Part shown: piece by piece, positions 1-64,000 of the stretch
Layout of the letters: each line of letters starts with the position of its first letter
How positions within the stretch are numbered: position 1 is the stretch's first letter
DNA from: a virus
DNA: 64,000 nt
Direction: 5' to 3' (one strand)
Virus record (IMG/VR): IMGVR_UViG_3300046524_000229
Location: 43,135-107,134 of that record
The notes under the pieces: generated by a model
Told to the model about the DNA's origin: nothing
The model's input: the letters and a program-made list of their open reading frames with translations, nothing else
Database searches by the model: none
Made by a program: the position numbers and the translations under genes

Positions 1-1
1 A

Positions 2-1633
2 TCCCTGCATGAAAAACTTTCAGATCACATCAGTGTTGGAGATTTTGGAGCGAAGGGGAATGGCACCGCTGATGATACAAATGCTTTCAAAGCAGCAGTT
101 GCTTATGTACAAAACATAGTCACTACACAAAACTCTGGATATCCTACTCCTTCAATCATGATCCCGTCGGGTATTTACAAGCTCACGGACACGATCAACA
201 TCTTTCCTTGGACACGTTTCATGTCAGAAGGAAGCGTGACCTTGGACTTCTCAGGTCTTGTTGATACTTCAAAGAACGGTATCGTTTGCAGAAATGAACA
301 GACTACGATTCCTCTTGGTAACATGAAGTTTGGTACGAAGAGTTCGTTCCTGAATGGAACACGTGGAACTATCTGTATTCAAGGTCCGGGCAAAGCTACA
401 TCGACGGGTTGGGGCATCGTAGTAGGCAACACTACAACCTCGTCTAGTCCTATCCGTGACACTGGCGGAGAAGGCGTTATCGTTACTGGCTGGAGAGGTG
501 CGTTAAAGTATGATCCGATCAATACCTACCTGATCACATGGAAGGATTGCCGCTTCGAACAGAATCAAAATGAAAGCGTTTACGTAAGCTTGGCTTCCGG
601 CTCGGTTATGAACAGTGGTGAGCGTATGACGTTCATCAACTGTACATTCGCAGCGGCTTCTAATGCTCTGTACCACAACTGCGACGGCTTTAACTACGAA
701 TTCATCGGGTGCTCGTTTGACTATCACACAGTCCCGTTCCTGTTCGGTCCTCAAGGTCGCTACACAAGCCTTAAAGTTACTAACGCTCACATCGAAGCCT
801 TTGACGGTGCAGTTGTCGACGCTTCCGGTTCAGGCCAATATGTGGAAGTAATCTTTAGCGCTGTGGAAATCTTGCCTACGGCATACGTTAACACGTCAAC
901 CGTAGTATGCTCACCAAGCCGTACGTTGTTCAAAGGTAATTCTGCCAATACAATGCGTCTCGCTATTAATGGCATGAATCTTCTTTACACGATTCGTCCT
1001 TACTTGGCTGATACGCCTATCATTGATGACAACGTTCAACTCGTAGGGCTTAATGGCGTTATGTTCCGTTCATGGTACGGGGTTCTTTCACGCTCGAAGT
1101 CACTTGGTCGAGACTACGGCTTCACAGCGAATACCTTAGGTACAAGCGCTGACGCACTTACATATTGGGTTAGAGATACTGGGACTGGCGTTATCGTAAG
1201 CGTTGATGTGCGTGACATTCAGACCTCTACACTAGGTCAATCATTACACTTACATGGCACAGATGCAAGCCTGTCAACCATTACGTTCCACACGGTTGAT
1301 ACGTTTGTGTGTACTCCGGGACAGATCTTCTATCCTAACTGCGACGTGTACGCTGATGGAACTACAGGTAACCTTGGCGTTCGTGTGTTTGTACGTTTCT
1401 ATGACTACTCAGGCGCTCTCGTTACACCTACGTCAGACTTTGGAACTACATATCTACTTTCTGACTTATACGCTGACGCATCGGTTCCTACCTTCTCTTC
1501 AGGCAGAACAAGAGCTGTGGCTATCAATGGCGGTATTGTGATTGCCCCGCCTTTCGCAGCTACATGCAGAGTCTACTTGACGGTTTCTCAATTCTTGGGC
1601 GACGTTTATATCAAGAACGTACGAGCTACCTAA
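2..1633 (+). CDS. Tail spike/fibre protein, beta-helix type (5' end outside window)
   Basis: The frame is open from base 2, well upstream of the first ATG at 158, so the gene is cut by the window edge. The residues just before that ATG contain VGDFGAKGNGTADDTNAF, the typical start of the pectate-lyase-like right-handed beta-helix found in phage tail spikes. The remainder is Gly/Thr/Ser/Asn-rich with repeating short beta-strand periodicity and few charged residues, as in receptor-binding or capsule-degrading tail proteins. No catalytic residues can be assigned by eye. It is the only structural gene here and is on the opposite strand to nearly everything else, ending at a hairpin shared with the converging operon. 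Confidence 0.85.
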   Translation, partial: SLHEKLSDHISVGDFGAKGNGTADDTNAFKAAVAYVQNIVTTQNSGYPTPSIMIPSGIYKLTDTINIFPWTRFMSEGSVTLDFSGLVDTSKNGIVCRNEQTTIPLGNMKFGTKSSFLNGTRGTICIQGPGKATSTGWGIVVGNTTTSSSPIRDTGGEGVIVTGWRGALKYDPINTYLITWKDCRFEQNQNESVYVSLASGSVMNSGERMTFINCTFAAASNALYHNCDGFNYEFIGCSFDYHTVPFLFGPQGRYTSLKVTNAHIEAFDGAVVDASGSGQYVEVIFSAVEILPTAYVNTSTVVCSPSRTLFKGNSANTMRLAINGMNLLYTIRPYLADTPIIDDNVQLVGLNGVMFRSWYGVLSRSKSLGRDYGFTANTLGTSADALTYWVRDTGTGVIVSVDVRDIQTSTLGQSLHLHGTDASLSTITFHTVDTFVCTPGQIFYPNCDVYADGTTGNLGVRVFVRFYDYSGALVTPTSDFGTTYLLSDLYADASVPTFSSGRTRAVAINGGIVIAPPFAATCRVYLTVSQFLGDVYIKNVRAT

Positions 1634-1643
1634 CTTCAACAAG

Positions 1644-1680
1644 CTAAAAAAAGCCAGGCGATAAACCTGGCTTTTTCATT
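1644..1680. terminator. Bidirectional intrinsic terminator
   Basis: Hairpin with arms AAAAAGCCAGG and CCTGGCTTTTT around a 7-base loop, flanked by A-run and T-run, lying between the + strand tail gene and the first - strand gene. It should work in both directions. Confidence 0.85.
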
Positions 1681-1681
1681 A

Positions 1682-2236
1682 CTACCCTTTGTCTCTGATA
1701 CGATCAATCTTCGGCTTTAACTCGGAGCCAAGCCTCACAATTTCAGCAATGTCTGAAGCTATACTGAAGAAGGGATTTGCTTGCTTTTGTAATTCAACAA
1801 GCTGCGCCTGAGCAGTGCTTTGGACGTCGACCTCGACCGGCTTTGTAACCTGCTGCACCGATGTAGAGTTTTGGACAACTCTAGGTTGAGGCTGTACCGT
1901 CTGTCTAGATGGCTCAATTCGGTAGGATACAGGCGGCACTGCTTTAGGAGACTCAGCTTTAACCGGTGCTTTATCCTCATTCTCTCCTTGTTCAAGGTCA
2001 TCCAGAATCTGTCTTGCCTTGTTGGCAGTTGTCGTTTCAAAAGTAAGCTCCCCATCAAACTCAGGATTGCTGAGAGTAACCTTCACCCTATCTTCGTAAT
2101 ACTGAAACAGAACATCAAACTCGATTTTCAGAGTTGTAGTCTCTGCGTCCTCATCCAGCACTTCATCTTTCTTCCTGTACTTATCAGGATCATCAACATT
2201 ATCATGCCAATGACGATTGTTGTACAACATCTTCAA
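1682..2236 (-). CDS. Hypothetical protein, 184 aa
   Basis: No family recognised. The N-terminal ~90 residues are charged and look globular. Residues ~95-145 are rich in Pro, Gln and Val (a likely flexible linker), and the last ~40 residues are amphipathic and helical. It is the last gene of its operon, directly before the convergent terminator, and is separated from the dUTPase gene by another terminator. Confidence 0.6.
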   Translation of the reverse strand: MKMLYNNRHWHDNVDDPDKYRKKDEVLDEDAETTTLKIEFDVLFQYYEDRVKVTLSNPEFDGELTFETTTANKARQILDDLEQGENEDKAPVKAESPKAVPPVSYRIEPSRQTVQPQPRVVQNSTSVQQVTKPVEVDVQSTAQAQLVELQKQANPFFSIASDIAEIVRLGSELKPKIDRIRDKG

Positions 2237-2249
2237 AACTCCAAAAAGC

Positions 2250-2276
2250 CCGACTAAGCGGGCTCATTACTAATTA
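2250..2276 (-). terminator. Intrinsic terminator
   Basis: On the - strand AGCCCGCTTAGTCGGGCT followed by TTTTTG. It lies just downstream of the dUTPase gene and upstream of the 184-aa gene. Confidence 0.7.
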
Positions 2277-2284
2277 CTCAAGAA

Positions 2285-3028
2285 TTACACAACATCGTCG
2301 AAATCTCGGATTTCCCAGGCAGTTCGATATACTTCAGCGTAACGTGCTTCCAGGCCAGCTGTGAGTTCTTGCCTAAAAGTTTCAGACTTCGGATTAAGCG
2401 TGGCTGCATATTGAGCCAGCCACACGTTATCTTCGACACCCTCCCAGGTCTTGATATAGAACTCAGGCGTGCTAACATCCTGTGCTCCATAGATACCTTT
2501 CTTATACCCGTTTTTCCACCGAAGTTGATTCAGGCAAACTTTGCCGATGAACAGGGTATAAAACTGGGGAATGGTCAAACCAAGTTTCCAGATGTTTGCA
2601 ATGAAGATATCAAGCACATCCGCAAAGTAAACAGGGTCACGTCCTTCCAGATCATACTTAAGAACAGCTTGAGTGAATGCTTTCAAGCCACGCTTGACCC
2701 GATCCACATTCATCGCTCCTTCTACAAAGTCATACTCCTTTTCATCCTGGATTGCATAGTTAATCTGCTTGATGAAGTCTTCTTCGTAGCCATTAGCCAT
2801 GATTTCACTAAACATGAAGTGGCCTACATCAACCCATTCAAGCTTGACCTGATCCCAGTCAATCACACGATCAGTAGCACGCCACCATTCCCAGTTCAAA
2901 TGGTTGAAAGCCTCAGTAGCTTCGGTGAACATTGCATCACAATAGTTCCAGCCTTTCTCTTTCCATTCAGGACTGAGTTTGAGGTTGAGTTCGTTTTGTA
3001 CTTCGAGGAATTTAGCTGCGATAGTCAT
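2285..3028 (-). CDS. Dimeric all-alpha dUTPase-like pyrophosphatase
   Basis: Likely hydrolyses dUTP (or dCTP/dUTP) to the monophosphate, preventing uracil incorporation and feeding dTMP synthesis. The N-terminal third contains the acidic helical motifs of the type-2 (dimeric) dUTPase/MazG-like fold: an EATEAFNHLNWEWW segment (about residues 36-49) and a following WVDVGHFMFSE helix, with the spaced acidic residues that bind Mg. At 247 aa it fits that family. It is downstream of small unknown genes and fits with the nucleotide metabolism genes elsewhere in the window (ThyX-like, NrdAB, nucleotidase). Substrate specificity is inferred. Confidence 0.75.
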   Translation of the reverse strand: MTIAAKFLEVQNELNLKLSPEWKEKGWNYCDAMFTEATEAFNHLNWEWWRATDRVIDWDQVKLEWVDVGHFMFSEIMANGYEEDFIKQINYAIQDEKEYDFVEGAMNVDRVKRGLKAFTQAVLKYDLEGRDPVYFADVLDIFIANIWKLGLTIPQFYTLFIGKVCLNQLRWKNGYKKGIYGAQDVSTPEFYIKTWEGVEDNVWLAQYAATLNPKSETFRQELTAGLEARYAEVYRTAWEIRDFDDVV

Positions 3029-3031
3029 TGT

Positions 3032-3664
3032 TTATTTACCGTCTTCAGAAATGTATTGAATTGATTCTTGGGGCATGCCTTCATCCCACACTACTTTTTT
3101 TACGTTGGTAAGAGTTGTTTCTGACAAGCTCTGGTTTTGCGGCAATCCGGCAGTAGGATAAGTTACGCAAGTTTTACCAACACAGGTTGTAGTAAAGCTA
3201 AGGTCAGGCTGTTTTATACCACCGATCAGAGGTCCAGTCGTATCGTAGACTACGCCTGGCTGATACGGAGGATAAGACGGTTGCGGATAAACCGGATACT
3301 GCGGTTGTACAGAGATTTTGCCGATTTCCGTCTGGATTTGACTTAGCTCTGAATCGATGTTACTGAGGAGCTGAAGCACGAAATTCTTTGTAGTAGCGTC
3401 GGTTACGATGCTGAGCAACGTTTTATACTCTGCAATCTTTTTCTTTAGCTCAGTAAGGCGTTGTTGAGCAGTAAGAGAAGGCGCAGAAGGAAACAACGTA
3501 GAAGCTACGTTTACGTTTTGAAGAACATCGTTTATAGCGTTGGCGTTAGCTCCGATGCTCATTTTCGTTTTGTCTGCTTGACTCGTTATTACTCCGGGGA
3601 ATTTCCCTTTCACAGTGCCGTCTTCTCCGATGCTTAGTCTTCGTTCATTCATTGTATTATCCAT
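3032..3664 (-). CDS. Hypothetical protein with Pro/Tyr-rich segment, 210 aa
   Basis: Not recognised. Residues ~65-120 predict a coiled coil (LTELKKKIAEYKTLL). A segment of repeated Tyr-Pro-rich sequence follows (about 125-150, for example QYPVYPQPSYPPYQPG), then a C-terminal region with two Cys residues (CVGKTC). The start overlaps the stop of the upstream gene by 8 bases, so the two are translationally coupled. Confidence 0.6.
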   Translation of the reverse strand: MDNTMNERRLSIGEDGTVKGKFPGVITSQADKTKMSIGANANAINDVLQNVNVASTLFPSAPSLTAQQRLTELKKKIAEYKTLLSIVTDATTKNFVLQLLSNIDSELSQIQTEIGKISVQPQYPVYPQPSYPPYQPGVVYDTTGPLIGGIKQPDLSFTTTCVGKTCVTYPTAGLPQNQSLSETTLTNVKKVVWDEGMPQESIQYISEDGK

Positions 3665-3947
3665 ATTTCTTTTTCAGTTCTTCGTATTTCAAACGCTCTT
3701 GGTTTTCTCGAAACGCAGTTTGAGCCTGTTCGGAAGAAAGTCGAAACTGATATTCTTGATCCGTTTCTTCTCGTGTTTGATACAACCTGACATCGGCATA
3801 ATAATCCCCGATGCTGATATCTATTACCAGATTAGATCCGTATTTGGATCCAAGCTCTGAAAGATTTTTAATAACATCTTCCAGCTTGCCTTCCAAATCA
3901 TAGATACTAAGTTCTTCAAGTTTCGCTTGTACAATTTTCTTAGTCAT
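3657..3947 (-). CDS. Hypothetical protein, 96 aa
   Basis: Unrecognised small protein. The N-terminal half looks alpha/beta and the last 35 residues are a highly charged helix (RLSSEQAQTAFRENQERL). It overlaps its neighbours on both sides by 4-8 bases in a tight operon (3.0-4.55 kb). Confidence 0.6.
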   Translation of the reverse strand: MTKKIVQAKLEELSIYDLEGKLEDVIKNLSELGSKYGSNLVIDISIGDYYADVRLYQTREETDQEYQFRLSSEQAQTAFRENQERLKYEELKKKYG

Positions 3948-4552
3948 CGCGTCACACTCTCACATTCACCGAGCAAACCTGCATAAGCTGCGAGGTCCAC
4001 AAAGTCATCACGGTTATACTTACCATTTCGACTACGCACAATCTTCAATACAATCAAGAACATCCACGCATCAGCTTCGCTAAGATCATGCCCAGTAATA
4101 GCATTGAACACCTTGGCAATCTGTGCTGCAGTCCGCTCACCGTCCTCCGCATCACGCAAAGCTGCACGTTGCTTCATAGCAGTAGATGCTTCTTCGAGGA
4201 AACCATGTGCTGATTCACGCTTAGGCTTGGGCTCACGATTCAATTCCCTTAAAAACGCCTGAGTTGCAATGTCAGGAACTTCAGAAGCAGGATATCCAAG
4301 CGGAGCATTGACGCCAGGAATAGGCGAAGGTATACCCTCGAACTTGAAAGAATCACTGCGAGGCTCACAGTCATTCACATTAATTTGATCATTACGAATA
4401 TTCAACTTCGTTTCCATTCTAGTCACTGCCTCTTCAATCTGTTTTTGTTGTTCTGGAGTAAGTACTGCTTCTGCATGGTCGATCTTATTCATACCCGGCA
4501 ATCCGTTAGGGAACAGAAGCTTTGCCAATTGTTCTGCTGATAAGCTACTCAT
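3944..4552 (-). CDS. Phage protein with DUF6378-like C-terminal domain, 202 aa
   Basis: The C-terminal ~85 residues (FLEEASTAMKQRAALRD ... FVDLAAYAGLLGE) have the layout of the small all-helical DUF6378-type domain common in phages: an LxxA start, a central AWMFLIVLKIVRSR helix and a final D-x-hydrophobic-DxAAYA helix. The N-terminal ~110 residues are a low-complexity linker. The domain's function is unknown. First gene of its operon, with a terminator directly upstream. Confidence 0.6.
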   Translation of the reverse strand: MSSLSAEQLAKLLFPNGLPGMNKIDHAEAVLTPEQQKQIEEAVTRMETKLNIRNDQINVNDCEPRSDSFKFEGIPSPIPGVNAPLGYPASEVPDIATQAFLRELNREPKPKRESAHGFLEEASTAMKQRAALRDAEDGERTAAQIAKVFNAITGHDLSEADAWMFLIVLKIVRSRNGKYNRDDFVDLAAYAGLLGECESVTR

Positions 4553-4569
4553 TTAAGTCCGCTACTAAA

Positions 4570-4608
4570 AAGATAAAAAGAGATTGTACTACATAGTCAA
4601 TCTCTTGC
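4570..4608 (-). terminator. Intrinsic terminator
   Basis: On the - strand an AGAGATTG...CAATCTCT hairpin followed by TTTTTATC, just after the DHH phosphoesterase gene. Confidence 0.7.
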
Positions 4609-4617
4609 AAACAACGA

Positions 4618-5481
4618 TCACTCGCCTTCGAGAATCGCTTTGATACCACTTATCGTTGTACGACAACCGGCTGAGTTAGGATGGCCACCACCACCGTACT
4701 TCTTGGCAATTGCACTGACATCAACGCCTGAGCCCTGTTTTGAGCGTAGTGACAGAATCACTGTGTTGTCATTGAGTACAAACCAACATACACCGACGTC
4801 AACGTTCAGCGTTTCATCAGAGTACATCGCATGGCCCATCTCTGACACAAGCTGACCCGTGTTCAGAAAACCACACTTGTAACCTTCCCAGTTTACAACC
4901 TTGACATTACGTGGCACTTGAGCTTCGACCGCTGCCTGATCACGTTCAAGAAGGATTTCACCAGTATCCACAAGGTCTTGTAGAACATTCTCATTAGACG
5001 CGTATTTGTTCCAAAGAGGCATGTTGCCTTTTAATGTTCCAAGGCCAGCATGAATAAGTTTGCTGTCATTCCCGAACTTGAACTTCCAAAGATCTCGATC
5101 TTGAACATATTGCAATAGCATCGGAACCGAATCATCGGGATGAAAGTAGTTCCATGCAATTACAGCCCCGCTCCGTTCCATGTCAAACACGACTTCGACC
5201 TTGGGATGATTACAGCCCTCCAGAGCCTCTCGTGCGGTCTGATGATGGTCGAGTACCACAACCTTGCCACAAGCCTCTCCAAGGGCCTCTAATTCAGTCC
5301 TAGAGGTACTGTAGTCCAGAAAGAATACTTCAGTTTCTGATCCACGTTCAAAATCAGGCAAAGGCTTACCGTACTGACAGGCTAAATAAATAGCCTTATC
5401 CCCGAACTTTTTCCATGCTGCATATTTGCTGCCGGTACCATCCATGCAGTCTTTGTGATAGAGAATTACTGTGTTTGTCAT
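4618..5481 (-). CDS. DHH/DHHA1 family phosphoesterase
   Basis: A member of the DHH superfamily (oligoribonucleases, c-di-AMP/pAp phosphatases, RecJ relatives). Visible motifs: CMDGTGSKYA near residue 12 (motif I Asp), a mid-domain VFFLDYS (motif II), VVLDHHQT around residue 75 (the DHH motif), and the C-terminal GGGGHPNSAG (~residue 265) that marks the DHHA1 substrate-binding domain. The 287-aa length fits stand-alone members. Probable role is turnover of short oligonucleotides or a nucleotide signal; the substrate cannot be told. It overlaps the upstream gene by 4 bases. Confidence 0.85.
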   Translation of the reverse strand: MTNTVILYHKDCMDGTGSKYAAWKKFGDKAIYLACQYGKPLPDFERGSETEVFFLDYSTSRTELEALGEACGKVVVLDHHQTAREALEGCNHPKVEVVFDMERSGAVIAWNYFHPDDSVPMLLQYVQDRDLWKFKFGNDSKLIHAGLGTLKGNMPLWNKYASNENVLQDLVDTGEILLERDQAAVEAQVPRNVKVVNWEGYKCGFLNTGQLVSEMGHAMYSDETLNVDVGVCWFVLNDNTVILSLRSKQGSGVDVSAIAKKYGGGGHPNSAGCRTTISGIKAILEGE

Positions 5482-6260
5482 ATCGAAACATGGTCCGAGT
5501 CTGAGGCGATAACTTCGCCGTTATAGGAAACTTCAATTTCTACTTCAACTTCGCCGTCACTGTGATCGATAGAAATGCGAATGTCGAGATTTCGCAAGGC
5601 TTCAGCCAGGATGTTTTTAACCATGTCAGCAGTTACCGGAGGGTTATGCTGATCCATTTGAATCGTTGTTTGATTCGGGCTTACTTGCCAGGTACCTCCA
5701 AGCCCCGGCGTCATCGTGACGTAAGGTGTATTGTTTATTGACATATGATCCGTTACCCATTGAGTAGCCGAAGTCTGGTTTAGGACATACTCATTTTGAA
5801 GTCGCTCTGCCTCTTGTCTTAGGGCTGGAACATCTCCCGGATCCCAGTTGAACTGGTAAGTACCGGTGTTAGCCATTCCTGAGTTAAATGTAATTGGAGG
5901 ATCTTCTCTGCCTTGAGCCCTTCGTCTTTGTGCTTCCTGCTCTCTTAGGCGATCTGCCTGTCTTTGGTTCCACTGTGCCATATCTCTTTCTAACTCTCTT
6001 ATGTATTCTCTAGCTATTCCTGAGATAGCCCCTTGATTCAAGTAGAACGTATCAAGAGACACCTGAACTACTCTATGGGACCTTTCCCCATAAGGAGGCT
6101 GAACTACGATTTCTATCTCTTCCGCAAACACTGAGGCATGAGAAGGCCTGCGGATTACCGAGCTGAGAGTCCAGCCGTATTGAACACACAGTTCATAAGA
6201 TCTAGCCTGTACCTCTGCTAGTAGTTGATCAATTGCAATATTTGGGTTTGATATAGCCAT
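5478..6260 (-). CDS. Hypothetical protein, ~260 aa
   Basis: Unrecognised. The chosen start is the internal ATG at 6260 because it has an AGAGG ribosome site at good spacing; the longer frame (to 6323) would run into the GTCC-box repeat. Contains a charged, Arg/Gln-rich helical segment (RQADRLREQEAQRRRAQG) and a C-terminal domain of alternating strands with acidic residues (SDGEVEVEIEVSYNG). First gene downstream of the large dyad, so probably transcribed from it or through it. Confidence 0.6.
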   Translation of the reverse strand: MAISNPNIAIDQLLAEVQARSYELCVQYGWTLSSVIRRPSHASVFAEEIEIVVQPPYGERSHRVVQVSLDTFYLNQGAISGIAREYIRELERDMAQWNQRQADRLREQEAQRRRAQGREDPPITFNSGMANTGTYQFNWDPGDVPALRQEAERLQNEYVLNQTSATQWVTDHMSINNTPYVTMTPGLGGTWQVSPNQTTIQMDQHNPPVTADMVKNILAEALRNLDIRISIDHSDGEVEVEIEVSYNGEVIASDSDHVSI

Positions 6261-6306
6261 AAACGGCCTCTGTCTGTACGTCAGCCTTATACCAACAATG
6301 CCAGAA

Positions 6307-6818
6307 AAACTGGACAAACACAAAAACCCGCAAAGCCTTACCCAGCTTGGCTTTCAGAGCTTCGTGTCCAATTTGTCCAAAAAATAAAATGAAACTGGAC
6401 AACCGCAAACCTATGTCCAGCTTGGGTTTCAGAGGATTTGTCCAATTGTCCAGAAAAAATTTTCAACCATACCTCACTTTCTAATTGAGTCACACATCTT
6501 TTTACAAAACCCACAATACCTCTCTTATATATAAATATATTTTTTAAAAAGTTCAAATATTATATATATATAAGACCCCCGGATTCCTAGACACTGAGGG
6601 TAAACCCTATGTTTTTATTTTCTAGTAAATTTATTGTGAAAAAGGAAGTGAGGTATGGTTGAGAAAAAAAACTGGACAATTGGACAAATCGTCTAGAACT
6701 CAAGCCCGATAAGGCTTTGCGGCTGTCCAATAGTGCAAAGTGAAATTGGACAAATTGGACACGTAGCCAGCAAACCCAATACCAGTAAGGCTTTCAGAGA
6801 TTTGGGATTTGTCCAGTT
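6307..6818. repeat. ~510-bp imperfect palindrome with GTCC boxes (candidate origin, centromere or control region)
   Basis: Eleven copies of TTGTCC/GGACA(A) lie in two mirror-image arms: left at 6312, 6365, 6373, 6397, 6414, 6438, 6446; right at 6674, 6682, 6724, 6748, 6757, 6809. Mirror pairs sum to 13125-13126, so the dyad centre is at ~6562. A 17-base block (TCAACCATACCTCACTT, 6463-6479) is repeated inverted at 6646-6662. The centre is AT-rich (TATATATATATAAG). The left arm and centre recur as a direct repeat at 63689-64000. No ORF explains the region. The form resembles replication origins, partition sites or multi-operator regions; the role is inferred. Confidence 0.85.
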
Positions 6819-6828
6819 TTTTCAAAGC

Positions 6829-6858
6829 TAAAAAAAGCCGAGTCGAAACCCGGCCTTT
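6829..6858 (-). terminator. Intrinsic terminator
   Basis: On the - strand AAGGCCGGGTTTCGACTCGG continuing into CTTTTTTT. It closes the operon ending at 6862 and insulates the palindrome from upstream transcription. Confidence 0.85.
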
Positions 6859-6861
6859 TGA

Positions 6862-7101
6862 CTAGCGAACCATGACCTTCATGAGCAACGCTTCCATTTC
6901 CTTCCTGGAAGAGTCTTGAAGTTCAAGTTGCTTTGAGAAGTTCTTTTGCAAACTTTCGGATGCTGCCTCGACAGACTTCTCAAGGTCTTTCATGCCAAGC
7001 TCAAGCAGCTCTAACTGCTGAGTCACCGTAAGAGCCTTCAGATACTCTTGAAACTCTTCTCTGCTCAATTTCTTGAGCGATTCGTAATCTTCTTCTCTCA
7101 C
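6862..7101 (-). CDS. Small coiled-coil protein, 79 aa
   Basis: Highly charged and entirely helical (heptad-like Leu spacing, for example LSREEFQEYLKALTVTQQLE). No family recognised. It lies 12 bases downstream of the TROVE gene and ends at a terminator, so it is co-transcribed with it and could be a partner protein; that is inference from position only. Confidence 0.6.
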   Translation of the reverse strand: MREEDYESLKKLSREEFQEYLKALTVTQQLELLELGMKDLEKSVEAASESLQKNFSKQLELQDSSRKEMEALLMKVMVR

Positions 7102-7113
7102 GTTGACTCCTTG

Positions 7114-8736
7114 TTAGATACGTCCAGCTATAAATTCAGACATGAAACGCGGCGTCTGCGTATCGAAGCCCACAACATCAAGCATGTTCGGATCCTTGGG
7201 ATCTGCGATGCTGAAGTCATTGACTGCCATACCGACTACGATCAGCTTTGCATCAGGCTTGTTCATGCCTTGGCGATACTTTTGCATGGCTTGGAACGGA
7301 TGCTGTCTACCAGCATACGTCTCGTTGTCCGTATAGATACAGAACGCATCCACGTTCCAACGGTGTGCAAGCGCATGTTCAGCAGGCAAAGCACAGTTCG
7401 TAGAACCGAAGTTCCAGTCATGCGCCTTGGTGGTAGCCGATTCAAGCGTATCGTGCTTCGTGATGTTCAGCGGCTTGAACGTCTTAGCGAAGCCCAACAC
7501 TTCAGTCCAAGGTTCCGTACGAGCCGAAACCATAGCCATCAGTGCAGCACCTTCACAACACGTCAACTGCGGAACACCCGGAATAGCCGAACCCATTGAA
7601 CCTGACACGTCAAGCGCCAGAACAATATTCTTACCAGACGGTTCCACCGCGTCGAACGAAAGGTAGAACGCCGCTTCAAGCGTATCCTTGACGGTATTAT
7701 CCGGGGTCCAAACCAGCGAACCCTTATCGCCCTTGCCTTGAGAGTAGATCTTCTTAGCAACGATAATCGACATCGGATGCAGACGTTCCTTACGAAGCTG
7801 TTCCACATCCAGAAGCTTGGTCGTGACCAGCTTACTCGTTTCCGAGAAAGGCTTGATCAGTCCAACAGCCGTCAGCTTGTTCAGGTTACGAACCAATGCA
7901 TTCAGGCCCATATGCGGAACGAGTGCTTCCCAAATCTTCGGGTCATTCTTTTGCTCATTAGGGATCATTTCATGCGTCAGCTTGTGATCCTGAATCAGGT
8001 TGACAAGTGCGCTGCCGCTAGCAGTCTTGGCTTCTTCAACTGCAATCAGAAGCTCAGGAACCTGGTCACCCAGAGCAAGTGCTTCCGGACCCTTCACGAT
8101 GTACTTGTAAAGGTTTTGACGAACCGTGTCTTCACCAGGCTTCACATGCGACAGACGCATAACGTCCTTGTGCGACCAACCATCACGTTGCTTGTACTTC
8201 ACAACCTGATAGGCGAGATTCGTCACAGTCTTGTCCGCATACCACTTCTGTGCAACGTTCTTAAGCGAACGACCCCAACCTCTAAGTCCATTCGCAAATG
8301 CAACGAAGTGCAGGAAGTGCGTGCCAGTACGAGCCACGAGGTTCACTTTGTCCTTGGCATACAGTTTCGTAGCCACGTCACCGTGAGTGAAGACCAACGC
8401 CATAGCAAGCAACGCGTAGTCATTGTTCTTGGCACGACCAGCCTGGCTGATCTCAACGATACGGTCGACCACAACCTTACCATTCGTTTGGATCAACTTG
8501 ACGATATCGTCGACCTTGGCCTTGGTGATATCTTTCTCGGACTGATAGAACGTACCACCGCTCGTACCGATGATCAGGAAACGATCGAGCTTCTGCAGAG
8601 GCGTTACCTCAAACACAAAGCCGCCAGCGTTGTTCTTTACTTGAGCGACAGAAGCATTACCAGCCGGTTTGGTCTGAACCGTAGTCTTTGCTTGAGTGCG
8701 GGTGTTGGTATTGTTAGAGAGGGAATTGAAAGACAT
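7114..8736 (-). CDS. rsr: TROVE-domain protein (Ro60/Rsr-like RNA-binding protein)
   Basis: Related to Ro60/Rsr, a ring of HEAT-like repeats that binds Y RNA and misfolded RNA ends, capped by a von Willebrand A domain. Residues ~40-330 look like the helical TROVE ring (LQKLDRFLIIGTSGGTFY near the start is characteristic). A VWA domain follows with a MIDAS motif DVSGSMGS (~residue 377) and a downstream TDNETYAG acidic segment. 540 aa is typical of bacterial Rsr. The start has an AGGAG ribosome site. In bacteria Rsr works with Y RNA and PNPase in RNA quality control. A terminator sits directly upstream, and a seven-member Y-RNA-like array lies about 1 kb further upstream on the same strand. Confidence 0.93.
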   Translation of the reverse strand: MSFNSLSNNTNTRTQAKTTVQTKPAGNASVAQVKNNAGGFVFEVTPLQKLDRFLIIGTSGGTFYQSEKDITKAKVDDIVKLIQTNGKVVVDRIVEISQAGRAKNNDYALLAMALVFTHGDVATKLYAKDKVNLVARTGTHFLHFVAFANGLRGWGRSLKNVAQKWYADKTVTNLAYQVVKYKQRDGWSHKDVMRLSHVKPGEDTVRQNLYKYIVKGPEALALGDQVPELLIAVEEAKTASGSALVNLIQDHKLTHEMIPNEQKNDPKIWEALVPHMGLNALVRNLNKLTAVGLIKPFSETSKLVTTKLLDVEQLRKERLHPMSIIVAKKIYSQGKGDKGSLVWTPDNTVKDTLEAAFYLSFDAVEPSGKNIVLALDVSGSMGSAIPGVPQLTCCEGAALMAMVSARTEPWTEVLGFAKTFKPLNITKHDTLESATTKAHDWNFGSTNCALPAEHALAHRWNVDAFCIYTDNETYAGRQHPFQAMQKYRQGMNKPDAKLIVVGMAVNDFSIADPKDPNMLDVVGFDTQTPRFMSEFIAGRI

Positions 8737-8771
8737 GTTAAGGCTCCTTGAGGAACAAAGTTTAACTGACT

Positions 8772-8812
8772 AAAAAAAGAAGGTCTGAAAGCCGAAGCTA
8801 ACAGACCTTTGG
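8772..8812 (-). terminator. Intrinsic terminator upstream of the TROVE gene
   Basis: On the - strand AAGGTCTG...CAGACCTT around a TTCGG-containing loop, then CTTTTTTT. Its position before the TROVE gene implies that an upstream RNA is terminated here. Confidence 0.85.
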
Positions 8813-8819
8813 ACTTACC

Positions 8820-15510: not shown

Positions 15511-15636
15511 TTACCCTCGGTTGAGATGAGACAGTAGAATATCCGCTGAGGTTTCATCCTGAATCGTAACGAGGTAATCACCGTCAGGATCCAGAATATC
15601 CCAAGTACCAGTGCCGTCAGGTTGTTTCGTGTACAT
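15511..15636 (-). CDS. Small phage protein, 41 aa
   Basis: ATG 15636 to TAA 15511. The composition (TGTWDILDPDGDYLVTIQDE ending DILLSHLNRG) is compact alpha/beta and resembles short phage proteins I have seen. It abuts neighbours on both sides. Confidence 0.5.
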   Translation of the reverse strand: MYTKQPDGTGTWDILDPDGDYLVTIQDETSADILLSHLNRG

Positions 15637-15830
15637 TAAAAACTCCAGGTATGGATTTCTTTACCGCACTGACCGCAGTTGAACCCATCGTAGCCTTCAC
15701 TACAGCCACTCATATCTTTTCCACGATACAGCTCCCGGACTTCGTCGGGCAGATACTCGTTGATGGCTCCGCAGTGAGAGCACGTAACGCGCTTAGCTAC
15801 GGAAGTGTCTTGGCCAACTACTTTAGGCAT
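15636..15830 (-). CDS. Zinc-ribbon protein, 64 aa
   Basis: Two CxxC knuckles (CSHCGAINEYLPDEV and CGQCGKEIHTW) make a small zinc ribbon. Probably a nucleic-acid or protein adaptor; function unknown. Confidence 0.6.
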   Translation of the reverse strand: MPKVVGQDTSVAKRVTCSHCGAINEYLPDEVRELYRGKDMSGCSEGYDGFNCGQCGKEIHTWSF

Positions 15831-15831
15831 G

Positions 15832-16593
15832 TCAACCTACCTTTGCGACGACCGGACTATGTGCGTCGACAGTATCGAAGTTTGCGACCGGAGTAGGGTT
15901 ATTGGAAATTGCCGTTCCCGGCGTAACCGAGAAGTTGACTTCTTCCAGCAGTGACGTTTCCAGTTGAGCCATTGCACTATTCATGCGGCGGCTTACTTCA
16001 TCGATGGCAGTCTTCGACTTCAACTCTTCCATCAACTTGTCGGAGTCCATCTGCGCCATCTTGTTAAGAGCTGCCATTTCCACGGCCATCTCATTCACAG
16101 CACGACACTTCTCGATTTCCAACAGATAAGCTTCCAACGCCCCCTTGGCGACTTTGTAGTCACTGGTCCACTTGGCCAACACTTTTTGAGCGTTGGTAAC
16201 GGCCTGGTCGAACATTGCCGCATCGTTGGGCCATTGCTTCTTGAAGCCAACGACCTTGTCTGCGAAGTTTTTGACACTCGCAGAGAGATCGCCGATTCGC
16301 TGAAGGGCTTCCTTCAATCGGTCAGCCCGGTCATTTGCAACATTGACCATCGTCTCGATGGGGTTCGTCTTGGCTTCCTGGACGATCTCTTTGACCTTCC
16401 AGTTCGCAAGTTTCATCGAAATGACGGGCGCACCGTTAACAATCGCCAGACTCACGAGTCCAGCAATAGCGATGCCAATTAGTCCTTTGACTAAAAGCAT
16501 GATAGCAGGTGCGAGGAATGCAATCGCTATAGCTCCGATTGCGATCTTAATGATCCCAGCGAACTTCTTGCGTTTCAAATCAGTGTCATTCAT
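15832..16593 (-). CDS. Membrane protein with long coiled coil, 253 aa
   Basis: Start at ATG 16593 (GGAGAG ribosome site). Two adjacent transmembrane helices (residues ~12-55, rich in Ala/Ile/Leu) are followed by ~150 residues of helical coiled coil (KEALQRIGDLSASVKNFADK and further heptads). The layout resembles phage-encoded inner-membrane or PspA-like scaffold proteins; no family assigned. Confidence 0.6.
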   Translation of the reverse strand: MNDTDLKRKKFAGIIKIAIGAIAIAFLAPAIMLLVKGLIGIAIAGLVSLAIVNGAPVISMKLANWKVKEIVQEAKTNPIETMVNVANDRADRLKEALQRIGDLSASVKNFADKVVGFKKQWPNDAAMFDQAVTNAQKVLAKWTSDYKVAKGALEAYLLEIEKCRAVNEMAVEMAALNKMAQMDSDKLMEELKSKTAIDEVSRRMNSAMAQLETSLLEEVNFSVTPGTAISNNPTPVANFDTVDAHSPVVAKVG

Positions 16594-16638
16594 GGTCTCT
16601 CCTTGTGTAGGCATAAAAGTATTGTTACTACCAATACT

Positions 16639-16647
16639 CTTATACCA
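16639..16647 (-). promoter_or_regulatory. Extended -10 promoter
   Basis: - strand TGGTATAAG, followed immediately by AGTATTG-N7-CAATACT-TTT. Drives the 253-aa membrane protein gene and the operon down to the TAXI gene. Confidence 0.7.
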
Positions 16648-16659
16648 AAACAGCTTTCG

Positions 16660-16812
16660 TTACTTGAACTTCGATACAGCGCCAAGGGTGCAAAGAAGAC
16701 TCGTAAAAGCTTCTGCAATCGCAAGTCCGGTATATTCGCTGTGAACTGCAATAACAAACAGGATTATGTTAATCACAGCCAATACTACAAATAGGCGGTT
16801 AGCGAAACTCAT
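16660..16812 (-). CDS. Small membrane protein, 50 aa
   Basis: ATG 16812 overlaps the stop of the nucleotidase gene (ATGA). One hydrophobic helix (RLFVVLAVINIILFVIAV) and a second weaker one. Last gene of its operon before the promoter at 16647. Confidence 0.55.
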   Translation of the reverse strand: MSFANRLFVVLAVINIILFVIAVHSEYTGLAIAEAFTSLLCTLGAVSKFK

Positions 16813-17432
16813 TCCTGTTCTCCATAAACAACTACGCGGATAGCCTCACGCAGTTTAGGCCATTCATTCCACGTAAAACCCAATTCCGGGTTTTGCTTCT
16901 TTAATTGCCCACCCTTGTTATAGGGCTGTGCGTAATGCAGGTGATCCCATACCGGTTTACGTGAACCTTTGATCGCTGGTTTATCATCGATCAGAAGGTC
17001 GCCGATAACCATCGTCTTGTCCTTCGTGATGATCGTGTTCTTGACCCAGAAAGGTCCGAAGTGAAGATTGGTCCACTGGACCTTTTCTGAATGGCACATC
17101 AAGTCTTCGTACTCGACTTCTGGCGAAGTACAGAAGAAAGGATTGATGAAGTCCAGGCAGTTTTCCTCAATGTCTTTCAGGGCTTCTTTCGCCCCCTCCA
17201 TCACCGGCAGGAACGTGTAGAAACCTTTCTGACGGGCAATTGCCACAACGTCATCACGGTGTTCTTCCGGATACAGTTCTTCGACGTAGAACTTGGTCAC
17301 ATCTTCAGGTTTGACATATGGACGATCTGGATACTGCGCCTGATATAATGTCAGAAGACCCGGATACCACTTTGCTACAACCCCATCCATGTCGATGAGT
17401 AGGTCAAATTTTTCAATGAGAGCGTCAGCCAT
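16809..17432 (-). CDS. 5'(3')-deoxyribonucleotidase, NT5C type (HAD superfamily)
   Basis: HAD motif I LLIDMDGVVAKW (residues ~11-22), motif II Ser/Thr in FCTSPEVEY, a downstream Lys in TIITKDKTM, and motif IV IGDLLIDDKPAI. These match the 5'-nucleotidase NT5C family that dephosphorylates dUMP/dTMP and other (deoxy)nucleotides. 207 aa is normal. Likely tunes nucleotide pools alongside dUTPase, ThyX and NrdAB. Confidence 0.85.
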   Translation of the reverse strand: MADALIEKFDLLIDMDGVVAKWYPGLLTLYQAQYPDRPYVKPEDVTKFYVEELYPEEHRDDVVAIARQKGFYTFLPVMEGAKEALKDIEENCLDFINPFFCTSPEVEYEDLMCHSEKVQWTNLHFGPFWVKNTIITKDKTMVIGDLLIDDKPAIKGSRKPVWDHLHYAQPYNKGGQLKKQNPELGFTWNEWPKLREAIRVVVYGEQE

Positions 17433-17617
17433 TACGAATTCCAGTTTTTGGTGTGGTCAGCGAAAATGAAAGCATCGGATGTAAGGAAAATACAATCGAT
17501 AATAAACCAGGTCCAGTTATGTGTCGAAAGGTCGTAGCCGACAAGCATCGCAAAAATAAGCATCGTTGCCAGGAAGATAAAGCGATTGCTGAAGAAGGCT
17601 TTTAGTTTTTGTTTCAT
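17432..17617 (-). CDS. Small membrane protein, 61 aa
   Basis: Two hydrophobic helices (FIFLATMLIFAMLVGYDL and WTWFIIDCIFLTSDAFIFA) with basic N-terminus. Overlaps neighbours by 1-4 bases. Unrecognised. Confidence 0.55.
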   Translation of the reverse strand: MKQKLKAFFSNRFIFLATMLIFAMLVGYDLSTHNWTWFIIDCIFLTSDAFIFADHTKNWNS

Positions 17618-17877
17618 TTCTTAATCCATCTATAGTAAATAATCAGCCAGGCCCACAGAATGTTGGCAGCGGCCATAAAAAGTCCACCTCGGAAGCTCCA
17701 GTACAATCCATGACTTGGAAAGAAGTAAACGTTCCAGAGTCCCCAGGTAAAGAAAAACAGTGTAGCAAGAAGGCTTACTGCACGAGAGTCCTTGGCATTA
17801 TACATCGCCTTGCAGTGCCCGAGGATAAAGAAAGAGCCTGCGAATTCCAGCAAGCCATTGATCATATCGCTATTCAA
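17614..17877 (-). CDS. Three-helix membrane protein, PQ-loop/SemiSWEET-like, 87 aa
   Basis: Three transmembrane segments in 87 residues. The pattern GSFFILGHCKAMYNAKDSRA is similar to the first repeat of SemiSWEET/PQ-loop transporters, where a helix is followed by K-x-K-S-x-x-G/A-V-S. Possible small transporter or channel; weak assignment. Confidence 0.5.
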   Translation of the reverse strand: MNSDMINGLLEFAGSFFILGHCKAMYNAKDSRAVSLLATLFFFTWGLWNVYFFPSHGLYWSFRGGLFMAAANILWAWLIIYYRWIKK

Positions 17878-17890
17878 ATTTTCTCCAAAC

Positions 17891-17920
17891 TAAAAGAGAA
17901 GCCGAAGCTTCTCTCTTTTT
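17891..17920 (-). terminator. Intrinsic terminator
   Basis: - strand AGAGAAGC-TTCG-GCTTCTCT then TTTAG: a perfect stem with a UUCG tetraloop. Confidence 0.85.
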
Positions 17921-18119
17921 ACTTCCTATCCTGCCAAGCTTTGAAAGGGGCTTGACAGTGACAGTGCCTGCATTTGACAAAGTCTTTAATAGGGTTGTTA
18001 GTGTCCATGCAGACTTGCACTTGATCTGACTTACAGAGAGGACACGGTAAGGGTGAAATTTTTGGGCGTACTTTCAAATCTATTGCAACATTGATTTTGT
18101 CCCAATTTACTTCAGACAT
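17919..18119 (-). CDS. Lar-like zinc-ribbon protein, 66 aa
   Basis: CPLCKSDQVQVC ... VKCRHCHCQAP ... AWQDRK gives two CxxC knuckles and a final Trp as in Lar-type ribbons. A shorter relative of the protein at 11962-12264. Confidence 0.6.
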   Translation of the reverse strand: MSEVNWDKINVAIDLKVRPKISPLPCPLCKSDQVQVCMDTNNPIKDFVKCRHCHCQAPFKAWQDRK

Positions 18120-18482
18120 TCAAGCCTCGACGATAATGCCGCCCCACGAATGATGATGATACAGTTCGTCAGGCATAATCCGTTTGTTGAAATGATGCGG
18201 CATCCAACCCGATTCGTCTGCCTTACGCCAGAAGAGACGCAAAGCAACGGCCCTCGGAATACCCGCCATACCAGTTTTGTACATCAAACTCCATGTGGAG
18301 AATGTACCGTCGACTATCTGAAATGCAATACGATAATCAACGTTGAACTGTTCGTAAAGTTCAGTTGCTACTTCGTCTTTCCACACGAAGACCCGGTCCT
18401 TTTCCTTCGAGATAGAAAACAAAGCGGCGATTACAACGCCAACTGCTACCCAGAGAATTACCCACAAAGCGATGGTCAACAT
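18120..18482 (-). CDS. Membrane-anchored protein, 120 aa
   Basis: N-terminal transmembrane helix (IALWVILWVAVGVVIAALF) then a ~90-residue soluble domain with Trp and His near the C-terminus (DELYHHHSWGGIIVEA). First gene after the promoter at 18549. Unrecognised. Confidence 0.6.
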   Translation of the reverse strand: MLTIALWVILWVAVGVVIAALFSISKEKDRVFVWKDEVATELYEQFNVDYRIAFQIVDGTFSTWSLMYKTGMAGIPRAVALRLFWRKADESGWMPHHFNKRIMPDELYHHHSWGGIIVEA

Positions 18483-18540
18483 GATTCTTATAAGTCCTTG
18501 ACGTTAGTATAGAAAAAGTAAACTACTCTACTCCAAAACT

Positions 18541-18549
18541 CTTATACCA
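18541..18549 (-). promoter_or_regulatory. Extended -10 promoter
   Basis: - strand TGGTATAAG, 59 bases upstream of the 120-aa gene. Confidence 0.7.
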
Positions 18550-18566
18550 AAAATACTTCAGAAAAG

Positions 18567-18598
18567 TAAAAAAAGCCGAGTCGTAAAACCCGGCTTCT
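18567..18598 (-). terminator. Intrinsic terminator
   Basis: - strand AAGCCGGGTTTTACGACTCGG then CTTTTTTT; ends the operon 18.6-19.2 kb just before the next promoter. Confidence 0.85.
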
Positions 18599-18600
18599 AA

Positions 18601-18789
18601 TTACCACACTAGAAAAACGTCCACCGTATTCGTACAAAGCGCATCAGGTTCGAATAGACCATAGTTGGTCTTTTCCGCTTTTCTAATCTCCATCTCTGCA
18701 ATCAGGTACTGATGGTCACTGCCACCTATCACGATTTCGGCGTCATCACTTACCGTTTCCAGCATCTTTTTCAGATCCTTGACTTTCAC
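18601..18789 (-). CDS. Small conserved phage protein, 62 aa (GTG start)
   Basis: KVKDLKKMLETVSDDAEIVI is a common phage motif of short proteins (KVxDLxxxL...DxxV-V). The start codon is GTG with GGGGA 7 bases upstream. It overlaps the upstream gene by 44 bases. Function unknown. Confidence 0.6.
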   Translation of the reverse strand: MKVKDLKKMLETVSDDAEIVIGGSDHQYLIAEMEIRKAEKTNYGLFEPDALCTNTVDVFLVW

Positions 18790-19240
18790 CTTTAATCCCC
18801 ATCTGGTTTTTCACAGCATCCACAACGCGTTTCTCAACATCCAACTGAGCCTTGGCTACAGCTTCCTTACCGAGAATGGTGTCGAGACTACCCTCAAGCA
18901 CGGCTACAGACTTTGAAGCAATCCGTTGACCGGCATCGCTCTGTGCTGCGGCTACCACCGCTCCACCGGCTACGATAAACGCAGCTTCTTCCTTGGTTGG
19001 GGTGAAGGTGTAAAGCAAACTTGCAATCAACCAAGGAATGCCGAAGGTTAGGTACGTACGTTTAAGCCATTTATAAACATGCGCACTTTTCTCACCATCC
19101 CTCACGTCAATACAAGTGACGATAGAGAGGAAAGTACCTATACCTAAAGCACCCATAAGGACACCCCAAACGGTACCAGCACCATCATGGATATTGATGA
19201 AGCGGGTCAACCAATATAGTTCCCACATAGCGTGATTCAT
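18746..19240 (-). CDS. Membrane protein with helical tail, 164 aa
   Basis: Two to three transmembrane helices (WGVLMGALGIGTFLSIVTCI and TYLTFGIPWLIASLLYTF, then an Ala-rich stretch) and a C-terminal ~60-residue amphipathic helix (ILGKEAVAKAQLDVEKRVVD). Unrecognised; in an operon with the next two small genes. Confidence 0.55.
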   Translation of the reverse strand: MNHAMWELYWLTRFINIHDGAGTVWGVLMGALGIGTFLSIVTCIDVRDGEKSAHVYKWLKRTYLTFGIPWLIASLLYTFTPTKEEAAFIVAGGAVVAAAQSDAGQRIASKSVAVLEGSLDTILGKEAVAKAQLDVEKRVVDAVKNQMGIKGESQGSEKDAGNGK

Positions 19241-19491
19241 TATGCCGTCTCCAGTTTCTTGCCAAGTTGGTAAAGGGTATTACGAGTCTGAAGCGAGGTT
19301 TCGTCATCAGCCAGGTTCTTCACAGCGGACGTGTAAATATGCGTACCATCCGGCCAACGCTTGTCGTTGTAGATGTCACCCTCTGCAACTAACACTTCAG
19401 ATTGTGAGCCTGGAAAATACGGATAAACTTCCCAGTTCTCAAGGCGGGGGAACGTACCATCACGTGCAGTAGTCAATTCTTTTTTCTCCAA
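19240..19491 (-). CDS. Hypothetical protein, 83 aa (TTG start)
   Basis: No internal Met is available, so TTG at 19491 is the likely start. Compact alpha/beta composition, acidic. Overlaps the next gene by one base. The start region overlaps the terminator hairpin upstream. Confidence 0.45.
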   Translation of the reverse strand: MEKKELTTARDGTFPRLENWEVYPYFPGSQSEVLVAEGDIYNDKRWPDGTHIYTSAVKNLADDETSLQTRNTLYQLGKKLETA

Positions 19492-19518
19492 TTAAAACGG
19501 GGCCGTAGCCCCGTTGTT
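19492..19518 (-). terminator. Intrinsic terminator
   Basis: - strand AACGGGGCTACGGCCCCGTT then TTAATT, between the 83-aa gene and the gene at 19518. Confidence 0.7.
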
Positions 19519-19706
19519 CAAACTTCGTCAAGATCCACCTGAGTACGGGCCAATTCACGTAGCCAATGAATTCGTCTATTCGAAACGCAGTAGTTACAAC
19601 CGCCGTGATTGCGGCAGGATCTGTCAAACCCTTTGGAACCTACCCAATCTGGATAAGGTCGACGATTGTCTTTGCGGTTCGGATAAAACTTGTTATCGAA
19701 ACTCAT
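19518..19706 (-). CDS. Small Cys/Arg-rich protein, 62 aa
   Basis: SCRNHGGCNYCVSNRRIHWL in the middle could bind zinc through three Cys and one His. Start at 19706 chosen for spacing; 19718 is possible. Function unknown. Confidence 0.5.
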   Translation of the reverse strand: MSFDNKFYPNRKDNRRPYPDWVGSKGFDRSCRNHGGCNYCVSNRRIHWLRELARTQVDLDEV

Positions 19707-19753
19707 GAGAAACTCCATAAATAGAATTACTTCATAGTGTTTCTCCTTTGAGG

Positions 19754-21151
19754 TCAGATTGCTGCGTTGCGACGTACATCGCTAAAAGACTGGTCACGAA
19801 TCAAAACACCATTCGCATATACAGGTTCCAACAGATCTACACGACCCATAGCATTTTCACGACGAATCGTGGTCAACACTCCGTCATTATCTTCGACTAG
19901 TGCAAGATGTCCGCGCTTGCTGGTCTTGCCACCAGCGATCGGATCCTTGTACACGTCCAGCCATTTACCATCGACACAGACAGACGATGCCTTCATTGCA
20001 AACGAAAGCGTGTCACGGTCAAGCTTTTGATGCAACGCTCCGCCCATGCCGAATGCAACGTTCTCGGCGCTGAATCCAGCCAACTTAAGAGCAGCAAGAA
20101 TTTTCTCGATGCTTTCAGGGTTTACACCATCACCTTGAATGACGCGGACCTTGTTCAGGACCTTAAAGCCTTTCGAGTTAACACTGTAACCGAACGCATC
20201 GGCCAGTAGCCCGACCACCGTAGAAACGACAGATACAGGTTCACCAGAATCTGGACGAACCACAAGAGTACCAGGTTGGGCCAGGACAAAGTCACGAAGC
20301 TCTCCGCCCCAGATATTTTTAACAGCGTTAAAGATATCGTAGCTATCACTGACAACAGCGAATAGGCCTTGGCCGAATTTTTCGCACATATTTCTATAAG
20401 CGTCAGCTTCGTGCGTACGCCCCCAACTAGTAATAGTGGAATGCTCAGCAGCGGGAATAGAATAACCCAATCCATTGTAGTCAGCTCCGTAAAATTGATG
20501 TGCATATTCCAGGCCCAACATAGTGTCGGTACCCATGAAATTAATCAGGTGAGCTGCTCCCGCGATTGCCGACGTTTCGGTCGAGCTTGCCCCACGTGCG
20601 CCAAAGTCATGAAGCTTGAAGGGCATTTCGTCGAGCGGCTTATCGCACGTATCGACAAGGTACTTGAAGATGATCTCTTTACAGTGCCTCGAAATTGAAG
20701 CCACCGTAGTACCGAACCACGCTGCACGAAGGATCTGGGTTTCGAAGAACGAACCGATCCAAGGCATTTCTTCGTCAGTAGACATGACATCCACTAATAT
20801 ATTCGACATCGGTACTTGCAAGCCTTCCGGGACTGCGCGGATCACCATCGGAGCATGACCACCATGCACTTTTACCAGGCGATCAAATTCTTTCTTAGCG
20901 AAGGGCTCCCCGTGAATAGAATTGACCTTCATTGCGTACTCGACATGCTCAGCGGTGATTGCGTTGAGCAAGTAATCCTTGATGTAACCTTGCAGACCAA
21001 AGAACGTGGAGTTCTTGATTCCGAACCCGCTGTTGTCCTTGCGTGCTTCTACGTAAGAGTAAAGACCGGTAGTGCCTTTCGGGTATTGGAGAAAATGTGA
21101 ATGCTTGTAAGAGTCAGCATTCAGGAGGGGATTGATTTTAAAGTTTGACAT
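19754..21151 (-). CDS. nadV: Nicotinamide phosphoribosyltransferase (NAMPT)
   Basis: Converts nicotinamide plus PRPP to nicotinamide mononucleotide, the first step of two-step NAD+ salvage. The N-terminus LLNADSYKHSHFLQYPKGT with SYVEARKD and FFGLQGYIKDYL is diagnostic. Further family blocks: HDFGARGASSTETSAIAGAAH (about 185-205, catalytic His/Asp/Arg region), VRPDSGEPVSVV (about 300) and FGMGGALHQKLDRDT. 465 aa is full length. The next gene downstream in the genome (upstream on this strand) encodes the second enzyme, so the pair forms a complete NMN-route module. Confidence 0.95.
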   Translation of the reverse strand: MSNFKINPLLNADSYKHSHFLQYPKGTTGLYSYVEARKDNSGFGIKNSTFFGLQGYIKDYLLNAITAEHVEYAMKVNSIHGEPFAKKEFDRLVKVHGGHAPMVIRAVPEGLQVPMSNILVDVMSTDEEMPWIGSFFETQILRAAWFGTTVASISRHCKEIIFKYLVDTCDKPLDEMPFKLHDFGARGASSTETSAIAGAAHLINFMGTDTMLGLEYAHQFYGADYNGLGYSIPAAEHSTITSWGRTHEADAYRNMCEKFGQGLFAVVSDSYDIFNAVKNIWGGELRDFVLAQPGTLVVRPDSGEPVSVVSTVVGLLADAFGYSVNSKGFKVLNKVRVIQGDGVNPESIEKILAALKLAGFSAENVAFGMGGALHQKLDRDTLSFAMKASSVCVDGKWLDVYKDPIAGGKTSKRGHLALVEDNDGVLTTIRRENAMGRVDLLEPVYANGVLIRDQSFSDVRRNAAI

Positions 21152-21203
21152 GATTTTTTAACGCCTCGTTAAATTAAAGTTGCCTACTCTTTGTAGGACT
21201 TGG

Positions 21204-22352
21204 TTAAATACCGACCAGCTTGCGAATAATGGAAAGATGATCTTCGTAGATCTTATCTGCCATCTTCAGGATTTCGTCGTACGTGAAGAACTTGGCATCT
21301 GCTGCGTCGTCTCCAGCTTTGATCTTGGGGATTCCAGCTTTCTTATCCGCCCGGTCAAGATCAAAGAGAAAAGCATGGGTAAAAGTACGCCCACGCAGAC
21401 TGCGATTAGGATGGTCAAAAACAACGCCTTCGCCCATAGAACCAAGCAACAGATTAGGAGGAAGATCAAGGCTAGTTTCTTCTTTGAGTTCACGAAGCGC
21501 CGCATCTTTAAGTCTCTCATTCTGTTCTACGAATCCGCCTGGCAATGCCCATAATCCTTCACCCGGCGCGGCTTTGCGCTTCACAAGGAGAATGTGTCCA
21601 GCCTTCTTCACTACTGCATCTACAGTAACAAACGTAGGTGCATACGGAGCTGCCTTCCAAGCTTCCTTATACTTCTTGACCATCTGATACTCACGAGACA
21701 GACGGTAGTATTCCGGAGACTTGATGAAGTCTTTCAGAAAGTCGAAAGTGTACGTAGGAACAAGGCTTTTCAACAGATCGATGAATCCTGGCTTTTCGAA
21801 AATGATTTCCCGAATCGACGTAGCGTCAAATCCGAGTTTCACTTCATCTACCGGAACATAGTCATATTGCGGGAACAGATCGAGATAATACGAACTCTCG
21901 TCTTTCTTATTGCCGACAATCGCAACCTTGATAGGTTTACGTTTTTCAACAGGAGTTGAAGCATCGTGCAAAGGGGTGTAGTATGCGATTTTTTCCTGAA
22001 CTTGCTTTGCCCAGTCATCGTCGGAATACATATTATCAACCAAAGCTTCGGTATTAAACCGACCTTCGTTGATAGTGCCGATCTCTTCCTGCGTAAGAGA
22101 CATAGCAATCATCGTCGCACGTTCATCGTACGTGAAAGGATTCTTGATGGTGCGGGGGGCGTTTGCAGACCCAATCAATACAAGAACACGATCAGCGATC
22201 AGCATTCCTTTATTGACGAGAATCTGGTGACCAACATGGTAGGGTTCAAAGCGACCCATTACTACTGCAAGATCATATTCTTTGGGTTTACGTTCCGTAG
22301 AAATGATTTCATACTGCTGCACGATTTCGTGCTTAAGGGACATAATTGACAT
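21204..22352 (-). CDS. nadM: Bifunctional NMN adenylyltransferase / Nudix hydrolase
   Basis: N-terminal nucleotidyltransferase domain: GRFEPYHVGHQILV (residues ~32-45, the HxGH motif) and SIREII near 205, making NAD+ from NMN and ATP. C-terminal Nudix domain (residues ~240-382): GGFVEQNERLKDAALREL continuing EETSL, an intact Nudix box (G-x5-E-x7-REUxEE). Such fusions occur in Synechocystis and Francisella NadM-Nudix and in phages. Together with NadV it regenerates NAD+; the Nudix half may remove ADP-ribose. A start at 22343 is also possible. Confidence 0.93.
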   Translation of the reverse strand: MSIMSLKHEIVQQYEIISTERKPKEYDLAVVMGRFEPYHVGHQILVNKGMLIADRVLVLIGSANAPRTIKNPFTYDERATMIAMSLTQEEIGTINEGRFNTEALVDNMYSDDDWAKQVQEKIAYYTPLHDASTPVEKRKPIKVAIVGNKKDESSYYLDLFPQYDYVPVDEVKLGFDATSIREIIFEKPGFIDLLKSLVPTYTFDFLKDFIKSPEYYRLSREYQMVKKYKEAWKAAPYAPTFVTVDAVVKKAGHILLVKRKAAPGEGLWALPGGFVEQNERLKDAALRELKEETSLDLPPNLLLGSMGEGVVFDHPNRSLRGRTFTHAFLFDLDRADKKAGIPKIKAGDDAADAKFFTYDEILKMADKIYEDHLSIIRKLVGI

Positions 22353-22409
22353 TCGAGCCTCTCGAAGTTAAAGAAAAGCGGCAACTCTCTGTTACCGCAC
22401 AAACCTATG

Positions 22410-22889
22410 TTACTCTTTCTTTCCGAATCCGTCAAACAGATTTTTGACATCATCCAAACTGACATGTTTGACTTCAGCAGTCCCTGTCGAATCCTCAAGA
22501 CTCTTCAGCGTTACGTCGTTTTCAAGCATGATATCCGTAAGTTCATACAGTGCCTGTTCCAGAGCGGCAATTGCACTGGTCTTTTTGGATTCGTACTTTT
22601 GCAGTTCGAAGCCTTTCCACATCACTTCGTTAAGTTCCAGTTCACGAGCTTCCATGAACGGTTTGGTTGCCTGGAAACGATTCCACTGCTTGAGGACCAT
22701 CTCTCTGGTTCTCTTAACGTCGACAAGCGTTTCGTTGATACCAGCACGGATATCATTGAGACTCTCTTCGAGGGAAAGATGCGCGGGAGCACCGAGATGA
22801 ACCAGTTTGCCATCTTCCGTACGTTCCAGGACCAATGCCAAAGCTTCGATCTGGATGAGGGTGTAACGACCGTTATCTGCTTGATACAT
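22410..22889 (-). CDS. Hypothetical helical protein, 159 aa
   Basis: Long amphipathic helices (LSLEESLNDIRAGINETLVD and a later ALEQALYELTDIML) suggest a coiled-coil dimer. First gene after the promoter/attenuator at 22910-22954, upstream of the NAD genes, so likely in their operon. Unrecognised. Confidence 0.6.
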   Translation of the reverse strand: MYQADNGRYTLIQIEALALVLERTEDGKLVHLGAPAHLSLEESLNDIRAGINETLVDVKRTREMVLKQWNRFQATKPFMEARELELNEVMWKGFELQKYESKKTSAIAALEQALYELTDIMLENDVTLKSLEDSTGTAEVKHVSLDDVKNLFDGFGKKE

Positions 22890-22909
22890 TTAAGTCTCCT
22901 AGACTAAAA

Positions 22910-22945
22910 AGAAAGTGTCAAGGAAGTAATTTCCCCGACACTTTG
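22910..22945 (-). terminator. Promoter-proximal hairpin with U tract (attenuator-like)
   Basis: - strand AAAGTGTC...GACACTTT then CTTTTT. It both ends the ThyX operon and lies immediately downstream of the promoter at 22954-22946, so a transcript from that promoter meets it at once. Confidence 0.65.
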
Positions 22946-22954
22946 CTTATACCA
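22946..22954 (-). promoter_or_regulatory. Extended -10 promoter
   Basis: - strand TGGTATAAG, 57 bases upstream of the 159-aa gene and the NAD+ salvage genes. Confidence 0.7.
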
Positions 22955-22970
22955 TAATACCTAAATTTGT

Positions 22971-24371
22971 TTAACTCTTCTTGGTGATGTCTTGCTCACC
23001 ACGACGTACAGTCCAGTTATCTTCATCCCTGTCGTAGTACATAGGAATACCAAAGTCTTCCAACACTCTTGCCATTTTCTGGGCAACCGGGCGAAGCGTA
23101 GCATGTACCGTTTTGCTGGAACGCAGCTCAGCCACGTATACAGACTGCCTGATGTCATACTTCAACACGACCGGAACCACGTTACCCATAGGAAGAATGT
23201 ACTGAGCTTGAGCCCGGGCATTAACGTCAGTGCCATCTGGAACAAGCAGAGCGTAGGTTTCTTCGATTGCATTCAGAAGGATATACGCTTCCTTGCGTAG
23301 ATCTTCCGTGAGGTTGTCGTAGTAGTACCAGGGATGCACGCCGAATTCATCTGTCACCATAGGCATGCTGCAATAGCCATTACGATGACGTTGAATATCT
23401 CTGAACGATCCGAAGTCCAGAGTCGCCGAAACATAGACATCCTGCTTACTGAACAAAGAATGCTTATGCAGCTTGCTACGTTTTGTTCGATTGACAAAAC
23501 CGTCCGACAACCGCGCCAGGCCATGAGTCTCTTCATCCAGTTCGACCTCGATCAAAAGATCCTCTGAGCGGCACAACTTGCGACCTTTTTCCGGAACCCA
23601 GATTTGGGTGTAGAAATTATCCATCTCGCTTTCGAAGGCGTACTTCTCAGCCCCTTCGATTTCCGGCAAAGCGCCGTCGACGTTAATGCTGTCGATAAAC
23701 CCAGCGTGATCGAATCTGAACGAGTTGGGGTACTTGGTCCACAACATCCGATACGCTTCCACCGCAAGCTCTTTTACTTCTTTCAGCGGATGATGCATCA
23801 TCCAGGTGAGGTGCTCACCAGCGTTGCTAAATCGGAATGTCCAAGCCACATTGGTAGTAGCACCTGTAGGCAGAAAGCCACGGAGAATATCAAAAGCACG
23901 AGCAGCAATAGCTTTCTCGTAGACAGCCTCTTTGTCTCCTTCCTGGATGGGGAATCGTTCACGCAGGGCAACCTTCAAAGGTTCCATTGAAGACGTATAG
24001 AATGCCCGATAATGAGCGTAGAGATCCTCAATGGCCTTGAGTTCCGCTAACGTACGTCCGTTATTATAGAAATGAGCAGTACTGAAATCGATGTATCGAG
24101 AACTGCACTCCTGTCCGACGAAAAGAGGGTTGTCCTCGATTGCCTTTGCAGCCAGCATCGAGATACCCTCGAAGTAAAGGGTATCACCTCCGCAGTCCCC
24201 AATGGACGCGTGGCCATAGCCCAGGTAATACTGAGACATAAACTTCCCCGACCCAGTCTCCTTGATTTTCTCAAGGTGGGTCGTGACACTCTCTGCGCTG
24301 CGGGAGTACAACGCCTGTAGCATTGCGTTGTCTTCCGCATTATCGCAGGTATGAAGGATTATTTTGGTCAT
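22971..24371 (-). CDS. Double ThyX-fold protein (FAD-dependent thymidylate synthase-like)
   Basis: 466 aa, about twice the size of ordinary ThyX, with two recognisable ThyX-like halves. First half: YGHASIGDCGGDTLYFEG, QECSSRYIDFS (~residues 88-98) and ARAFDILRGFLPTGATTNVAW. Second half: FRDIQRHRNGYCSMPM (~330-345) and AQAQYILPMGNVVPVV followed by ELRSSKTVHATLRPVA. The single-domain signature RHRxxSxNExSxRY is thus divided: RHR in the second half and E-x-S-x-RY in the first. Likely makes dTMP from dUMP with flavin and methylenetetrahydrofolate; a moonlighting or non-catalytic role cannot be excluded. Confidence 0.75.
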   Translation of the reverse strand: MTKIILHTCDNAEDNAMLQALYSRSAESVTTHLEKIKETGSGKFMSQYYLGYGHASIGDCGGDTLYFEGISMLAAKAIEDNPLFVGQECSSRYIDFSTAHFYNNGRTLAELKAIEDLYAHYRAFYTSSMEPLKVALRERFPIQEGDKEAVYEKAIAARAFDILRGFLPTGATTNVAWTFRFSNAGEHLTWMMHHPLKEVKELAVEAYRMLWTKYPNSFRFDHAGFIDSINVDGALPEIEGAEKYAFESEMDNFYTQIWVPEKGRKLCRSEDLLIEVELDEETHGLARLSDGFVNRTKRSKLHKHSLFSKQDVYVSATLDFGSFRDIQRHRNGYCSMPMVTDEFGVHPWYYYDNLTEDLRKEAYILLNAIEETYALLVPDGTDVNARAQAQYILPMGNVVPVVLKYDIRQSVYVAELRSSKTVHATLRPVAQKMARVLEDFGIPMYYDRDEDNWTVRRGEQDITKKS

Positions 24372-24595
24372 TATGGTATGGCTGGTATTAAGGCACTGGT
24401 ATGCTTGTGCCGGGGTTTGGATTGGGCTATTGGACTACTCGTTACATGCCAAGCATCGCACTCTTCGCAATAATACGCTTTGAACTGGCTCTTTTCTGTC
24501 CCGTCTTTAGGCTTACTGTTTCTTAGTGAACGTGACATTCTAACAGCATTGTTCTTTGCGTCGATCGATGTCTCTTTCTTCAGTTTGCAGCTCAT
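24371..24595 (-). CDS. Small zinc-ribbon-like protein, 74 aa
   Basis: YYCEECDAWHVTSSP in the middle is a half-ribbon typical of small phage proteins; the rest is basic. Stop overlaps the ThyX start by one base. First gene after the promoter at 24681. Confidence 0.6.
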   Translation of the reverse strand: MSCKLKKETSIDAKNNAVRMSRSLRNSKPKDGTEKSQFKAYYCEECDAWHVTSSPIAQSKPRHKHTSALIPAIP

Positions 24596-24650
24596 GGTTA
24601 CCTCTTTGACTTGTAAGTAGGAGTGAGAGTCGCCTCTGTTATAGGTATAG

Positions 24651-24697
24651 TGTCCAACTTATTTCCATTATTCTTATACCAAATAACATCTTGGACA
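24651..24697. promoter_or_regulatory. TGTCCAA/TTGGACA inverted repeat centred on a promoter (candidate operator)
   Basis: TGTCCAA at 24651-24657 and TTGGACA at 24691-24697 are mirror images about 24674, within the promoter's -10 element. The same GTCCAA box makes up the large dyad at 6.3-6.8 kb. Confidence 0.5.
24673..24681 (-). promoter_or_regulatory. Extended -10 promoter
   Basis: - strand TGGTATAAG, 78 bases upstream of the 74-aa gene and ThyX. Confidence 0.7.
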
Positions 24698-24698
24698 A

Positions 24699-24737
24699 TC
24701 AAAAAAAAGGTGCTCAGAAATCGAGCACCAAAAGGAG
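24699..24737 (-). terminator. Intrinsic terminator
   Basis: - strand GGTGCTCGATTTCTGAGCACC then TTTTTTTTG. Ends the operon above the promoter. Confidence 0.9.
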
Positions 24738-24768
24738 GGAACCACGAACAGCTACAACTCCAGCAAAA

Positions 24769-25014
24769 TCAGTTCAACGTGACCGAACTTCCGAAGGGGC
24801 ATTCTCCCTTAGGGCACGCCCGATATTCTGTGCTACGAACTTCGTGTCCGCATTGACCGCACACAGCGATAATCGGATTGGGATCCCGGAACGGAACACG
24901 TTCTTTCTTGGGAATCAGAGGAACGCCGAGACGATTGGCCTTCTGTGCGAACGTTTCTTCTTTACCCGCAATGCCGAGATCGGCGAACTTCAGCTCTTTA
25001 ACTTGCTTGTTCAT
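24769..25014 (-). CDS. Zinc-finger protein, 81 aa
   Basis: CGQCGHEVRSTEYRACPKGEC in the C-terminal half gives four Cys ligands; N-terminal half charged. Unknown function. Overlaps the next gene by 4 bases. Confidence 0.6.
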   Translation of the reverse strand: MNKQVKELKFADLGIAGKEETFAQKANRLGVPLIPKKERVPFRDPNPIIAVCGQCGHEVRSTEYRACPKGECPFGSSVTLN

Positions 25015-25169
25015 TCCAACTCTTCCTTTAACTCGTTGTCAAGCTTACGCTTATACGTTCGTTTGTCTTTACGGTTCTTATGTTCTCCACCGCCCTTAGC
25101 TTTGGAGACAAGAACCTCGTTCAAACCTTCTCGTCGGGGAGGTCTAATTCGTTGTCGCTGAGACGCCAT
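25011..25169 (-). CDS. Very basic protein, 52 aa
   Basis: Start chosen at ATG 25169 (MASQRQRIRPPRREG). Lys/Arg-rich with an acidic last turn (NELKEELE); possible nucleic-acid binder. Start overlaps the end of the lipoprotein gene. Confidence 0.5.
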   Translation of the reverse strand: MASQRQRIRPPRREGLNEVLVSKAKGGGEHKNRKDKRTYKRKLDNELKEELE

Positions 25170-25272
25170 GCAAGAAAGAATCCTTTGCGTAATACGCGGG
25201 GCTCGGCTGTGTTGCACACGAGGCCATCGTCATCATTGTTACTACGAACAGGAAGATCGCTCTGAGTTTCAT
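25144..25272 (-). CDS. Small lipoprotein, 42 aa
   Basis: From ATG 25272: KLRAIFLFVVTMMTMASC is a type II signal with a lipobox ending MASC, then ATQPSPAYYAKDSF. Suggests a Gram-negative host envelope. It could be a small spanin-like lipoprotein, but no partner is visible. Confidence 0.6.
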   Translation of the reverse strand: MKLRAIFLFVVTMMTMASCATQPSPAYYAKDSFLHGVSATTN

Positions 25273-25311
25273 GATTGGTTTCCAAAAGAATACTCCTAGA
25301 AAAGACTTAGG

Positions 25312-25385
25312 TCCCGCCTGAGGAACTCGAATCCCCAACAGACGGAGTAGAAATCCGTTATTCTATCCAATTGAATTAAGGCGGG
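25312..25385 (-). tRNA. tRNA-Arg(TCT)
   Basis: Acceptor CCCGCCT/AGGCGGG, anticodon arm ACGGA-TTTCTAC-TCCGT, T loop TTCGAGT, discriminator A. CCA not encoded. Confidence 0.9.
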
Positions 25386-25401
25386 CCTAAAACTTCTCTG
25401 G

Positions 25402-25483
25402 TGGACCTGACGAGATTCTCACTCGCAGATACGACTCCGCGTATGCCAGATTACGTGAGTTCGGCTCACTATGGCTCAGGCCC
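25402..25483 (-). tRNA. tRNA-like gene, degenerate or atypical (CCA encoded)
   Basis: A perfect 7-bp acceptor GGGCCTG/CAGGTCC (one G-U), discriminator A and CCA, and a 5-bp T stem GCGAG/CTCGT, but T loop TGAGAAT, a GTGAG-CCGAA-CTCAC hairpin where the D arm should be, and an 8-base anticodon loop ATCTGGCA. Anticodon not assignable. Confidence 0.45.
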
Positions 25484-25499
25484 ATTGGGATATTGTTGG

Positions 25500-25571
25500 A
25501 GCGGGTTGCGAGCAATGATCTCGCCTCGTCGGTTTGGAAAACCGCTGCACATCCATCTATACCAAACCCGC
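25500..25571 (-). tRNA. tRNA-Gly(TCC)
   Basis: Acceptor GCGGGTT/AACCCGC, anticodon loop TTTCCAA, discriminator T. The T stem GCGAG/CTCGC is intact but its loop is ATCATTG rather than TTCGANN. Confidence 0.75.
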
Positions 25572-25584
25572 ATTGTAAAACTTG

Positions 25585-25995
25585 TTAGCGCATTGCGCCT
25601 GCGGCGAACGACTTGTACGTCGTAGCCATTACGTCGAACTGACCGGTCCAGGTCCATTCGTTCTGAACGTATTGCTTGAACAGCGTGTTGTCCAGAGTGA
25701 TCTTGTCGTCTTCCGACCATTCCAGCATCTGGATCGCTTCTTCGTATTCCTTCTCGTAGCTGCGAGGAGGAACGTTCTGAACCGAAATCTTCGTAAGCTC
25801 ATTGTGCGACGAGCCGTCGAAATTTGCGAGGGCGTTTTCCAGATCCTGCTTCAGCTTGATGCGATAGCCGGTCTTGGCTTCCGCATAATCCTTCAGGTGA
25901 ATTTCGAGATTTTCTTTAAGCTTTGCAATCAGCTTAACTCGGTCGACGCTAACCGAACGTTCACGGGAGGTCATCATATCGTTGTAATCCATCAA
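25585..25995 (-). CDS. Hypothetical coiled-coil protein, 136 aa
   Basis: Charged helical N-terminal 60 residues (VDRVKLIAKLKENLEIHL), then a mixed region with EEAIQMLEWSEDDKITLD and Trp-rich end. Overlaps the upstream gene by 4 bases. Unrecognised. Confidence 0.6.
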   Translation of the reverse strand: MMDYNDMMTSRERSVSVDRVKLIAKLKENLEIHLKDYAEAKTGYRIKLKQDLENALANFDGSSHNELTKISVQNVPPRSYEKEYEEAIQMLEWSEDDKITLDNTLFKQYVQNEWTWTGQFDVMATTYKSFAAGAMR

Positions 25996-26204
25996 TCTAC
26001 TGCGTTGTTGTTCCAGGTCCGTGCTTTGCCGGTGTTGATAATCTTTGGCGCTGCTTTCACGACCTCGGGCTCGGGTTTGACGTAAATCTTGAACTGCGCA
26101 CCGGCAGGAATATCTTCCGCCGAATTGAAAGTCACCACTTCATTACCGATTACGACTTGCAGCGGAAACTCGTGTTTCACTACTGGCAGAACGTGTTCGT
26201 CCAT
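25992..26204 (-). CDS. Hypothetical beta-rich protein, 70 aa
   Basis: Start at ATG 26204 with CAGGAGTA ribosome site. Alternating strands (FPLQVVIGNEVVTFNSAEDI). Sits between tRNA genes. Unrecognised. Confidence 0.55.
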   Translation of the reverse strand: MDEHVLPVVKHEFPLQVVIGNEVVTFNSAEDIPAGAQFKIYVKPEPEVVKAAPKIINTGKARTWNNNAVD

Positions 26205-26228
26205 GATTACTCCTGTTGTTAATATTGG

Positions 26229-26300
26229 CAAGTCAGTACGGATTCGAACCGCAATCCCGAGAATTTGGAGTTCTGGATTTTACCGTTAAACTACTGACTT
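26229..26300 (-). tRNA. tRNA-Trp(CCA)
   Basis: Acceptor AAGTCAG/CTGACTT, anticodon loop CTCCAAA, T loop TTCGAAT, discriminator G as expected for Trp. Confidence 0.9.
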
Positions 26301-26306
26301 ATTATG

Positions 26307-26380
26307 TGGTAGGGCTACAGGGTACTGACCCCTATTCTACGGATTAAAAGTCCGTTGCTTCACCTTAAAGCTTTAACCCC
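26307..26380 (-). tRNA. tRNA-Lys(TTT), CCA encoded
   Basis: Anticodon arm ACGGA-CTTTTAA-TCCGT; acceptor GGGGTTA/TAGCCCT with G-U pairs; discriminator A then CCA. T loop GTCAGTA is atypical. Confidence 0.8.
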
Positions 26381-26409
26381 ACAAATGAAAGCTAGTATAC
26401 ATTGCTTTG

Positions 26410-26460
26410 AGAAGACCCACAAGGAGTCTTTCCAAAACAAGCTAGGCTCCTTGTGAGAGC
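26410..26460. repeat. 9-bp inverted repeat CACAAGGAG/CTCCTTGTG
   Basis: Perfect inverted repeat with a ~27-base loop between the tRNA genes and the Met-rich protein gene; no U tract, so possibly an RNA 3' end or processing structure. Confidence 0.5.
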
Positions 26461-26478
26461 CCAGCCGTTTACTTACGC

Positions 26479-27258
26479 TTAACGCGTTTGACGCAGCGAC
26501 GGAACTGCCGGTGCAACCGACTTTACCTGACCCGGCTCGTCGTCGAGACCACCCATCATCATGATCATCGGCAGCATGCCTGCCAGGCCACCCGCTTGAC
26601 CTTGAGCACCACCCAGACCGCCCGTCATCATCAGCAGCGGAAGCATGTCCTTCATGTTGCCGCCCTTCAGGCCACCCGACATCATCATCATTGGCAGGAT
26701 GCCTTGCAGATTCAGGCCCGTACCACCTTGACCCGTCTGGCCTTGCATCAGCATCAGCGGCAGAATCTTGTCGAGATTCACGCCGGAATCGTCGCCCATC
26801 ATCAGCAGCGGAAGCAGATTGCTTTGCAGACCCGAAGCGCCGTCTTGGCCGAGCAGGCCCGTCAGGCTCTTGACGACCATGTAGCCGTTCGTGCCGAAGA
26901 TTTGCGTCTTGACCGCCGAGTAGTTCGTGATCTGACCATCCTTCTTCAGAATCTGCAACGAAGCCGCGTTCTTCTTCACGACCCAGCCGAGAATGTCGTT
27001 CGCACCGACGATGATGTCGCCGAGTTCGATTTCCGCGTTGGGCGTATTCACAGCGTATGCCGGAATGCTGAAGCCGAACACGTCGAGCGGATTGAGCGAA
27101 ACGTTGTGAACCAGACTCGTACCTTCGCCCGACGATTCCAGCGTGTAGATACCGTCCAGGCCCTGGATACCGAGCTTACCGCTGGACAGGTCCCACACGA
27201 GGGTTTCGACTTTGCGGATCAGCTTCTTGATACCTTGACCGTTGAACAGGTTTTGCAT
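26479..27258 (-). CDS. Protein with beta-rich N-terminal domain and Met-rich LPLLMM repeats
   Basis: Residues 1-130 are beta-rich (NPLDVFGFSIPAYAVNTPNA ... GDIIVGANDILGWVV). The C-terminal half holds five imperfect repeats ending LLPLLMMGDD, ILPLMLMQGQ, ILPMMMMSGG, MLPLLMMTGG and MLPMIMMMGG, separated by Gly/Gln linkers. The repeats are very hydrophobic and Met-dense yet too short for ordinary membrane helices. Codon use is very GC-rich and regular. I recognise no function; assembly, aggregation or membrane insertion are possibilities. The AAGGA ribosome site is preceded by a ~340-base structured leader. Confidence 0.75.
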   Translation of the reverse strand: MQNLFNGQGIKKLIRKVETLVWDLSSGKLGIQGLDGIYTLESSGEGTSLVHNVSLNPLDVFGFSIPAYAVNTPNAEIELGDIIVGANDILGWVVKKNAASLQILKKDGQITNYSAVKTQIFGTNGYMVVKSLTGLLGQDGASGLQSNLLPLLMMGDDSGVNLDKILPLMLMQGQTGQGGTGLNLQGILPMMMMSGGLKGGNMKDMLPLLMMTGGLGGAQGQAGGLAGMLPMIMMMGGLDDEPGQVKSVAPAVPSLRQTR

Positions 27259-27299
27259 TTTGTTATTCCTTGAAACAGGTTGGTTGATTCTTCGAAAAG

Positions 27300-27635
27300 G
27301 GAAAAGTTAACAACAGTACTACGGGTGCAGGAGCCTCTTGGATCAAGTCCGTACAATTAGGCCCCTGCCTCAAACCATGTCATCTAGTGATCTAAGTCTG
27401 AGTTCCACACTTTTAGTCAAGTCGAGCTTACCCCAAGTGTAGTGATGGGTGAACCGGCAACGCTACGGCAGTGAACGCCTAATAGATGATTCCTAGTAGT
27501 TACAGGCTTACCGTGTAATCAGACTCCCGCCCGAATACACACGACCGCACCTGTAAGACAGCCATAAGCGTAGCGGAGCCGGCAAACCTTGCAGTTCACA
27601 GACCCCGACCCTGAGTTGCGCAGGGTTCTACCTAG
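27300..27635 (-). ncRNA. Candidate structured RNA / long leader upstream of the Met-rich protein gene
   Basis: A 380-base gap without credible ORF. - strand hairpins include ACCCTG-CGCAACT-CAGGGT (27626-27608), the GCAAC-loop element shared with other RNA candidates, and a strong GCAGGGGCCT/AGGCTCCTGC stem (27368-27327). It could be an independent RNA or a cis-regulatory leader. Ends not determined. Confidence 0.5.
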
Positions 27636-27639
27636 CGGC

Positions 27640-28053
27640 TTACTTCGATTCCGGCTTCTTGTCCCAGCCTTCCGGCAGCTTGGACTCGTCGATTTTCAGC
27701 AGATCCTTGTTTTCGACACTGCGTTCGTACACCATGCCGACAAGAATACCGAGCGGAACGAAGTTGTTCGTTGCCAGGCCGTACGCTTTGGCTTTATTGA
27801 TTTCAGAAATACGACTTTTGGAAGATGCTTCCTGACGACGAGCCGCCTGAATCATTTTGACGCGATCTTCGATGGCACAATTGGCCTCGTTCAGAAGCTT
27901 CATCACTTCCTGTGCAGCCGATTGTGCAGCTTCCTTCTTCTGCTTCGTTTGCAGCTCTTCGAGAGCGTCTTTCAGGTCGATGCTCAGACCGCCGAAGTCT
28001 TCGACTTCCTTGCTGAATTGCGAATCCGCCAAACGAATGATAGCGTTGCTCAT
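27640..28053 (-). CDS. Hypothetical helical protein, 137 aa
   Basis: Ala/Gln/Lys-rich long helices (ALEELQTKQKKEAAQSAAQE, then an EVMKLLNEANCAIE segment) suggest a coiled coil. Located between an HNH gene and a structured RNA. Unrecognised. Confidence 0.6.
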   Translation of the reverse strand: MSNAIIRLADSQFSKEVEDFGGLSIDLKDALEELQTKQKKEAAQSAAQEVMKLLNEANCAIEDRVKMIQAARRQEASSKSRISEINKAKAYGLATNNFVPLGILVGMVYERSVENKDLLKIDESKLPEGWDKKPESK

Positions 28054-28075
28054 GTTGCTGGTTTCCTTTTTTTGA

Positions 28076-28600
28076 CTACTTGGTTGTGTTTAACTGCTCA
28101 TGCACTTCTCGATGACAATTTGAACAAAGCAAATCACATTTATCTAATTCTCTCTTCAAAATATCATCTAATTTTCTATACCATTGTTTGGCAATTCCAA
28201 AATCTTTCTCTTTAGGATCTCTGTGGTGAAACTCTAAGGCAGCATGAGATTTATTGTATCCACACAGTTGGCATTTACCGCCTTTATATTCAACTGCCGA
28301 ACTTTTAGTATTTACTCTTATTTCCTTTAAGTGATTTGAAATACAACTTTTACACGAAGTTCTATATCGTTCTGTATTTTTTATTTTTTGAAATTCCGTA
28401 ATAGGAAATTCAAGTTTGCAAGTAGAGCATCTTCTCCAATCAGGTTTCCCTTCAACTTTTAAATATGAAAAAGTCGATGTTTTAAGATCGTGTTTATAAA
28501 GATGGTATCTGATACTAGATTGGCTAACTCCAAAATGGGCCGCGATTTTTCTAGTTGACCATCCTTCTTTAGTCATCTGTTCAAGTTCTTGTTTTGTCAT
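28076..28600 (-). CDS. HNH endonuclease with N-terminal HTH
   Basis: N-terminal HTH (GWSTRKIAAHFGVSQSSIRY, residues ~13-32), a CSTCKLEFP...CKSC zinc knuckle, then the HNH module CQLCGYNKSHAALEFHHRDP and CDLLCSNCHREVHEQL. Closely related in plan to the gene at 38183-38728. AT-rich codon use unlike its neighbours indicates a mobile origin. Directly downstream of the 300-nt structured RNA. Confidence 0.85.
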   Translation of the reverse strand: MTKQELEQMTKEGWSTRKIAAHFGVSQSSIRYHLYKHDLKTSTFSYLKVEGKPDWRRCSTCKLEFPITEFQKIKNTERYRTSCKSCISNHLKEIRVNTKSSAVEYKGGKCQLCGYNKSHAALEFHHRDPKEKDFGIAKQWYRKLDDILKRELDKCDLLCSNCHREVHEQLNTTK

Positions 28601-28654
28601 TATTAACTCATTAAGCTTTTTAATTATTTTAGCTTACTGAGTTAGACATTTCAA

Positions 28655-28954
28655 GCGTTGAGTTCCTCTAAATGCTTCGCTAGTGTTAATTCACCTGTCT
28701 CTCGACCTTTCGATCAAGTACTCACATTTCATTCCGTTATCCAGAATGGAAGGTCCACAGTAGCCCTTCAATAGGAAACCCGTACTGGACTACGGGGGTT
28801 CTGCGTTTTATTTTCGGTGGTCCAAACACCTAGTCGGGTAACGTTCCGACGCGTTTATCCTAAACCCCGGCACGACGTGCAGGATTAGGGGATGCCTTCG
28901 TATCAGAGTAGGCTACTGTAAAACACACCTTCTCGCAAAGTGTGAACTCAACGC
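28655..28954 (-). ncRNA. Ornate ~300-nt structured RNA closed by an 11-bp stem
   Basis: GCGTTGAGTTC (28954-28944) pairs perfectly with GAACTCAACGC (28665-28655), enclosing the whole element. Inside, ACAGTAGCC (28919-28911) pairs with GGCTACTGT (28765-28757), enclosing smaller hairpins: ATCCT...AGGAT with GCAC-GTC-GTGC, GTCGG...CCGAC, CCCGTA...TACGGG. Outside that, CACAC...GTGTG, CATTC...GAATG and a GATC-GAAA-GGTC tip. No ORF fits. It follows the His-rich secreted protein gene and could be co-transcribed. No known class recognised. Confidence 0.7.
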
Positions 28955-28968
28955 AGACGGTTGAGGTG

Positions 28969-29247
28969 TTACTTACCCTTCACGGCAGAAGCGCCGCTAG
29001 CAGGCTTTGCTGCAGAAACATGACCGACCGGCACGATAACCGGGGTCTTGGCTACGGGAGCCTTTGCGACGGGTGCCTCGTGAGCAACCGGAGCAGTGTG
29101 GGCTTCAACAACTGCGGTGTGAACCGAAGGTGCCGAGTGAGCTGAAACGGAAACATGACCAGCAGAAGCGTGGCCACCGGAAACGCCATAAGCCATAGCG
29201 GACGTTGCGATAACCATTGCAGCAGCAGCGAGCATCAGTTTTTTCAT
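28969..29247 (-). CDS. Secreted Ala/His/Val-rich low-complexity protein, 92 aa
   Basis: Signal peptide KKLMLAAAAMVIATSAMA with cleavage before YGVSGG. The mature part is built from repeats of HAS/HSAP/HTAP and VAKAPVAK, with about ten His residues. Probably periplasmic or envelope-associated; metal binding is possible but not shown. First gene after the promoter at 29330. Confidence 0.7.
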   Translation of the reverse strand: MKKLMLAAAAMVIATSAMAYGVSGGHASAGHVSVSAHSAPSVHTAVVEAHTAPVAHEAPVAKAPVAKTPVIVPVGHVSAAKPASGASAVKGK

Positions 29248-29321
29248 TCTTACTTCTTCTTGTTAAATTTGAAAAGGGAAAAAAGGAAGAACCATAATAA
29301 ACTATAGTGCTTCCTAATTAA

Positions 29322-29330
29322 CTTATACCA
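29322..29330 (-). promoter_or_regulatory. Extended -10 promoter
   Basis: - strand TGGTATAAG; the initial transcript can fold AGGAAG...CTTCCT followed by TTTTT. Confidence 0.7.
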
Positions 29331-29359
29331 AGTCGTACGTACGTAATTGAATTACAGGC

Positions 29360-29728
29360 TTACAAACAGCGGTCAATGACTCGGGCGATCTTCTTGAAGC
29401 TGAGTTGGTCAGTGTCGTTCAACGTAGAAAGCTTAGTTTCTTTCCCACGATACGTGACTTTGACATCGGTCGGTACATCAGCCGAGTCCAAAACAGAAGG
29501 ATTGAGTCCAGCCCATTCAGCTACCGCCAGGGGAAGCAAGCCACTAGCGCCCATATATTCGTCTGGCCAGGGTTCTTTCGCCGCAACTTCAGGATGTTCC
29601 TGAGCATGGATGTTGCATAGAACGCCGAGGCAACAGAAACCTTCGTCGTCACGCAACGCACCCGTAGTCTGTTTGTAATCACCGCCGCGCAGTGCCTTGA
29701 TCCATTTGTTCTTGATACGCTTTTTCAT
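29360..29728 (-). CDS. CCLGVLCD-family paralogue 1, 122 aa
   Basis: Member of a common phage family of unknown function: N-terminal W-x-x-A-L-R-x-G-[DE]-Y-x-Q, then GFCCLGVLCNIHAQE and a C-terminal LSTLNDTDQLSFKKIARVID. The most divergent of six tandem copies. Overlaps the next copy by 4 bases. Confidence 0.75.
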   Translation of the reverse strand: MKKRIKNKWIKALRGGDYKQTTGALRDDEGFCCLGVLCNIHAQEHPEVAAKEPWPDEYMGASGLLPLAVAEWAGLNPSVLDSADVPTDVKVTYRGKETKLSTLNDTDQLSFKKIARVIDRCL

Positions 29729-30081
29729 AGTTGTGCTTCGATGAGATCAGCTAGTTGGTTGAAAGAAAATTGCTTGATGTCGTTAAGAACAGAAATATGA
29801 GTTCTCCATTCTTTTGGATAAGCCAGCGAAGCTGGTTGACGCATGTACGGGTTGTTTTCTTCCAAACCCGCCCACTCTTTTACATGATCAGGTAATTCTC
29901 CCGCGATGCTTTCAAACGATTGCTCGCAGTTTAGTTCCTTGTCATGCAAATCACAGAGAACACCAAGACAGCAAAACTTGGGATCTATACCTTCATAAAC
30001 AGTTTTGAGTCTGGTTAAACCCTGTTTGTATTCACCGCTCCGAAGAGCGGCTACCCATTTGGCTTTGACTTCGTTGTTCAC
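29725..30081 (-). CDS. CCLGVLCD-family paralogue 2, 118 aa
   Basis: KWVAALRSGEYKQG start, FCCLGVLCDLHDKE middle, HISVLNDIKQFSFNQLADLI end. Tandem duplicate; overlaps both neighbours by 4 bases. Confidence 0.75.
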   Translation of the reverse strand: MNNEVKAKWVAALRSGEYKQGLTRLKTVYEGIDPKFCCLGVLCDLHDKELNCEQSFESIAGELPDHVKEWAGLEENNPYMRQPASLAYPKEWRTHISVLNDIKQFSFNQLADLIEAQL

Positions 30082-30434
30082 AGTGCGTATTGAATGATGT
30101 CAGCGATTTGAGAAAATGGCAGACCCGAGTCGTTTAGATCTACAAGCGAAACAGAGTCAGTAGTCGGAGTCTCTACGCCAGTGTATCCGAGGTCACTTCC
30201 AAGCTCAGACCATTCTCTAACTTCAATAGGAGGAACGGAATAACCATTGAGCATATGCTTTTCCGGACCTCTTTCTTCTCTGTCAACCCATTCAACTCCG
30301 GTTTCTTTGCCATACAGGTCACAAAGAACGCCTAGGCAACAGAACCCACTAGGACCATTCAGAAATGCATGGCCTTGTTTATACTCTCCGCTGCGAAGCG
30401 CAGCTACCCACTTGGCTTTGATTTCTTGGTTCAT
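30078..30434 (-). CDS. CCLGVLCD-family paralogue 3, 118 aa
   Basis: The first 17 residues are identical to those of copies 4 and 5 (EIKAKWVAALRSGEY) while the centres diverge, consistent with recent duplication and variable middles. CCLGVLCDLYGKE present. Confidence 0.75.
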   Translation of the reverse strand: MNQEIKAKWVAALRSGEYKQGHAFLNGPSGFCCLGVLCDLYGKETGVEWVDREERGPEKHMLNGYSVPPIEVREWSELGSDLGYTGVETPTTDSVSLVDLNDSGLPFSQIADIIQYAL

Positions 30435-30790
30435 AGTGCGAATTGAATCACGTCAGCGATTTGGTTAAAAGTGAATCCGGAATCGTTAAGAACTGTGAGT
30501 TCCTCAGTTATTCCATCGCGGTTTTTAATATCATTGAGGTATCCGGTTCTGGAGGGAAAACCGGACCAGTCCTGGACTTGGGTAGGAGGAGTACCGATTC
30601 TGTCCAGAAAGATAAACTCTGGCTTGTTATCCTTTTCAGGAACCCATTCAGTTTCAGTATCCTTGGCGTAAATATCGCAGAGGACTCCGAGACAGCAGAA
30701 TCCCTCGTCATTACGCAAGCAATTTTTGGTTTGAGCATACTCACCGCTGCGAAGCGCAGCTACCCACTTGGCTTTGATTTCTTGGTTCAT
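30431..30790 (-). CDS. CCLGVLCD-family paralogue 4, 119 aa
   Basis: Same ends as copies 3 and 5; centre FCCLGVLCDIYAKDTETEW, C-terminus LTVLNDSGFTFNQIADVIQF. Confidence 0.75.
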   Translation of the reverse strand: MNQEIKAKWVAALRSGEYAQTKNCLRNDEGFCCLGVLCDIYAKDTETEWVPEKDNKPEFIFLDRIGTPPTQVQDWSGFPSRTGYLNDIKNRDGITEELTVLNDSGFTFNQIADVIQFAL

Positions 30791-31143
30791 TAGAAGAAGT
30801 ACTCGATAACGTCAGCGATTTGAGAAAAGGTGAATTCACCGGAGTCGTTCAGGCTTACCAAGCCTTCCCCATCCCCTTCTCTGGTAAGCAAACCAGGAAC
30901 GAGAGAAGTTTCTGCGAATTCAGCCCAATTAAGAGTTACTTGAGGGGGATACCCCCCACAGCGTTCAACCTCTTGAATCCCAGAGCCAGCATGTTCCCAT
31001 TGCGGACCTCCTTCCTTTGCGTGAACATCGGAAAGGACTCCGAGGCAACAGAACCCATCGTCTCTTTTCAAGTAGCCGACGCTCTGTTTGTACTCACCGC
31101 TGCGAAGCGCAGCTACCCACTTTGCTTTGATTTCTTGGTTCAT
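30790..31143 (-). CDS. CCLGVLCD-family paralogue 5, 117 aa
   Basis: Identical N-terminus to copies 3 and 4; centre FCCLGVLSDVHAKEGG, where Ser replaces the Cys of the CD pair. Confidence 0.75.
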   Translation of the reverse strand: MNQEIKAKWVAALRSGEYKQSVGYLKRDDGFCCLGVLSDVHAKEGGPQWEHAGSGIQEVERCGGYPPQVTLNWAEFAETSLVPGLLTREGDGEGLVSLNDSGEFTFSQIADVIEYFF

Positions 31144-31556
31144 AGCGTGAATTGAATAACGTCAGCAATCTGGTTGAAGGTAAGCCCACCGTCGTTGAGT
31201 TCGGCCAAAGAATACCCCAAGTAGCCAGGGGTATCTTCAAAGGACTTTGTAAATCCCTGGTAAATTCCAGTATTGGGATTTTCCTTGTCGAGATCGGCCC
31301 ATTTCATAACACTAGCAGGAGGTACAACTTCTGACCCTTCAAATGTACCAATGGAAGTATACTTTTGCAAAACCCTGCTATCTTCCTCCTTAGCGGTTCT
31401 CGGCACCCATTCACCTTCTCCAGTTTTCTTCATGTAAAGATCACAGAGAACGCCAAGACAACACATGCCGCCGTCACCGTTCAAGACATGTTTGGCTTGT
31501 TTGTATTCGCCGCTACGCAGAGCAGAGATCCATTCCTGTTTGATTTCGTTGTTCAT
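31140..31556 (-). CDS. CCLGVLCD-family paralogue 6, 138 aa
   Basis: Start at ATG 31556, overlapping the 33-aa ORF upstream. EWISALRSGEYKQAKHVLNG, MCCLGVLCDLYMKKTGEGEW, LTFNQIADVIQFTL. Longest copy, with an insertion in the middle. Confidence 0.75.
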   Translation of the reverse strand: MNNEIKQEWISALRSGEYKQAKHVLNGDGGMCCLGVLCDLYMKKTGEGEWVPRTAKEEDSRVLQKYTSIGTFEGSEVVPPASVMKWADLDKENPNTGIYQGFTKSFEDTPGYLGYSLAELNDGGLTFNQIADVIQFTL

Positions 31557-31654
31557 TTCGTTACTCCGAGTTTTGCTGTTAGTAGAACGCAGGTGAATCC
31601 AACTACGACACACATGACGTAGCCTGCGAATTTAAGGGTATTACGGCGACGCAT
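31553..31654 (-). CDS. Tiny membrane protein, 33 aa
   Basis: ATG 31654 to TGA 31553, ATGA overlap with paralogue 6. One transmembrane helix (YVMCVVVGFTCVLLTA) after a basic start (MRRRNTLKF). First ORF after the promoter at 31719. Confidence 0.5.
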   Translation of the reverse strand: MRRRNTLKFAGYVMCVVVGFTCVLLTAKLGVTK

Positions 31655-31710
31655 TTTGACCAACCAAAAAAGAGAGATGCAGAATTAAAGGCTACTTCTT
31701 ATACAACTCT

Positions 31711-31719
31711 CTTATACCA
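31711..31719 (-). promoter_or_regulatory. Extended -10 promoter of the six-paralogue operon
   Basis: - strand TGGTATAAG, followed by AGAGAG...CTCTCT-TTTTTT, an attenuator-like hairpin before the first ORF. Confidence 0.7.
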
Positions 31720-31735
31720 AAAATGAAGGTTTAAA

Positions 31736-32266
31736 TTAGCCTCCAGAAGACCAGCCTTCCCGTTCCATCATGGCCATAGCTTCGCCTTCAAAGGCGTCTT
31801 TTAGCAATGCCGGGTCGGCTTCTCTTAGCGCCAGCATCATTGCCAGATTTGCAATGTCTACGGGATCCCCTTTGGGGACATGGCTGACAAGAAGATTCGC
31901 TAATCGTTTTGTACTGCATTGTTCTGGATCATCCCAACCGCTTCTACCCTTCTCACGAGACTTTGCAAGCTTCGCTTTCATCATGGCTGCGAACTTGTCT
32001 ACTGCGAAATCGTCAGGATGAGGCTCCGATACTTTGGAACCTTCCCACACATAGACTAGCTCTTCGAGTTCTTTCAAGGCCGCGTTTCTGTTCTTGTGTT
32101 GACTGCGTTCTGTAATGCATTCGGTCACAATACCGCTAGGGATGTGCGTGATTCTCACACCATTAGCCATTCCTACTCTTTGACCACCTACGGCACCGCC
32201 ATAACAGTCGATGCGTAGGTCTTTAGGGTTAATCGAAACCAAAGGTGTCTGACGCTCTTCTTTCAT
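31736..32266 (-). CDS. GGQ-domain peptide release factor-like protein
   Basis: Residues ~15-70 match the class I release-factor catalytic domain: [18 protein letters not shown] (the GGQ loop), [25 protein letters not shown]. The usual N-terminal codon-recognition domains are absent, as in the peptidyl-tRNA hydrolases ArfB/ICT1, but the C-terminal ~100 residues are acidic/helical rather than the basic ArfB tail. Probably hydrolyses peptidyl-tRNA on ribosomes. Consistent with the two Pth2-like proteins encoded nearby. Confidence 0.82.
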
Positions 32267-32387
32267 TCTCTTCTTCTCTTAGCCGTTTAACTTCATCAGC
32301 CAAAGCAATGGCTGCCTTAGCTGACGTGCTGATGTTACCGTTCTTCTTGCATTCTTCTGCAAATTTCAAGGCTTCGCTCAAATCCAT
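32229..32387 (-). CDS. Small helical protein, 52 aa
   Basis: Start at ATG 32387 (GAGGAG ribosome site). [20 protein letters not shown] then Ala/Glu/Arg-rich helix. Overlaps the GGQ gene by 38 bases. Confidence 0.5.
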
Positions 32388-32538
32388 TTTGAAACTCCTC
32401 GTTAAAAGCTTCTGTATAACGATACGCATCGCAACCGAATGTGCTGTTGTAGTCGTCACCTTTGTGAAGTTCTCCTCCTAAGGCTGTTTTCTTAAGGGGG
32501 ATCTTTGCCCTGCAACCATCACATTGATTCATGCTCAT
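32335..32538 (-). CDS. Small Cys-containing protein, 67 aa
   Basis: CDGCRAKIP near the N-terminus and a third Cys later; helical C-terminus ([15 protein letters not shown]). Overlaps the 52-aa ORF by 53 bases, so one of the two starts may be wrong. Confidence 0.4.
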   Translation of the reverse strand: MSMNQCDGCRAKIPLKKTALGGELHKGDDYNSTFGCDAYRYTEAFNEEFQNGFERSLEICRRMQEER

Positions 32539-32562
32539 ACAAAAAGAAAGGTTTAGAGTTAA

Positions 32563-32594
32563 GGAACTGGAACCAGCCTAAGCCAGTTCCAGTA
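32563..32594. terminator. Strong hairpin, possible terminator
   Basis: - strand TGGAACTGGCTTAGGCTGGTTCCA: near-perfect stem, without a clear U run. Could end the mRNA of the 68-aa gene. Confidence 0.45.
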
Positions 32595-32609
32595 CGTTTA
32601 CTTCAGTTG

Positions 32610-32816
32610 TTACAGACGGGGATGATCCGGACCCTTCCTGATCTTGAAGGGCATCAGTGCCGTTGCTTTGCCGATGTTTCCATCGTTATCGGCGATTGCC
32701 TTGTTCAGATCGAAGCCTGCTTCCTTGTTCAACTGATCACGAACCTTCTTCAGTTCTTCTTTGACTTCATGCGAGTGTTCGCCGTTCGTGCCACGGATGA
32801 TCCAAACTTTCTTCAT
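32610..32816 (-). CDS. Hypothetical protein, 68 aa
   Basis: Compact alpha/beta (KKVWIIRGTNGEHSHEVKEE ... GNIGKATALMPFKIRKGPDH). Unrecognised. Start overlaps the stop of the 42-aa ORF (ATGA). Confidence 0.55.
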   Translation of the reverse strand: MKKVWIIRGTNGEHSHEVKEELKKVRDQLNKEAGFDLNKAIADNDGNIGKATALMPFKIRKGPDHPRL

Positions 32817-32941
32817 TTACAACTCCGGTTTGATATTTGTTTAACGATGAGCCACGAAGCGCCTTCGCCCAGACTCCATCCAAGCACGGTACCGCCGATG
32901 GCGAATGCCAGGATTAGAGCAATACCGTGCATGGGTTTCAT
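32813..32941 (-). CDS. Tiny membrane protein, 42 aa
   Basis: ATG 32941 to TGA 32813. One Gly/Ala-rich transmembrane helix (GIALILAFAIGGTVLGWSLG). Confidence 0.5.
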   Translation of the reverse strand: MKPMHGIALILAFAIGGTVLGWSLGEGASWLIVKQISNRSCK

Positions 32942-32942
32942 G

Positions 32943-33350
32943 TTACTTACCCCGACCGCCAGCCATCTTGTACGTCAGGGTAATACGTTCGTTGCCCTTG
33001 CCGGTGACGACAGTGCGGTTACGCTTGCCGTTGCACGAATTGTACGGGAAGTTTGCCGCCGTACGCTTGCTGTCGTTCATCCAGCTTGCACGGCTTTGCT
33101 TGTTCTCGTAGTTACGGCGAGCCGCGCCGTTAGCTGCGTCACGAGCAGTCTTGCCGACACGGGGACGGCTGTGCGTTTCCGGAGTGACGAGCATTTCCTT
33201 CCAGAAAATCTTCGTTTCGCCGGTCTTCGGGTTAACTTCGGTGCGCTTGTGACCATCGATGAACGTCTGGATCTCAGCTTTGTTCGCACCGGCCTTGTTG
33301 AAAGGCTTCTTGCCTTGGGTGTTGGTCTTGGTTTGGCGATTGTCTGCCAT
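32943..33350 (-). CDS. Basic protein, 135 aa
   Basis: Start at ATG 33350 (GGAGAG ribosome site). Rich in Lys, Arg, Asn and Thr (RKARDAANG-type segments such as VGKTARDAANGAARRNYENK). Likely binds nucleic acid; unrecognised. Codon use is GC-biased like the AAA and TROVE genes. Confidence 0.6.
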   Translation of the reverse strand: MADNRQTKTNTQGKKPFNKAGANKAEIQTFIDGHKRTEVNPKTGETKIFWKEMLVTPETHSRPRVGKTARDAANGAARRNYENKQSRASWMNDSKRTAANFPYNSCNGKRNRTVVTGKGNERITLTYKMAGGRGK

Positions 33351-33411
33351 TTGAATACTCTCCATTTATATGCGAAAACTTCAGCGAGTTTGGGAAGGGA
33401 AAAACAAAGTA

Positions 33412-33627
33412 CTACAATTGCTGCGACACTACTCGACGTTGCTTTCGGTAGTGTACCAGTACTGGTGCTGCTGACTGATTGTCCAGAATCACTCTGCTGC
33501 GATGTTCTGCACAGGTTTTCGGAATTTGTTCCTCATCGATCGAAACGACTGGATTCGTATCAATGCGGAAAAGGTCACGGATGACTTTAGGAAGAAACAC
33601 GGTTTCACCTGAAGAAGAACGGAACAA
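33412..33627 (-). CDS. Hypothetical protein, 71 aa
   Basis: Located just after the promoter at 33662. FLPKVIRDLFRIDTNPVVSI then basic end. Unrecognised; start not confirmed by a strong ribosome site. Confidence 0.45.
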   Translation of the reverse strand: MFRSSSGETVFLPKVIRDLFRIDTNPVVSIDEEQIPKTCAEHRSRVILDNQSAAPVLVHYRKQRRVVSQQL

Positions 33628-33653
33628 CTAAATTATAGGTGTTCCGTAATGTA

Positions 33654-33662
33654 CTTATACCA
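33654..33662 (-). promoter_or_regulatory. Extended -10 promoter
   Basis: - strand TGGTATAAG followed by ACGGAACA...TGTTCCGT and a T-rich stretch. Confidence 0.7.
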
Positions 33663-33684
33663 AGTCGTTAAGAGAAACTTGAAA

Positions 33685-33861
33685 CTACTTACTGCGAGGA
33701 AACGGCCACGGTTCAGGATCAGGCTTCTTACTTTCGTCAGAACCCACGACCATATCCTTGAGTTCCTTAAGACCTTCATTTACGTCTTCTCTGCCCGCAT
33801 CATCGAGACCAATGTATCGTTCAACACATTTTGCAGCTACGAAAGCAAGTAAGCCTAACAT
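33685..33861 (-). CDS. Small protein with hydrophobic N-terminus, 58 aa
   Basis: ATG 33861 to TAG 33685. LGLLAFVAAKCVERYIGLDD then an acidic helix and a Pro-rich end. Abuts the SPFH gene stop. Confidence 0.5.
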   Translation of the reverse strand: MLGLLAFVAAKCVERYIGLDDAGREDVNEGLKELKDMVVGSDESKKPDPEPWPFPRSK

Positions 33862-33863
33862 GA

Positions 33864-34709
33864 TCAGTTACCCATTTTCGGAAGCTGGATAAGAGCCGAA
33901 CTGCCACTGCCGAGTTGATACGTCGGAAGTTGACCGTTCCACTTTTCGATCCACATTTGTTGCAGAATCTCCGGGTTCTTGGCCAGTGCCTGACCACGAA
34001 TAGCCGTAGCTTGTGCTTCGTTTGCAGCGATCTTCAGGTCGGCATCCGAATTGGCAATACGCTTTGCAGCATCTGCCTGGGTTTTCTGCAGCTGGTTCTG
34101 CGACGTGATAGCGTCCATCTTTGCCTGTTGCTGAGCATTGATGGAATCCTGAATCGCAGGAGGCCAACGGAATGCGCCTACGTTCGAGAGCAGTTCAACC
34201 GACAACCCGCTAGGTGCTGCACGCTTGGCGAGTTCAGCGTTAACAGCAACCATGAAGGCCGGAATGTCATTGCTGATCTGCTCGAAGGTAAGCTTACCCG
34301 CGATTTCGTTAAGACTGTCACGGATAAGGTTACGCAAAGGACCGTCGGTAATACCGTTCAGATCCTTGTGGTACTTCTGGAACACAAGCGGAGCACTGTC
34401 TGCAGCGATGTGATACGCAACACCGAAGTCAGCATTGATGGCAACGCCACCCTTTGCCTGGAACGTGATCGACTCGTCGGCCGGATGACCTTCTTCCGGA
34501 GCCTTGCTGTACACGTAGTTTTCCGTGAACGTCGGATACTCGTACACAGTCGTGTTCCAGCCGGTGAAGTACGAACCCGGGCCGAGAACCTTGTTCTGGA
34601 CGCCACGGTCACTGCCGTAGTTATCCACCTGAACACCGACGAAGCCTGCGCCAACCTTGGTACAGGCACCGAGCATGAATACAACGACGATAAGAAGAAG
34701 TTTCTTCAT
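33864..34709 (-). CDS. SPFH/band-7 domain lipoprotein
   Basis: From ATG 34709: lipoprotein signal KKLLLIVVVFMLGAC then TKVGAGFVGVQVDNYGSDRG, the typical start of the SPFH/prohibitin domain, with a helical QLQKTQADAAKRIANSDADL stretch near residues 205-235. Prohibitin-like proteins scaffold membranes and proteases. An outer- or inner-membrane lipoprotein form is unusual for cellular SPFH proteins but I recall such forms in large phages. Cotranscribed with a small membrane protein. Confidence 0.8.
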   Translation of the reverse strand: MKKLLLIVVVFMLGACTKVGAGFVGVQVDNYGSDRGVQNKVLGPGSYFTGWNTTVYEYPTFTENYVYSKAPEEGHPADESITFQAKGGVAINADFGVAYHIAADSAPLVFQKYHKDLNGITDGPLRNLIRDSLNEIAGKLTFEQISNDIPAFMVAVNAELAKRAAPSGLSVELLSNVGAFRWPPAIQDSINAQQQAKMDAITSQNQLQKTQADAAKRIANSDADLKIAANEAQATAIRGQALAKNPEILQQMWIEKWNGQLPTYQLGSGSSALIQLPKMGN

Positions 34710-34906
34710 TGTGTTTTTTGTTTCTTTGGTTTGAGGAAGAAATACCAACCGCCAAAGGCGATTAGCGGGATGGTCAACCACAGCAGCGGCACGAAGTAAA
34801 TCAGGTCGCCTCCATTATTAACCAACTGCTGTGTTACGGGCAACAGCAGGAACAACAGATAGAGCGTTGCCAAAATCCCGTAGGCAACTGCTGCGATTTT
34901 CTTCAT
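34706..34906 (-). CDS. Small membrane protein, 66 aa
   Basis: Two transmembrane helices (VAYGILATLYLLFLLLPVT and IYFVPLLWLTIPLIAFGGWY) and a basic tail KPKKQKTQ. Overlaps the SPFH gene by 4 bases, suggesting a joint complex. Confidence 0.6.
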   Translation of the reverse strand: MKKIAAVAYGILATLYLLFLLLPVTQQLVNNGGDLIYFVPLLWLTIPLIAFGGWYFFLKPKKQKTQ

Positions 34907-34912
34907 GGTTTG

Positions 34913-35395
34913 TTATTTGAAAAATGCCAGCGTCTTTGCTGCTGCAATGACACGCGTTTCGCCAACTGCAGCGACTGCTGCCTTTGCAGCTTCGACTGTC
35001 TTGAAACGAGCGTAGATAGTCGACGGAATTGCGTCCGTACATTTGCTGGACTGGTACTTGATTGTACCATTGCGCTGCGGAATTACAACCACCGAAGTTT
35101 CATGAGGTTCCGGAACCATCATGCCAGGCTGTATACGCATTTCCAGAATGGTCTGGATTGCATTCGCAAAGTCCATTGCCTGGGTTTTGTTACCAAACAG
35201 AGGACGACGCGAAAACGCAGGAGCGCCAGTGTTTGCGGAGGTTTTGAACGAACCGTCGAAGTCTTGATAGATCCGATGATACGTATCCCCCGCCGCTGCC
35301 TTCTTAAAGCCAGGAGCCCGAGCTTCAGCGGCGATCTGCAGTTTCACAGCAGCGAGTTCAGCTTCCAGTTGCTTTAGTCTTTCAATCGGATCCAT
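34913..35395 (-). CDS. Hypothetical protein, 160 aa
   Basis: N-terminal coiled coil (IERLKQLEAELAAVKLQIAA) then a beta-rich domain with an Ala-rich final helix (FKTVEAAKAAVAAVGETRVI). Unrecognised. Confidence 0.6.
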   Translation of the reverse strand: MDPIERLKQLEAELAAVKLQIAAEARAPGFKKAAAGDTYHRIYQDFDGSFKTSANTGAPAFSRRPLFGNKTQAMDFANAIQTILEMRIQPGMMVPEPHETSVVVIPQRNGTIKYQSSKCTDAIPSTIYARFKTVEAAKAAVAAVGETRVIAAAKTLAFFK

Positions 35396-35775
35396 TATTT
35401 GTACGCCTCGATCAGGTTATCGATACGTTGAAGGAAGAGCTTTTTGTGAGAGAGATACCCTCCCCACGCTTCATTGTGGAAAACCGGGCCGAACAGATCA
35501 CCAGCTTCGTTTTCTGAAACACCCAGAAATTCAGCCAGGGCTTCGAAGTTGTCTTTGGACCTATAGGTAATTTTCCACAGTCCGTGCTCGTCTTCGACGA
35601 GATACAGGCCTTTACCAACGAACACGTCGGTTGTGATCCAGGCCGCAGGGCACATCACAGAGTCTGTGTATGTAGCCCCATTCGTCGTAACAAACTTGTC
35701 CAAGTCGATGTTCTTGCCCGGAATGTTCTTGACCAGACGGCGAATAGCCTTCAACTTTTTCAGTACTTTACTCAT
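35395..35775 (-). CDS. Hypothetical protein, 126 aa
   Basis: Basic N-terminal helix then a compact domain with EDEHGLWKITYRSKDNFEAL. Start is adjacent to a terminator. Its stop overlaps the next start by one base. Confidence 0.6.
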   Translation of the reverse strand: MSKVLKKLKAIRRLVKNIPGKNIDLDKFVTTNGATYTDSVMCPAAWITTDVFVGKGLYLVEDEHGLWKITYRSKDNFEALAEFLGVSENEAGDLFGPVFHNEAWGGYLSHKKLFLQRIDNLIEAYK

Positions 35776-35784
35776 TGTATTCTC

Positions 35785-35813
35785 CCGAGAGAAAGCCGGG
35801 ACTAAGCCCGGCC
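35785..35813 (-). terminator. Intrinsic terminator
   Basis: - strand GGCCGGGCTTAGTCCCGGCT then TTCTC; ends the AAA ATPase operon. Confidence 0.75.
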
Positions 35814-35824
35814 TTCGTTACAGA

Positions 35825-37888
35825 TTACTTAACGTCTTTGAACTCGACGTCAGCAACGACGTGAGCATCCTTGTGCATGCCCAGCAACGTCATGTCGTTT
35901 TTGCCACCACGTTCGAACACCGCCTTCTGGAATTCCAGACCCTTGTTGAGGATCAGTTGGAAGTCCTTGATGTCCGTCGGACGCTTGCCTTTCAGTGCCA
36001 GAGCCGAAGCGTTGCGAGTAGCCGTCTTGATCTGACGACCATTGATCTCGTAGGTTTCGGCAAGGTAAAGAATTTCCGTCGCGGTGAGTTGCACCGAATT
36101 CATATTGAGGTTGTTCTCCCAAATTTGAACACGGTCACCAGTAGTCAGCGCAGGGAAGTTAATCGCCATGCTGATACGGGAGTAGAACGCCTTGTCGATG
36201 TTGCTTGCACGGTTCGACGTCAGGAACAGAACGCCTTGATAGTATTCCAGCAGACGCAGGAAAACACCGACCATAGCATTCCGTTGGATATTGCTATCCG
36301 TACGGGCTTCCATGAAGATGTCGCATTCGTCAAGCAGGAGCACTGCATTCCACGTCGCGGCGATATCCAGAACCTGACGCAGATTGTCTTCCAGCTCGCT
36401 GGCACTCGTCCCGAGTTCGCCAACGCCAACCATGTACAGCGGACGCTTCAGATGCTCTGCCGTAACTTCAGCAGTAAGCGTCTTGCCAGTACCCGGTTCA
36501 CCGGCCAGCAGGAAAATCGTGCCACCACCCTTGCCATCGATGATGTCGACCTTCTTGCCTTCCAGCTGGGTTTCCACCAGCGACACGATCATTTCCTTCT
36601 GATCTTCGTCCATCACCAGCTTGCCGTAAGCATCCGTACGGAACTGAATCGGAGTGATGTTGTCGACCAGCATTTCACCCCAGACCTTCGACAGGAACGA
36701 GAAGCCATAAACATACGGCGAGAACGTCAGATACACGTCATCGCTCAGCTTCACCGTTTCAGCCTTGGCCGTGTAGCCGTACGAGTCACGATCCTGAGTT
36801 CCGCCAAAGAACTTGCGGTAGTTCGGATCCATGATACGCATTGCCTGGAAGTCGATCATGACACGACCCGTCGAACGGAAAGCCGTGTTGCTCCAGTAGC
36901 CGCGACGAACCAGATCGCCCTTGTACTGCATGTACGACGACGAAGCCGTAACTTCGACACCGCGCTTGCCACGAGCGAGGAGACGGGCTTTGAGTTCAGC
37001 ATCCGATTCCAACGGCGTGATGCCCAGTTCCTTCAGGCTCTTCTTGCCGTCGTAACCACCGAAGTAGTACTGATGCGTGAATTGCTGAATTTCCTGACCG
37101 TTACGTGCGTACATATGCCCAGCTGCAGCGATGTACGGGCCGCTCATGCTCATCTGCTGACTTGCAGCGTGAGTCGTAACACAAACCAGGGCGAAGTCGT
37201 CTTCGACAACCAGCTTGATGCCAGGCTGAGCCAGGAGAACGGCGAGTTCGTCATACGTGAACTCGTTGTTGACCGACAGATTGCTGATATTGCCGAGAGT
37301 GTTTGCGTAGAACGCATTCACTTCTTCGAGGATACGGGTCATCTGCGAACGAACACGTTCGATGAAGTCCTGATCGTCGTTGTAGTCGTCCAGGTTGTTC
37401 AGGTACGATTCGATGTTCGAACGGTTCTTGAAGATTTCCAGACCGCCAACCATACCCGCGCCACGAGCAACGTTGAACTGTGCCGGGTTGTTGATGTAGT
37501 TGAACTCGTTCGTGGACGTGTTCATACGGCTGCCGATGACACGACCATAGTTGTTCATGTCCGCACGAATGTCATACGGAACATAAACCTTGATCTGTCC
37601 AGTACGGCCCGGAATCACTTCTGCAATCGGACGGGAAGCGACAGGCATTTCGTCGCTGCTGATCGAGATCGCCGCGATTTCTGCGATCGGATCCGTCTTG
37701 CCAAGACCGGCGTTTTCGAGAGCAGCCTTGACCACTTCTGCGATCATTGCAGCTTGTGCAGCCGCCGCAGCGACTTCCGGAGCGACAGCGGGTACATCAG
37801 CCTTGGCAACTTCGCCAATAGCAGCGCCTGCATTCGATTCCGCGATTTGTTCTTGAATGTCACTCACGTTGATTTCCTTCGTTTCCAT
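35825..37888 (-). CDS. AAA+ ATPase, ~687 aa
   Basis: Start at ATG 37888; the longer frame overlaps the upstream terminator. A large N-terminal region (~450 residues, Ala-rich for the first 80) precedes a single AAA domain: Walker A LLAGEPGTGKTLTAEV, Walker B AVLLLDECDIFMEA, and a SNRASNIDKAFYSRI sensor/arginine-finger region. Arrangement resembles BCS1/Vps4-like or stand-alone phage AAA unfoldases. The substrate is unknown. High GC codon use suggests strong expression. Confidence 0.8.
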   Translation of the reverse strand: METKEINVSDIQEQIAESNAGAAIGEVAKADVPAVAPEVAAAAAQAAMIAEVVKAALENAGLGKTDPIAEIAAISISSDEMPVASRPIAEVIPGRTGQIKVYVPYDIRADMNNYGRVIGSRMNTSTNEFNYINNPAQFNVARGAGMVGGLEIFKNRSNIESYLNNLDDYNDDQDFIERVRSQMTRILEEVNAFYANTLGNISNLSVNNEFTYDELAVLLAQPGIKLVVEDDFALVCVTTHAASQQMSMSGPYIAAAGHMYARNGQEIQQFTHQYYFGGYDGKKSLKELGITPLESDAELKARLLARGKRGVEVTASSSYMQYKGDLVRRGYWSNTAFRSTGRVMIDFQAMRIMDPNYRKFFGGTQDRDSYGYTAKAETVKLSDDVYLTFSPYVYGFSFLSKVWGEMLVDNITPIQFRTDAYGKLVMDEDQKEMIVSLVETQLEGKKVDIIDGKGGGTIFLLAGEPGTGKTLTAEVTAEHLKRPLYMVGVGELGTSASELEDNLRQVLDIAATWNAVLLLDECDIFMEARTDSNIQRNAMVGVFLRLLEYYQGVLFLTSNRASNIDKAFYSRISMAINFPALTTGDRVQIWENNLNMNSVQLTATEILYLAETYEINGRQIKTATRNASALALKGKRPTDIKDFQLILNKGLEFQKAVFERGGKNDMTLLGMHKDAHVVADVEFKDVK

Positions 37889-37916
37889 ATCGATTAGGCT
37901 ACAAAAAGTGCTGCAA

Positions 37917-37951
37917 AGAAAAACCCCTCTAGACTTCAGAGGGGTGGTTAT
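37917..37951 (-). terminator. Intrinsic terminator
   Basis: - strand ACCCCTCT-GAAGTCT-AGAGGGGT then TTTTC, between the tRNA genes and the AAA ATPase gene. Confidence 0.85.
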
Positions 37952-37972
37952 AAAGCTTCTCAATAAACTTCT

Positions 37973-38056
37973 TGGGCGCGGTGGGATTCCAACCCACGAT
38001 GGGATTTCTCCGACGGCTTATGAGGCCGTTACCTGCCAGCGCACGGTGTCACGCCC
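37973..38056 (-). tRNA. Class II tRNA with CAT anticodon
   Basis: Acceptor GGGCGTG/CGCGCCC, D arm ACC-GTGCGCTGGCA-GGT, anticodon arm ACGGC-CTCATAA-GCCGT, a 15-base variable region with a GGA-GAAA-TCC stem, T arm GTGGG-TTGGAAT-CCCAC, discriminator A. A long variable arm normally marks Leu, Ser or Tyr tRNAs, so its combination with CAT is odd. Confidence 0.8.
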
Positions 38057-38072
38057 AAGAAGTTTACTAAGC

Positions 38073-38142
38073 TAACAAAAGGGGGATACGAGCCCCCAGC
38101 CTCACAAGAGTATGTGCGCTCTACCAATTGAGCTATTTTGTT
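38073..38142 (-). tRNA. tRNA with reduced anticodon arm (identity unclear)
   Basis: Acceptor AACAAAA/TTTTGTT, canonical D arm TAGCTCAATTGGTAGAGC, T arm GGGGG-CTCGTAT-CCCCC. The anticodon arm is about 3 bases short (CACA-TACTCT-TGTG), so the anticodon cannot be named. Confidence 0.65.
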
Positions 38143-38170
38143 TATAAAAGAAATGTTCTTTCACAATTCT

Positions 38171-38179
38171 CTTATACCA
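38171..38179 (-). promoter_or_regulatory. Extended -10 promoter of tRNA genes
   Basis: - strand TGGTATAAG, 29 bases upstream of the tRNA at 38142. Confidence 0.7.
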
Positions 38180-38182
38180 AAC

Positions 38183-38728
38183 TCAATCTAGTTTAATGAG
38201 TCCTGCATGAACCTCACGGTGACAATTGGAACACAGTAAAGCACATTTATCTAATTCTGTAAATAAATCTTTGTCATTTAAAGTAGCGTCTCGTCCGTAT
38301 CTAGAAATAAGAAAGTCTTTTTCTTTAGGATCTAAATGATGAAATTCTAAAGCGCCTTCATATTTGTCGTATCCGCAACACTGGCATTTATTACCTTTAT
38401 AATCTAAGGCCTGTTTTTTAATACTATTTTTAGCTGCATAGTTTTGTTGCTTTACACACGCTTTGCAATAAGAGCCGGGTTTTTCTTTACCAGATATAAC
38501 AACTTTTCTAAATTCAAAAACAGATTTTTCTAATTTGCAAGAGCGGCAAATTTTAGTTTTTAATTGTTCATACGAAACGTATGAATCGTACTTTTGGGCA
38601 AGCTGGGTTTTAATACCCAGTTTTTTCATGTAGTACTTTACTTTATGAATTGAACAGCCAAGATGTTCACTCATTTCTTTGGCTGTCAATCCCATATCTA
38701 TCAAGGGTTGAAGTATGTCAGAGTTCAT
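38183..38728 (-). CDS. HNH endonuclease with N-terminal HTH
   Basis: HTH (GLTAKEMSEHLGCSIHKVKY), CRSCKLEKS...CKAC zinc knuckle, then CQCCGYDKYEGALEFHHLDP and CALLCSNCHREVHAGL. Same plan as 28076-28600 and clearly paralogous. AT-rich. Lies next to tRNA genes. Confidence 0.85.
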   Translation of the reverse strand: MNSDILQPLIDMGLTAKEMSEHLGCSIHKVKYYMKKLGIKTQLAQKYDSYVSYEQLKTKICRSCKLEKSVFEFRKVVISGKEKPGSYCKACVKQQNYAAKNSIKKQALDYKGNKCQCCGYDKYEGALEFHHLDPKEKDFLISRYGRDATLNDKDLFTELDKCALLCSNCHREVHAGLIKLD

Positions 38729-38774
38729 ATTTCTATTTTACTCTAAACATACATCTAAAGAAAAGTTGTAAAGA

Positions 38775-39002
38775 TTAATTTATCAACGCCTCACCATCCT
38801 TGATCGTCAACGTACCTTTAACAACGAGACACGCCTTGGTACTAGAGTGGTCGGGCCTCTCCTTGGTCGAGAAGCCAATGCCACTTCCGATTGTAATATG
38901 ATTAACATTGTATGTCTGACCTTTAGATTGGCAGACCCACGGCGGTATCGAGGTATCAGTGTTATGCGCCTTATTGTAGAAGATAAGAATCCTATCGTTC
39001 AT
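38775..39002 (-). CDS. Hypothetical protein, 75 aa
   Basis: Small beta-rich protein (ACLVVKGTLTIKDGEALIN). Abuts the Pth2-like gene. Unrecognised. Confidence 0.55.
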   Translation of the reverse strand: MNDRILIFYNKAHNTDTSIPPWVCQSKGQTYNVNHITIGSGIGFSTKERPDHSSTKACLVVKGTLTIKDGEALIN

Positions 39003-39326
39003 TTAGGGTCTCCACAAAGGCAAATTACTAAAGAGCTTACGATCTTCCTGATTAATAGACACGGTCGTGATCGACGTCCAACCCATGTCATCGTCAGGCT
39101 CGTGGAACGTGCTGTGAACGATGCCTGCAGCCTTAAGTTTTTTGTGAAGCTCAAGCAAGGCTTCTTCGTTTGGCACCTGCAAGAGGACCAGCGAAGGGAT
39201 TTCACAATCTAATGCCGCACCGTTTTTCGGATCGGCTTGGCCAGCGTGAAATGCGGAATGCGCAGTCTGAACGATCTGATCTGCGAGGGGAATATCTTTG
39301 CGAATGATTGAATAAATGTAAGACAT
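39003..39326 (-). CDS. Pth2-like protein, 107 aa (divergent)
   Basis: YIYSIIRKDIPLADQIVQTAHSAFHAG parallels the Pth2 start (V-x-R-x-D-L-x-M-x-x-G-K-x-x-A-Q-x-x-H-A); then LVLLQVPNEEALLELHKKLK and a C-terminal strand. Likely a relative of archaeal/eukaryotic-type peptidyl-tRNA hydrolase 2. Catalytic residues are less well kept than in the 42893-43303 protein. Confidence 0.6.
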   Translation of the reverse strand: MSYIYSIIRKDIPLADQIVQTAHSAFHAGQADPKNGAALDCEIPSLVLLQVPNEEALLELHKKLKAAGIVHSTFHEPDDDMGWTSITTVSINQEDRKLFSNLPLWRP

Positions 39327-39440
39327 GATTAATTTCCTTAAGTAAAAGTGTAGGTACTACGGTGCTTTTAGGTAAGGTTGTCTTACGGAGGCTTCGTAAC
39401 CTAGAGCTTATCGAGCTTCATGGTAATTCCTTTAAATGTT

Positions 39441-39516
39441 TGGTAGGAACATCGGGGCTCGAACCCGAGACCTTCAGATTTAGAATCCGCTGCTCTGCCA
39501 ACTGAGCTATATTCCC
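39441..39516 (-). tRNA. tRNA with CTA anticodon (amber suppressor type), CCA encoded
   Basis: Acceptor GGGAATA/TGTTCCT (one G-U at each end), D arm TAGCTCAGTTGGCAGAGC, anticodon arm GCGGA-TTCTAAA-TCTGA (27-43 G-A mismatch), T arm CTCGG-GTTCGAG-CCCCG region canonical, discriminator A then CCA. With the standard 7-base loop the anticodon is CTA, reading UAG. A shifted 5-base loop is possible but unusual. Confidence 0.72.
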
Positions 39517-39542
39517 AATACTGCTAGTTTAATAAAACACAG

Positions 39543-39620
39543 TTAGCGTGTCAAGATCCAGATAAACGCTACGAACGCAAATGCGCATCCTACTGTTGCG
39601 AAAGCTTCAGGCCAGCTCAT
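39543..39620 (-). CDS. Tiny membrane protein, 25 aa
   Basis: ATG 39620 to TAA 39543, ATGA overlap with the upstream ORF. WPEAFATVGCAFAFVAFIWI is one transmembrane helix; similar tiny proteins starting SWPEAF are known to me from other phages. Confidence 0.5.
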   Translation of the reverse strand: MSWPEAFATVGCAFAFVAFIWILTR

Positions 39621-39793
39621 CGATCGTATGCTCCAAAACCAGTTGGGTGCTTCGCCTTTTCACAAGTAACAGTAGCTTCACCTCTGTCCCCGAATTGTAT
39701 TTCTTTAACAGAGAGGCTCATTCCTTGTGTATTCACGTAATTCTTAATAGCCTGTTTTACTTCTTCTGTTGTAAGTTGAACTTTGACTTCCAT
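39617..39793 (-). CDS. Hypothetical protein, 58 aa
   Basis: ATG 39793 overlaps the upstream stop (TAATG). EVKVQLTTEEVKQAIKNYVN then a strand-rich half. Unrecognised. Confidence 0.5.
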   Translation of the reverse strand: MEVKVQLTTEEVKQAIKNYVNTQGMSLSVKEIQFGDRGEATVTCEKAKHPTGFGAYDR

Positions 39794-40407
39794 TACTCAA
39801 CTCCGTCATGAAGGGGGTCAATCTGATCTACTGCCTGTTTATATGAAGCACGATCGGCATATCTCCAAACTGGATGCAGGGCTTCAGTGCCTCGGGGAAC
39901 CAGTTCATATACATCGTACCCAACTGGATTAACCGAGCCCCGTGCAAGGGCTATAGCCACGTCCAAAGAGGTAACCGGTAGGTGTGGTTCTCGGACTGGA
40001 CCACCGTAGTATACTCGTGAGGTTTTAACCAGGACGTATTCTTTTGGAAATTGGATTTCCGGCTCGACAATTTTACGCTGAAATACAAGGGAGCCTACAA
40101 GCGCATGCACTGCGCCTTTGCCATCAAATTCATAGCCCCAAAATTCACCTCTGTTGTCGCCTTCAAGCGAAGCGAAACAGATCCTGCCTTCAACCTTGTT
40201 CTTCGTCAGTACTTCCAGTAACTTTTCGTCTGTTAAAAAGTCCATGTGTTCGGAGTGATCGGGGTTGAAGTAAAGCTTACCCTTGTAAGTTACTTCAAAT
40301 CCGTTGCTCCAGAATTCTCCCTTATAGCTTTGGGCCTTAACTAACTCTTCCGCAATCTTTGCAGAAACTTCGACAGTATTCTCAAGCAGGGCGATGCTCC
40401 AGCTCAT
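39793..40407 (-). CDS. Hypothetical protein, 204 aa
   Basis: Start at ATG 40407 (GGAGAA). Globular alpha/beta with EYVLVKTSRVYYGGPVREPH near residue 130 and a C-terminal YELVPRGTEALHP. Unrecognised. Confidence 0.6.
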   Translation of the reverse strand: MSWSIALLENTVEVSAKIAEELVKAQSYKGEFWSNGFEVTYKGKLYFNPDHSEHMDFLTDEKLLEVLTKNKVEGRICFASLEGDNRGEFWGYEFDGKGAVHALVGSLVFQRKIVEPEIQFPKEYVLVKTSRVYYGGPVREPHLPVTSLDVAIALARGSVNPVGYDVYELVPRGTEALHPVWRYADRASYKQAVDQIDPLHDGVE

Positions 40408-40417
40408 GATTTCTCCA

Positions 40418-40446
40418 AATAAAAAGCCCAGCCTAAGCTGGGCGTT
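40418..40446 (-). terminator. Intrinsic terminator
   Basis: - strand GCCCAGCTTAGGCTGGGC then TTTTTATTT, after the 133-aa gene. Confidence 0.85.
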
Positions 40447-40448
40447 GT

Positions 40449-40850
40449 TCAGTCCCACGGCAAGAGATTCTTGCGGGGAATTTGTACTTCGTAATCAGGG
40501 TTCTTGCGGTACTTGTCGAGTTCCAACTTGGCATCCATACGGTACTGGACCTGGGTGTGCCCTCGGACAAATTTGCAAGTGTCCTTTCCGTAGAGACGAC
40601 GCCAGGCGTAGCCGTGATCCCCGAACCAGAAAGCCATTTGCTGACCGAAAGCTTTGTTAGTTCCGTAGCGGAACCACTGCCCGTTAACCTTTGCGTAACC
40701 CTTGTACCAACCGGGGATTTTTCCACGGTAGAAGTTCTTGGGATCGGTCAGACGTTCAGCGTCTTCTGCATCCGGGCCTTTGAGAGGCTCAGTCGCATCG
40801 ATAACGTATTTAGGAACGTAACCCTTTTGACGGCGATAAGTGCGTGACAT
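40449..40850 (-). CDS. Hypothetical protein, 133 aa
   Basis: Aromatic- and Lys/Arg-rich (IPGWYKGYAKVNGQWFRYGT, AFWFGDHGYAWRRLYGKDTC). Probably a compact nucleic-acid or protein-binding fold; unrecognised. Confidence 0.55.
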   Translation of the reverse strand: MSRTYRRQKGYVPKYVIDATEPLKGPDAEDAERLTDPKNFYRGKIPGWYKGYAKVNGQWFRYGTNKAFGQQMAFWFGDHGYAWRRLYGKDTCKFVRGHTQVQYRMDAKLELDKYRKNPDYEVQIPRKNLLPWD

Positions 40851-40907
40851 AGTAGTTTCCTCTATATGGTCTACTATGCCAATTGTGAAAGTATGCGTCG
40901 TTAAACA

Positions 40908-41123
40908 TTAAACCAATGCTCCGTAAAGAATTTCAGGAATATCCGCCAGCGGAGTATCGGCCTGAAACTTCTCAAGTTTGTAATCGTCGAATTGAACGTT
41001 GAGTTGATCTTCTACAGCCATTACGATTTCTACGACGTCAAGACTATCGATGAAACCACTATTGGCTTTGTATTCAGGATAAACACGATCCACAACAAGC
41101 TTGATTTGATATAGGGTTGTCAT
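40908..41123 (-). CDS. Acyl carrier protein-like
   Basis: 71 aa from ATG 41123 (the longer frame overlaps a tRNA). GFIDSLDVVEIVMAVEDQLN holds the DSL motif whose Ser takes the phosphopantetheine arm, followed by the usual acidic helix. A carrier for acyl or amino-acyl groups; no partner synthase is in the window. Confidence 0.75.
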   Translation of the reverse strand: MTTLYQIKLVVDRVYPEYKANSGFIDSLDVVEIVMAVEDQLNVQFDDYKLEKFQADTPLADIPEILYGALV

Positions 41124-41134
41124 AGTGAAAAGAG

Positions 41135-41212
41135 TGGTCCGAGTGGCAGGATTCAAACCTGCGATTTTCTGCTCCCAAAGCAGACGACTTAATCTGGCTA
41201 GCCTACACTCGG
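41135..41212 (-). tRNA. tRNA-Pro(TGG), CCA encoded
   Basis: Acceptor CCGAGTG/CACTCGG, anticodon arm TCTGC-TTTGGGA-GCAGA, T loop TTTGAAT, discriminator A, CCA. Confidence 0.9.
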
Positions 41213-41222
41213 GCTGTTGAGG

Positions 41223-41465
41223 TTACCCTTCAAACTCGTAAGTTTTAAGAGCTTCTAATTGTGAACGTTCCTGAAGAGTTAAACACTCGCTCTTAAACCA
41301 CTTGTGTCTACGAGGATTTCCACACCCGGAGCAGGAACACATCTGCGGATGTTGTACTACTGCACCGAGTTGCCTGGGTGTCAACGGTTCTTTACGCCAA
41401 CCGTATGCTTTGCGTGTTTCTTTTAACCTTTCGACGTGGTGTCTGCGTTCTGATCGATCAAACAT
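41223..41465 (-). CDS. Conserved phage protein with CSCSGCGNPRR motif, 80 aa
   Basis: LTPRQLGAVVQHPQMCSCSG then CGNPRRHKW recalls a widespread small phage/bacterial family (C-x-C-x2-C-G-N-P-R-R) of unknown function, probably zinc-binding. Confidence 0.65.
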   Translation of the reverse strand: MFDRSERRHHVERLKETRKAYGWRKEPLTPRQLGAVVQHPQMCSCSGCGNPRRHKWFKSECLTLQERSQLEALKTYEFEG

Positions 41466-41590
41466 TCTCTGTTCCTTCTTTCACATTCGTCTGTATGTAA
41501 AATCCAGCAACTACACTTGTACAACCTGTCTCCAACCATTTCTTTAAGCTGCGCTCTACACCAGGCTGCTTCTTCTTCTAGGTGGTTCAT
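41423..41590 (-). CDS. Small Cys-rich protein, 55 aa
   Basis: Start at ATG 41590; the longer frame runs through a tRNA. NHLEEEAAWCRAQLKEMVGD then YKCSCWILHTDECERRNREC: five Cys, probably metal binding. Overlaps the next gene by 43 bases. Confidence 0.5.
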   Translation of the reverse strand: MNHLEEEAAWCRAQLKEMVGDRLYKCSCWILHTDECERRNRECLIDQNADTTSKG

Positions 41591-41601
41591 ATTGCTTTGT
41601 T

Positions 41602-41679
41602 TGGTCCCTGCTCCTGGCGACGATCCAGGCACCTCTCGATTATCGGTCGAGTGCTCTACCAGACATGAGCTAAGCAGGG
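41602..41679 (-). tRNA. tRNA-Ile(GAT), CCA encoded
   Basis: Acceptor CCCTGCT/AGCAGGG, anticodon arm CTCGA-CCGATAA-TCGAG (C at position 33 instead of T), T arm CCTGG-ATCGTCG-CCAGG, CCA. Confidence 0.8.
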
Positions 41680-41684
41680 TATTA

Positions 41685-41906
41685 CTAAGATTTAGGCAAT
41701 TCTTCAATTGCTGCTGTAAACTTTTCAATAAACTGCGGATTGTGTTTGCTAACTTCTAGCAAAAGCATGTGTACACACTCTTTCCAACTCGCATTGTCTT
41801 TCTCTAACTTCTCGATAAGGTCAGCGGCTTCGTGAGCCATCGGCCAACCGTTCTCTTTTTTATAACTACGAAATACTCGGACAATTTCTTTACTATCTGT
41901 TGCCAT
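41685..41906 (-). CDS. Hypothetical protein, 73 aa
   Basis: Start at ATG 41906 (CGAGG ribosome site); the longer frame covers tRNA genes. Helical, charged (EAADLIEKLEKDNASWKECV). Unrecognised. Confidence 0.55.
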   Translation of the reverse strand: MATDSKEIVRVFRSYKKENGWPMAHEAADLIEKLEKDNASWKECVHMLLLEVSKHNPQFIEKFTAAIEELPKS

Positions 41907-41923
41907 GATTACCTCGTTTTGTT

Positions 41924-41999
41924 TGGTAGGAACTGACGGGATCGAACCGCCGACATTCTGAATGTAAATCAGACGCTCTACCATCTGAGCTAAGTTCCC
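41924..41999 (-). tRNA. tRNA-Val(TAC), CCA encoded
   Basis: Acceptor GGGAACT/AGTTCCT, anticodon arm TCTGA-TTTACAT-TCAGA, T loop TTCGATC, CCA. Confidence 0.92.
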
Positions 42000-42004
42000 G
42001 TTGT

Positions 42005-42082
42005 TGGTTGCGGAGGGGGGATTTGAACCCACCGACCTTCAGGTTATGAGCCTGCTGAGCTACCGGGCTGCTCTACTCCGCT
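42005..42082 (-). tRNA. tRNA-Met(CAT), CCA encoded
   Basis: Acceptor AGCGGAG/CTCCGCA with an A1:A72 mismatch, anticodon arm CAGG-CTCATAA-CCTG, T loop TTCAAAT, CCA. The unpaired position 1:72 is an initiator-like trait, but the anticodon stem lacks the three G-C pairs of initiators. Confidence 0.85.
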
Positions 42083-42092
42083 ACTGTTAACC

Positions 42093-42168
42093 TGGTCCCC
42101 GAGAAAGGACTCGAACCTCTGACGCACAAGTCTTCAGCCTGCCGCTCTACCAACTGAGCTACTCGGGG
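42093..42168 (-). tRNA. tRNA-Phe(GAA), CCA encoded
   Basis: Acceptor CCCCGAG/CTCGGGG, anticodon loop CTGAAGA, T loop TTCGAGT, CCA. Confidence 0.9.
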
Positions 42169-42175
42169 GAATTAC

Positions 42176-42250
42176 TGGTGCCCGCACCAAGAATCGAACT
42201 CGGAATCTTCGCATTACAAGTGCGCTGCAGTACCATTATGCTATACGGGC
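42176..42250 (-). tRNA. tRNA-Thr(TGT), CCA encoded
   Basis: Acceptor GCCCGTA/TGCGGGC, anticodon arm GCGCA-CTTGTAA-TGCGA, T loop TTCGATT, CCA. Confidence 0.9.
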
Positions 42251-42251
42251 G

Positions 42252-42580
42252 TGTGGACAAAAGTTTAGCGACATTGTCCAGGTCGTAACGGCCATACCCC
42301 CCCGCAGATCTAATCCCTGAACGGAATGTCTGTTTAACTTCTGGCAGTGAGCTTTAACGCTCAGCGTCTAGAATTGGGATGCCGAGAATTTACGTCACTC
42401 GGGCCTGACGTTTCCCATGTACGAGGGAGCGATCCGTATGGGGTACTGCGCAACCTAACGGAGGAGGTTCTTTGTAGTAGCCCTGGTGCGCTAAACACTG
42501 GTCTCGGCTTTACGCTGTTCCAAGCGTGGCTACCTAATTCTGGCTGCTTTCTTTATCAGGTAGCAGCAGACCTGTAGTAA
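42252..42580 (-). ncRNA. Candidate structured RNA within the tRNA cluster
   Basis: A 334-base gap with no credible ORF. - strand hairpins: GCTACCT...AGGTAGC enclosing CTGCT...AGCAG, ACGCT-TGGAAC-AGCGT, AACCT-CCTCCGTT-AGGTT, ACGTCA...TGACGT, GAGC-GTTAAA-GCTC and GGACAA...TTGTCC. Lies between tRNA-Thr and tRNA-Cys and is probably on the same precursor. Class unknown. Confidence 0.5.
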
Positions 42581-42584
42581 CTGG

Positions 42585-42655
42585 AGTCGAGGAATGGATT
42601 TTAACCACTCTGGGGAAGGTTGCAGCTTCCAGCCTAGTCACTCGGCCACCCCGAC
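42585..42655 (-). tRNA. tRNA-Cys(GCA)
   Basis: Acceptor GTCGGGG/CCTCGAC, anticodon arm GGAAG-CTGCAAC-CTTCC, discriminator T as expected for Cys; T loop TTAAAAT is atypical. Confidence 0.85.
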
Positions 42656-42664
42656 ACTGAAACT

Positions 42665-42883
42665 TTAAGCCTTCTTAACTTCTGCTTCTACGGCTTGAAC
42701 AACCGGTGCAGCTGCTGTCTCAACCGCCTGGACAATCGGTGCTGCAGTGGTTTCTGTTGCCTTGATGTCTGCTTCGACAGTCGGAGCTACTGCAGCTTCT
42801 ACTACCTTTGCCTTACCGAAGAATTCTTCCACTTTTTCTACTGCGGCTTTAATTTCGGTTTCAATTGTTTGTACGATGCTCAT
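42665..42883 (-). CDS. Low-complexity Ala/Val/Glu repeat protein, 72 aa
   Basis: Built from repeats of the type AAPIVQAVETAAAPVVQAVE; predicted helical and acidic. Could be a tether or a decoy helix; no family. Confidence 0.6.
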   Translation of the reverse strand: MSIVQTIETEIKAAVEKVEEFFGKAKVVEAAVAPTVEADIKATETTAAPIVQAVETAAAPVVQAVEAEVKKA

Positions 42884-42892
42884 TTTAAATCC

Positions 42893-43303
42893 TTAAAGTA
42901 GCGGTAACCCACCGGTCACCGTATCTATCTTATCTTCAAAATCCGGACCTACTGCGATGCAAGTATTAGTAGGTATTCCGTGAAATTCTGTAAGACCAGA
43001 ATCTGTAATCAATGAAGTTATGATACCAGCTTCTTTTGCCTTTGCATAGAGTGCGAGTAGTTCTTCTTCGGAATTTACATATACACACACTTTTTTGAAG
43101 TTGCCCAGGAGCCAGTCATGCATACGGTTGTCGACTTTCAGTCGAAACTCTGCAGTGACTTCTCCGTTGATCCGGTCGTTTTCTTTAATGTAATGACCTT
43201 GATTCAAAATCGCTGCTAGACTTGCATGGGCACCTTGTGCCACAGCTTTTCCGGTGCGCATTTTGAGGTCTTTTCTAATTACAATAATTTGCTTGTGACT
43301 CAT
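42893..43303 (-). CDS. Peptidyl-tRNA hydrolase 2 (Pth2)
   Basis: QIIVIRKDLKMRTGKAVAQG continuing AHASL is the signature start of Pth2 (R-K-D-L-x-M-x-x-G-K-x-x-A-Q-x-x-H-A). A later ITDSGLTEFHGIPTNTCIAV matches the second signature (D-A-G-x-T-x-x-x-x-G-x-x-T-V-x-x-I-G-P). Frees tRNA from prematurely released peptidyl-tRNA. 136 aa, slightly longer than the family owing to an insertion. Sits in the tRNA cluster. Confidence 0.88.
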   Translation of the reverse strand: MSHKQIIVIRKDLKMRTGKAVAQGAHASLAAILNQGHYIKENDRINGEVTAEFRLKVDNRMHDWLLGNFKKVCVYVNSEEELLALYAKAKEAGIITSLITDSGLTEFHGIPTNTCIAVGPDFEDKIDTVTGGLPLL

Positions 43304-43318
43304 CTTGAGTCCTTTAAA

Positions 43319-43403
43319 TGGTGAGGTTGGTAGAATTCGAATCTACTCACCCGAGGGAACGATTTTACAGACCGCTGCAACTCTCCAACTTTGCCGCAAC
43401 CCC
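43319..43403 (-). tRNA. tRNA-Tyr(GTA), CCA encoded
   Basis: Acceptor GGGGTTG/CAACCTC, anticodon loop CTGTAAA, long variable arm, T loop TTCGAAT, discriminator A, CCA. Confidence 0.9.
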
Positions 43404-43457
43404 ATTTGTTTACATAGAGGTTCAAATCAATTATAATACTATAAAAGGATTTGAACT

Positions 43458-43997
43458 ATGTCTAATAAAAATCTCAAAGAACAAATTATAACACTTAAAC
43501 AACGAGGACTATCTTATAAAGATATCCAAAAACAACTCAACTGTTCCAAGGGAACGATATCGTATCACTTGGGAGAAGGTCAGAAAGAAAAAACGTATAA
43601 CAGAACAATTGAACTTCGTAAGCAAAATACTCTTCTTCAAAAGAAAGATCATTTTCTAGGAGCTAGAACTAAGAAAAATTTCCAAGAAAGAACAAGAGCG
43701 TTTCAGTGCATCGACAATGGTTCTAAAACCTCTGATAAAATCCAATCTAATTTTACCTGGCAAGAACTTTTAGAAAAGTTTAATGGTACTTGTTACTTAA
43801 CAGGAAGACCTGTAGACATTACTAAATCTGCAGAATATCAATTAGATCATATCGTTCCTAGATCTAAAGGAGGCCCCAACACCTTAGACAATTGCGAATT
43901 TGCGTGTAAGGATGCAAATTTTGCAAAGAGTAACCTATCCCTGGATGAATTTAAACAACTCTGTCTAGACGTTGTAAATCACTTCGGCCTTAAATAA
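43458..43997 (+). CDS. HNH endonuclease with N-terminal HTH (+ strand)
   Basis: HTH-like start (GLSYKDIQKQLNCSKGTISY), then a Cas9/McrA-style HNH: CYLTGRPVDI, YQLDHIVPRSKGGPNTLDNC, CKDANFAKSNLSLDEF. The only + strand gene in the interior; TATAAT at 43431 may be its own promoter. AT-rich and inserted between tRNA-Tyr and tRNA-Ser, so a mobile element. Confidence 0.88.
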   Translation: MSNKNLKEQIITLKQRGLSYKDIQKQLNCSKGTISYHLGEGQKEKTYNRTIELRKQNTLLQKKDHFLGARTKKNFQERTRAFQCIDNGSKTSDKIQSNFTWQELLEKFNGTCYLTGRPVDITKSAEYQLDHIVPRSKGGPNTLDNCEFACKDANFAKSNLSLDEFKQLCLDVVNHFGLK

Positions 43998-44087
43998 TGG
44001 CGGTAACTGTAGAATTCGAATCTACGGACCCCGTGAAGGGTCGGTCGGTTAGCAACCGACTGCCTTAAGCCACTCAGCCAAGTTACC
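43998..44087 (-). tRNA. tRNA-Ser(GCT), CCA encoded
   Basis: Acceptor GGTAACT/AGTTACC, anticodon arm GTCGG-TTGCTAA-CCGAC, long variable arm, discriminator G, CCA. Confidence 0.92.
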
Positions 44088-44095
44088 TATGTCAA

Positions 44096-44170
44096 TGGAG
44101 TCGCATGCGGTACTCGAAACCGCGTTAACAGGATGAAAACCTGTGGTCCTAACCTCTAGACGAATGCGAC
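44096..44170 (-). tRNA. tRNA-Glu(TTC), CCA encoded
   Basis: Acceptor GTCGCAT/ATGCGAC, anticodon arm ACAGG-TTTTCAT-CCTGT, discriminator T (unusual for Glu), CCA. Confidence 0.88.
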
Positions 44171-44180
44171 AAAATATCAG

Positions 44181-44274
44181 TGCGGAAGATTACGGGGTCG
44201 AACCGTAAAGGCTATTTCTAGCTCGCTTGTTTTCAAGACAAGTTCCGTCGCCAGCTATCGGATTGATCTTCCGC
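44181..44274 (-). tRNA. tRNA-Ser(TGA)
   Basis: Acceptor GCGGAAG/CTTCCGC, anticodon arm CTTGT-CTTGAAA-ACAAG, long variable arm GCTA-GAAA-TAGC, T loop TTCGACC. Discriminator A rather than G. Confidence 0.88.
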
Positions 44275-44287
44275 AATGATATCTAAT

Positions 44288-44362
44288 TGGTAGGGCCATC
44301 AAGGCTCAAACCTGAAATAACGGAATCAAAATCCGTGGTGTTATCAATTACACTATAGCCCA
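44288..44362 (-). tRNA. tRNA-Gln(TTG), CCA encoded
   Basis: Anticodon arm ACGGA-TTTTGAT-TCCGT, acceptor TGGGCTA/TGGCCCT (1:72 unpaired), CCA. Confidence 0.87.
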
Positions 44363-44370
44363 ACTAAATT

Positions 44371-44455
44371 TGGTCCCTTCGGTCAGACTCGAACTGACAA
44401 GCCCTAAGGCGCTGCGTTCTAAGCGCAGTGCGTTTACCGATTTCACCACGAAGGG
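44371..44455 (-). tRNA. tRNA-Leu(TAG), CCA encoded
   Basis: Acceptor CCCTTCG/CGAAGGG, anticodon arm CTGCG-CTTAGAA-CGCAG, long variable arm, T loop TTCGAGT, CCA. Confidence 0.92.
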
Positions 44456-44456
44456 G

Positions 44457-44534
44457 TGGTGGAAGATACCGGGGTCCAACCGGTCACCTCTGCATTGCAA
44501 GTGCAGCGCTCTCGCTACCATGAGCTAATCCCCC
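44457..44534 (-). tRNA. tRNA-Ala(TGC), CCA encoded
   Basis: Acceptor GGGGGAT/ATCTTCC with two G-U pairs, anticodon arm CTGCA-CTTGCAA-TGCAG, T loop TTGGACC, CCA. Confidence 0.88.
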
Positions 44535-44553
44535 GAATCCTATCGATGCTATG

Positions 44554-44626
44554 CTCCGAAACCTGGACTTGAACCAGGGACCCACGCATTAACAGTGCGT
44601 TGCTCTACCAACTGAGCTATTCCGGA
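44554..44626 (-). tRNA. tRNA-Asn(GTT)
   Basis: Acceptor TCCGGAA/TTTCGGA, anticodon arm ACGCA-CTGTTAA-TGCGT, T loop TTCAAGT, discriminator G as expected. Confidence 0.92.
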
Positions 44627-44688
44627 ACAAAGCACCGACAGGTAAAAATGATTTTAATACGGAAACACTATATGTGTCAACAATTTTA

Positions 44689-44949
44689 TCACATAGGCTT
44701 ACACGGCCTATGCAACGCTCCCATAATGACCTCCAGATCTTCAGGCCGGGCATCTAGGTTAAAGCCCTCGGAGCGGCCATACACATAGAGTTTCCCGTGT
44801 TCGTCAGCACCGAGATACCCTGCTCCAGTAACATGTCTACTTCCAAGCTCCCCGCCTACCATATCAGCTGCATCGCTATGGTAGATACTCGCGGGAAATA
44901 CTACAGCAGAGTGTTCATTGATGATAATGTATTTCATGGTATCTGGCAT
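44689..44949 (-). CDS. Hypothetical protein, 86 aa
   Basis: Compact alpha/beta (GAGYLGADEHGKLYVYGRSE, RPEDLEVIMGALHR). Start 44949 has GGGG upstream; 44937 possible. Unrecognised. Confidence 0.55.
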   Translation of the reverse strand: MPDTMKYIIINEHSAVVFPASIYHSDAADMVGGELGSRHVTGAGYLGADEHGKLYVYGRSEGFNLDARPEDLEVIMGALHRPCKPM

Positions 44950-44961
44950 TTTAACCCCGAA

Positions 44962-45330
44962 TCATTTGAAAGTCACATAGGGTGGACTATACGAAGCGTA
45001 CTTCCCATTATGTGTAAGTCCATTTTTAGTGATCTTGTGATCGAACCTGTCTTTGAGCGTTTCACTATACCGTTCTCTAGCCTCTTTAAGAGTAGCCGGT
45101 TTGCGTCCACCAATACTAATTTTCCTGTCTGAACGATAGTGCCAAAGAGCGAGGATACCCCACTCTTTGACGTTCGTTCTTTTAGGAGCTTTAAATCTCT
45201 GCCCTACATTGACTGTAGCTTTTCTGCAATGCGGACAGAAATGAGTACCGGCAAAACAAACCCTACAATCGAAGCAAGCGTATTTTTGCCCGTTGGCGTA
45301 ACTTGATCTTCGTTTGTAGAGGAACATCAA
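44962..45330 (-). CDS. Zinc-ribbon protein, 122 aa
   Basis: CFDCRVCFAGTHFCPHCRKA supplies a four- to five-Cys ribbon near residue 20; the remainder is basic (RSDRKISIGGRKPATLKEAR). Probably binds nucleic acid. Overlaps the next gene by 4 bases. Confidence 0.6.
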   Translation of the reverse strand: MMFLYKRRSSYANGQKYACFDCRVCFAGTHFCPHCRKATVNVGQRFKAPKRTNVKEWGILALWHYRSDRKISIGGRKPATLKEARERYSETLKDRFDHKITKNGLTHNGKYASYSPPYVTFK

Positions 45331-45581
45331 TGCACCGTCTTGCCAAACGAAGTGTCAACCTCGAAGGTTTGACCTTCACCTTCGACCTTCTGGTTATCAA
45401 TGTTATTTAGAAGCTTCTCATAAGCCTCCGGATCTTCTGCTGCAAGTTGGTCCAGATCAACAGGTTCTGCTTCACTAAAGAAAGAGCCGTCAGCAATCGC
45501 AGCTTTAATCTCTGCAATAATCTCTTCTTTCTCTTCTTCCGTAATGCCGTCAAAGGCACCTTCTGCAATTACGACTTTCAT
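45327..45581 (-). CDS. Acidic hypothetical protein, 84 aa
   Basis: Glu/Asp-rich helices (ITEEEKEEIIAEIKAAIADG). Possible DNA-mimic or adaptor; no family. Overlaps both neighbours by 4 bases. Confidence 0.55.
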   Translation of the reverse strand: MKVVIAEGAFDGITEEEKEEIIAEIKAAIADGSFFSEAEPVDLDQLAAEDPEAYEKLLNNIDNQKVEGEGQTFEVDTSFGKTVH

Positions 45582-45985
45582 ACTGCATCCTTGTTAAAAA
45601 GTACGTCGGTATTGAGGAGACTCAGTTTTGCAAAGTAAATCAGCTCATGATACCACTCATCTACTGGGGTATTATCGTGGATCATTTGAAGACTGTCCAA
45701 GAAAAACACTTCATCGTCGATTACATTTTCCTCAAACAATTCCTGTAGCCGTGCGTCACATGCAATTACACTGCTTGAGGTTTGTTCTTCGATTGACGGA
45801 TCGTACAACTCGTCAGGGATCAAACAGCCAACTGCGCACATAAGGCCGTTATTACCACGATACATGCACTTCGTCATCTGCTTACCCGTATGCGGATTTT
45901 CTCCGTCAGGGGCAACGCTTTTCTCATACTGCTTCAACAGATGCAACGAAACCTTGTTAAACACGTCTTGTTTGCTAAGTGCCAT
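45578..45985 (-). CDS. Conserved phage protein with CMYRG...CAVGCLIPD motif, 135 aa
   Basis: LMCAVGCLIPDELYDPSIEE is typical of a phage/bacterial family of unknown function that loosely resembles the CCLGVLCD proteins at 29-31 kb (a Cys-containing strand followed by D-x-Y/E). First gene of its operon, after tRNA-Leu. Confidence 0.65.
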   Translation of the reverse strand: MALSKQDVFNKVSLHLLKQYEKSVAPDGENPHTGKQMTKCMYRGNNGLMCAVGCLIPDELYDPSIEEQTSSSVIACDARLQELFEENVIDDEVFFLDSLQMIHDNTPVDEWYHELIYFAKLSLLNTDVLFNKDAV

Positions 45986-46011
45986 TTTGCAACCTAAAGA
46001 AGAAATGGAAA

Positions 46012-46096
46012 TGGTCCGACTGACCAGACTCGAACTGGTACGCCAAAAGGCGACGGATTTTAAGTCCGTTGCGGCTACCGATTACGCCACAGTCGG
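46012..46096 (-). tRNA. tRNA-Leu(TAA), CCA encoded
   Basis: Acceptor CCGACTG/CAGTCGG, anticodon arm ACGGA-CTTAAAA-TCCGT, long variable arm, T loop TTCGAGT, CCA. Confidence 0.92.
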
Positions 46097-46138
46097 GTAT
46101 GGGTTAAAGAGCAAGGAGAAATTTTTCTCCGTACTTCT

Positions 46139-46147
46139 CTTATACCA
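46139..46147 (-). promoter_or_regulatory. Extended -10 promoter
   Basis: - strand TGGTATAAG; the first transcribed bases can fold GGAGAAAAATTTCTCC, then tRNA-Leu(TAA). Confidence 0.7.
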
Positions 46148-46152
46148 AAGAA

Positions 46153-46554
46153 TCAGCTTTTTACGATTCCGATATTTCGAACGCCGTCAAACACCAGAAT
46201 ATGTTTAAACAACATTTCGATCGTTACCCCAGCCATCAGGGGATAGGGGCGTCCAAGCTCAAGAATGGCTGCGAGTCTCTCTGGACTCATTACGATCAAA
46301 TCCCTGCCCGGATTGAACTTTGTAGTCATCAGTTCGTAATCCAGTTCAGCCTGAGTCTTTTTGGGTTTCTCTTCCTCGATCTTACCAAGACTACCCTCGT
46401 TGATAATCTGCTCAAGAGGACGATTGAATCGGTCCATCTCATGATCAACGATGATCTGTTGCATAGCCCAAAGTGCTTCGGTGTCTTTATTTGAAGCCTG
46501 GGACGAACGGAAGAGCTGCGATACAAATCGCATCAGATTCGTGATTAGTTTCAT
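46153..46554 (-). CDS. Hypothetical protein, 133 aa
   Basis: N-terminal hydrophobic/basic helix (LITNLMRFVSQLFRSSQ), then charged and a C-terminal IEMLFKHILVFDGVRNIGI. It overlaps the RuvC-like gene by 68 bases; the internal Met at 46533 may be the real start. Confidence 0.55.
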   Translation of the reverse strand: MKLITNLMRFVSQLFRSSQASNKDTEALWAMQQIIVDHEMDRFNRPLEQIINEGSLGKIEEEKPKKTQAELDYELMTTKFNPGRDLIVMSPERLAAILELGRPYPLMAGVTIEMLFKHILVFDGVRNIGIVKS

Positions 46555-47017
46555 GCTTTGCGTTATCAGTTAAGCAGTTAGCAGCGGCCACGCTGAATTT
46601 CTTGTCTAGCTTGTCACTTGGATTCGTAAATTTCTTCCACTTGAACAAAGCTTTAACAAGGCCTGTTTTCCACTCAATAGCACGGACCATTTTAGTCCCG
46701 GCACTATTGTAGTAGTTCAATCCAACCATCAAGGCCCCGATCATCATAAGGATGTTCTCAGCCTCAGCGGTGTTCACATTCTGGTACGAAACGTAACGTT
46801 CCATTCCCGTATAAATCGTTGCCTTTTCATGATCGGGGATATGCTTCTCTATAATCCTGCACGTTTCTTTAAGAGCCGGAATTATACCTCCAAGCTCTGC
46901 AGGATTCAAGACGCAGGAATGAACGAGACTTACTTTCTCAGAGCCTACTTCTCTACTGACAATGGCAAGACCCATATTTTTCCAGCCTGGGTCAATGCCG
47001 ATTCCATATTCGGTCAT
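46487..47017 (-). CDS. RuvC-like Holliday junction resolvase
   Basis: RNase H fold nuclease: IGIDPGWKNMGLAIVS (first catalytic Asp near residue 8), GMERYVS (second acidic residue, mid-protein), and the C-terminal NHESDAICIAAL with the final Glu/Asp pair. 176 aa is typical. Resolves branched DNA during replication or before packaging. Confidence 0.85.
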   Translation of the reverse strand: MTEYGIGIDPGWKNMGLAIVSREVGSEKVSLVHSCVLNPAELGGIIPALKETCRIIEKHIPDHEKATIYTGMERYVSYQNVNTAEAENILMMIGALMVGLNYYNSAGTKMVRAIEWKTGLVKALFKWKKFTNPSDKLDKKFSVAAANCLTDNAKHETNHESDAICIAALPFVPGFK

Positions 47018-47301
47018 ACTTTAAACGGAAACTGTCCAGCAATCTGAATACGATTTACGTGCTTCTTTGCTTCTTGCTCCATCGCATAGCTGATGAAGTT
47101 CACAATAGCATTCGGACCATAAAGAGCATGCATCGTTTCAATAGCCAGATTCTGGTAGAGATCGTTAGCCTCTTTCATCCTGCCTGCCGCAGTTTCTTCA
47201 GCGGCTTGTGCGGCAATACCCTTTACCAAACTCCAATCGGGATCTGCCAGCTGAACTAGCATCGGACCTTCTACTTCAACGTTTGTATTCTCAGCCTTCA
47301 T
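47014..47301 (-). CDS. Hypothetical helical protein, 95 aa
   Basis: All-helical. The segment ETMHALYGPNAIVNFISYAM resembles IEALYGKGIIERIASDAI in the next gene, so the two are probably duplicates. Unknown function. Confidence 0.55.
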   Translation of the reverse strand: MKAENTNVEVEGPMLVQLADPDWSLVKGIAAQAAEETAAGRMKEANDLYQNLAIETMHALYGPNAIVNFISYAMEQEAKKHVNRIQIAGQFPFKV

Positions 47302-47533
47302 CTTTCATAATCTCATTCATTACCCGGATAGCATCCGAGGCGATTCTCTCAATAATACCCTTACCATACAAAGCTTCAATCGCATAGCACACTAAAGCTG
47401 ACTGCATGTTCTCCAGATCCTTTGCAGTCGTTTTCGTAAACGCTGCTTCTCCGGAAACAAGGCTCATGTACTCACGAGCCACTTCCCGAAGTTCTGTAAG
47501 ATCCGGATTTTCAATCTGTTCCGGAGTTTTCAT
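47291..47533 (-). CDS. Hypothetical helical protein, 80 aa (paralogue of its neighbour)
   Basis: See 47014-47301; shares the ALYG-x-x-I pattern and size. Directly downstream of nrdB. Confidence 0.55.
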   Translation of the reverse strand: MKTPEQIENPDLTELREVAREYMSLVSGEAAFTKTTAKDLENMQSALVCYAIEALYGKGIIERIASDAIRVMNEIMKDEG

Positions 47534-48643
47534 TTATAGTTCGATATCGTCGAACGAATTCTCATTCAACGTGTTAACAATGCCTTTGACGTAAGAAGTC
47601 TTTTCGGTCTCTTGCGGTGCAGGTTGCATTTCACCTTCATTCAGCCATTTGCTCATCCACGGAAGCGGACGGGTTTTCGGTGCAGGATTAGGGTACTGCA
47701 TATGAACAGCACGCATACGCTTATCGGCCAGGTGATCGATTTCAAGATCCAACATGTGTTGGTTCAATCCGATCAGCGAACCTTCCTGGAAAAGGAACTT
47801 GTTAAAAGTCTTTTCTTCAGATACTACTTCCATAAAGATGTGCATGGACTCTTCCAGGCATTCTTTACGAATTACAAAGAACTCTTCGTCGTCTTCTGGC
47901 AACGTTCTAAGTAAAGCCGTAGTGAACGCTACATGCAATAGTTCATCGTTTGCAATCAACTTTATAAGACTGGAGTTACCAATCATACGACCAGTTTGAC
48001 CAAACGAGAAACTACACGCAAATGAAACAAAGAATCGAATGCCTTCCAAAGCATTGATCGACTGTAGTGCCAACCAGAGCTTCTTCTTCAACTGGTGAAG
48101 CGTCGTCATATTAAGACGATACTTTGCAGTTTCCATAAGTAGATCATCGTAGTAACGACTGATGCTTTCGCCAGCCTTTACGATAAGATCCATATGCTTA
48201 ATGCTTTCCGTTACTTCCGTCGGATCATTATACACGTTCTTAAGAATATGTTCATACGTCATATTATGAACTTCTTCGAAATACGTGATGATATTGATAC
48301 AACGCTTAATCATAGGATCCGAAGCCAGAGGCAGCAAAGCTTCTGCAAGGCCTAGACTTTGAATCGTGTCCAGCATCATCTGACGTTTAAGATTAGACGT
48401 AAAGATGAATTGATCGTTAGTGCTGAGAACATCATAAAAATCGATCTTGTCTCGGGTCAGAATAACTTCTGTTCGTTCCCATTTAGACTCGTCCATCTTC
48501 TGAGCCTGTTTTTCAAAGATCGGATACTTCACAATGTCAGAACGGGAAATATCCACCGTCCCCGATTCATCGAGAAATAGCTTGGTGTCAAGCGGAGATT
48601 TATCTCGAATCTTAAATACGTGTAGCGGTGTTGCTTGGGTCAT
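47534..48643 (-). CDS. nrdB: Ribonucleotide reductase class Ia small subunit
   Basis: Provides the di-iron/tyrosyl radical cofactor. Visible metal-ligand helices: ITYFEEVHNMTYEHIL (E-x-x-H, residues ~112-127), and LIKLIANDELLHVAFTTALL (E-x-x-H, ~228-247), with SFACSFSFGQTGRMIGNS between. 369 aa is normal. The extreme C-terminus ENSFDDIEL matches the acidic tail that docks to NrdA. Upstream of nrdA product order: nrdA, small gene, nrdB on one strand. Confidence 0.95.
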   Translation of the reverse strand: MTQATPLHVFKIRDKSPLDTKLFLDESGTVDISRSDIVKYPIFEKQAQKMDESKWERTEVILTRDKIDFYDVLSTNDQFIFTSNLKRQMMLDTIQSLGLAEALLPLASDPMIKRCINIITYFEEVHNMTYEHILKNVYNDPTEVTESIKHMDLIVKAGESISRYYDDLLMETAKYRLNMTTLHQLKKKLWLALQSINALEGIRFFVSFACSFSFGQTGRMIGNSSLIKLIANDELLHVAFTTALLRTLPEDDEEFFVIRKECLEESMHIFMEVVSEEKTFNKFLFQEGSLIGLNQHMLDLEIDHLADKRMRAVHMQYPNPAPKTRPLPWMSKWLNEGEMQPAPQETEKTSYVKGIVNTLNENSFDDIEL

Positions 48644-48658
48644 TGCTCAACTTCTAGT

Positions 48659-48692
48659 GGTAAAAAAAGCCGGGGTTCCCCCCGGCTCTCGT
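48659..48692 (-). terminator. Intrinsic terminator between nrdA and nrdB
   Basis: - strand AGCCGGGGGGAACCCCGGCT then TTTTTTACC. It separates nrdB from the nrdA transcript unless read through. Confidence 0.88.
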
Positions 48693-48907
48693 TAATCTTC
48701 TACTCGGTCTTCGTCTGTGACTTTAACTTCGTCAGTTCCGAAGAGATCAAAGAACGCCAACGTATACGCCGACGCCTTCTCATATCCCTTGTCGCGGTAA
48801 TAGTCTCCGAATTCATGAAGAACTTCACCATCCATTTCGACAGTCACTTTCGTGTACATGTCGCTGCACTCCTTATCGAAGTGTCTAACCAGAACTAGAT
48901 TGTACAT
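48692..48907 (-). CDS. Hypothetical protein, 71 aa
   Basis: Acidic, between nrdA and nrdB (EVLHEFGDYYRDKGYEKASA). No glutaredoxin CxxC motif. Unrecognised. Confidence 0.55.
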   Translation of the reverse strand: MYNLVLVRHFDKECSDMYTKVTVEMDGEVLHEFGDYYRDKGYEKASAYTLAFFDLFGTDEVKVTDEDRVED

Positions 48908-48915
48908 CTTTCACC

Positions 48916-51213
48916 TCAAATGTGGCAAGCGCCACCTTCACAACCTGCTGCGCTTGTATCTTCTACGAAGCCCAGAATGTCCGATTCGCCTGGCTTTTTA
49001 GTATTTTGGTAATAACCGTTTTTATGGCCCAGACTGTAAGCGTACATAATGTCTTTACCAAGAGTTTCTGTATCAAGCTTTTCATCTTTAAAGAACTTCG
49101 GGTTATACGAAAAATTAATGGACATACCTTGGTCCATGTGCTTTTGAAGTACTGCTGTCACTTCCAGATAACCACGGGGGCTTTTCGATTCCCACAGCCA
49201 ATCGTAAGCATACATCAATTCATCAACTTCGGGTACTGCAATCGGAGGTGCTGCATCTTTCGACGGCTTGACAATCACCGGACCCATAGCTTTTTCAAAG
49301 CCATTGGTTTCGTTTGACAGCTGCGAACTCGTTTCGCTAGGCATCCCTGCCATCAGCGTGCTGTTACGAATACCATACTTCAACAGGTCTGCTCTAAGCT
49401 CGTCCCACGGCATCCTGGTCTTGTGCGGCAGGATTTTATCCAGCCCAGCTGCACGAGTCATATGTGGGAACCAACCATCCGAATACTTCGTTTCTTTCCA
49501 CAGCGGACAAGGGCCTTTTTCCTTTGCCAAATCAACAGAAGCTTTGATCAGGTAATACGACCAGGCTTCAGCAAACTCATCGATAAGACCAAGCGAGATA
49601 CGGTCATACGGCAGACCCTTCTTCGCCAGGAAGTGAGCGAAGCCGATGATACCGATGCCTATAGGTCTACGAGCCATTGTAGACTGCCTTGCTGCCTCTA
49701 CTGGATAGTCCTGGTAGTCGAGTACTGCATCTGCAATTCGGACGGCCATACGGCACGGTTCTTCAAAATCCGAAGGCTTGTTAATCTTGCCCCAGTTAAT
49801 AGCACCAAGGGTACAGATACTAATTTCTGACGGGAATCCTGCTTTAATATCGTCAAGCGGAGTCGTAGGCAGAGTGATCTCTACGCACAAATTCGTCATG
49901 TAGATAGGTACCTTGAACGATGAACGTTCATTGACCGTATCTACGTTACTGAAATACATACGACCTGTGTTACTACGTTGTGTAACAAAGTCGTTGAATA
50001 GCTTTTGTGCTGACATCGTACGACGACGGATGCTAAGGTCAGCCTCATACTTCTCATACAGATATTCAAACTTCGCCTGATCGCTGAAGAAAGCTTCATA
50101 GAGGCCAGGTGTTTCATAAGGACTGAACAGCGAGATATCCTTATTGTCTTTAACACGTTTATAAATAAACCTGTTGAACTGAACACAATAATCTGCTTGA
50201 CGATTCGTCTGCTCTACCGGAAGGGTCGAGTCTTTAAGCAAAATCAGTTCTGGAGCTTCGTAGTGCCAGATCGGAAAGTTGAACGTTACTGCACCATCTC
50301 GCATACCGCCTTGCGAACAGCTTTTCGTGCCCGCAGTCAGATCCTTGATAAATCCAATCACTCCGGTGTGAATCGCTTCTCCCCCTTTAATCGGCGCGCC
50401 AAGTCCACGATTACGACCGACGTTTACACCAAGACCTGCCTTGTTCGAAACATACTTCAGAATTGCATGATGTGAAGCACCGATACTATCAATCGTGTCA
50501 TCGACGTCAATCAGAACGCACGACGAGAACTGCTTCAGAATCGTACGAACGCCCGACATAATTGGGCTTGGTTGACTGATATCAAACAAGCTCAGATTGT
50601 CATACGCTTTCTTGATTTCCTGCATACGGTTCTTTTCATTGCGGAACAGAACTGCAGGGACAAGAATAAACGGAATCTGAAAACTTTCGTAAATCTGTTT
50701 CGTTACACGGTTCTTGCTCAGATATTTGATACGCATCTGCTCTGCACCAGCCAAACGGAAAAGTTCGTCACGACTGTGATTAATCATCGCATCAAGCTGT
50801 TCCCATTCTTCTGCCGTATACATTGCAGGAATGTCGGGATCATAGCGCCCAATGGCTACGTTCTTGCTCACGATGTCAAACAGTTTCGGGGATTTGAATT
50901 CTCCGTATGCTTCCTTCCGTACGATGTAAGAAAGAGCTTTACCGCCAACCTTGTCATAGTGATACTTGCCTGCTGACATAAGGCTTTTACAGGCTGAAAC
51001 AAATTGTTCGTTAATCTCTTTGGTAGGAATTCCATCATATAGATGCTGAGAAATTTCCATTTCCAACTCTGAGGGAGATACGCCCTCTACGCCTTCACAT
51101 GCAAATTCTGCAAACTTGTGCAGCTTGTCTAGGTTCTGGGCTTCTTTACTACCATCATTCTTGGTTACAAACTTCATATGCTTTACTTCAATTTCGGTGT
51201 TATCTAGGTTCAT
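48916..51213 (-). CDS. nrdA: Ribonucleotide reductase class Ia large subunit
   Basis: Reduces ribonucleoside diphosphates. N-terminal ATP cone: KFVTKNDGSKEAQNLDKLHK, then SELEMEISQHLYDGIPTKEI; core NLCVEITLPTTP and STLMAGMPSETSSQ; C-terminal redox tail GCEGGACHI. Start taken at ATG 51213 (765 aa, close to E. coli NrdA) since a longer frame to 51396 would begin inside a terminator hairpin; ATG 51177 is an alternative. No evidence of intein or intron. Confidence 0.95.
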   Translation of the reverse strand: MNLDNTEIEVKHMKFVTKNDGSKEAQNLDKLHKFAEFACEGVEGVSPSELEMEISQHLYDGIPTKEINEQFVSACKSLMSAGKYHYDKVGGKALSYIVRKEAYGEFKSPKLFDIVSKNVAIGRYDPDIPAMYTAEEWEQLDAMINHSRDELFRLAGAEQMRIKYLSKNRVTKQIYESFQIPFILVPAVLFRNEKNRMQEIKKAYDNLSLFDISQPSPIMSGVRTILKQFSSCVLIDVDDTIDSIGASHHAILKYVSNKAGLGVNVGRNRGLGAPIKGGEAIHTGVIGFIKDLTAGTKSCSQGGMRDGAVTFNFPIWHYEAPELILLKDSTLPVEQTNRQADYCVQFNRFIYKRVKDNKDISLFSPYETPGLYEAFFSDQAKFEYLYEKYEADLSIRRRTMSAQKLFNDFVTQRSNTGRMYFSNVDTVNERSSFKVPIYMTNLCVEITLPTTPLDDIKAGFPSEISICTLGAINWGKINKPSDFEEPCRMAVRIADAVLDYQDYPVEAARQSTMARRPIGIGIIGFAHFLAKKGLPYDRISLGLIDEFAEAWSYYLIKASVDLAKEKGPCPLWKETKYSDGWFPHMTRAAGLDKILPHKTRMPWDELRADLLKYGIRNSTLMAGMPSETSSQLSNETNGFEKAMGPVIVKPSKDAAPPIAVPEVDELMYAYDWLWESKSPRGYLEVTAVLQKHMDQGMSINFSYNPKFFKDEKLDTETLGKDIMYAYSLGHKNGYYQNTKKPGESDILGFVEDTSAAGCEGGACHI

Positions 51214-51370
51214 TATTGTATCATTGCTGAAGTGGGCCGTAATTTCAGACCCTGAATTCTTGGAGGGAATTCTTAGTATAACGGTTTCTGGGAAACTGTT
51301 AGCAATGATATCGTCGGTATTTTTTACGTTAGCAGAAAGCGTCGCTGCTATATATGCTTTCTTTATCCGA

Positions 51371-51408
51371 CTAAAAAAAGAAGGTGCGCTTGGCACCCTC
51401 TTCTCTTA
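51371..51408 (-). terminator. Intrinsic terminator upstream of nrdA
   Basis: - strand AAGAGGGTGCCAAGCGCACCTTCTT continuing as T run; ends the 116-aa gene transcript. Confidence 0.8.
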
Positions 51409-51756
51409 CTGTACGGCCTTAATCAGCTCATTTGACAGGCGATCCGCGAGTGCCTTGTCTTGTGCTTCAGTCGGATCATCCTGATTGACAGGTTCACCGG
51501 TTGTGATGTACAGCCAACGACCATTCTTGAGGGTTCCGATCTGCGAAGCCTCTGTAATTTCCGGACATACTTCCCAACCGGGTTCGAGTCTGGAATGAAA
51601 CCGACAGTCAGTCTCTCCATAACTCGAACATGCACAATACTTCGTGCGAATTGCTACCGGATAAACGATAGCTTCACCAGCAGCATTAGCCGCAGTGAGT
51701 TGTTCAATGAGATCCAGTTCAGTTTGACGGATCTCTCCCAAATTACGTTCAGACAC
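51406..51756 (-). CDS. Hypothetical protein, 116 aa
   Basis: YCACSSYGETDCRFHSRLEP includes three Cys and a His (possible metal site); N-terminal helix IRQTELDLIEQLTAANAAGE. Unrecognised. Preceded by a structured RNA region. Confidence 0.55.
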   Translation of the reverse strand: MSERNLGEIRQTELDLIEQLTAANAAGEAIVYPVAIRTKYCACSSYGETDCRFHSRLEPGWEVCPEITEASQIGTLKNGRWLYITTGEPVNQDDPTEAQDKALADRLSNELIKAVQ

Positions 51757-51799
51757 TAATTTCTCCTTGATTTGTTACGTTGGTCACTTCGCAACACGT

Positions 51800-52065
51800 A
51801 GGGGTATTCCGGGCGAGCTTTTAGTTCAAGAGCCCGAATTATACACCAGGGAGTTGCTCCCTGGCTTTCGGTTTAACAATCTAAAACGAACAGATACTTG
51901 CGAAGCTAGCCGAAAACATCTCGGCCTGGTTACGGAATAACCTCGTTGGGCGTGGCCCGGAACCCAGCGTAAAGTTCTGTTTCAGAACTTGGAGCTGGGA
52001 GAGTATATGGGTAAAGTTACTCTACCCTCTCACTTACGACGTAAATGAAGCATACGTTATTCCAA
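51800..52065 (-). ncRNA. Candidate structured RNA, related to the one at 8.8-9.1 kb
   Basis: - strand chain of perfect hairpins: GAGAG...CTCTC enclosing GGGTA...TACCC, CCCAGC...GCTGGG enclosing AGTTCTG-AAA-CAGAACT, GGGC-CAC-GCCC, GGTTA-TTCCG-TAACC (51942-51928), GCCGA...TCGGC, CCAGGGA-GCAAC-TCCCTGG (51864-51846) and ATTCGGGC...GCCCGGAAT. The GCCCAACGAGGTTA module and the GCAAC hairpin match the 8.9-kb RNA, in a different order. The promoter at 52078 fits its 5' end. No ORF. Confidence 0.65.
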
Positions 52066-52069
52066 TTCA

Positions 52070-52078
52070 CTTATACCA
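52070..52078 (-). promoter_or_regulatory. Extended -10 promoter
   Basis: - strand TGGTATAAG just upstream of the structured RNA. Confidence 0.7.
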
Positions 52079-52098
52079 CTAAAGCCTTGTTTCTTTAA

Positions 52099-54522
52099 TT
52101 ACAAACGCGGATCCAGCGTCTTTTCTTCATTCAGTTGCGAGATCATTTTCACAACCAGTTCAGTCAGAGCAGGGCCATTGTCTGCTGTCAGCATTGCCAG
52201 TGCAAGATCGTGTTCCTTGATAGAAACCTTCAGCTTACCGCCGACACGTTTTTGACGACACAGGGCTTCATAACGGTTCTTGTAATCATAGCCATACACA
52301 AGAGTCAGGTAATTTTCATTCCGAACCTTCATATACGGTGCAACATCTGCCGTACCGTCAAGAGGCTTGATTACAAGGCCTTCCATCTTTTCATCAACGG
52401 TTTTACAGTTGAAGAAAGTCTTTGCATTTTCCAAAACCTCTTTATCGTTTTCAAGGTCGATGATTACGATGTCGTCCTGGTTAACCAAGTCAAAGGAATC
52501 TGCAATCTGGAATTTGTCACCAAACACCTTACCGTCAACCTTCAGAATAGAGAACGCACTGTATTCCGGACGGCTTTCCTGAGCATAAATATCAAGGGTT
52601 TCGCCGAATATCTTCAGATCAACCTGACGAGCTTCGACGTCGATTTTTGCCTTGAATCCCAACTTGGCAAATTCCTCATCGTTAGCCAATGCATCCAGTT
52701 CGTAATGTACCAAACCTTCATACGCACGGAACTGTTCGTCAACCAGACTTTTACCAAGGGTCGTCCACGGCAGAAGTTCACCGTCAAGAATCAGTTCTTC
52801 TTGCCAGAAGTCAATACTTTCCCCTTCGTACTTAGCAAGCAATTCCTGAATCATAACGGTGAGGTCTTCTGTCATGCGAATCTTAAAGCCATTACGAGAA
52901 ACCAGGAAACACTCTTCCGGTTTACCGCGATACAGATATGCCTGACAACGTGAACCCATGTACTTCGGTTGAAGCATGACCCGCTTCGTTCCACGACTTT
53001 TGAAATACTCAAGTCCAGCTTCAAGACTTTCGATTTCAGTGTTAGTCGACGGAGCAGGGGCCATCGTTCCTGAAATGTACTGAACTCGGTTTGCGATAGT
53101 ACGCTTCAGAAATCTCATATCTTCCGGCGACAGTTTGTAGTCGTAGATATTGAACGACTTCTGCGGAGGTGCTATCGGAGTCGTCAAGAAGTTCTGAAGA
53201 CCCTTGTGAACTGTTACCTTTTCAGCTGCCTGAACCGAATCAAACCAGTAACGATTTCCTTTATAACAGAAAGCAGTAAGCTTGCCGCCATAAACAGCCC
53301 CAGTATCGAGAAACACCTTGTTACGATGTTCCAGTTTGGCTGCATTGTGAGCAACGTGCCCAAACACATGCAAAGGAAAATTCCCAACAGCTTCCTTGAA
53401 AATAAACTCATAAGCCTTCCGGTAGTCTTCTTTTCGATCACCGTACAGATTGCGCTGAGCCTTAAGTGCTGCAGAATTCATCTTACCCAAATACTTCTGC
53501 TCGCACGGAGCATGGGTTACGTAAACTGTACGGACTTGGTTGCCGTGAATCTTCAAGAACGGAACAGAACAGCGATCGAACAAGTCCACAAGCTCTGCTG
53601 CCAACGTTTCGTCTTTCAACAGAACGTCAAGCGAACTCATGTACTTCGATTCCATCTCCAGATCAGGATTTTTGATTTCACCCTTGATACGCTTCACCGC
53701 ATACGACTCGTGATTGCCGTGGAGAATAATGCCACCGTCGGTGTGAAACTTCCTGGCGAAGGCAATTGCTTTGGCAGTATCATTGCCTTTGTCAATGTAA
53801 TCACCGACAAGAACATTGATGCTATTTGCACCGACCTTAGCTACAAGCTGTTCAGCAGCTTCCGTGTGTTCATGTACATCTCCGATGATATTCACCTGCA
53901 TGTCTCGACCAAGATAGAGCTGAGTAGCTGCGTATTTGCCCAAATCTTCGATTTCAACTTCCAGATCTATCCACTTTTTGGCGTCTCGTTCACGGATACG
54001 AATACAATCATCGTGATCTTTACGACCGAGATTCGGAAGGACGCTTTGTTTGAATCGCTTGGCGCTCGATTCTACAACCCGTTTTTCTTCCTCATTCGAT
54101 TCCGACCAGTACTGATAGTTCGGATATTCAAACGTAATCAATTCAGTACGATATTCGTTTTCTTCAGCGAGTTTACGAATTTCCTTTCGAAACGTATCAT
54201 TCATACCAGTAGTATCAACGATTACGAATTCACTGTTGATCGGGAACGCAATCGCCGCTTTAAACTTCGCCATCATCACGTTGAAAGCTGCTTCCGAAGC
54301 TTCCATCATGACCGGGGCGTAACGATGGAGACTCAAATCATCCAAGACGTTCATTCGTTCAGCATCAGAATTCAAGTTTACAACCTTCGAACCTGCAGCA
54401 AGTCCTGCTTTCATCAACTGAAAGTTCAACGCAAGTTCGAACTGTTTCGAGAATGTGGTTTTACCGCACATCGAAGGGCCAACCAAAATGAAGACTGTGT
54501 GGAGTTTAGTTTGAATTTTCAT
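52099..54522 (-). CDS. pnkp: Pnkp: RNA 5'-kinase / 2',3'-phosphatase / ligase
   Basis: Bacterial-type three-domain RNA repair enzyme. Kinase: P-loop LVGPSMCGKTTFSKQF (residues ~13-28). Phosphatase of the metallophosphoesterase fold: NIIGDVHEHTEAAE (~210), VLVGDYIDKGND, ILHGNHESYA. Ligase: adenylation lysine in MLQPKYMGSRCQAYLYRG (~515) with later ELILDGELLPW and EGLVIKPLDG. 807 aa is close to Clostridium Pnkp. It heals and seals broken tRNA ends. The bacterial enzyme needs Hen1 for ligase activation, and Hen1 is the adjacent upstream gene, 9 bases away. Confidence 0.95.
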   Translation of the reverse strand: MKIQTKLHTVFILVGPSMCGKTTFSKQFELALNFQLMKAGLAAGSKVVNLNSDAERMNVLDDLSLHRYAPVMMEASEAAFNVMMAKFKAAIAFPINSEFVIVDTTGMNDTFRKEIRKLAEENEYRTELITFEYPNYQYWSESNEEEKRVVESSAKRFKQSVLPNLGRKDHDDCIRIRERDAKKWIDLEVEIEDLGKYAATQLYLGRDMQVNIIGDVHEHTEAAEQLVAKVGANSINVLVGDYIDKGNDTAKAIAFARKFHTDGGIILHGNHESYAVKRIKGEIKNPDLEMESKYMSSLDVLLKDETLAAELVDLFDRCSVPFLKIHGNQVRTVYVTHAPCEQKYLGKMNSAALKAQRNLYGDRKEDYRKAYEFIFKEAVGNFPLHVFGHVAHNAAKLEHRNKVFLDTGAVYGGKLTAFCYKGNRYWFDSVQAAEKVTVHKGLQNFLTTPIAPPQKSFNIYDYKLSPEDMRFLKRTIANRVQYISGTMAPAPSTNTEIESLEAGLEYFKSRGTKRVMLQPKYMGSRCQAYLYRGKPEECFLVSRNGFKIRMTEDLTVMIQELLAKYEGESIDFWQEELILDGELLPWTTLGKSLVDEQFRAYEGLVHYELDALANDEEFAKLGFKAKIDVEARQVDLKIFGETLDIYAQESRPEYSAFSILKVDGKVFGDKFQIADSFDLVNQDDIVIIDLENDKEVLENAKTFFNCKTVDEKMEGLVIKPLDGTADVAPYMKVRNENYLTLVYGYDYKNRYEALCRQKRVGGKLKVSIKEHDLALAMLTADNGPALTELVVKMISQLNEEKTLDPRL

Positions 54523-54531
54523 TGTTGATCC

Positions 54532-55833
54532 TTACTTGTTTTTCGTTACGACAAGCATCGTCGAAGTATGAACGCCATTTACTGCATCGCCGATACCTTG
54601 GCCGATGGTCGAAATTGCATGGGACTTAGAGATTTTCCAGAGCCAATCGTAGAAGTCCTGTTCATTCATTTCCCACTTGTGATCATCGTGACGGAACTGA
54701 TCTTCTGTCATCAGATAATTCACATTGAAAGCCTTGTTCGGAACCGTGATAACCAACTTGTTAAAGTCAGTCTTCAGAACGGCATCAACAAGCTGTTTTG
54801 CATCTTTAAGAGGAATGTGCTCCAGAACTTCTGTGATGAGCACGTCTGCTCCGCTAAAGAGCAAGGAACACTCATCAATCGATTCGGGAGTTGCAGCATC
54901 TCGGAGAATAACGTTTTCGACTTCTCGTCCCTTGAGTTTTTCAAGCATGTTCTCGCGGAGTTCGTCATCCGCTTCAAACGCAAGGACTTGTTCATATTTC
55001 GAACTGAGCGGGAGCGTGTAATTGAGTTCACCGCACCCAATGTCAATGAGTGTCGCTCCTCCTCCCAGATGGGGGAAGATAGCTTCTTTACGCTGAGCAA
55101 GGGTGTCACCGTGCCAGAGGTCGATCGTGTCCGTATCAAGCAGCGATTTGTTCTTAAGAAATGTGTCACGATTTGAGAATACATTCCGTTTGAAGAGGTA
55201 ACGAATGAAGTACGGTGCATTGATACGATTTATCGCAGCAATATACTTCTCGACGATATCGCCCTTGAGATTGACGTAAATGCTTTTTGTCGAAACGCAG
55301 AACATCAGGAAAATTACCATTGCCGCATTGAGCATTTCGTGAACTGTAGGCCCCGAGATAGTGACCTTGTACGCACAGCCTGCGATATGTTCGGCTACAA
55401 AGCTGTACCCATTGTCCAACCCGAAGGAACCATTGAAGTGTTGATTCAGATGATTCAACATGCTGGCGCTGCGAATTTCGACCGTAGTTTCCAGGTACGC
55501 ACTCCAAGATTCCGAAGTGTCTTCTTCCTGATGTGTTTTAAACGCTGTTGCCAAACAGTTCGTAATCAGCGAAATCGGCAAGTAGGGAGACGCATAGCGG
55601 GTACGGTCAAGATATTCAAACTCTTGGCCAATGCCCTCCGCAAAAGAACAGTTCTGAGGACTGTCTTTAAACCAAAGCCGAAAGCTTTGATCATCGGCTC
55701 CGAACCATCCATACGCCATACCTTGACGGATCGATTTCTTGTAGGGCTCTGCACTTTCACGAATCGTTGCAGGGTTCTTGGAAATGATCCAGGAAAACTT
55801 GGGGTTCGAAGACCCGATAGTAAGTACGGCCAT
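54532..55833 (-). CDS. hen1: Hen1: RNA 3'-terminal ribose 2'-O-methyltransferase
   Basis: Bacterial Hen1 with both parts: an N-terminal Pnkp-ligase-activating domain (residues 1-~235, LTIGSSNPKFSWIIS, YLDRTRYASPYLPISL) and a C-terminal SAM methyltransferase (GGGATLIDIGCGELNY, motif I, ~257-272). The metal-site signature is present: TEVLEHIPLKD (E-x-x-E-H) and QFRHDDHKWEM downstream (His). It methylates the 2'-OH at the break before ligation so the same site cannot be cut again. 433 aa, full length. Operon with Pnkp. Confidence 0.93.
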   Translation of the reverse strand: MAVLTIGSSNPKFSWIISKNPATIRESAEPYKKSIRQGMAYGWFGADDQSFRLWFKDSPQNCSFAEGIGQEFEYLDRTRYASPYLPISLITNCLATAFKTHQEEDTSESWSAYLETTVEIRSASMLNHLNQHFNGSFGLDNGYSFVAEHIAGCAYKVTISGPTVHEMLNAAMVIFLMFCVSTKSIYVNLKGDIVEKYIAAINRINAPYFIRYLFKRNVFSNRDTFLKNKSLLDTDTIDLWHGDTLAQRKEAIFPHLGGGATLIDIGCGELNYTLPLSSKYEQVLAFEADDELRENMLEKLKGREVENVILRDAATPESIDECSLLFSGADVLITEVLEHIPLKDAKQLVDAVLKTDFNKLVITVPNKAFNVNYLMTEDQFRHDDHKWEMNEQDFYDWLWKISKSHAISTIGQGIGDAVNGVHTSTMLVVTKNK

Positions 55834-55901
55834 TATTTCACCTTTTGGTTGAGGAGCTAAAAGAGATAAAGATAGGATAGCGTTCCTACCACAATACTTT
55901 T

Positions 55902-55910
55902 CTTATACCA
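55902..55910 (-). promoter_or_regulatory. Extended -10 promoter of hen1-pnkp
   Basis: - strand TGGTATAAG, 69 bases upstream of hen1. Confidence 0.72.
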
Positions 55911-55914
55911 AGAT

Positions 55915-56094
55915 TCAGAGATATTGATTAAGCGGACCAGCTGGGTCACGCATACGGGTAAACGTTGCCGAAGGTCCTTTGAACGAATCTTCAACATAGC
56001 CACAAGTTTTGCATTCAAACCAGATAGGCGTGTTTACAATCTTGGACTTTTTGTCCTCGCCGCATTCAGGGCAGTGTTCAAGAGCTTCAGTCAT
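55915..56094 (-). CDS. Zinc-ribbon protein, 59 aa
   Basis: ATG 56094 to TGA 55915. EHCPECGEDKKS and FECKTCGYVED make a four-Cys ribbon; typical of tiny phage proteins. Overlaps the next gene by 4 bases. Confidence 0.6.
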   Translation of the reverse strand: MTEALEHCPECGEDKKSKIVNTPIWFECKTCGYVEDSFKGPSATFTRMRDPAGPLNQYL

Positions 56095-56324
56095 TTAAAT
56101 CCCGTTATGTAAGGTGAAGGAATGCCTTTTTCATAGTAGTCACGTGCTGCACCGGAGTAGTACTCGATCTTACCACACAGAGAACATTTCAGACGATGCA
56201 GGTCAAGATCATTCAGGGCACTTTCCGTACGGTTGTATTCCCACTCTCCGCACTCTTCTCCGGTCCAGCTATCTTCCCAGGTTACATACCGATCCGGTAG
56301 TCTGATTATGTGATCGCAAGTCAT
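56091..56324 (-). CDS. Small Cys/His protein, 77 aa
   Basis: Start at ATG 56324 (overlaps the upstream stop; GGAG present). TCDHIIRLPD and LHRLKCSLCGKIEYYSG suggest a zinc-bound fold. Unrecognised. Confidence 0.55.
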   Translation of the reverse strand: MTCDHIIRLPDRYVTWEDSWTGEECGEWEYNRTESALNDLDLHRLKCSLCGKIEYYSGAARDYYEKGIPSPYITGFK

Positions 56325-56512
56325 TTCAAAACTCCTGCAATAATCCACGAAATCATGGACAGAATAGAAGCAGGTACGAATGCGAACAGATTAGTAAGTC
56401 CAGAAAGAAAACCATGACCGTCATCGAAAGGCCAGAATAAAGCCCAGCTGAAACTAAGAATAGTTATCAACGTAGGAATCATCCACCATTGAAAATGAAT
56501 AGTGATAGTCAT
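56321..56512 (-). CDS. Small membrane protein, 63 aa
   Basis: Two transmembrane helices (WMIPTLITILSFSWALFWPF and LFAFVPASILSMISWIIAGV). ATG 56512 overlaps the nucleotidyltransferase stop (ATGA). Confidence 0.6.
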   Translation of the reverse strand: MTITIHFQWWMIPTLITILSFSWALFWPFDDGHGFLSGLTNLFAFVPASILSMISWIIAGVLK

Positions 56513-57516
56513 AACTGCTTTTCCCATTCTTCAAATACACGTTTAACATGAGCTTCGACTTGTTCTGAAGTCATCGACTCAATTCTCTTCAGAAACGCTT
56601 CCCGGTCGTTGCCTCGGTAGTCCGCCATAAATCCGCCAAGCTCTTTACCTTGTAACCCTGTCCAGAGGCCGACGAATTCACCGTTGAACTTCTTCTTGAC
56701 TTTTTCGACTCTGAAGTAATCAAACGTGGCGTGGATAAATTCCATTGCGACGTCTGGACGTTCTTTTGCGGCGATAAGAAATCCATGATCCCTCGGCATA
56801 CGTTCGGACGGAAGATTCTTGTCTTTCATCCATTCCAGAAAATCCATATACGTCTTGCGTTTCTTATCCCGTACACGGCCAACAGCGTTTCGATTCTCTA
56901 GTTGGTAATTCCACGTAGTGAAGAATTTGCTTTTACAGGTGAAAACAAAAATGTCTTCGAGGTTACGAAAACCAGCGTTGTACTCAAACATGCTGTAGCC
57001 CAGAAGATGAAGAGCCACAGCGAAGTCTTTCGTAATGCAAATTTCTTTGACAAGTTGAGTATCTACAATGTATTTATACCACAGACCATCGTGGCCGAAC
57101 TTAAGTCCAACGCCATGAGCAGTCTGGCCGATAAGATTGCCTAAATCGTTATAGGCAAAGTACTTCAAAGCGAAGTCGAAATCTTCGTCAGGCACGGTGA
57201 TGAAGTCGATTTGAAAAATAGCCCGTTTCATCAACAGGGCTGTGATTTCCAAACCGAACGATAAGACGTTACCGTTCTGATGATATTCAGGAGAAACTAA
57301 AGCCTTCTCCACAAACTCCCGAAGCTTATCCATCGGGATGCCTGAAATCAGAATGTCCAAATCTCCAAAGCTTTCCTTTTCTTCATATGCAGGAATAACT
57401 GCAACCTTAGCATCGGGAAAAGCCTGTTTCAAAACATCAGAAGTCCCAGCAGCTACGTGTTCATAGTACTTTTTTTCTAATCTGACTGTTTGAAGTTTGA
57501 GTGCATTACCGCCCAT
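56509..57516 (-). CDS. Nucleotidyltransferase-fold protein, 335 aa
   Basis: Pol-beta-type catalytic pattern: KESFGDLDILISG (GD-x-D, residues ~47-59) and FQIDFITVPDEDFDF (third acidic residue, ~102-116). The rest is helical, without an obvious second domain. Could act as a DNA polymerase X-like, CCA-adding-like or antitoxin-type enzyme; the context of RNA repair and tRNA genes favours RNA, but this is inference. Confidence 0.65.
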   Translation of the reverse strand: MGGNALKLQTVRLEKKYYEHVAAGTSDVLKQAFPDAKVAVIPAYEEKESFGDLDILISGIPMDKLREFVEKALVSPEYHQNGNVLSFGLEITALLMKRAIFQIDFITVPDEDFDFALKYFAYNDLGNLIGQTAHGVGLKFGHDGLWYKYIVDTQLVKEICITKDFAVALHLLGYSMFEYNAGFRNLEDIFVFTCKSKFFTTWNYQLENRNAVGRVRDKKRKTYMDFLEWMKDKNLPSERMPRDHGFLIAAKERPDVAMEFIHATFDYFRVEKVKKKFNGEFVGLWTGLQGKELGGFMADYRGNDREAFLKRIESMTSEQVEAHVKRVFEEWEKQL

Positions 57517-57523
57517 GACTACC

Positions 57524-57757
57524 TCACTTGATAACTTTTAAAAGTAACAATACGATTCCGTACATAACGGCGATACCTGCGATAATAGGCAAAGCCACCA
57601 CCCATGCTACTGAAATTATCAATGCAATTGCGATTGGGAAAATCAGAGCTTCTCTATCTTCAAACATAGGCCATTTCAACTTGTGAATCTTTACAATTCC
57701 GGCAGTCAATCCTAGCCAAATGAAAAAAGCTATGGTGAAATATAGGGGTTCATTCAC
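57524..57757 (-). CDS. Small membrane protein, 77 aa
   Basis: Three hydrophobic helices (LYFTIAFFIWLGLTAGIV, ALIFPIAIALIISVAWVV, IIAGIAVMYGIVLLLLKV). Unrecognised. Confidence 0.6.
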   Translation of the reverse strand: MNEPLYFTIAFFIWLGLTAGIVKIHKLKWPMFEDREALIFPIAIALIISVAWVVALPIIAGIAVMYGIVLLLLKVIK

Positions 57758-57758
57758 T

Positions 57759-58502
57759 TTAATTCTCCGCTAGAGTTTTCTTCGCTTTCTCAAGCACGTC
57801 AATTACTTTGTCAATGTCAAACTTATCTTCAGTCCGAACTCCAGATTCCATGTCGATCCAGAAGAACCCTTCTGTTTCGTCACGATGCATCTGAAGCAAA
57901 TTGAACAAAGTCTGTTCTACGTTTTCCGGATTGATTCCGCCTGCGTAGCCAACCGCCAACCTACTCGCAAACGGTTCAGGTGCGTCTGGCCAACCGCCAG
58001 TTTCAAGATAAGAAGTACCGCGTCCACCAGAAGCATCAAGCAGGATTTTGATATCGTTAGGAACTTCATCTTCGAACATCCCATTTAGTAACACGTCTGT
58101 CGACGAGTTGTATTGTAGAATAACGTCACAGCTCTCACCTCGCTCTTTAGCGAATGTGAAAATTTGGCTCTTGTTTTCTTCAGTAAGCTTATTGAACTGA
58201 ATTGCATTAAAGCCCATCGTTACTTCGTTTTCAAAGTAATCGTATGAGGCTAAAAATGTGTCTACTGATTTGCCGCACAGGTGTGCAGAAATCGAATAGA
58301 AATTACCACGGTGATACGTTGCTCCATAAAACTGCTCTCTCCATTGAGCAGTCGGATAACGCGGTTGGCCTTCTCGTGATTTTGAAAACAGAATACCCCA
58401 TTCTACAGATAGGACATCAGAATACTCTCGACCGATTTCATCGAGAATTTCTGGATTAACTTCATCGTCTGCACCGGTAATTGTTACGCCAACCTCAATC
58501 AT
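57759..58502 (-). CDS. TrpF-like TIM-barrel protein, 247 aa
   Basis: IEVGVTITGADDEVNPEILD, ILLDASGGRGTS, AVGYAGGINPENV and FFWIDMESGVRTEDKFDIDK match the strand ends of phosphoribosylanthranilate isomerase (G-I-x-P-x-N-V, D-x-x-S-G-V-E). No other tryptophan genes are near, so the barrel may have another job. Confidence 0.6.
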   Translation of the reverse strand: MIEVGVTITGADDEVNPEILDEIGREYSDVLSVEWGILFSKSREGQPRYPTAQWREQFYGATYHRGNFYSISAHLCGKSVDTFLASYDYFENEVTMGFNAIQFNKLTEENKSQIFTFAKERGESCDVILQYNSSTDVLLNGMFEDEVPNDIKILLDASGGRGTSYLETGGWPDAPEPFASRLAVGYAGGINPENVEQTLFNLLQMHRDETEGFFWIDMESGVRTEDKFDIDKVIDVLEKAKKTLAEN

Positions 58503-58505
58503 TTC

Positions 58506-59009
58506 TTATTCCTTTTCTGGGATTGATGATACTGCTAGTTGATCTACCGCTTCGTTCCAGGTATTGCCTGAATGACCCTTTACCCACTTCCACTTCAAAT
58601 TACTAAACTGATTAACTGTGGAGTCAAGTCGTTCCCACAAGTCTCTATTTTTAACTGGCTTTTTATTTGAACCAATCCAGCCTTTTGCTTTCCAACCTTT
58701 GATCCACTCAGTAATGCCTTGTAAAACGTATTTCGAATCAGTTACTACTGTGATGTCTAAATCCGGTTTATGATTTAGATTGTATAGACCGCTTATTACT
58801 GCCATAAGCTCCATACGATTATTAGTAGTATCTTCTTCTCCCCCACTACCCCGTGCTGTTTCTGAATACAACTTAAGAGTCTTTGAAGGATTTAACGGAT
58901 CCATAATAGCAGGTGCAATACCTTCAACTACTCTGATCCAACCCCACCCGCCAGGTCCAGGATTACCTGAACAAGCCCCATCCGTATAAATAGTTACTTG
59001 TTCAGTCAT
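58506..59009 (-). CDS. rnhA: Ribonuclease HI
   Basis: VTIYTDGACSGNPGPGGWGW (first catalytic Asp), TNNRMELMAVISGL (Glu), VVTDSKYVLQGITEWIKGWK (Asp), and VKGHSGNTWNEAVDQLA (His and last Asp). 167 aa. Removes RNA primers next to the polymerase gene. Confidence 0.95.
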   Translation of the reverse strand: MTEQVTIYTDGACSGNPGPGGWGWIRVVEGIAPAIMDPLNPSKTLKLYSETARGSGGEEDTTNNRMELMAVISGLYNLNHKPDLDITVVTDSKYVLQGITEWIKGWKAKGWIGSNKKPVKNRDLWERLDSTVNQFSNLKWKWVKGHSGNTWNEAVDQLAVSSIPEKE

Positions 59010-59010
59010 A

Positions 59011-60714
59011 TTACGCTCTCATCTTCATCAACATATCATTCACAGCTTGCTGCGTAATGCCAGGCTTCACTTCTTTTACCTGACCCCAGTTAAAACCAAT
59101 TTCACCTTCCACGCCAATCGGAAGGTCCAGCCAATCGAAATGCTCTACGGGCCATTCGTTCATGTAATAGAACGCTGTCTCGATCACTTCTGCTGCACGT
59201 TCAATCGGTACTTCGAATTCTACCGAATCATACACGGTACAGATACTCTTACAACGTGGATCGATCTTTTGAATCGCCTGGTCCAAATGTGCAAACGTTA
59301 CAAGACCAAGCGTAGACGTTGCACTTTGAATACGAACGTTTTGTGCATTGCGCAGCGATGCGTTATATGCTGCGGTACGCTTGAACGCAGGCTGAGCAAC
59401 ATACTCGTGCTTGTACTGACCAAACGGAGTCCATACTTTCTGGTTCAACAGTGCCATCTGATGCGATTCTTCAATGTAGTCTTTAACGCCGGGATAAGCG
59501 TTGAAGTACATATTGACCAGTCGCTCTGCCTCACTCTTTTCTAACTGCAACTGCATTGCAATACCATTCACTGACGAGCCATATAAAATTGAAAAAGTTA
59601 AAACTTTTGCAACTTGTCGCATACGCTTGTACTCTTTCTTCAGAGGATGCGAATCATCTTCCAGGATATGGATATAGTCTTCGTACGGCACACCCATCAT
59701 CGCACTTGCCGAAAATGAATGGAAATCCAAACCTTCAGCAATTGCACGAAGCATATTCTTGTCTTTACAGATAGCTCCTAAGATTTTTACTTCTGCTGAC
59801 GAGAAATCAAAAGCGATGAACACATTACCGTTAGCAACAGTGTAGCACTCTCGGACATTATAACCATGCTTTGGACGGGGAAGCTGAGTTAAATTGGGTG
59901 AATCTGCGGTTATTCTAAAACTGCTAGTGCCAAACATGTTGTAACTAGGATGAATACGTCCATCCGTACGAACGAAATCTTCTACATACGTTTTAATAAA
60001 AGTATTATGGACGCTATTGATATCTTTTCGTTTAGCCATATCAGCTAAAAACTGTTTTTCAGGATCCGGGGCTGTATATTGATTAGCTAACGGATTCAAT
60101 CCAGCCAACGTCAAAAGCGCAGCACCATCAGTTGCGTCATCGCCAGACTTAGTCTTGAACGGTGCTTCAAGTCCTAGTTCACCATAAAGATACTGAGACA
60201 CTTCAACGCCAGAGTCTAGATTGATTCGCTTACCAATTGCACTGAAAATCTTCTCATCAAACTCTGCTACTTCCTGGACCATCTGCTGCGAGATTGCCCG
60301 GTTCCTAGCTATATCATAAAGCATCCCATTAATTTCGAGATTAATAATGAACTCATGACAAAGCATTTCCGTCTCTAGAACGGACTTGATAATACCAGGT
60401 GCTGTTATTTTCTTAGGTTGCCCATTTTTCTGAGGCATCAATAACTCTTGTGGCTTTACTAAAGCAGGCCACAATGCAGTAAGAACTTCTGAAGTTACTA
60501 TATTATCAATTCCTGCATACAACATCAAATCAGAATAGTTAAAGTCTTCATATGTACGGTAGATTTTCTTCTCTTCAGAAATCTCAACTACCGTCGGTTC
60601 TTTCTTCTTTCGAGCCTTTTTACTAGCCGGGGCTTCTACAGCTTTTTCGACAACCTTGTCTCCTAGTACTTCTGCGATAGGTTTTTTGGATTTAGGTACA
60701 ATACGTTTAATCAT
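59011..60714 (-). CDS. DNA polymerase A, C-terminal fragment (Exo III motif + polymerase domain)
   Basis: Begins with a ~45-residue basic tail (SKKARKKKEP), then YEDFNYSDLMLYAGIDNIVT, the Exo III motif (Y-x3-D) of family A 3'-5' exonuclease, then thumb and the polymerase motifs: A VFIAFDFSSAEVKILG, B RQVAKVLTFSILYGSS, C CTVYDSVEFEVP. Complete palm/fingers, 567 aa. The missing part of the exonuclease is on the gene at 61329-62582. Start ATG overlaps the stop of the inserted HNH-type gene (ATGATTAA). Confidence 0.93.
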   Translation of the reverse strand: MIKRIVPKSKKPIAEVLGDKVVEKAVEAPASKKARKKKEPTVVEISEEKKIYRTYEDFNYSDLMLYAGIDNIVTSEVLTALWPALVKPQELLMPQKNGQPKKITAPGIIKSVLETEMLCHEFIINLEINGMLYDIARNRAISQQMVQEVAEFDEKIFSAIGKRINLDSGVEVSQYLYGELGLEAPFKTKSGDDATDGAALLTLAGLNPLANQYTAPDPEKQFLADMAKRKDINSVHNTFIKTYVEDFVRTDGRIHPSYNMFGTSSFRITADSPNLTQLPRPKHGYNVRECYTVANGNVFIAFDFSSAEVKILGAICKDKNMLRAIAEGLDFHSFSASAMMGVPYEDYIHILEDDSHPLKKEYKRMRQVAKVLTFSILYGSSVNGIAMQLQLEKSEAERLVNMYFNAYPGVKDYIEESHQMALLNQKVWTPFGQYKHEYVAQPAFKRTAAYNASLRNAQNVRIQSATSTLGLVTFAHLDQAIQKIDPRCKSICTVYDSVEFEVPIERAAEVIETAFYYMNEWPVEHFDWLDLPIGVEGEIGFNWGQVKEVKPGITQQAVNDMLMKMRA

Positions 60715-61345
60715 ATTTCTTACGATAATTAATTGTGGATAAGGCTTTTTCTAAAGGCCAGTTATTTTTCAAACGAGTATGTAGAGTTGTAACTGAAATG
60801 CCTAATTTTTCAGCCCACTGTAATTGTGTCATGGTTTCGTTTTTGAAAGTGATAATTTTCGTAGAACGTCTGTTATTACTTTGTTCTTTATTATCGGACC
60901 ATTTACAATTAGCTTTACAATAATTACCATTTACATCTATACGATCTATGGAAAGTCCCTCTGGCCTTTCTCCCATATCTTTTAGAAATGCTTCAAATGA
61001 TTTCCACCGTTCATCTACGGATATACCCCTTCCACCGTAGTTTGGATAATTATCTTGAGCCTCATCCGTACAGCGAGCCCACATACTTATCCAAGTTTTA
61101 TACGTCTTGGTTTTACTTAGTCCATGCGTCTGACTTCTGATAACAGTTAATTCTTTAGCCAAACAGCCACAAGAGTTACTATCTCCACCTCTAAGTGAAG
61201 CTCCTGATATAGATTTAATATTTCCACAACTGCATTTACAAATCCAAAAAGGCCGTTTAGAAACTCGTTCGACGTCTATACCTGTAACGGTTAACCTACC
61301 AAAGACTTTACTTGTTAAGTCGATGTATCTACTTTTCATCTTCAA
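60707..61345 (-). CDS. HNH-type homing endonuclease splitting DNA polymerase A
   Basis: FGRLTVTGIDVERVSKRPFW, a CKCSCGN...SCGC zinc cluster, then LSIDRIDVNGNYCKANCKWS with EQSNNRR (a common phage HNH/AP2-associated motif) and a C-terminal HTH (TQLQWAEKLGISVTTLHTRL). Overlaps the upstream fragment by 17 bases and the downstream fragment by 8. AT-rich like other mobile genes here. Probably the agent that split the polymerase. Confidence 0.8.
   Translation of the reverse strand: MKMKSRYIDLTSKVFGRLTVTGIDVERVSKRPFWICKCSCGNIKSISGASLRGGDSNSCGCLAKELTVIRSQTHGLSKTKTYKTWISMWARCTDEAQDNYPNYGGRGISVDERWKSFEAFLKDMGERPEGLSIDRIDVNGNYCKANCKWSDNKEQSNNRRSTKIITFKNETMTQLQWAEKLGISVTTLHTRLKNNWPLEKALSTINYRKKYD

Positions 61346-64000: not shown

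Follow-up and report, generated by a model that had tools for sequence, protein, structure and literature searches.

In this study, we propose that positions 28655-28954 of the window (the whole 64,000-nt stretch of DNA analysed, corresponding to positions 43135-107134 of a 107,134-base virus record) encode on the minus strand a 300-nt structured RNA, as supported by its folding z-score, covariance-model matches and covariation in relatives. We consider it somewhat probable that this element is an undescribed modular non-coding RNA of a phage, which acts as a folded molecule and presumably in trans. Comparison with related phages shows its strand, helices, conservation and modularity, as far as sequences can reveal them, and a function in trans as a folded RNA is what we infer.

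According to this proposal, the RNA of a tailed phage is kept by selection and would be made together with the gene of a His-rich protein, probably from a promoter-like site at 29331. Helix P1 would close the whole RNA, while helix P2 would hold two variable hairpins (a and b) and two invariant ones (c and d), the loops of the latter kissing within the P2 domain via UGGAC and GUCCA. A separate 60-nt 3' module, consisting of helix P3 with hairpins f and g, would constitute the other half. The folded RNA would act in trans during infection, either by itself or in complex with a protein of phage or host, and not as an mRNA leader. Such a function is favoured because the RNA outlives changes of its neighbours (an adjacent HNH endonuclease gene is absent in the relatives L191 and L189, and the His-rich gene is absent in L189) and because the 3' module is found beside a tRNA gene in another phage.

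Strand and helices of the RNA

The 300 nt are closed by a perfect 11-bp inverted repeat (28655-28665 / 28944-28954), in which a perfect 9-bp stem (28757-28765 / 28911-28919) is nested. Both stems had been noted in the first-pass annotation and are present beyond chance: a perfect stem of at least 11 bp occurs in 18 of 3000 dinucleotide-preserving shuffles of the 300 nt, and its combination with a nested perfect stem of at least 9 bp in none of the 3000. The folding z-score is -2.95 for the plus strand and -4.16 for the minus strand, on which no shuffle folds equally well. The longest open frame within 28655-28954 spans 47 codons from stop to stop. The annotation had further described smaller hairpins with GNRA-like tips. 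Indeed, at least six smaller hairpins are found inside the 300 nt, but only two tips on the minus strand are true GNRA tetraloops (GCGA and GAAA); the other hairpin loops count 3, 5, 6, 7 or 8 nt.

The same annotation had read the plus strand, which has to be revised. Read on the minus strand, the substitutions seen in relatives preserve G-U pairs, and they would be A-C mismatches if the plus strand were read. Because promoter-like motifs and the flanking genes used for orientation, all of them on the minus strand, point in the same direction, we take the RNA to be transcribed as the minus strand, from 28954 to 28655 (RNA position p equals 28955 minus the window coordinate). All elements described below are located on this strand.

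P1 is formed by the 5' strand GCGUUGAGUUC (28944-28954) and the 3' strand GAACUCAACGC (28655-28665), which pair perfectly over 11 bp; between the window and L191, one pair is double-changed and two further pairs are altered in a single strand. The adjacent hairpin H5 (28925-28943; ACACUUU-GCGA-GAAGGUGU) carries the GCGA tetraloop. Its stem reads ACAC/GUGU in the window versus ACGC/GCGU in L191, i.e., pairing is kept with one pair double-changed. The 5' strand of P2 (ACAGUAGCCU, 28910-28919), which pairs with the 3' strand at 28757-28766, is identical in L191, and L189 may form a different yet paired helix at this place (AAGGG/CCCUU). Enclosed by P2, the variable hairpin a (28857-28893) differs in sequence in L191 with the hairpin retained, and shows one-sided changes in the close relative L002 with pairing retained. 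In hairpin b (28833-28850), three of the five pairs are double-changed among the copies; compared by hand, the stem is GUCGG/CCGAC in the window, GUCAC/GUGAC in L191 and GUUGG/CCAAC in L189, all fully paired. Hairpins c (28816-28830; GGUG-UUUGGAC-CACC) and d (28779-28796; CCCGUA-GUCCAG-UACGGG), on the other hand, are invariant in all core-bearing copies. Between their loops (UUUGGAC and GUCCAG) five Watson-Crick pairs are possible, UGGAC with GUCCA. Kissing of both loops is likely because they are invariant and complementary, and because the related phage L187, which is devoid of hairpin c, keeps the stem of d and not its loop.

The remaining part of the RNA comprises hairpin e (28730-28748; CAUUCUG-GAUAA-CGGAAUG), the pairs of which are invariant, and the 60-nt 3' module (28670-28729), in which P3 (AAAUG/CAUUU) surrounds hairpins f and g and the strand CAGGUGAAUUAACACUAGCGAAG. 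Hairpin f (28701-28718) has 7 bp and the GAAA tetraloop, with six of the seven pairs double-changed in L289, a contig of another phage group; hairpin g (28682-28695; GGUG-AAUUAA-CACU) is invariant in both phage groups. The single-stranded linkers of the RNA are invariant as well. Two further pairings were rejected. Kissing between loops b and e (CGUUA/UAACG) is suggested by the window sequence yet lost in L191, and the long-range pairing of RNA positions 15-28 with 275-280 and 201-206 in the minimum free energy fold is disfavoured, since L191 supports the local hairpin H5.

Conservation and modular composition

A 137-aa protein encoded downstream led to L002, the RNA of which is nearly identical to that of the window, and a full-length covariance model was built from these two sequences. 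The loci scanned with this model were fetched via the alignment of a neighbouring tandem gene family and via the HNH protein. L191 yielded a full-length match (213.7 bits) at the syntenic place, with about 110 extra nucleotides, and L188, L189 and L190 yielded core-only matches (55.3 bits), likewise at the syntenic place. L189 equals L190 over the 12.4 kb compared, and L188 has one different base in the 400-nt RNA region. In L187, which belongs to the same lineage, the flanks are kept and the RNA core is absent; its syntenic site carries a simple hairpin (CCCCGUA-CUAACC-UACGGGG) with the stem of hairpin d and a loop changed to CUAACC. Consequently, this phage group can do without the RNA.

No second copy was found in the records of the window, L002, L191, L188-L190 or L187. 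When the core pattern was searched over 2.9 million viral contigs, only contigs of these relatives and one unrelated sequence matched. Over 84,980 genomes the c-core pattern gave 19 matches, none with significant support from model R1; several represent one recurring Legionella sequence, and the matches are likely due to chance. When the RNA was compared by BLAST with 50,697 phage and 72,556 plasmid records, no match exceeded chance. A short A-rich pattern, GAAAATAAAACGCAG, proved too common to serve in such searches. Only a few distinct versions of the RNA are thus known, all of a single phage lineage apart from the module found in a second one.

In the model-fitted alignment (A9), which favours the structure built from the window since it was fitted to it, 98.7% of the cells are paired and 17 pairs are double-changed; on each of five measures, all 500 shuffles stay below the alignment. 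Controls in which the structure was slid along the same alignment gave at most five double-changed pairs. The comparative covariation proposed as a check by the first-pass annotation is positive: compensatory changes that keep pairs, the hallmark used here for a structured RNA, amount to these 17 pairs and to 10 pairs in the comparison of the 3' module described below, with 0 of 500 shuffles in each case. The individual folds of the L189 RNA (z -0.73) and the L289 module (z -1.27) are no better than those of many shuffles.

Between the window and L191, 195 of 204 nucleotides are identical over RNA positions 36-61 and 123-300 (95.6%), versus 36-64% identity at the third codon positions of four neighbouring genes. 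Inside this conserved frame hairpins a and b differ strongly and still pair. A recent transfer would have carried both hairpins along, and selection on the folded RNA is therefore the better reading of this pattern.

The extra 110 nt or so of L191 are inserted between H5 and P2 and are closed by GCGAC...GUCGC around small hairpins. L189 has a partly similar extra domain (GCGAU...GUCGC), whereas the 3' half of the RNA is absent there. The RNA of the window, without this domain, could be a shortened form. A search with a 3'-half pattern retrieved L288 and L289, tRNA-bearing contigs of another phage group, in which the 60-nt module is located directly 3' of a tRNA-Ser gene (L289:2170-2229 and L288:13957-14016) and aligns without gaps. 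All 16 pairs are kept between the module of the window and that of this group and 10 of them are double-changed (0 of 500 shuffles). Core and 3' module are thus present together in the window, L002 and L191, and apart in L189 (core) and L289 (module), from which we conclude that the RNA is built of modules that can be combined or separate. With the module model, neither 41 whole records nor loci totalling about 1.6 million bases gave a further credible copy. Three candidates were discarded: the weak matches of G020 and G033 to model R3 resembled protein-coding sequence in an AT-rich phage, and L287 fits the 3'-module pattern at the end of a gene and without model support. Separately, the 5' part of the RNA in L189 (L189:6440-6650) contains the T-arm-like hairpins GGUG-UUCGAAU-CACC and GCCGG-UUCGAUU-CUGGC and no complete tRNA.

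Neighbouring genes and alternative explanations

The neighbours are those given in the first-pass annotation. Upstream and in the same direction, the gene of the His-rich 92-aa protein with a signal-like N-terminus (28969-29247) has a homologue in L191. It is preceded by the ten-base motif TTGGTATAAG (29322-29331), of which the window has 11 exact copies, every one on the minus strand (at 6295, 16648, 18550, 24682, 29331, 31720, 33663, 38180, 46148, 55911 and 63661), with about 0.1 expected by chance. The motif is found at the same place in L002, L191, L189 and L187 and is a probable phage promoter. Further upstream (29360-31613, minus strand), a tandem array of six paralogues, which are related to PHROG 18067 (unknown function), varies between relatives.

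Downstream of the RNA, a homing-type endonuclease gene (28076-28600) encodes a protein with an N-terminal HTH domain and matches to the HNH families of PHROG (PHROG 2255 type). It represents a separate insertion 3' of the RNA, beginning right after CAACGCTT. The start of the insertion (28604-28654) contains a promoter-like site (TTGAAA-17-TAAAAT) and, between this site and the start codon, an inverted repeat (TAACTCAGTAAGCT / AGCTTAATGAGTTA, 28631-28644/28604-28617), which is perhaps an operator for the HTH domain of the HNH protein. The next minus-strand gene (27640-28053; MSNAIIRLADSQ...) encodes the MSNAII protein. In L191 and L189 an N-terminal stretch precedes this protein in frame, which has been replaced by the HNH insertion in the window. 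The window and L002 agree almost completely over the RNA, the HNH gene and the first half of the MSNAII gene; within this last gene the identity then falls sharply, and we regard this drop as a recombination edge.

Relatives of the HNH protein adjoin tRNA genes in Klebsiella phages Muenster and phiKp_21, Xanthomonas phage XbC2 and Listeria phage LPML1, and in L191 and L189, where the RNA is present, this locus lacks an HNH gene. We therefore consider that the HNH gene, which is of the homing type, inserted next to a conserved RNA gene and does not belong to the RNA. It is similar to the free-standing HNH homing endonucleases of phage tRNA clusters, but the neighbouring RNA gene is not a tRNA. 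The link between the RNA and a mobile HNH gene that their adjacency had suggested does not find support in these relatives.

The main alternative is a cis-acting leader, similar to a riboswitch or attenuator, in which folding of the RNA would switch the downstream gene, and several features would suit it. The RNA is always situated in the same intergenic place and the downstream gene order is conserved. In addition, the 3' strand of P1 in L191 and L189 (CAACGCUUAAG) can pair either with the 5' strand of the RNA itself (UUAAACG) or with CUUAAACGUUG, which immediately precedes the ribosome-binding site of the next gene. Nevertheless, we deem such a leader unlikely: the window and L002 keep the RNA even though both this second partner and the N-terminal stretch have been lost there to the HNH insertion; L187 retains the leader hairpin without the RNA core; and the 3' module in L288 and L289 has a different context.

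It is more doubtful still that the copy in the window is a decaying remnant, deprived of its downstream partner and of an extra domain measuring about 110 nt. The presence of the extra domain between H5 and P2 in L191, together with short matching end bases, fits a deletion. The high identity of the remaining segments to L191 compared to the neighbouring third codon positions argues against decay, as does P1 of the window, a perfect 11-bp helix with a 5' strand located elsewhere than in L191.

We find very little reason to regard the RNA and the HNH protein as one mobile unit, either intron-like or nuclease-guide-like, even if they are adjacent in the window and L002 with identical HNH genes. 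Not only do L191 and L189 have the RNA without the HNH gene, but no credible relative of the RNA was found beside 57 other HNH relatives fetched, there is no Rfam match to group I, HEARO or similar, and the syntenic site of L187 has no interrupted gene. A DNA-level element such as a palindromic recombination or replication site, in which long inverted repeats are also found (the window has one at 6305-6821), is the least credible explanation, given the strand-asymmetric folding, the G-U pairs kept among the changed pairs and the invariance of the single-stranded linkers.

Relation to known RNA classes

The description of an ornate structured RNA outside the known classes, already given in the first-pass annotation, holds against the 4227 families of Rfam 15, none of which matches the RNA at gathering level or above chance at E-values up to 10. 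In the whole window Rfam 15 detects tRNAs only, and in the 1.4-kb neighbourhood nothing credible at E-values up to 10. The GOLLD and ROOL models do not match the RNA of the window, L189 or L191 at gathering level or at E-values up to 10, and the OLE, raiA and HEARO/OMEGA models do not match that of the window; models of raiA and HEARO are present in Rfam. HEARO/OMEGA was discarded also since the association with a nuclease is not constant: an HNH gene is adjacent in the window, where it is a phage HTH-HNH, but absent beside the copies of L191 and L189. Likewise, the group I intron model gives no match up to an E-value of 10 (window, L189, L191), and the syntenic L187 locus is intergenic, without an interrupted gene. 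Neither ARAGORN nor Rfam reports a tRNA or tmRNA at 28655-28954. In the case of drum RNA, a short motif (UAG-hairpin-CGAAA-nAAA-CGC) resembles the region of hairpin c, but the window and L191 give no match, and the match of L189 (13.4 bits, E-value 6.1) is taken as chance in view of the gathering score of 43 bits.

Nearest in kind are GOLLD and ROOL. GOLLD is a large structured non-coding RNA of phages and prophages without known function, which has a conserved and a variable part, sometimes includes tRNAs or lies near tRNA genes and often exceeds 800 nt (PMC12286853). ROOL is a phage and prophage RNA, often near tRNA islands, with kissing loops and no known function; the ROOL solved counts 659 nt, and both RNAs form cages (PMC12286853). 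The RNA in the window shares with GOLLD that it is a structured phage RNA, yet it measures about 300 nt (about 400-460 in L191). As it is shorter than both and matches no Rfam model, we do not assign it to either class.

More tentatively, the RNA may represent the first of a new class of modular RNAs in phages. These would combine a kissing-loop core with an exchangeable 60-nt module and would work in infection as machines made of RNA alone or of RNA and protein, possibly assembling into oligomers as GOLLD and ROOL do. Like tRNA genes, they would be invaded by homing endonucleases. Phages carry a few large, elaborate RNAs of unknown job, and this family adds one without a counterpart in Rfam. 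At about 300 nt it is small enough for probing and structure solution. The related phages L189 (with core) and L187 (without core) provide a natural presence/absence pair, while the 60-nt module, common to another phage and beside a tRNA gene there, offers a minimal testable piece. Judging from the setting, a homing endonuclease may also flag a conserved RNA gene that is not a tRNA gene.

Elsewhere in the window, a near-palindrome of about 500 bp (6305-6821) consists of TTGTCCAATT / AATTGGACAA repeats and folds with a z-score of about -14 on both strands. The 107-kb record carries further copies at its two ends, and each of the six relatives has homologues; the near-palindrome looks like a DNA element for replication or packaging. 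A tRNA with a CTA anticodon (39441-39516, minus strand), called Pyl by ARAGORN, is a possible amber suppressor, and TAG may therefore be read through in some phage genes. Finally, the DNA polymerase is split over two genes with an ORF in between (59011-62582, minus strand); in Salmonella phage Arash and Vibrio phage D69, the corresponding pieces appear to be separated as well.

Follow-up and report, generated by a model that had tools for sequence, protein, structure and literature searches.

A phage genome, analysed over a window of 64,000 nucleotides that spans bases 43135-107134 of a virus record 107,134 bases long, carries a Hen1 gene directly followed by a gene for a fused kinase-metallophosphatase-RNA ligase. 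This operon is a hybrid: its layout and the types of its kinase and phosphatase are those of classic Pnkp, and its ligase and Hen1 belong to the Pnkp1-Rnl-Hen1 branch. We consider it probable that the operon serves to repair and protect RNA, i.e., that it would heal, 2'-O-methylate, and seal RNA cut by a host RNase during infection. This reading draws on the domains and their intact active sites, the fold matches, the operon structure, the purifying selection, and the conserved pairing with Hen1. If correct, phages would carry, beyond T4-style tRNA repair, a machine able to mark mended RNA against re-cutting by the same nuclease. In addition, a phage bearing this operon could make the in vivo substrates of Hen1 repair testable by infection and plaquing assays.

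Genome context and transcription unit

Since a large terminase, a tape-measure-like protein, and tail fibres are encoded elsewhere in the 107-kb record, we attribute the window to a tailed phage. The closest isolated phages are Salmonella phage Arash and Vibrio phage D69, with 42-47% of the terminase sequence in common. An initial annotation of this DNA had placed all three Pnkp domains and a complete Hen1 side by side, and both open reading frames were indeed recovered there with the domains in order (Table 1). On the minus strand, the Hen1 gene lies 5' of the Pnkp gene, from which it is separated by a gap of 9 nt.

Table 1. Features of the Hen1-Pnkp operon and its surroundings (positions in the window)
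Feature	Position	Strand	Details
Fused kinase-metallophosphatase-RNA ligase, Pnkp-like	52099..54522	-	807 aa
5'-OH polynucleotide kinase domain	53944..54522	-	residues 1-193; P-loop GPSMCGKT 15-22, D53xxR56, VDTTG 102-106, R112
Calcineurin-type metallophosphatase domain	53200..53943	-	residues 194-441; D215, H217, D241, N270, H271, H337, H389
ATP-dependent RNA ligase domain, Rnl type	52102..53145	-	residues 460-807; nucleophile K520 (KYMGSR), E582, E714G, K719, K732
Hen1	54532..55833	-	433 aa, full-length; predicted metal ligands E335, E338, H339, H382/H385
Promoter-like phage motif TGGTATAAG	55902..55910	-	68 nt upstream of Hen1 start codon; conserved in five relatives
Next TGGTATAAG copy	52070..52078	-	just past Pnkp stop codon; delimits Hen1-Pnkp as a unit
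Zinc-ribbon ORF	55915..56094	-	59 aa (CPEC...CKTC); immediately upstream of the promoter motif
Possible partner	56509..57516	-	335 aa; matches a phage 'DNA polymerase' family; Pol-beta-like FGDLDI motif
Possible partner, Thg1-family tRNA 5'-end nucleotidyltransferase	62665..63504	-	

The suggestion that the operon has its own promoter found support in a phage-specific motif, TGGTATAAG, and not in a sigma-70 promoter scan, whose matches were no more frequent than in shuffles. The motif was found by aligning the upstream regions of relatives, and the string conserved upstream of Hen1 across six related contigs is TTGGTATAAG. Within the window, TGGTATAAG occurs 14 times (vs 0.22 expected), on the coding strand every time, at 24-313 nt from the following ORF. 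Because one copy precedes Hen1 and the next follows Pnkp, the pair reads as a two-gene unit of its own, and the simplest reading is that TGGTATAAG is a predicted extended -10 promoter placing Hen1 and Pnkp on a single message. The zinc-ribbon ORF is probably a separate gene.

Several other genes in this phage relate to RNA. Twenty tRNA genes were identified in the window with ARAGORN and two more with Rfam, while the Rfam scan found no Y RNA above threshold. The phage also carries Ro60/TROVE, Thg1, and NAD-salvage genes, and RtcB was not found in its 107-kb record. A search for T4 Rnl1-family ligases (PF09511) gave no match in the record, as was also the case for the control genomes. PADLOC returned no defence-system match for the Pnkp-like protein and a weak methyltransferase-like match for Hen1. 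The gene for the 335-aa protein sits a few genes upstream of Hen1, a position kept in 5/5 close relatives; its product has no Pfam match and no detectable sequence similarity to RlaP, a nucleotidyltransferase of RNA repair. Relatives of Thg1 were also seen near Hen1-Pnkp in three Paenibacillus loci. It is conceivable that the 335-aa Pol-beta-like protein and Thg1 put back bases that have been lost.

Domains, active sites, and selection

Pfam matches along the 807-aa protein follow the order AAA_33 kinase, Metallophos (4e-9), and PNKP_ligase (1.6e-21). The AlphaFold model of this protein has a mean pLDDT of 87.7 and a pTM of 0.58, which leaves the domain arrangement unsure. At the level of single domains, the modeled kinase matched the CthPnkp kinase (4gp6, Z 19.3) and the modeled phosphatase the CthPnkp phosphatase (4j6o, Z 25.1). 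For the kinase segment alone, a phmmer search of the PDB found no kinase, and the fold search found one. The modeled ligase was closer to CgiRnl (4xru_B, Z 37.1, 31% identity) than to the CthPnkp ligase (4e6n_A, Z 33.5), and profile E-values likewise favored the Rnl branch (2e-63) over the CthPnkp ligase (3e-24). Hen1 matched Pfam Hen1_N (PF22032) at 1.4e-51, and its residues 3-431 matched CgiHen1 (PDB 4xrp_C) at 2e-26. Its AlphaFold model (mean pLDDT 89.7) aligned to 4xrp_C over 391 residues (Z 33.3, 25% identity), with a fold match spanning residues 2-431; matches ranked below the 4xrp_C entry pair covered the methyltransferase domain only. The modeled Hen1 N-domain also matched the classic ligase-activating domain (4e6n_B, Z 15.2).

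Across 23 Pnkp and 28 Hen1 homologues, the catalytic residues as a set were invariant or nearly so. Fully invariant were K21, D53, R56, R112, D215, H217, D241, N270, H271, H337, H389, K520, E582, E714, K719, and K732 in Pnkp and E335, E338, H339, and H385 in Hen1, and the motifs of both proteins align with those of classic Pnkp and classic Hen1. Loss of catalytic residues on alignment had been named in the initial annotation as a finding that would refute its proposal: none was lost, and all four active sites are intact. Both genes are under purifying selection, with dN/dS values of 0.08-0.16 against relatives, taken only from pairs without saturated synonymous sites. Decaying or inactive passenger genes are thus an exceedingly improbable explanation, given that the frames are open, the active sites intact, and the dN/dS ~0.1, and that six related contigs conserve the genes.

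Distribution and predicted role in infection

Five related phage contigs encode the fused protein at 65-98% identity, immediately preceded by Hen1 and among the same neighbors, and this arrangement of fused protein and Hen1 recurs in more distant viral contigs. Some viral contigs show module shuffling: two of them (L020/L041) have parts reordered, and in another (L036) the Pnkp gene is broken by a stretch bearing an opposite-strand ORF. Hen1 and Pnkp are paired in nearly all Hen1-bearing viral contigs, and this pairing bears on the possibility that Hen1 alone protects the 3' ends of phage RNAs, like plant HEN1 on small RNAs, with the ligase protein as a bystander. The Hen1 methyltransferase domain is related to plant HEN1, which speaks for this possibility. 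However, its ligase-activating N-domain is complete and Pnkp is co-conserved in nearly all Hen1 loci, including one phage (L031) in which the two genes are ~6 kb apart, so that an independent role for Hen1 appears very unlikely.

Scanning the genomes of 84,980 species of bacteria and archaea gave 105 loci, and the best 80 of these were retained, so that at least 80 cellular genomes carry the hybrid operon. These best 80 came mostly from Paenibacillus, Brevibacillus, Cohnella, and Listeria (Bacillales); Hen1 was upstream of Pnkp in 80/80, a relative of RlaP was present in the fetched flank of 31, and relatives of WYL regulators flanked ~20. The existence of these Bacillales homologues indicates that the operon is specific neither to phages nor to anti-defence. 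The class is patchy overall, since Hen1_N was detected in 2/299 Bacillota and 4/296 Bacteroidota genomes in an even draw that counts each draw's centre genome. Two plasmid records label the genes 'class I SAM-dependent methyltransferase' and 'AAA family ATPase' or 'metallophosphoesterase'. With such generic labels, and with the NCBI Pnkp and Hen1 models missing the hybrid class, it has probably been overlooked in many genomes.

We propose that, during infection, a host RNase would cut tRNA or other RNA, so that one end bears a 2',3'-cyclic phosphate or 3'-phosphate and the other a 5'-OH. The 5' end would be phosphorylated by the kinase domain and the metallophosphatase domain would clear the 3' end, after which Hen1 would methylate the 2'-OH of the 3'-terminal nucleotide. 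The Hen1 N-terminal domain would activate the ligase domain and the break would be sealed, with a 2'-O-methyl at the old cut site that would leave a metal-independent RNase unable to re-cut there. Homology gives good support to the repair and 2'-O-methylation chemistry predicted for this pair. A function in repair is further favored by the proximity of RlaP in the cellular loci and, in the phage, by the ~20 tRNA genes, Ro60/TROVE, Thg1, and the absence of any RtcB match in the 107-kb record. For the characterised three-protein system, Wang et al. (2015) reported that Pnkp1-Rnl-Hen1 mends ribotoxin-cut tRNA in vitro and that all three proteins are needed (PMC4411300). The initial annotation had also put forward that a 2'-O-methyl would confer immunity along with repair, which is likely: for the Capnocytophaga homologue, RNA that had been repaired in the presence of SAM better withstood renewed cutting by colicin D (PMC4411300).

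A role against anticodon nucleases is likely as well, and we infer this counter-defence use from the phage setting, i.e., the tRNA array, Thg1, Ro60, and the NAD-salvage genes. From the known chemistry of RNases, a 2'-O-methyl blocks only enzymes that use the 2'-OH, and metal-dependent tRNases would escape the block. The counter to anticodon nucleases suggested earlier may thus hold for RNases attacking via the 2'-OH (PrrC, colicin D/E5 type) and would fail for metal-dependent PIN-domain tRNases. The sequence evidence points to no particular nuclease. Alternatively, the operon may perform general repair of any RNA cut by metal-independent RNases (rRNA, tmRNA, mRNA, or phage tRNAs), with anticodon nucleases as no special target; this would extend to toxin or CRISPR collateral damage. 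Such generality would fit the chromosomal homologues found beside WYL regulators and RlaP, as well as the broad substrate use of known Hen1 complexes in vitro, whose in vivo substrates have been called unknown (PMC4411300). The tRNA-rich and Thg1-bearing context of this phage circumstantially points to tRNA instead, and we see general repair as a real, if somewhat unlikely, possibility.

RloC excises the wobble nucleotide and has been proposed to defy phage repair (PMC2610378); ligation alone cannot undo such an excision. A rather doubtful, further-reaching scenario would be that the kinase-metallophosphatase-Rnl fusion with a PF22032 Hen1 forms a third Hen1 repair class, common in Bacillales beside RlaP/WYL, and that an old phage lineage swapped RlaP for its own end-restoring nucleotidyltransferase and Thg1. 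tRNAs might then be rebuilt, sealed, and immunised even after wobble-nucleotide excision.

Comparison with known repair systems

Two Hen1 repair systems have been characterised, and the operon matches neither. It had initially been annotated as a phage-borne bacterial Pnkp-Hen1 cassette, an assignment that we revise in that the operon is not of the standard type: neither protein passes the curated NCBI models, and the Pnkp1-Rnl-Hen1 branch is where both the ligase and Hen1 fall. The fused protein scores 124.6 bits on TIGR04075 (Pnkp; cut-off 750), on which classic Bacillota examples score 777-1345 bits, and Hen1 scores 62.7 bits on TIGR04074 (cut-off 340). The Hen1 N-domain belongs to PF22032 and not to PF12623 (Hen1_L), for which a classic Hen1 obtains 359.5 bits. 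In the Hen1 tree, classic Hen1 sits on a long branch (100/100) and the Hen1 of the window groups with viral sequences only, in a clade of ten (99/97). The ligase tree likewise sets classic Pnkp ligases apart (100/100), and in it fused and separate Rnl-type ligases are intermixed. An ordinary classic Pnkp-Hen1 acquired from a host would account for the three-domain order and the Hen1-then-Pnkp gene order, both as in classic loci. Yet the scores far under both cut-offs, the different N-domain family, and the split of classic sequences in both trees make it highly improbable. A separate origin of the kinase-phosphatase part from classic Pnkp was also considered; we make no such claim, as tree support is weak (86/95) and one row (L006_kp) is a stray 75-aa ORF. 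The window proteins are only about 20-31% identical to the homologues that have been characterised.

Hen1 repair genes have been described in phages before: phage XacN1 was reported in 2018 as encoding PNKP and Hen1 (PMC5852040), and a putative Pnkp1-Rnl-Hen1 set was reported in Borg elements in 2024 (PMC11208441). A survey of jumbo phages covered RNA repair broadly and noted that a few phages encode a calcineurin-like phosphatase (PMC7824862). The XacN1 gene named PNKP in 2018 is, in our analysis, a stand-alone ligase. For the fused hybrid, no description was found in the literature searched, whose coverage was partial, and an earlier mention is possible, for instance by Burroughs and Aravind in 2016, in what is reportedly a review of RNA-repair systems.

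Among known systems, Pnkp1-Rnl-Hen1 of Capnocytophaga gingivalis (PDB 4xrp/4xru) shares with the window the full-length PF22032-type Hen1, the Rnl-type ligase, and the four activities. It differs in that Rnl and Pnkp1 are separate proteins, whereas the ligase of the window is fused behind the kinase and metallophosphatase; in addition, its Hen1 is encoded far away instead of by an adjacent gene, and its Pnkp1 has a T4-like HAD phosphatase instead of a metallophosphatase. Conversely, classic Pnkp-Hen1 (Clostridium thermocellum; TIGR04075/TIGR04074) has the kinase, metallophosphatase, and ligase in one polypeptide, an adjacent Hen1, and the same catalytic motifs, while the window falls below the curated cut-offs, has another Hen1 N-domain Pfam family, and has its ligase and Hen1 outside the classic clades. 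Phage T4 Pnk/Rnl1 likewise provides phage-borne healing and sealing of cut tRNA, but T4 has no Hen1, no methyl mark, a HAD phosphatase, and, in Rnl1, a ligase of another family. The large genomes of phages XacN1, RAS14, and CM1 and of Vibrio phages RYC and sm033 encode the same Hen1 and ligase families as the window. XacN1 and RAS14 have Hen1 and a separate ligase, and in RYC and sm033 the ligase is separate while Hen1 is fused to a T4-like kinase-HAD phosphatase (with a HAD_PNKP domain found in RYC); unlike the window, none of these five phages has a fused metallophosphatase protein beside Hen1. The RlaP-Hen1-Pnkp operons of Bacillales (loci L042-L119) share the fused protein (~32-36% identity to the full-length Pnkp), the Hen1, and the gene order of the window, but are cellular, are often accompanied by RlaP and WYL regulators, and have a Hen1 in another clade of the tree.

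Hen1–Pnkp loci in bacteria and a plasmid, and annotated RNA ligases in an isolated phage

Among cellular genomes, the Bacillales loci that carry RlaP together with Hen1 and Pnkp (L043–L119) often have a pair of WYL regulator genes running in the other direction; they represent an RNA-repair locus that apparently lacks annotation. On a 360-kb plasmid of Paenibacillus thiaminolyticus (L155), Hen1–Pnkp is followed by a Thg1-family gene, and the presence of nucleotide-metabolism genes nearby suggests that this plasmid is a phage-plasmid. The nearest isolated phage by terminase, Salmonella phage Arash (L153), encodes two genes annotated as RNA ligase, with no detectable Hen1 among the search matches.

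Interrupted and split genes and a promoter-like motif

In a related phage (L036, 6354–10473), the Pnkp gene is broken within the phosphatase domain by ~1.4 kb containing a 348-aa ORF, an insert that looks like an intron or an inserted homing gene. The DNA polymerase A gene of the window (59011–62582, minus strand) is in two pieces, separated by an HNH-type ORF that is missing between both parts in the related contigs L002–L005. The motif TGGTATAAG is strongly over-represented in the window, with 14 sites, all on the coding strand and before genes. No obvious −35 box was found at these sites, and the motif is likely the phage's own promoter type.

Coordinates of features in the window and in compared loci
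Feature	Sequence	Position	Strand
Ro60-like protein	Window	7114–8736	−
Nicotinamide phosphoribosyltransferase	Window	19754–21151	−
Cytidylyltransferase-NUDIX	Window	21204–22352	−
tRNA, CTA anticodon	Window	39441–39516	−
DNA polymerase A, polymerase part	Window	59011–60714	−
HNH-type ORF	Window	60707–61345	−
DNA polymerase A, UDG/exonuclease part	Window	61329–62582	−
TGGTATAAG, example sites	Window	63652–63660, 46139–46147, 31711–31719	−
348-aa ORF in Pnkp	L036	7441–8487	opposite
RlaP-Hen1-Pnkp, Bacillales example	L058	3841–4701	
RlaP-Hen1-Pnkp, Bacillales example	L156	8811–9569	
RNA ligase (annotated)	L153	3579–4715, 17466–17918	

Ro60, tRNA and NAD+ salvage genes

Also encoded in the window is a Ro60-like protein that combines a TROVE and a vWA domain; in bacteria and in other phages, this family is linked to the repair and quality control of RNA. 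About 1 kb upstream of this gene and on the same strand, a weak YrlA (Y RNA-like) Rfam match (9732–9807) falls far below threshold (23.3 bits vs 69, E 0.35), and may reflect either chance or a divergent Y RNA. The CTA-anticodon tRNA, labelled tRNA-Pyl by ARAGORN, is a possible amber suppressor; TAG serves as the stop codon in only 1 of the 21 genes checked. Finally, adjoining nicotinamide phosphoribosyltransferase and cytidylyltransferase-NUDIX genes form an NAD+ salvage pair, similar to the pair found in other large phages.
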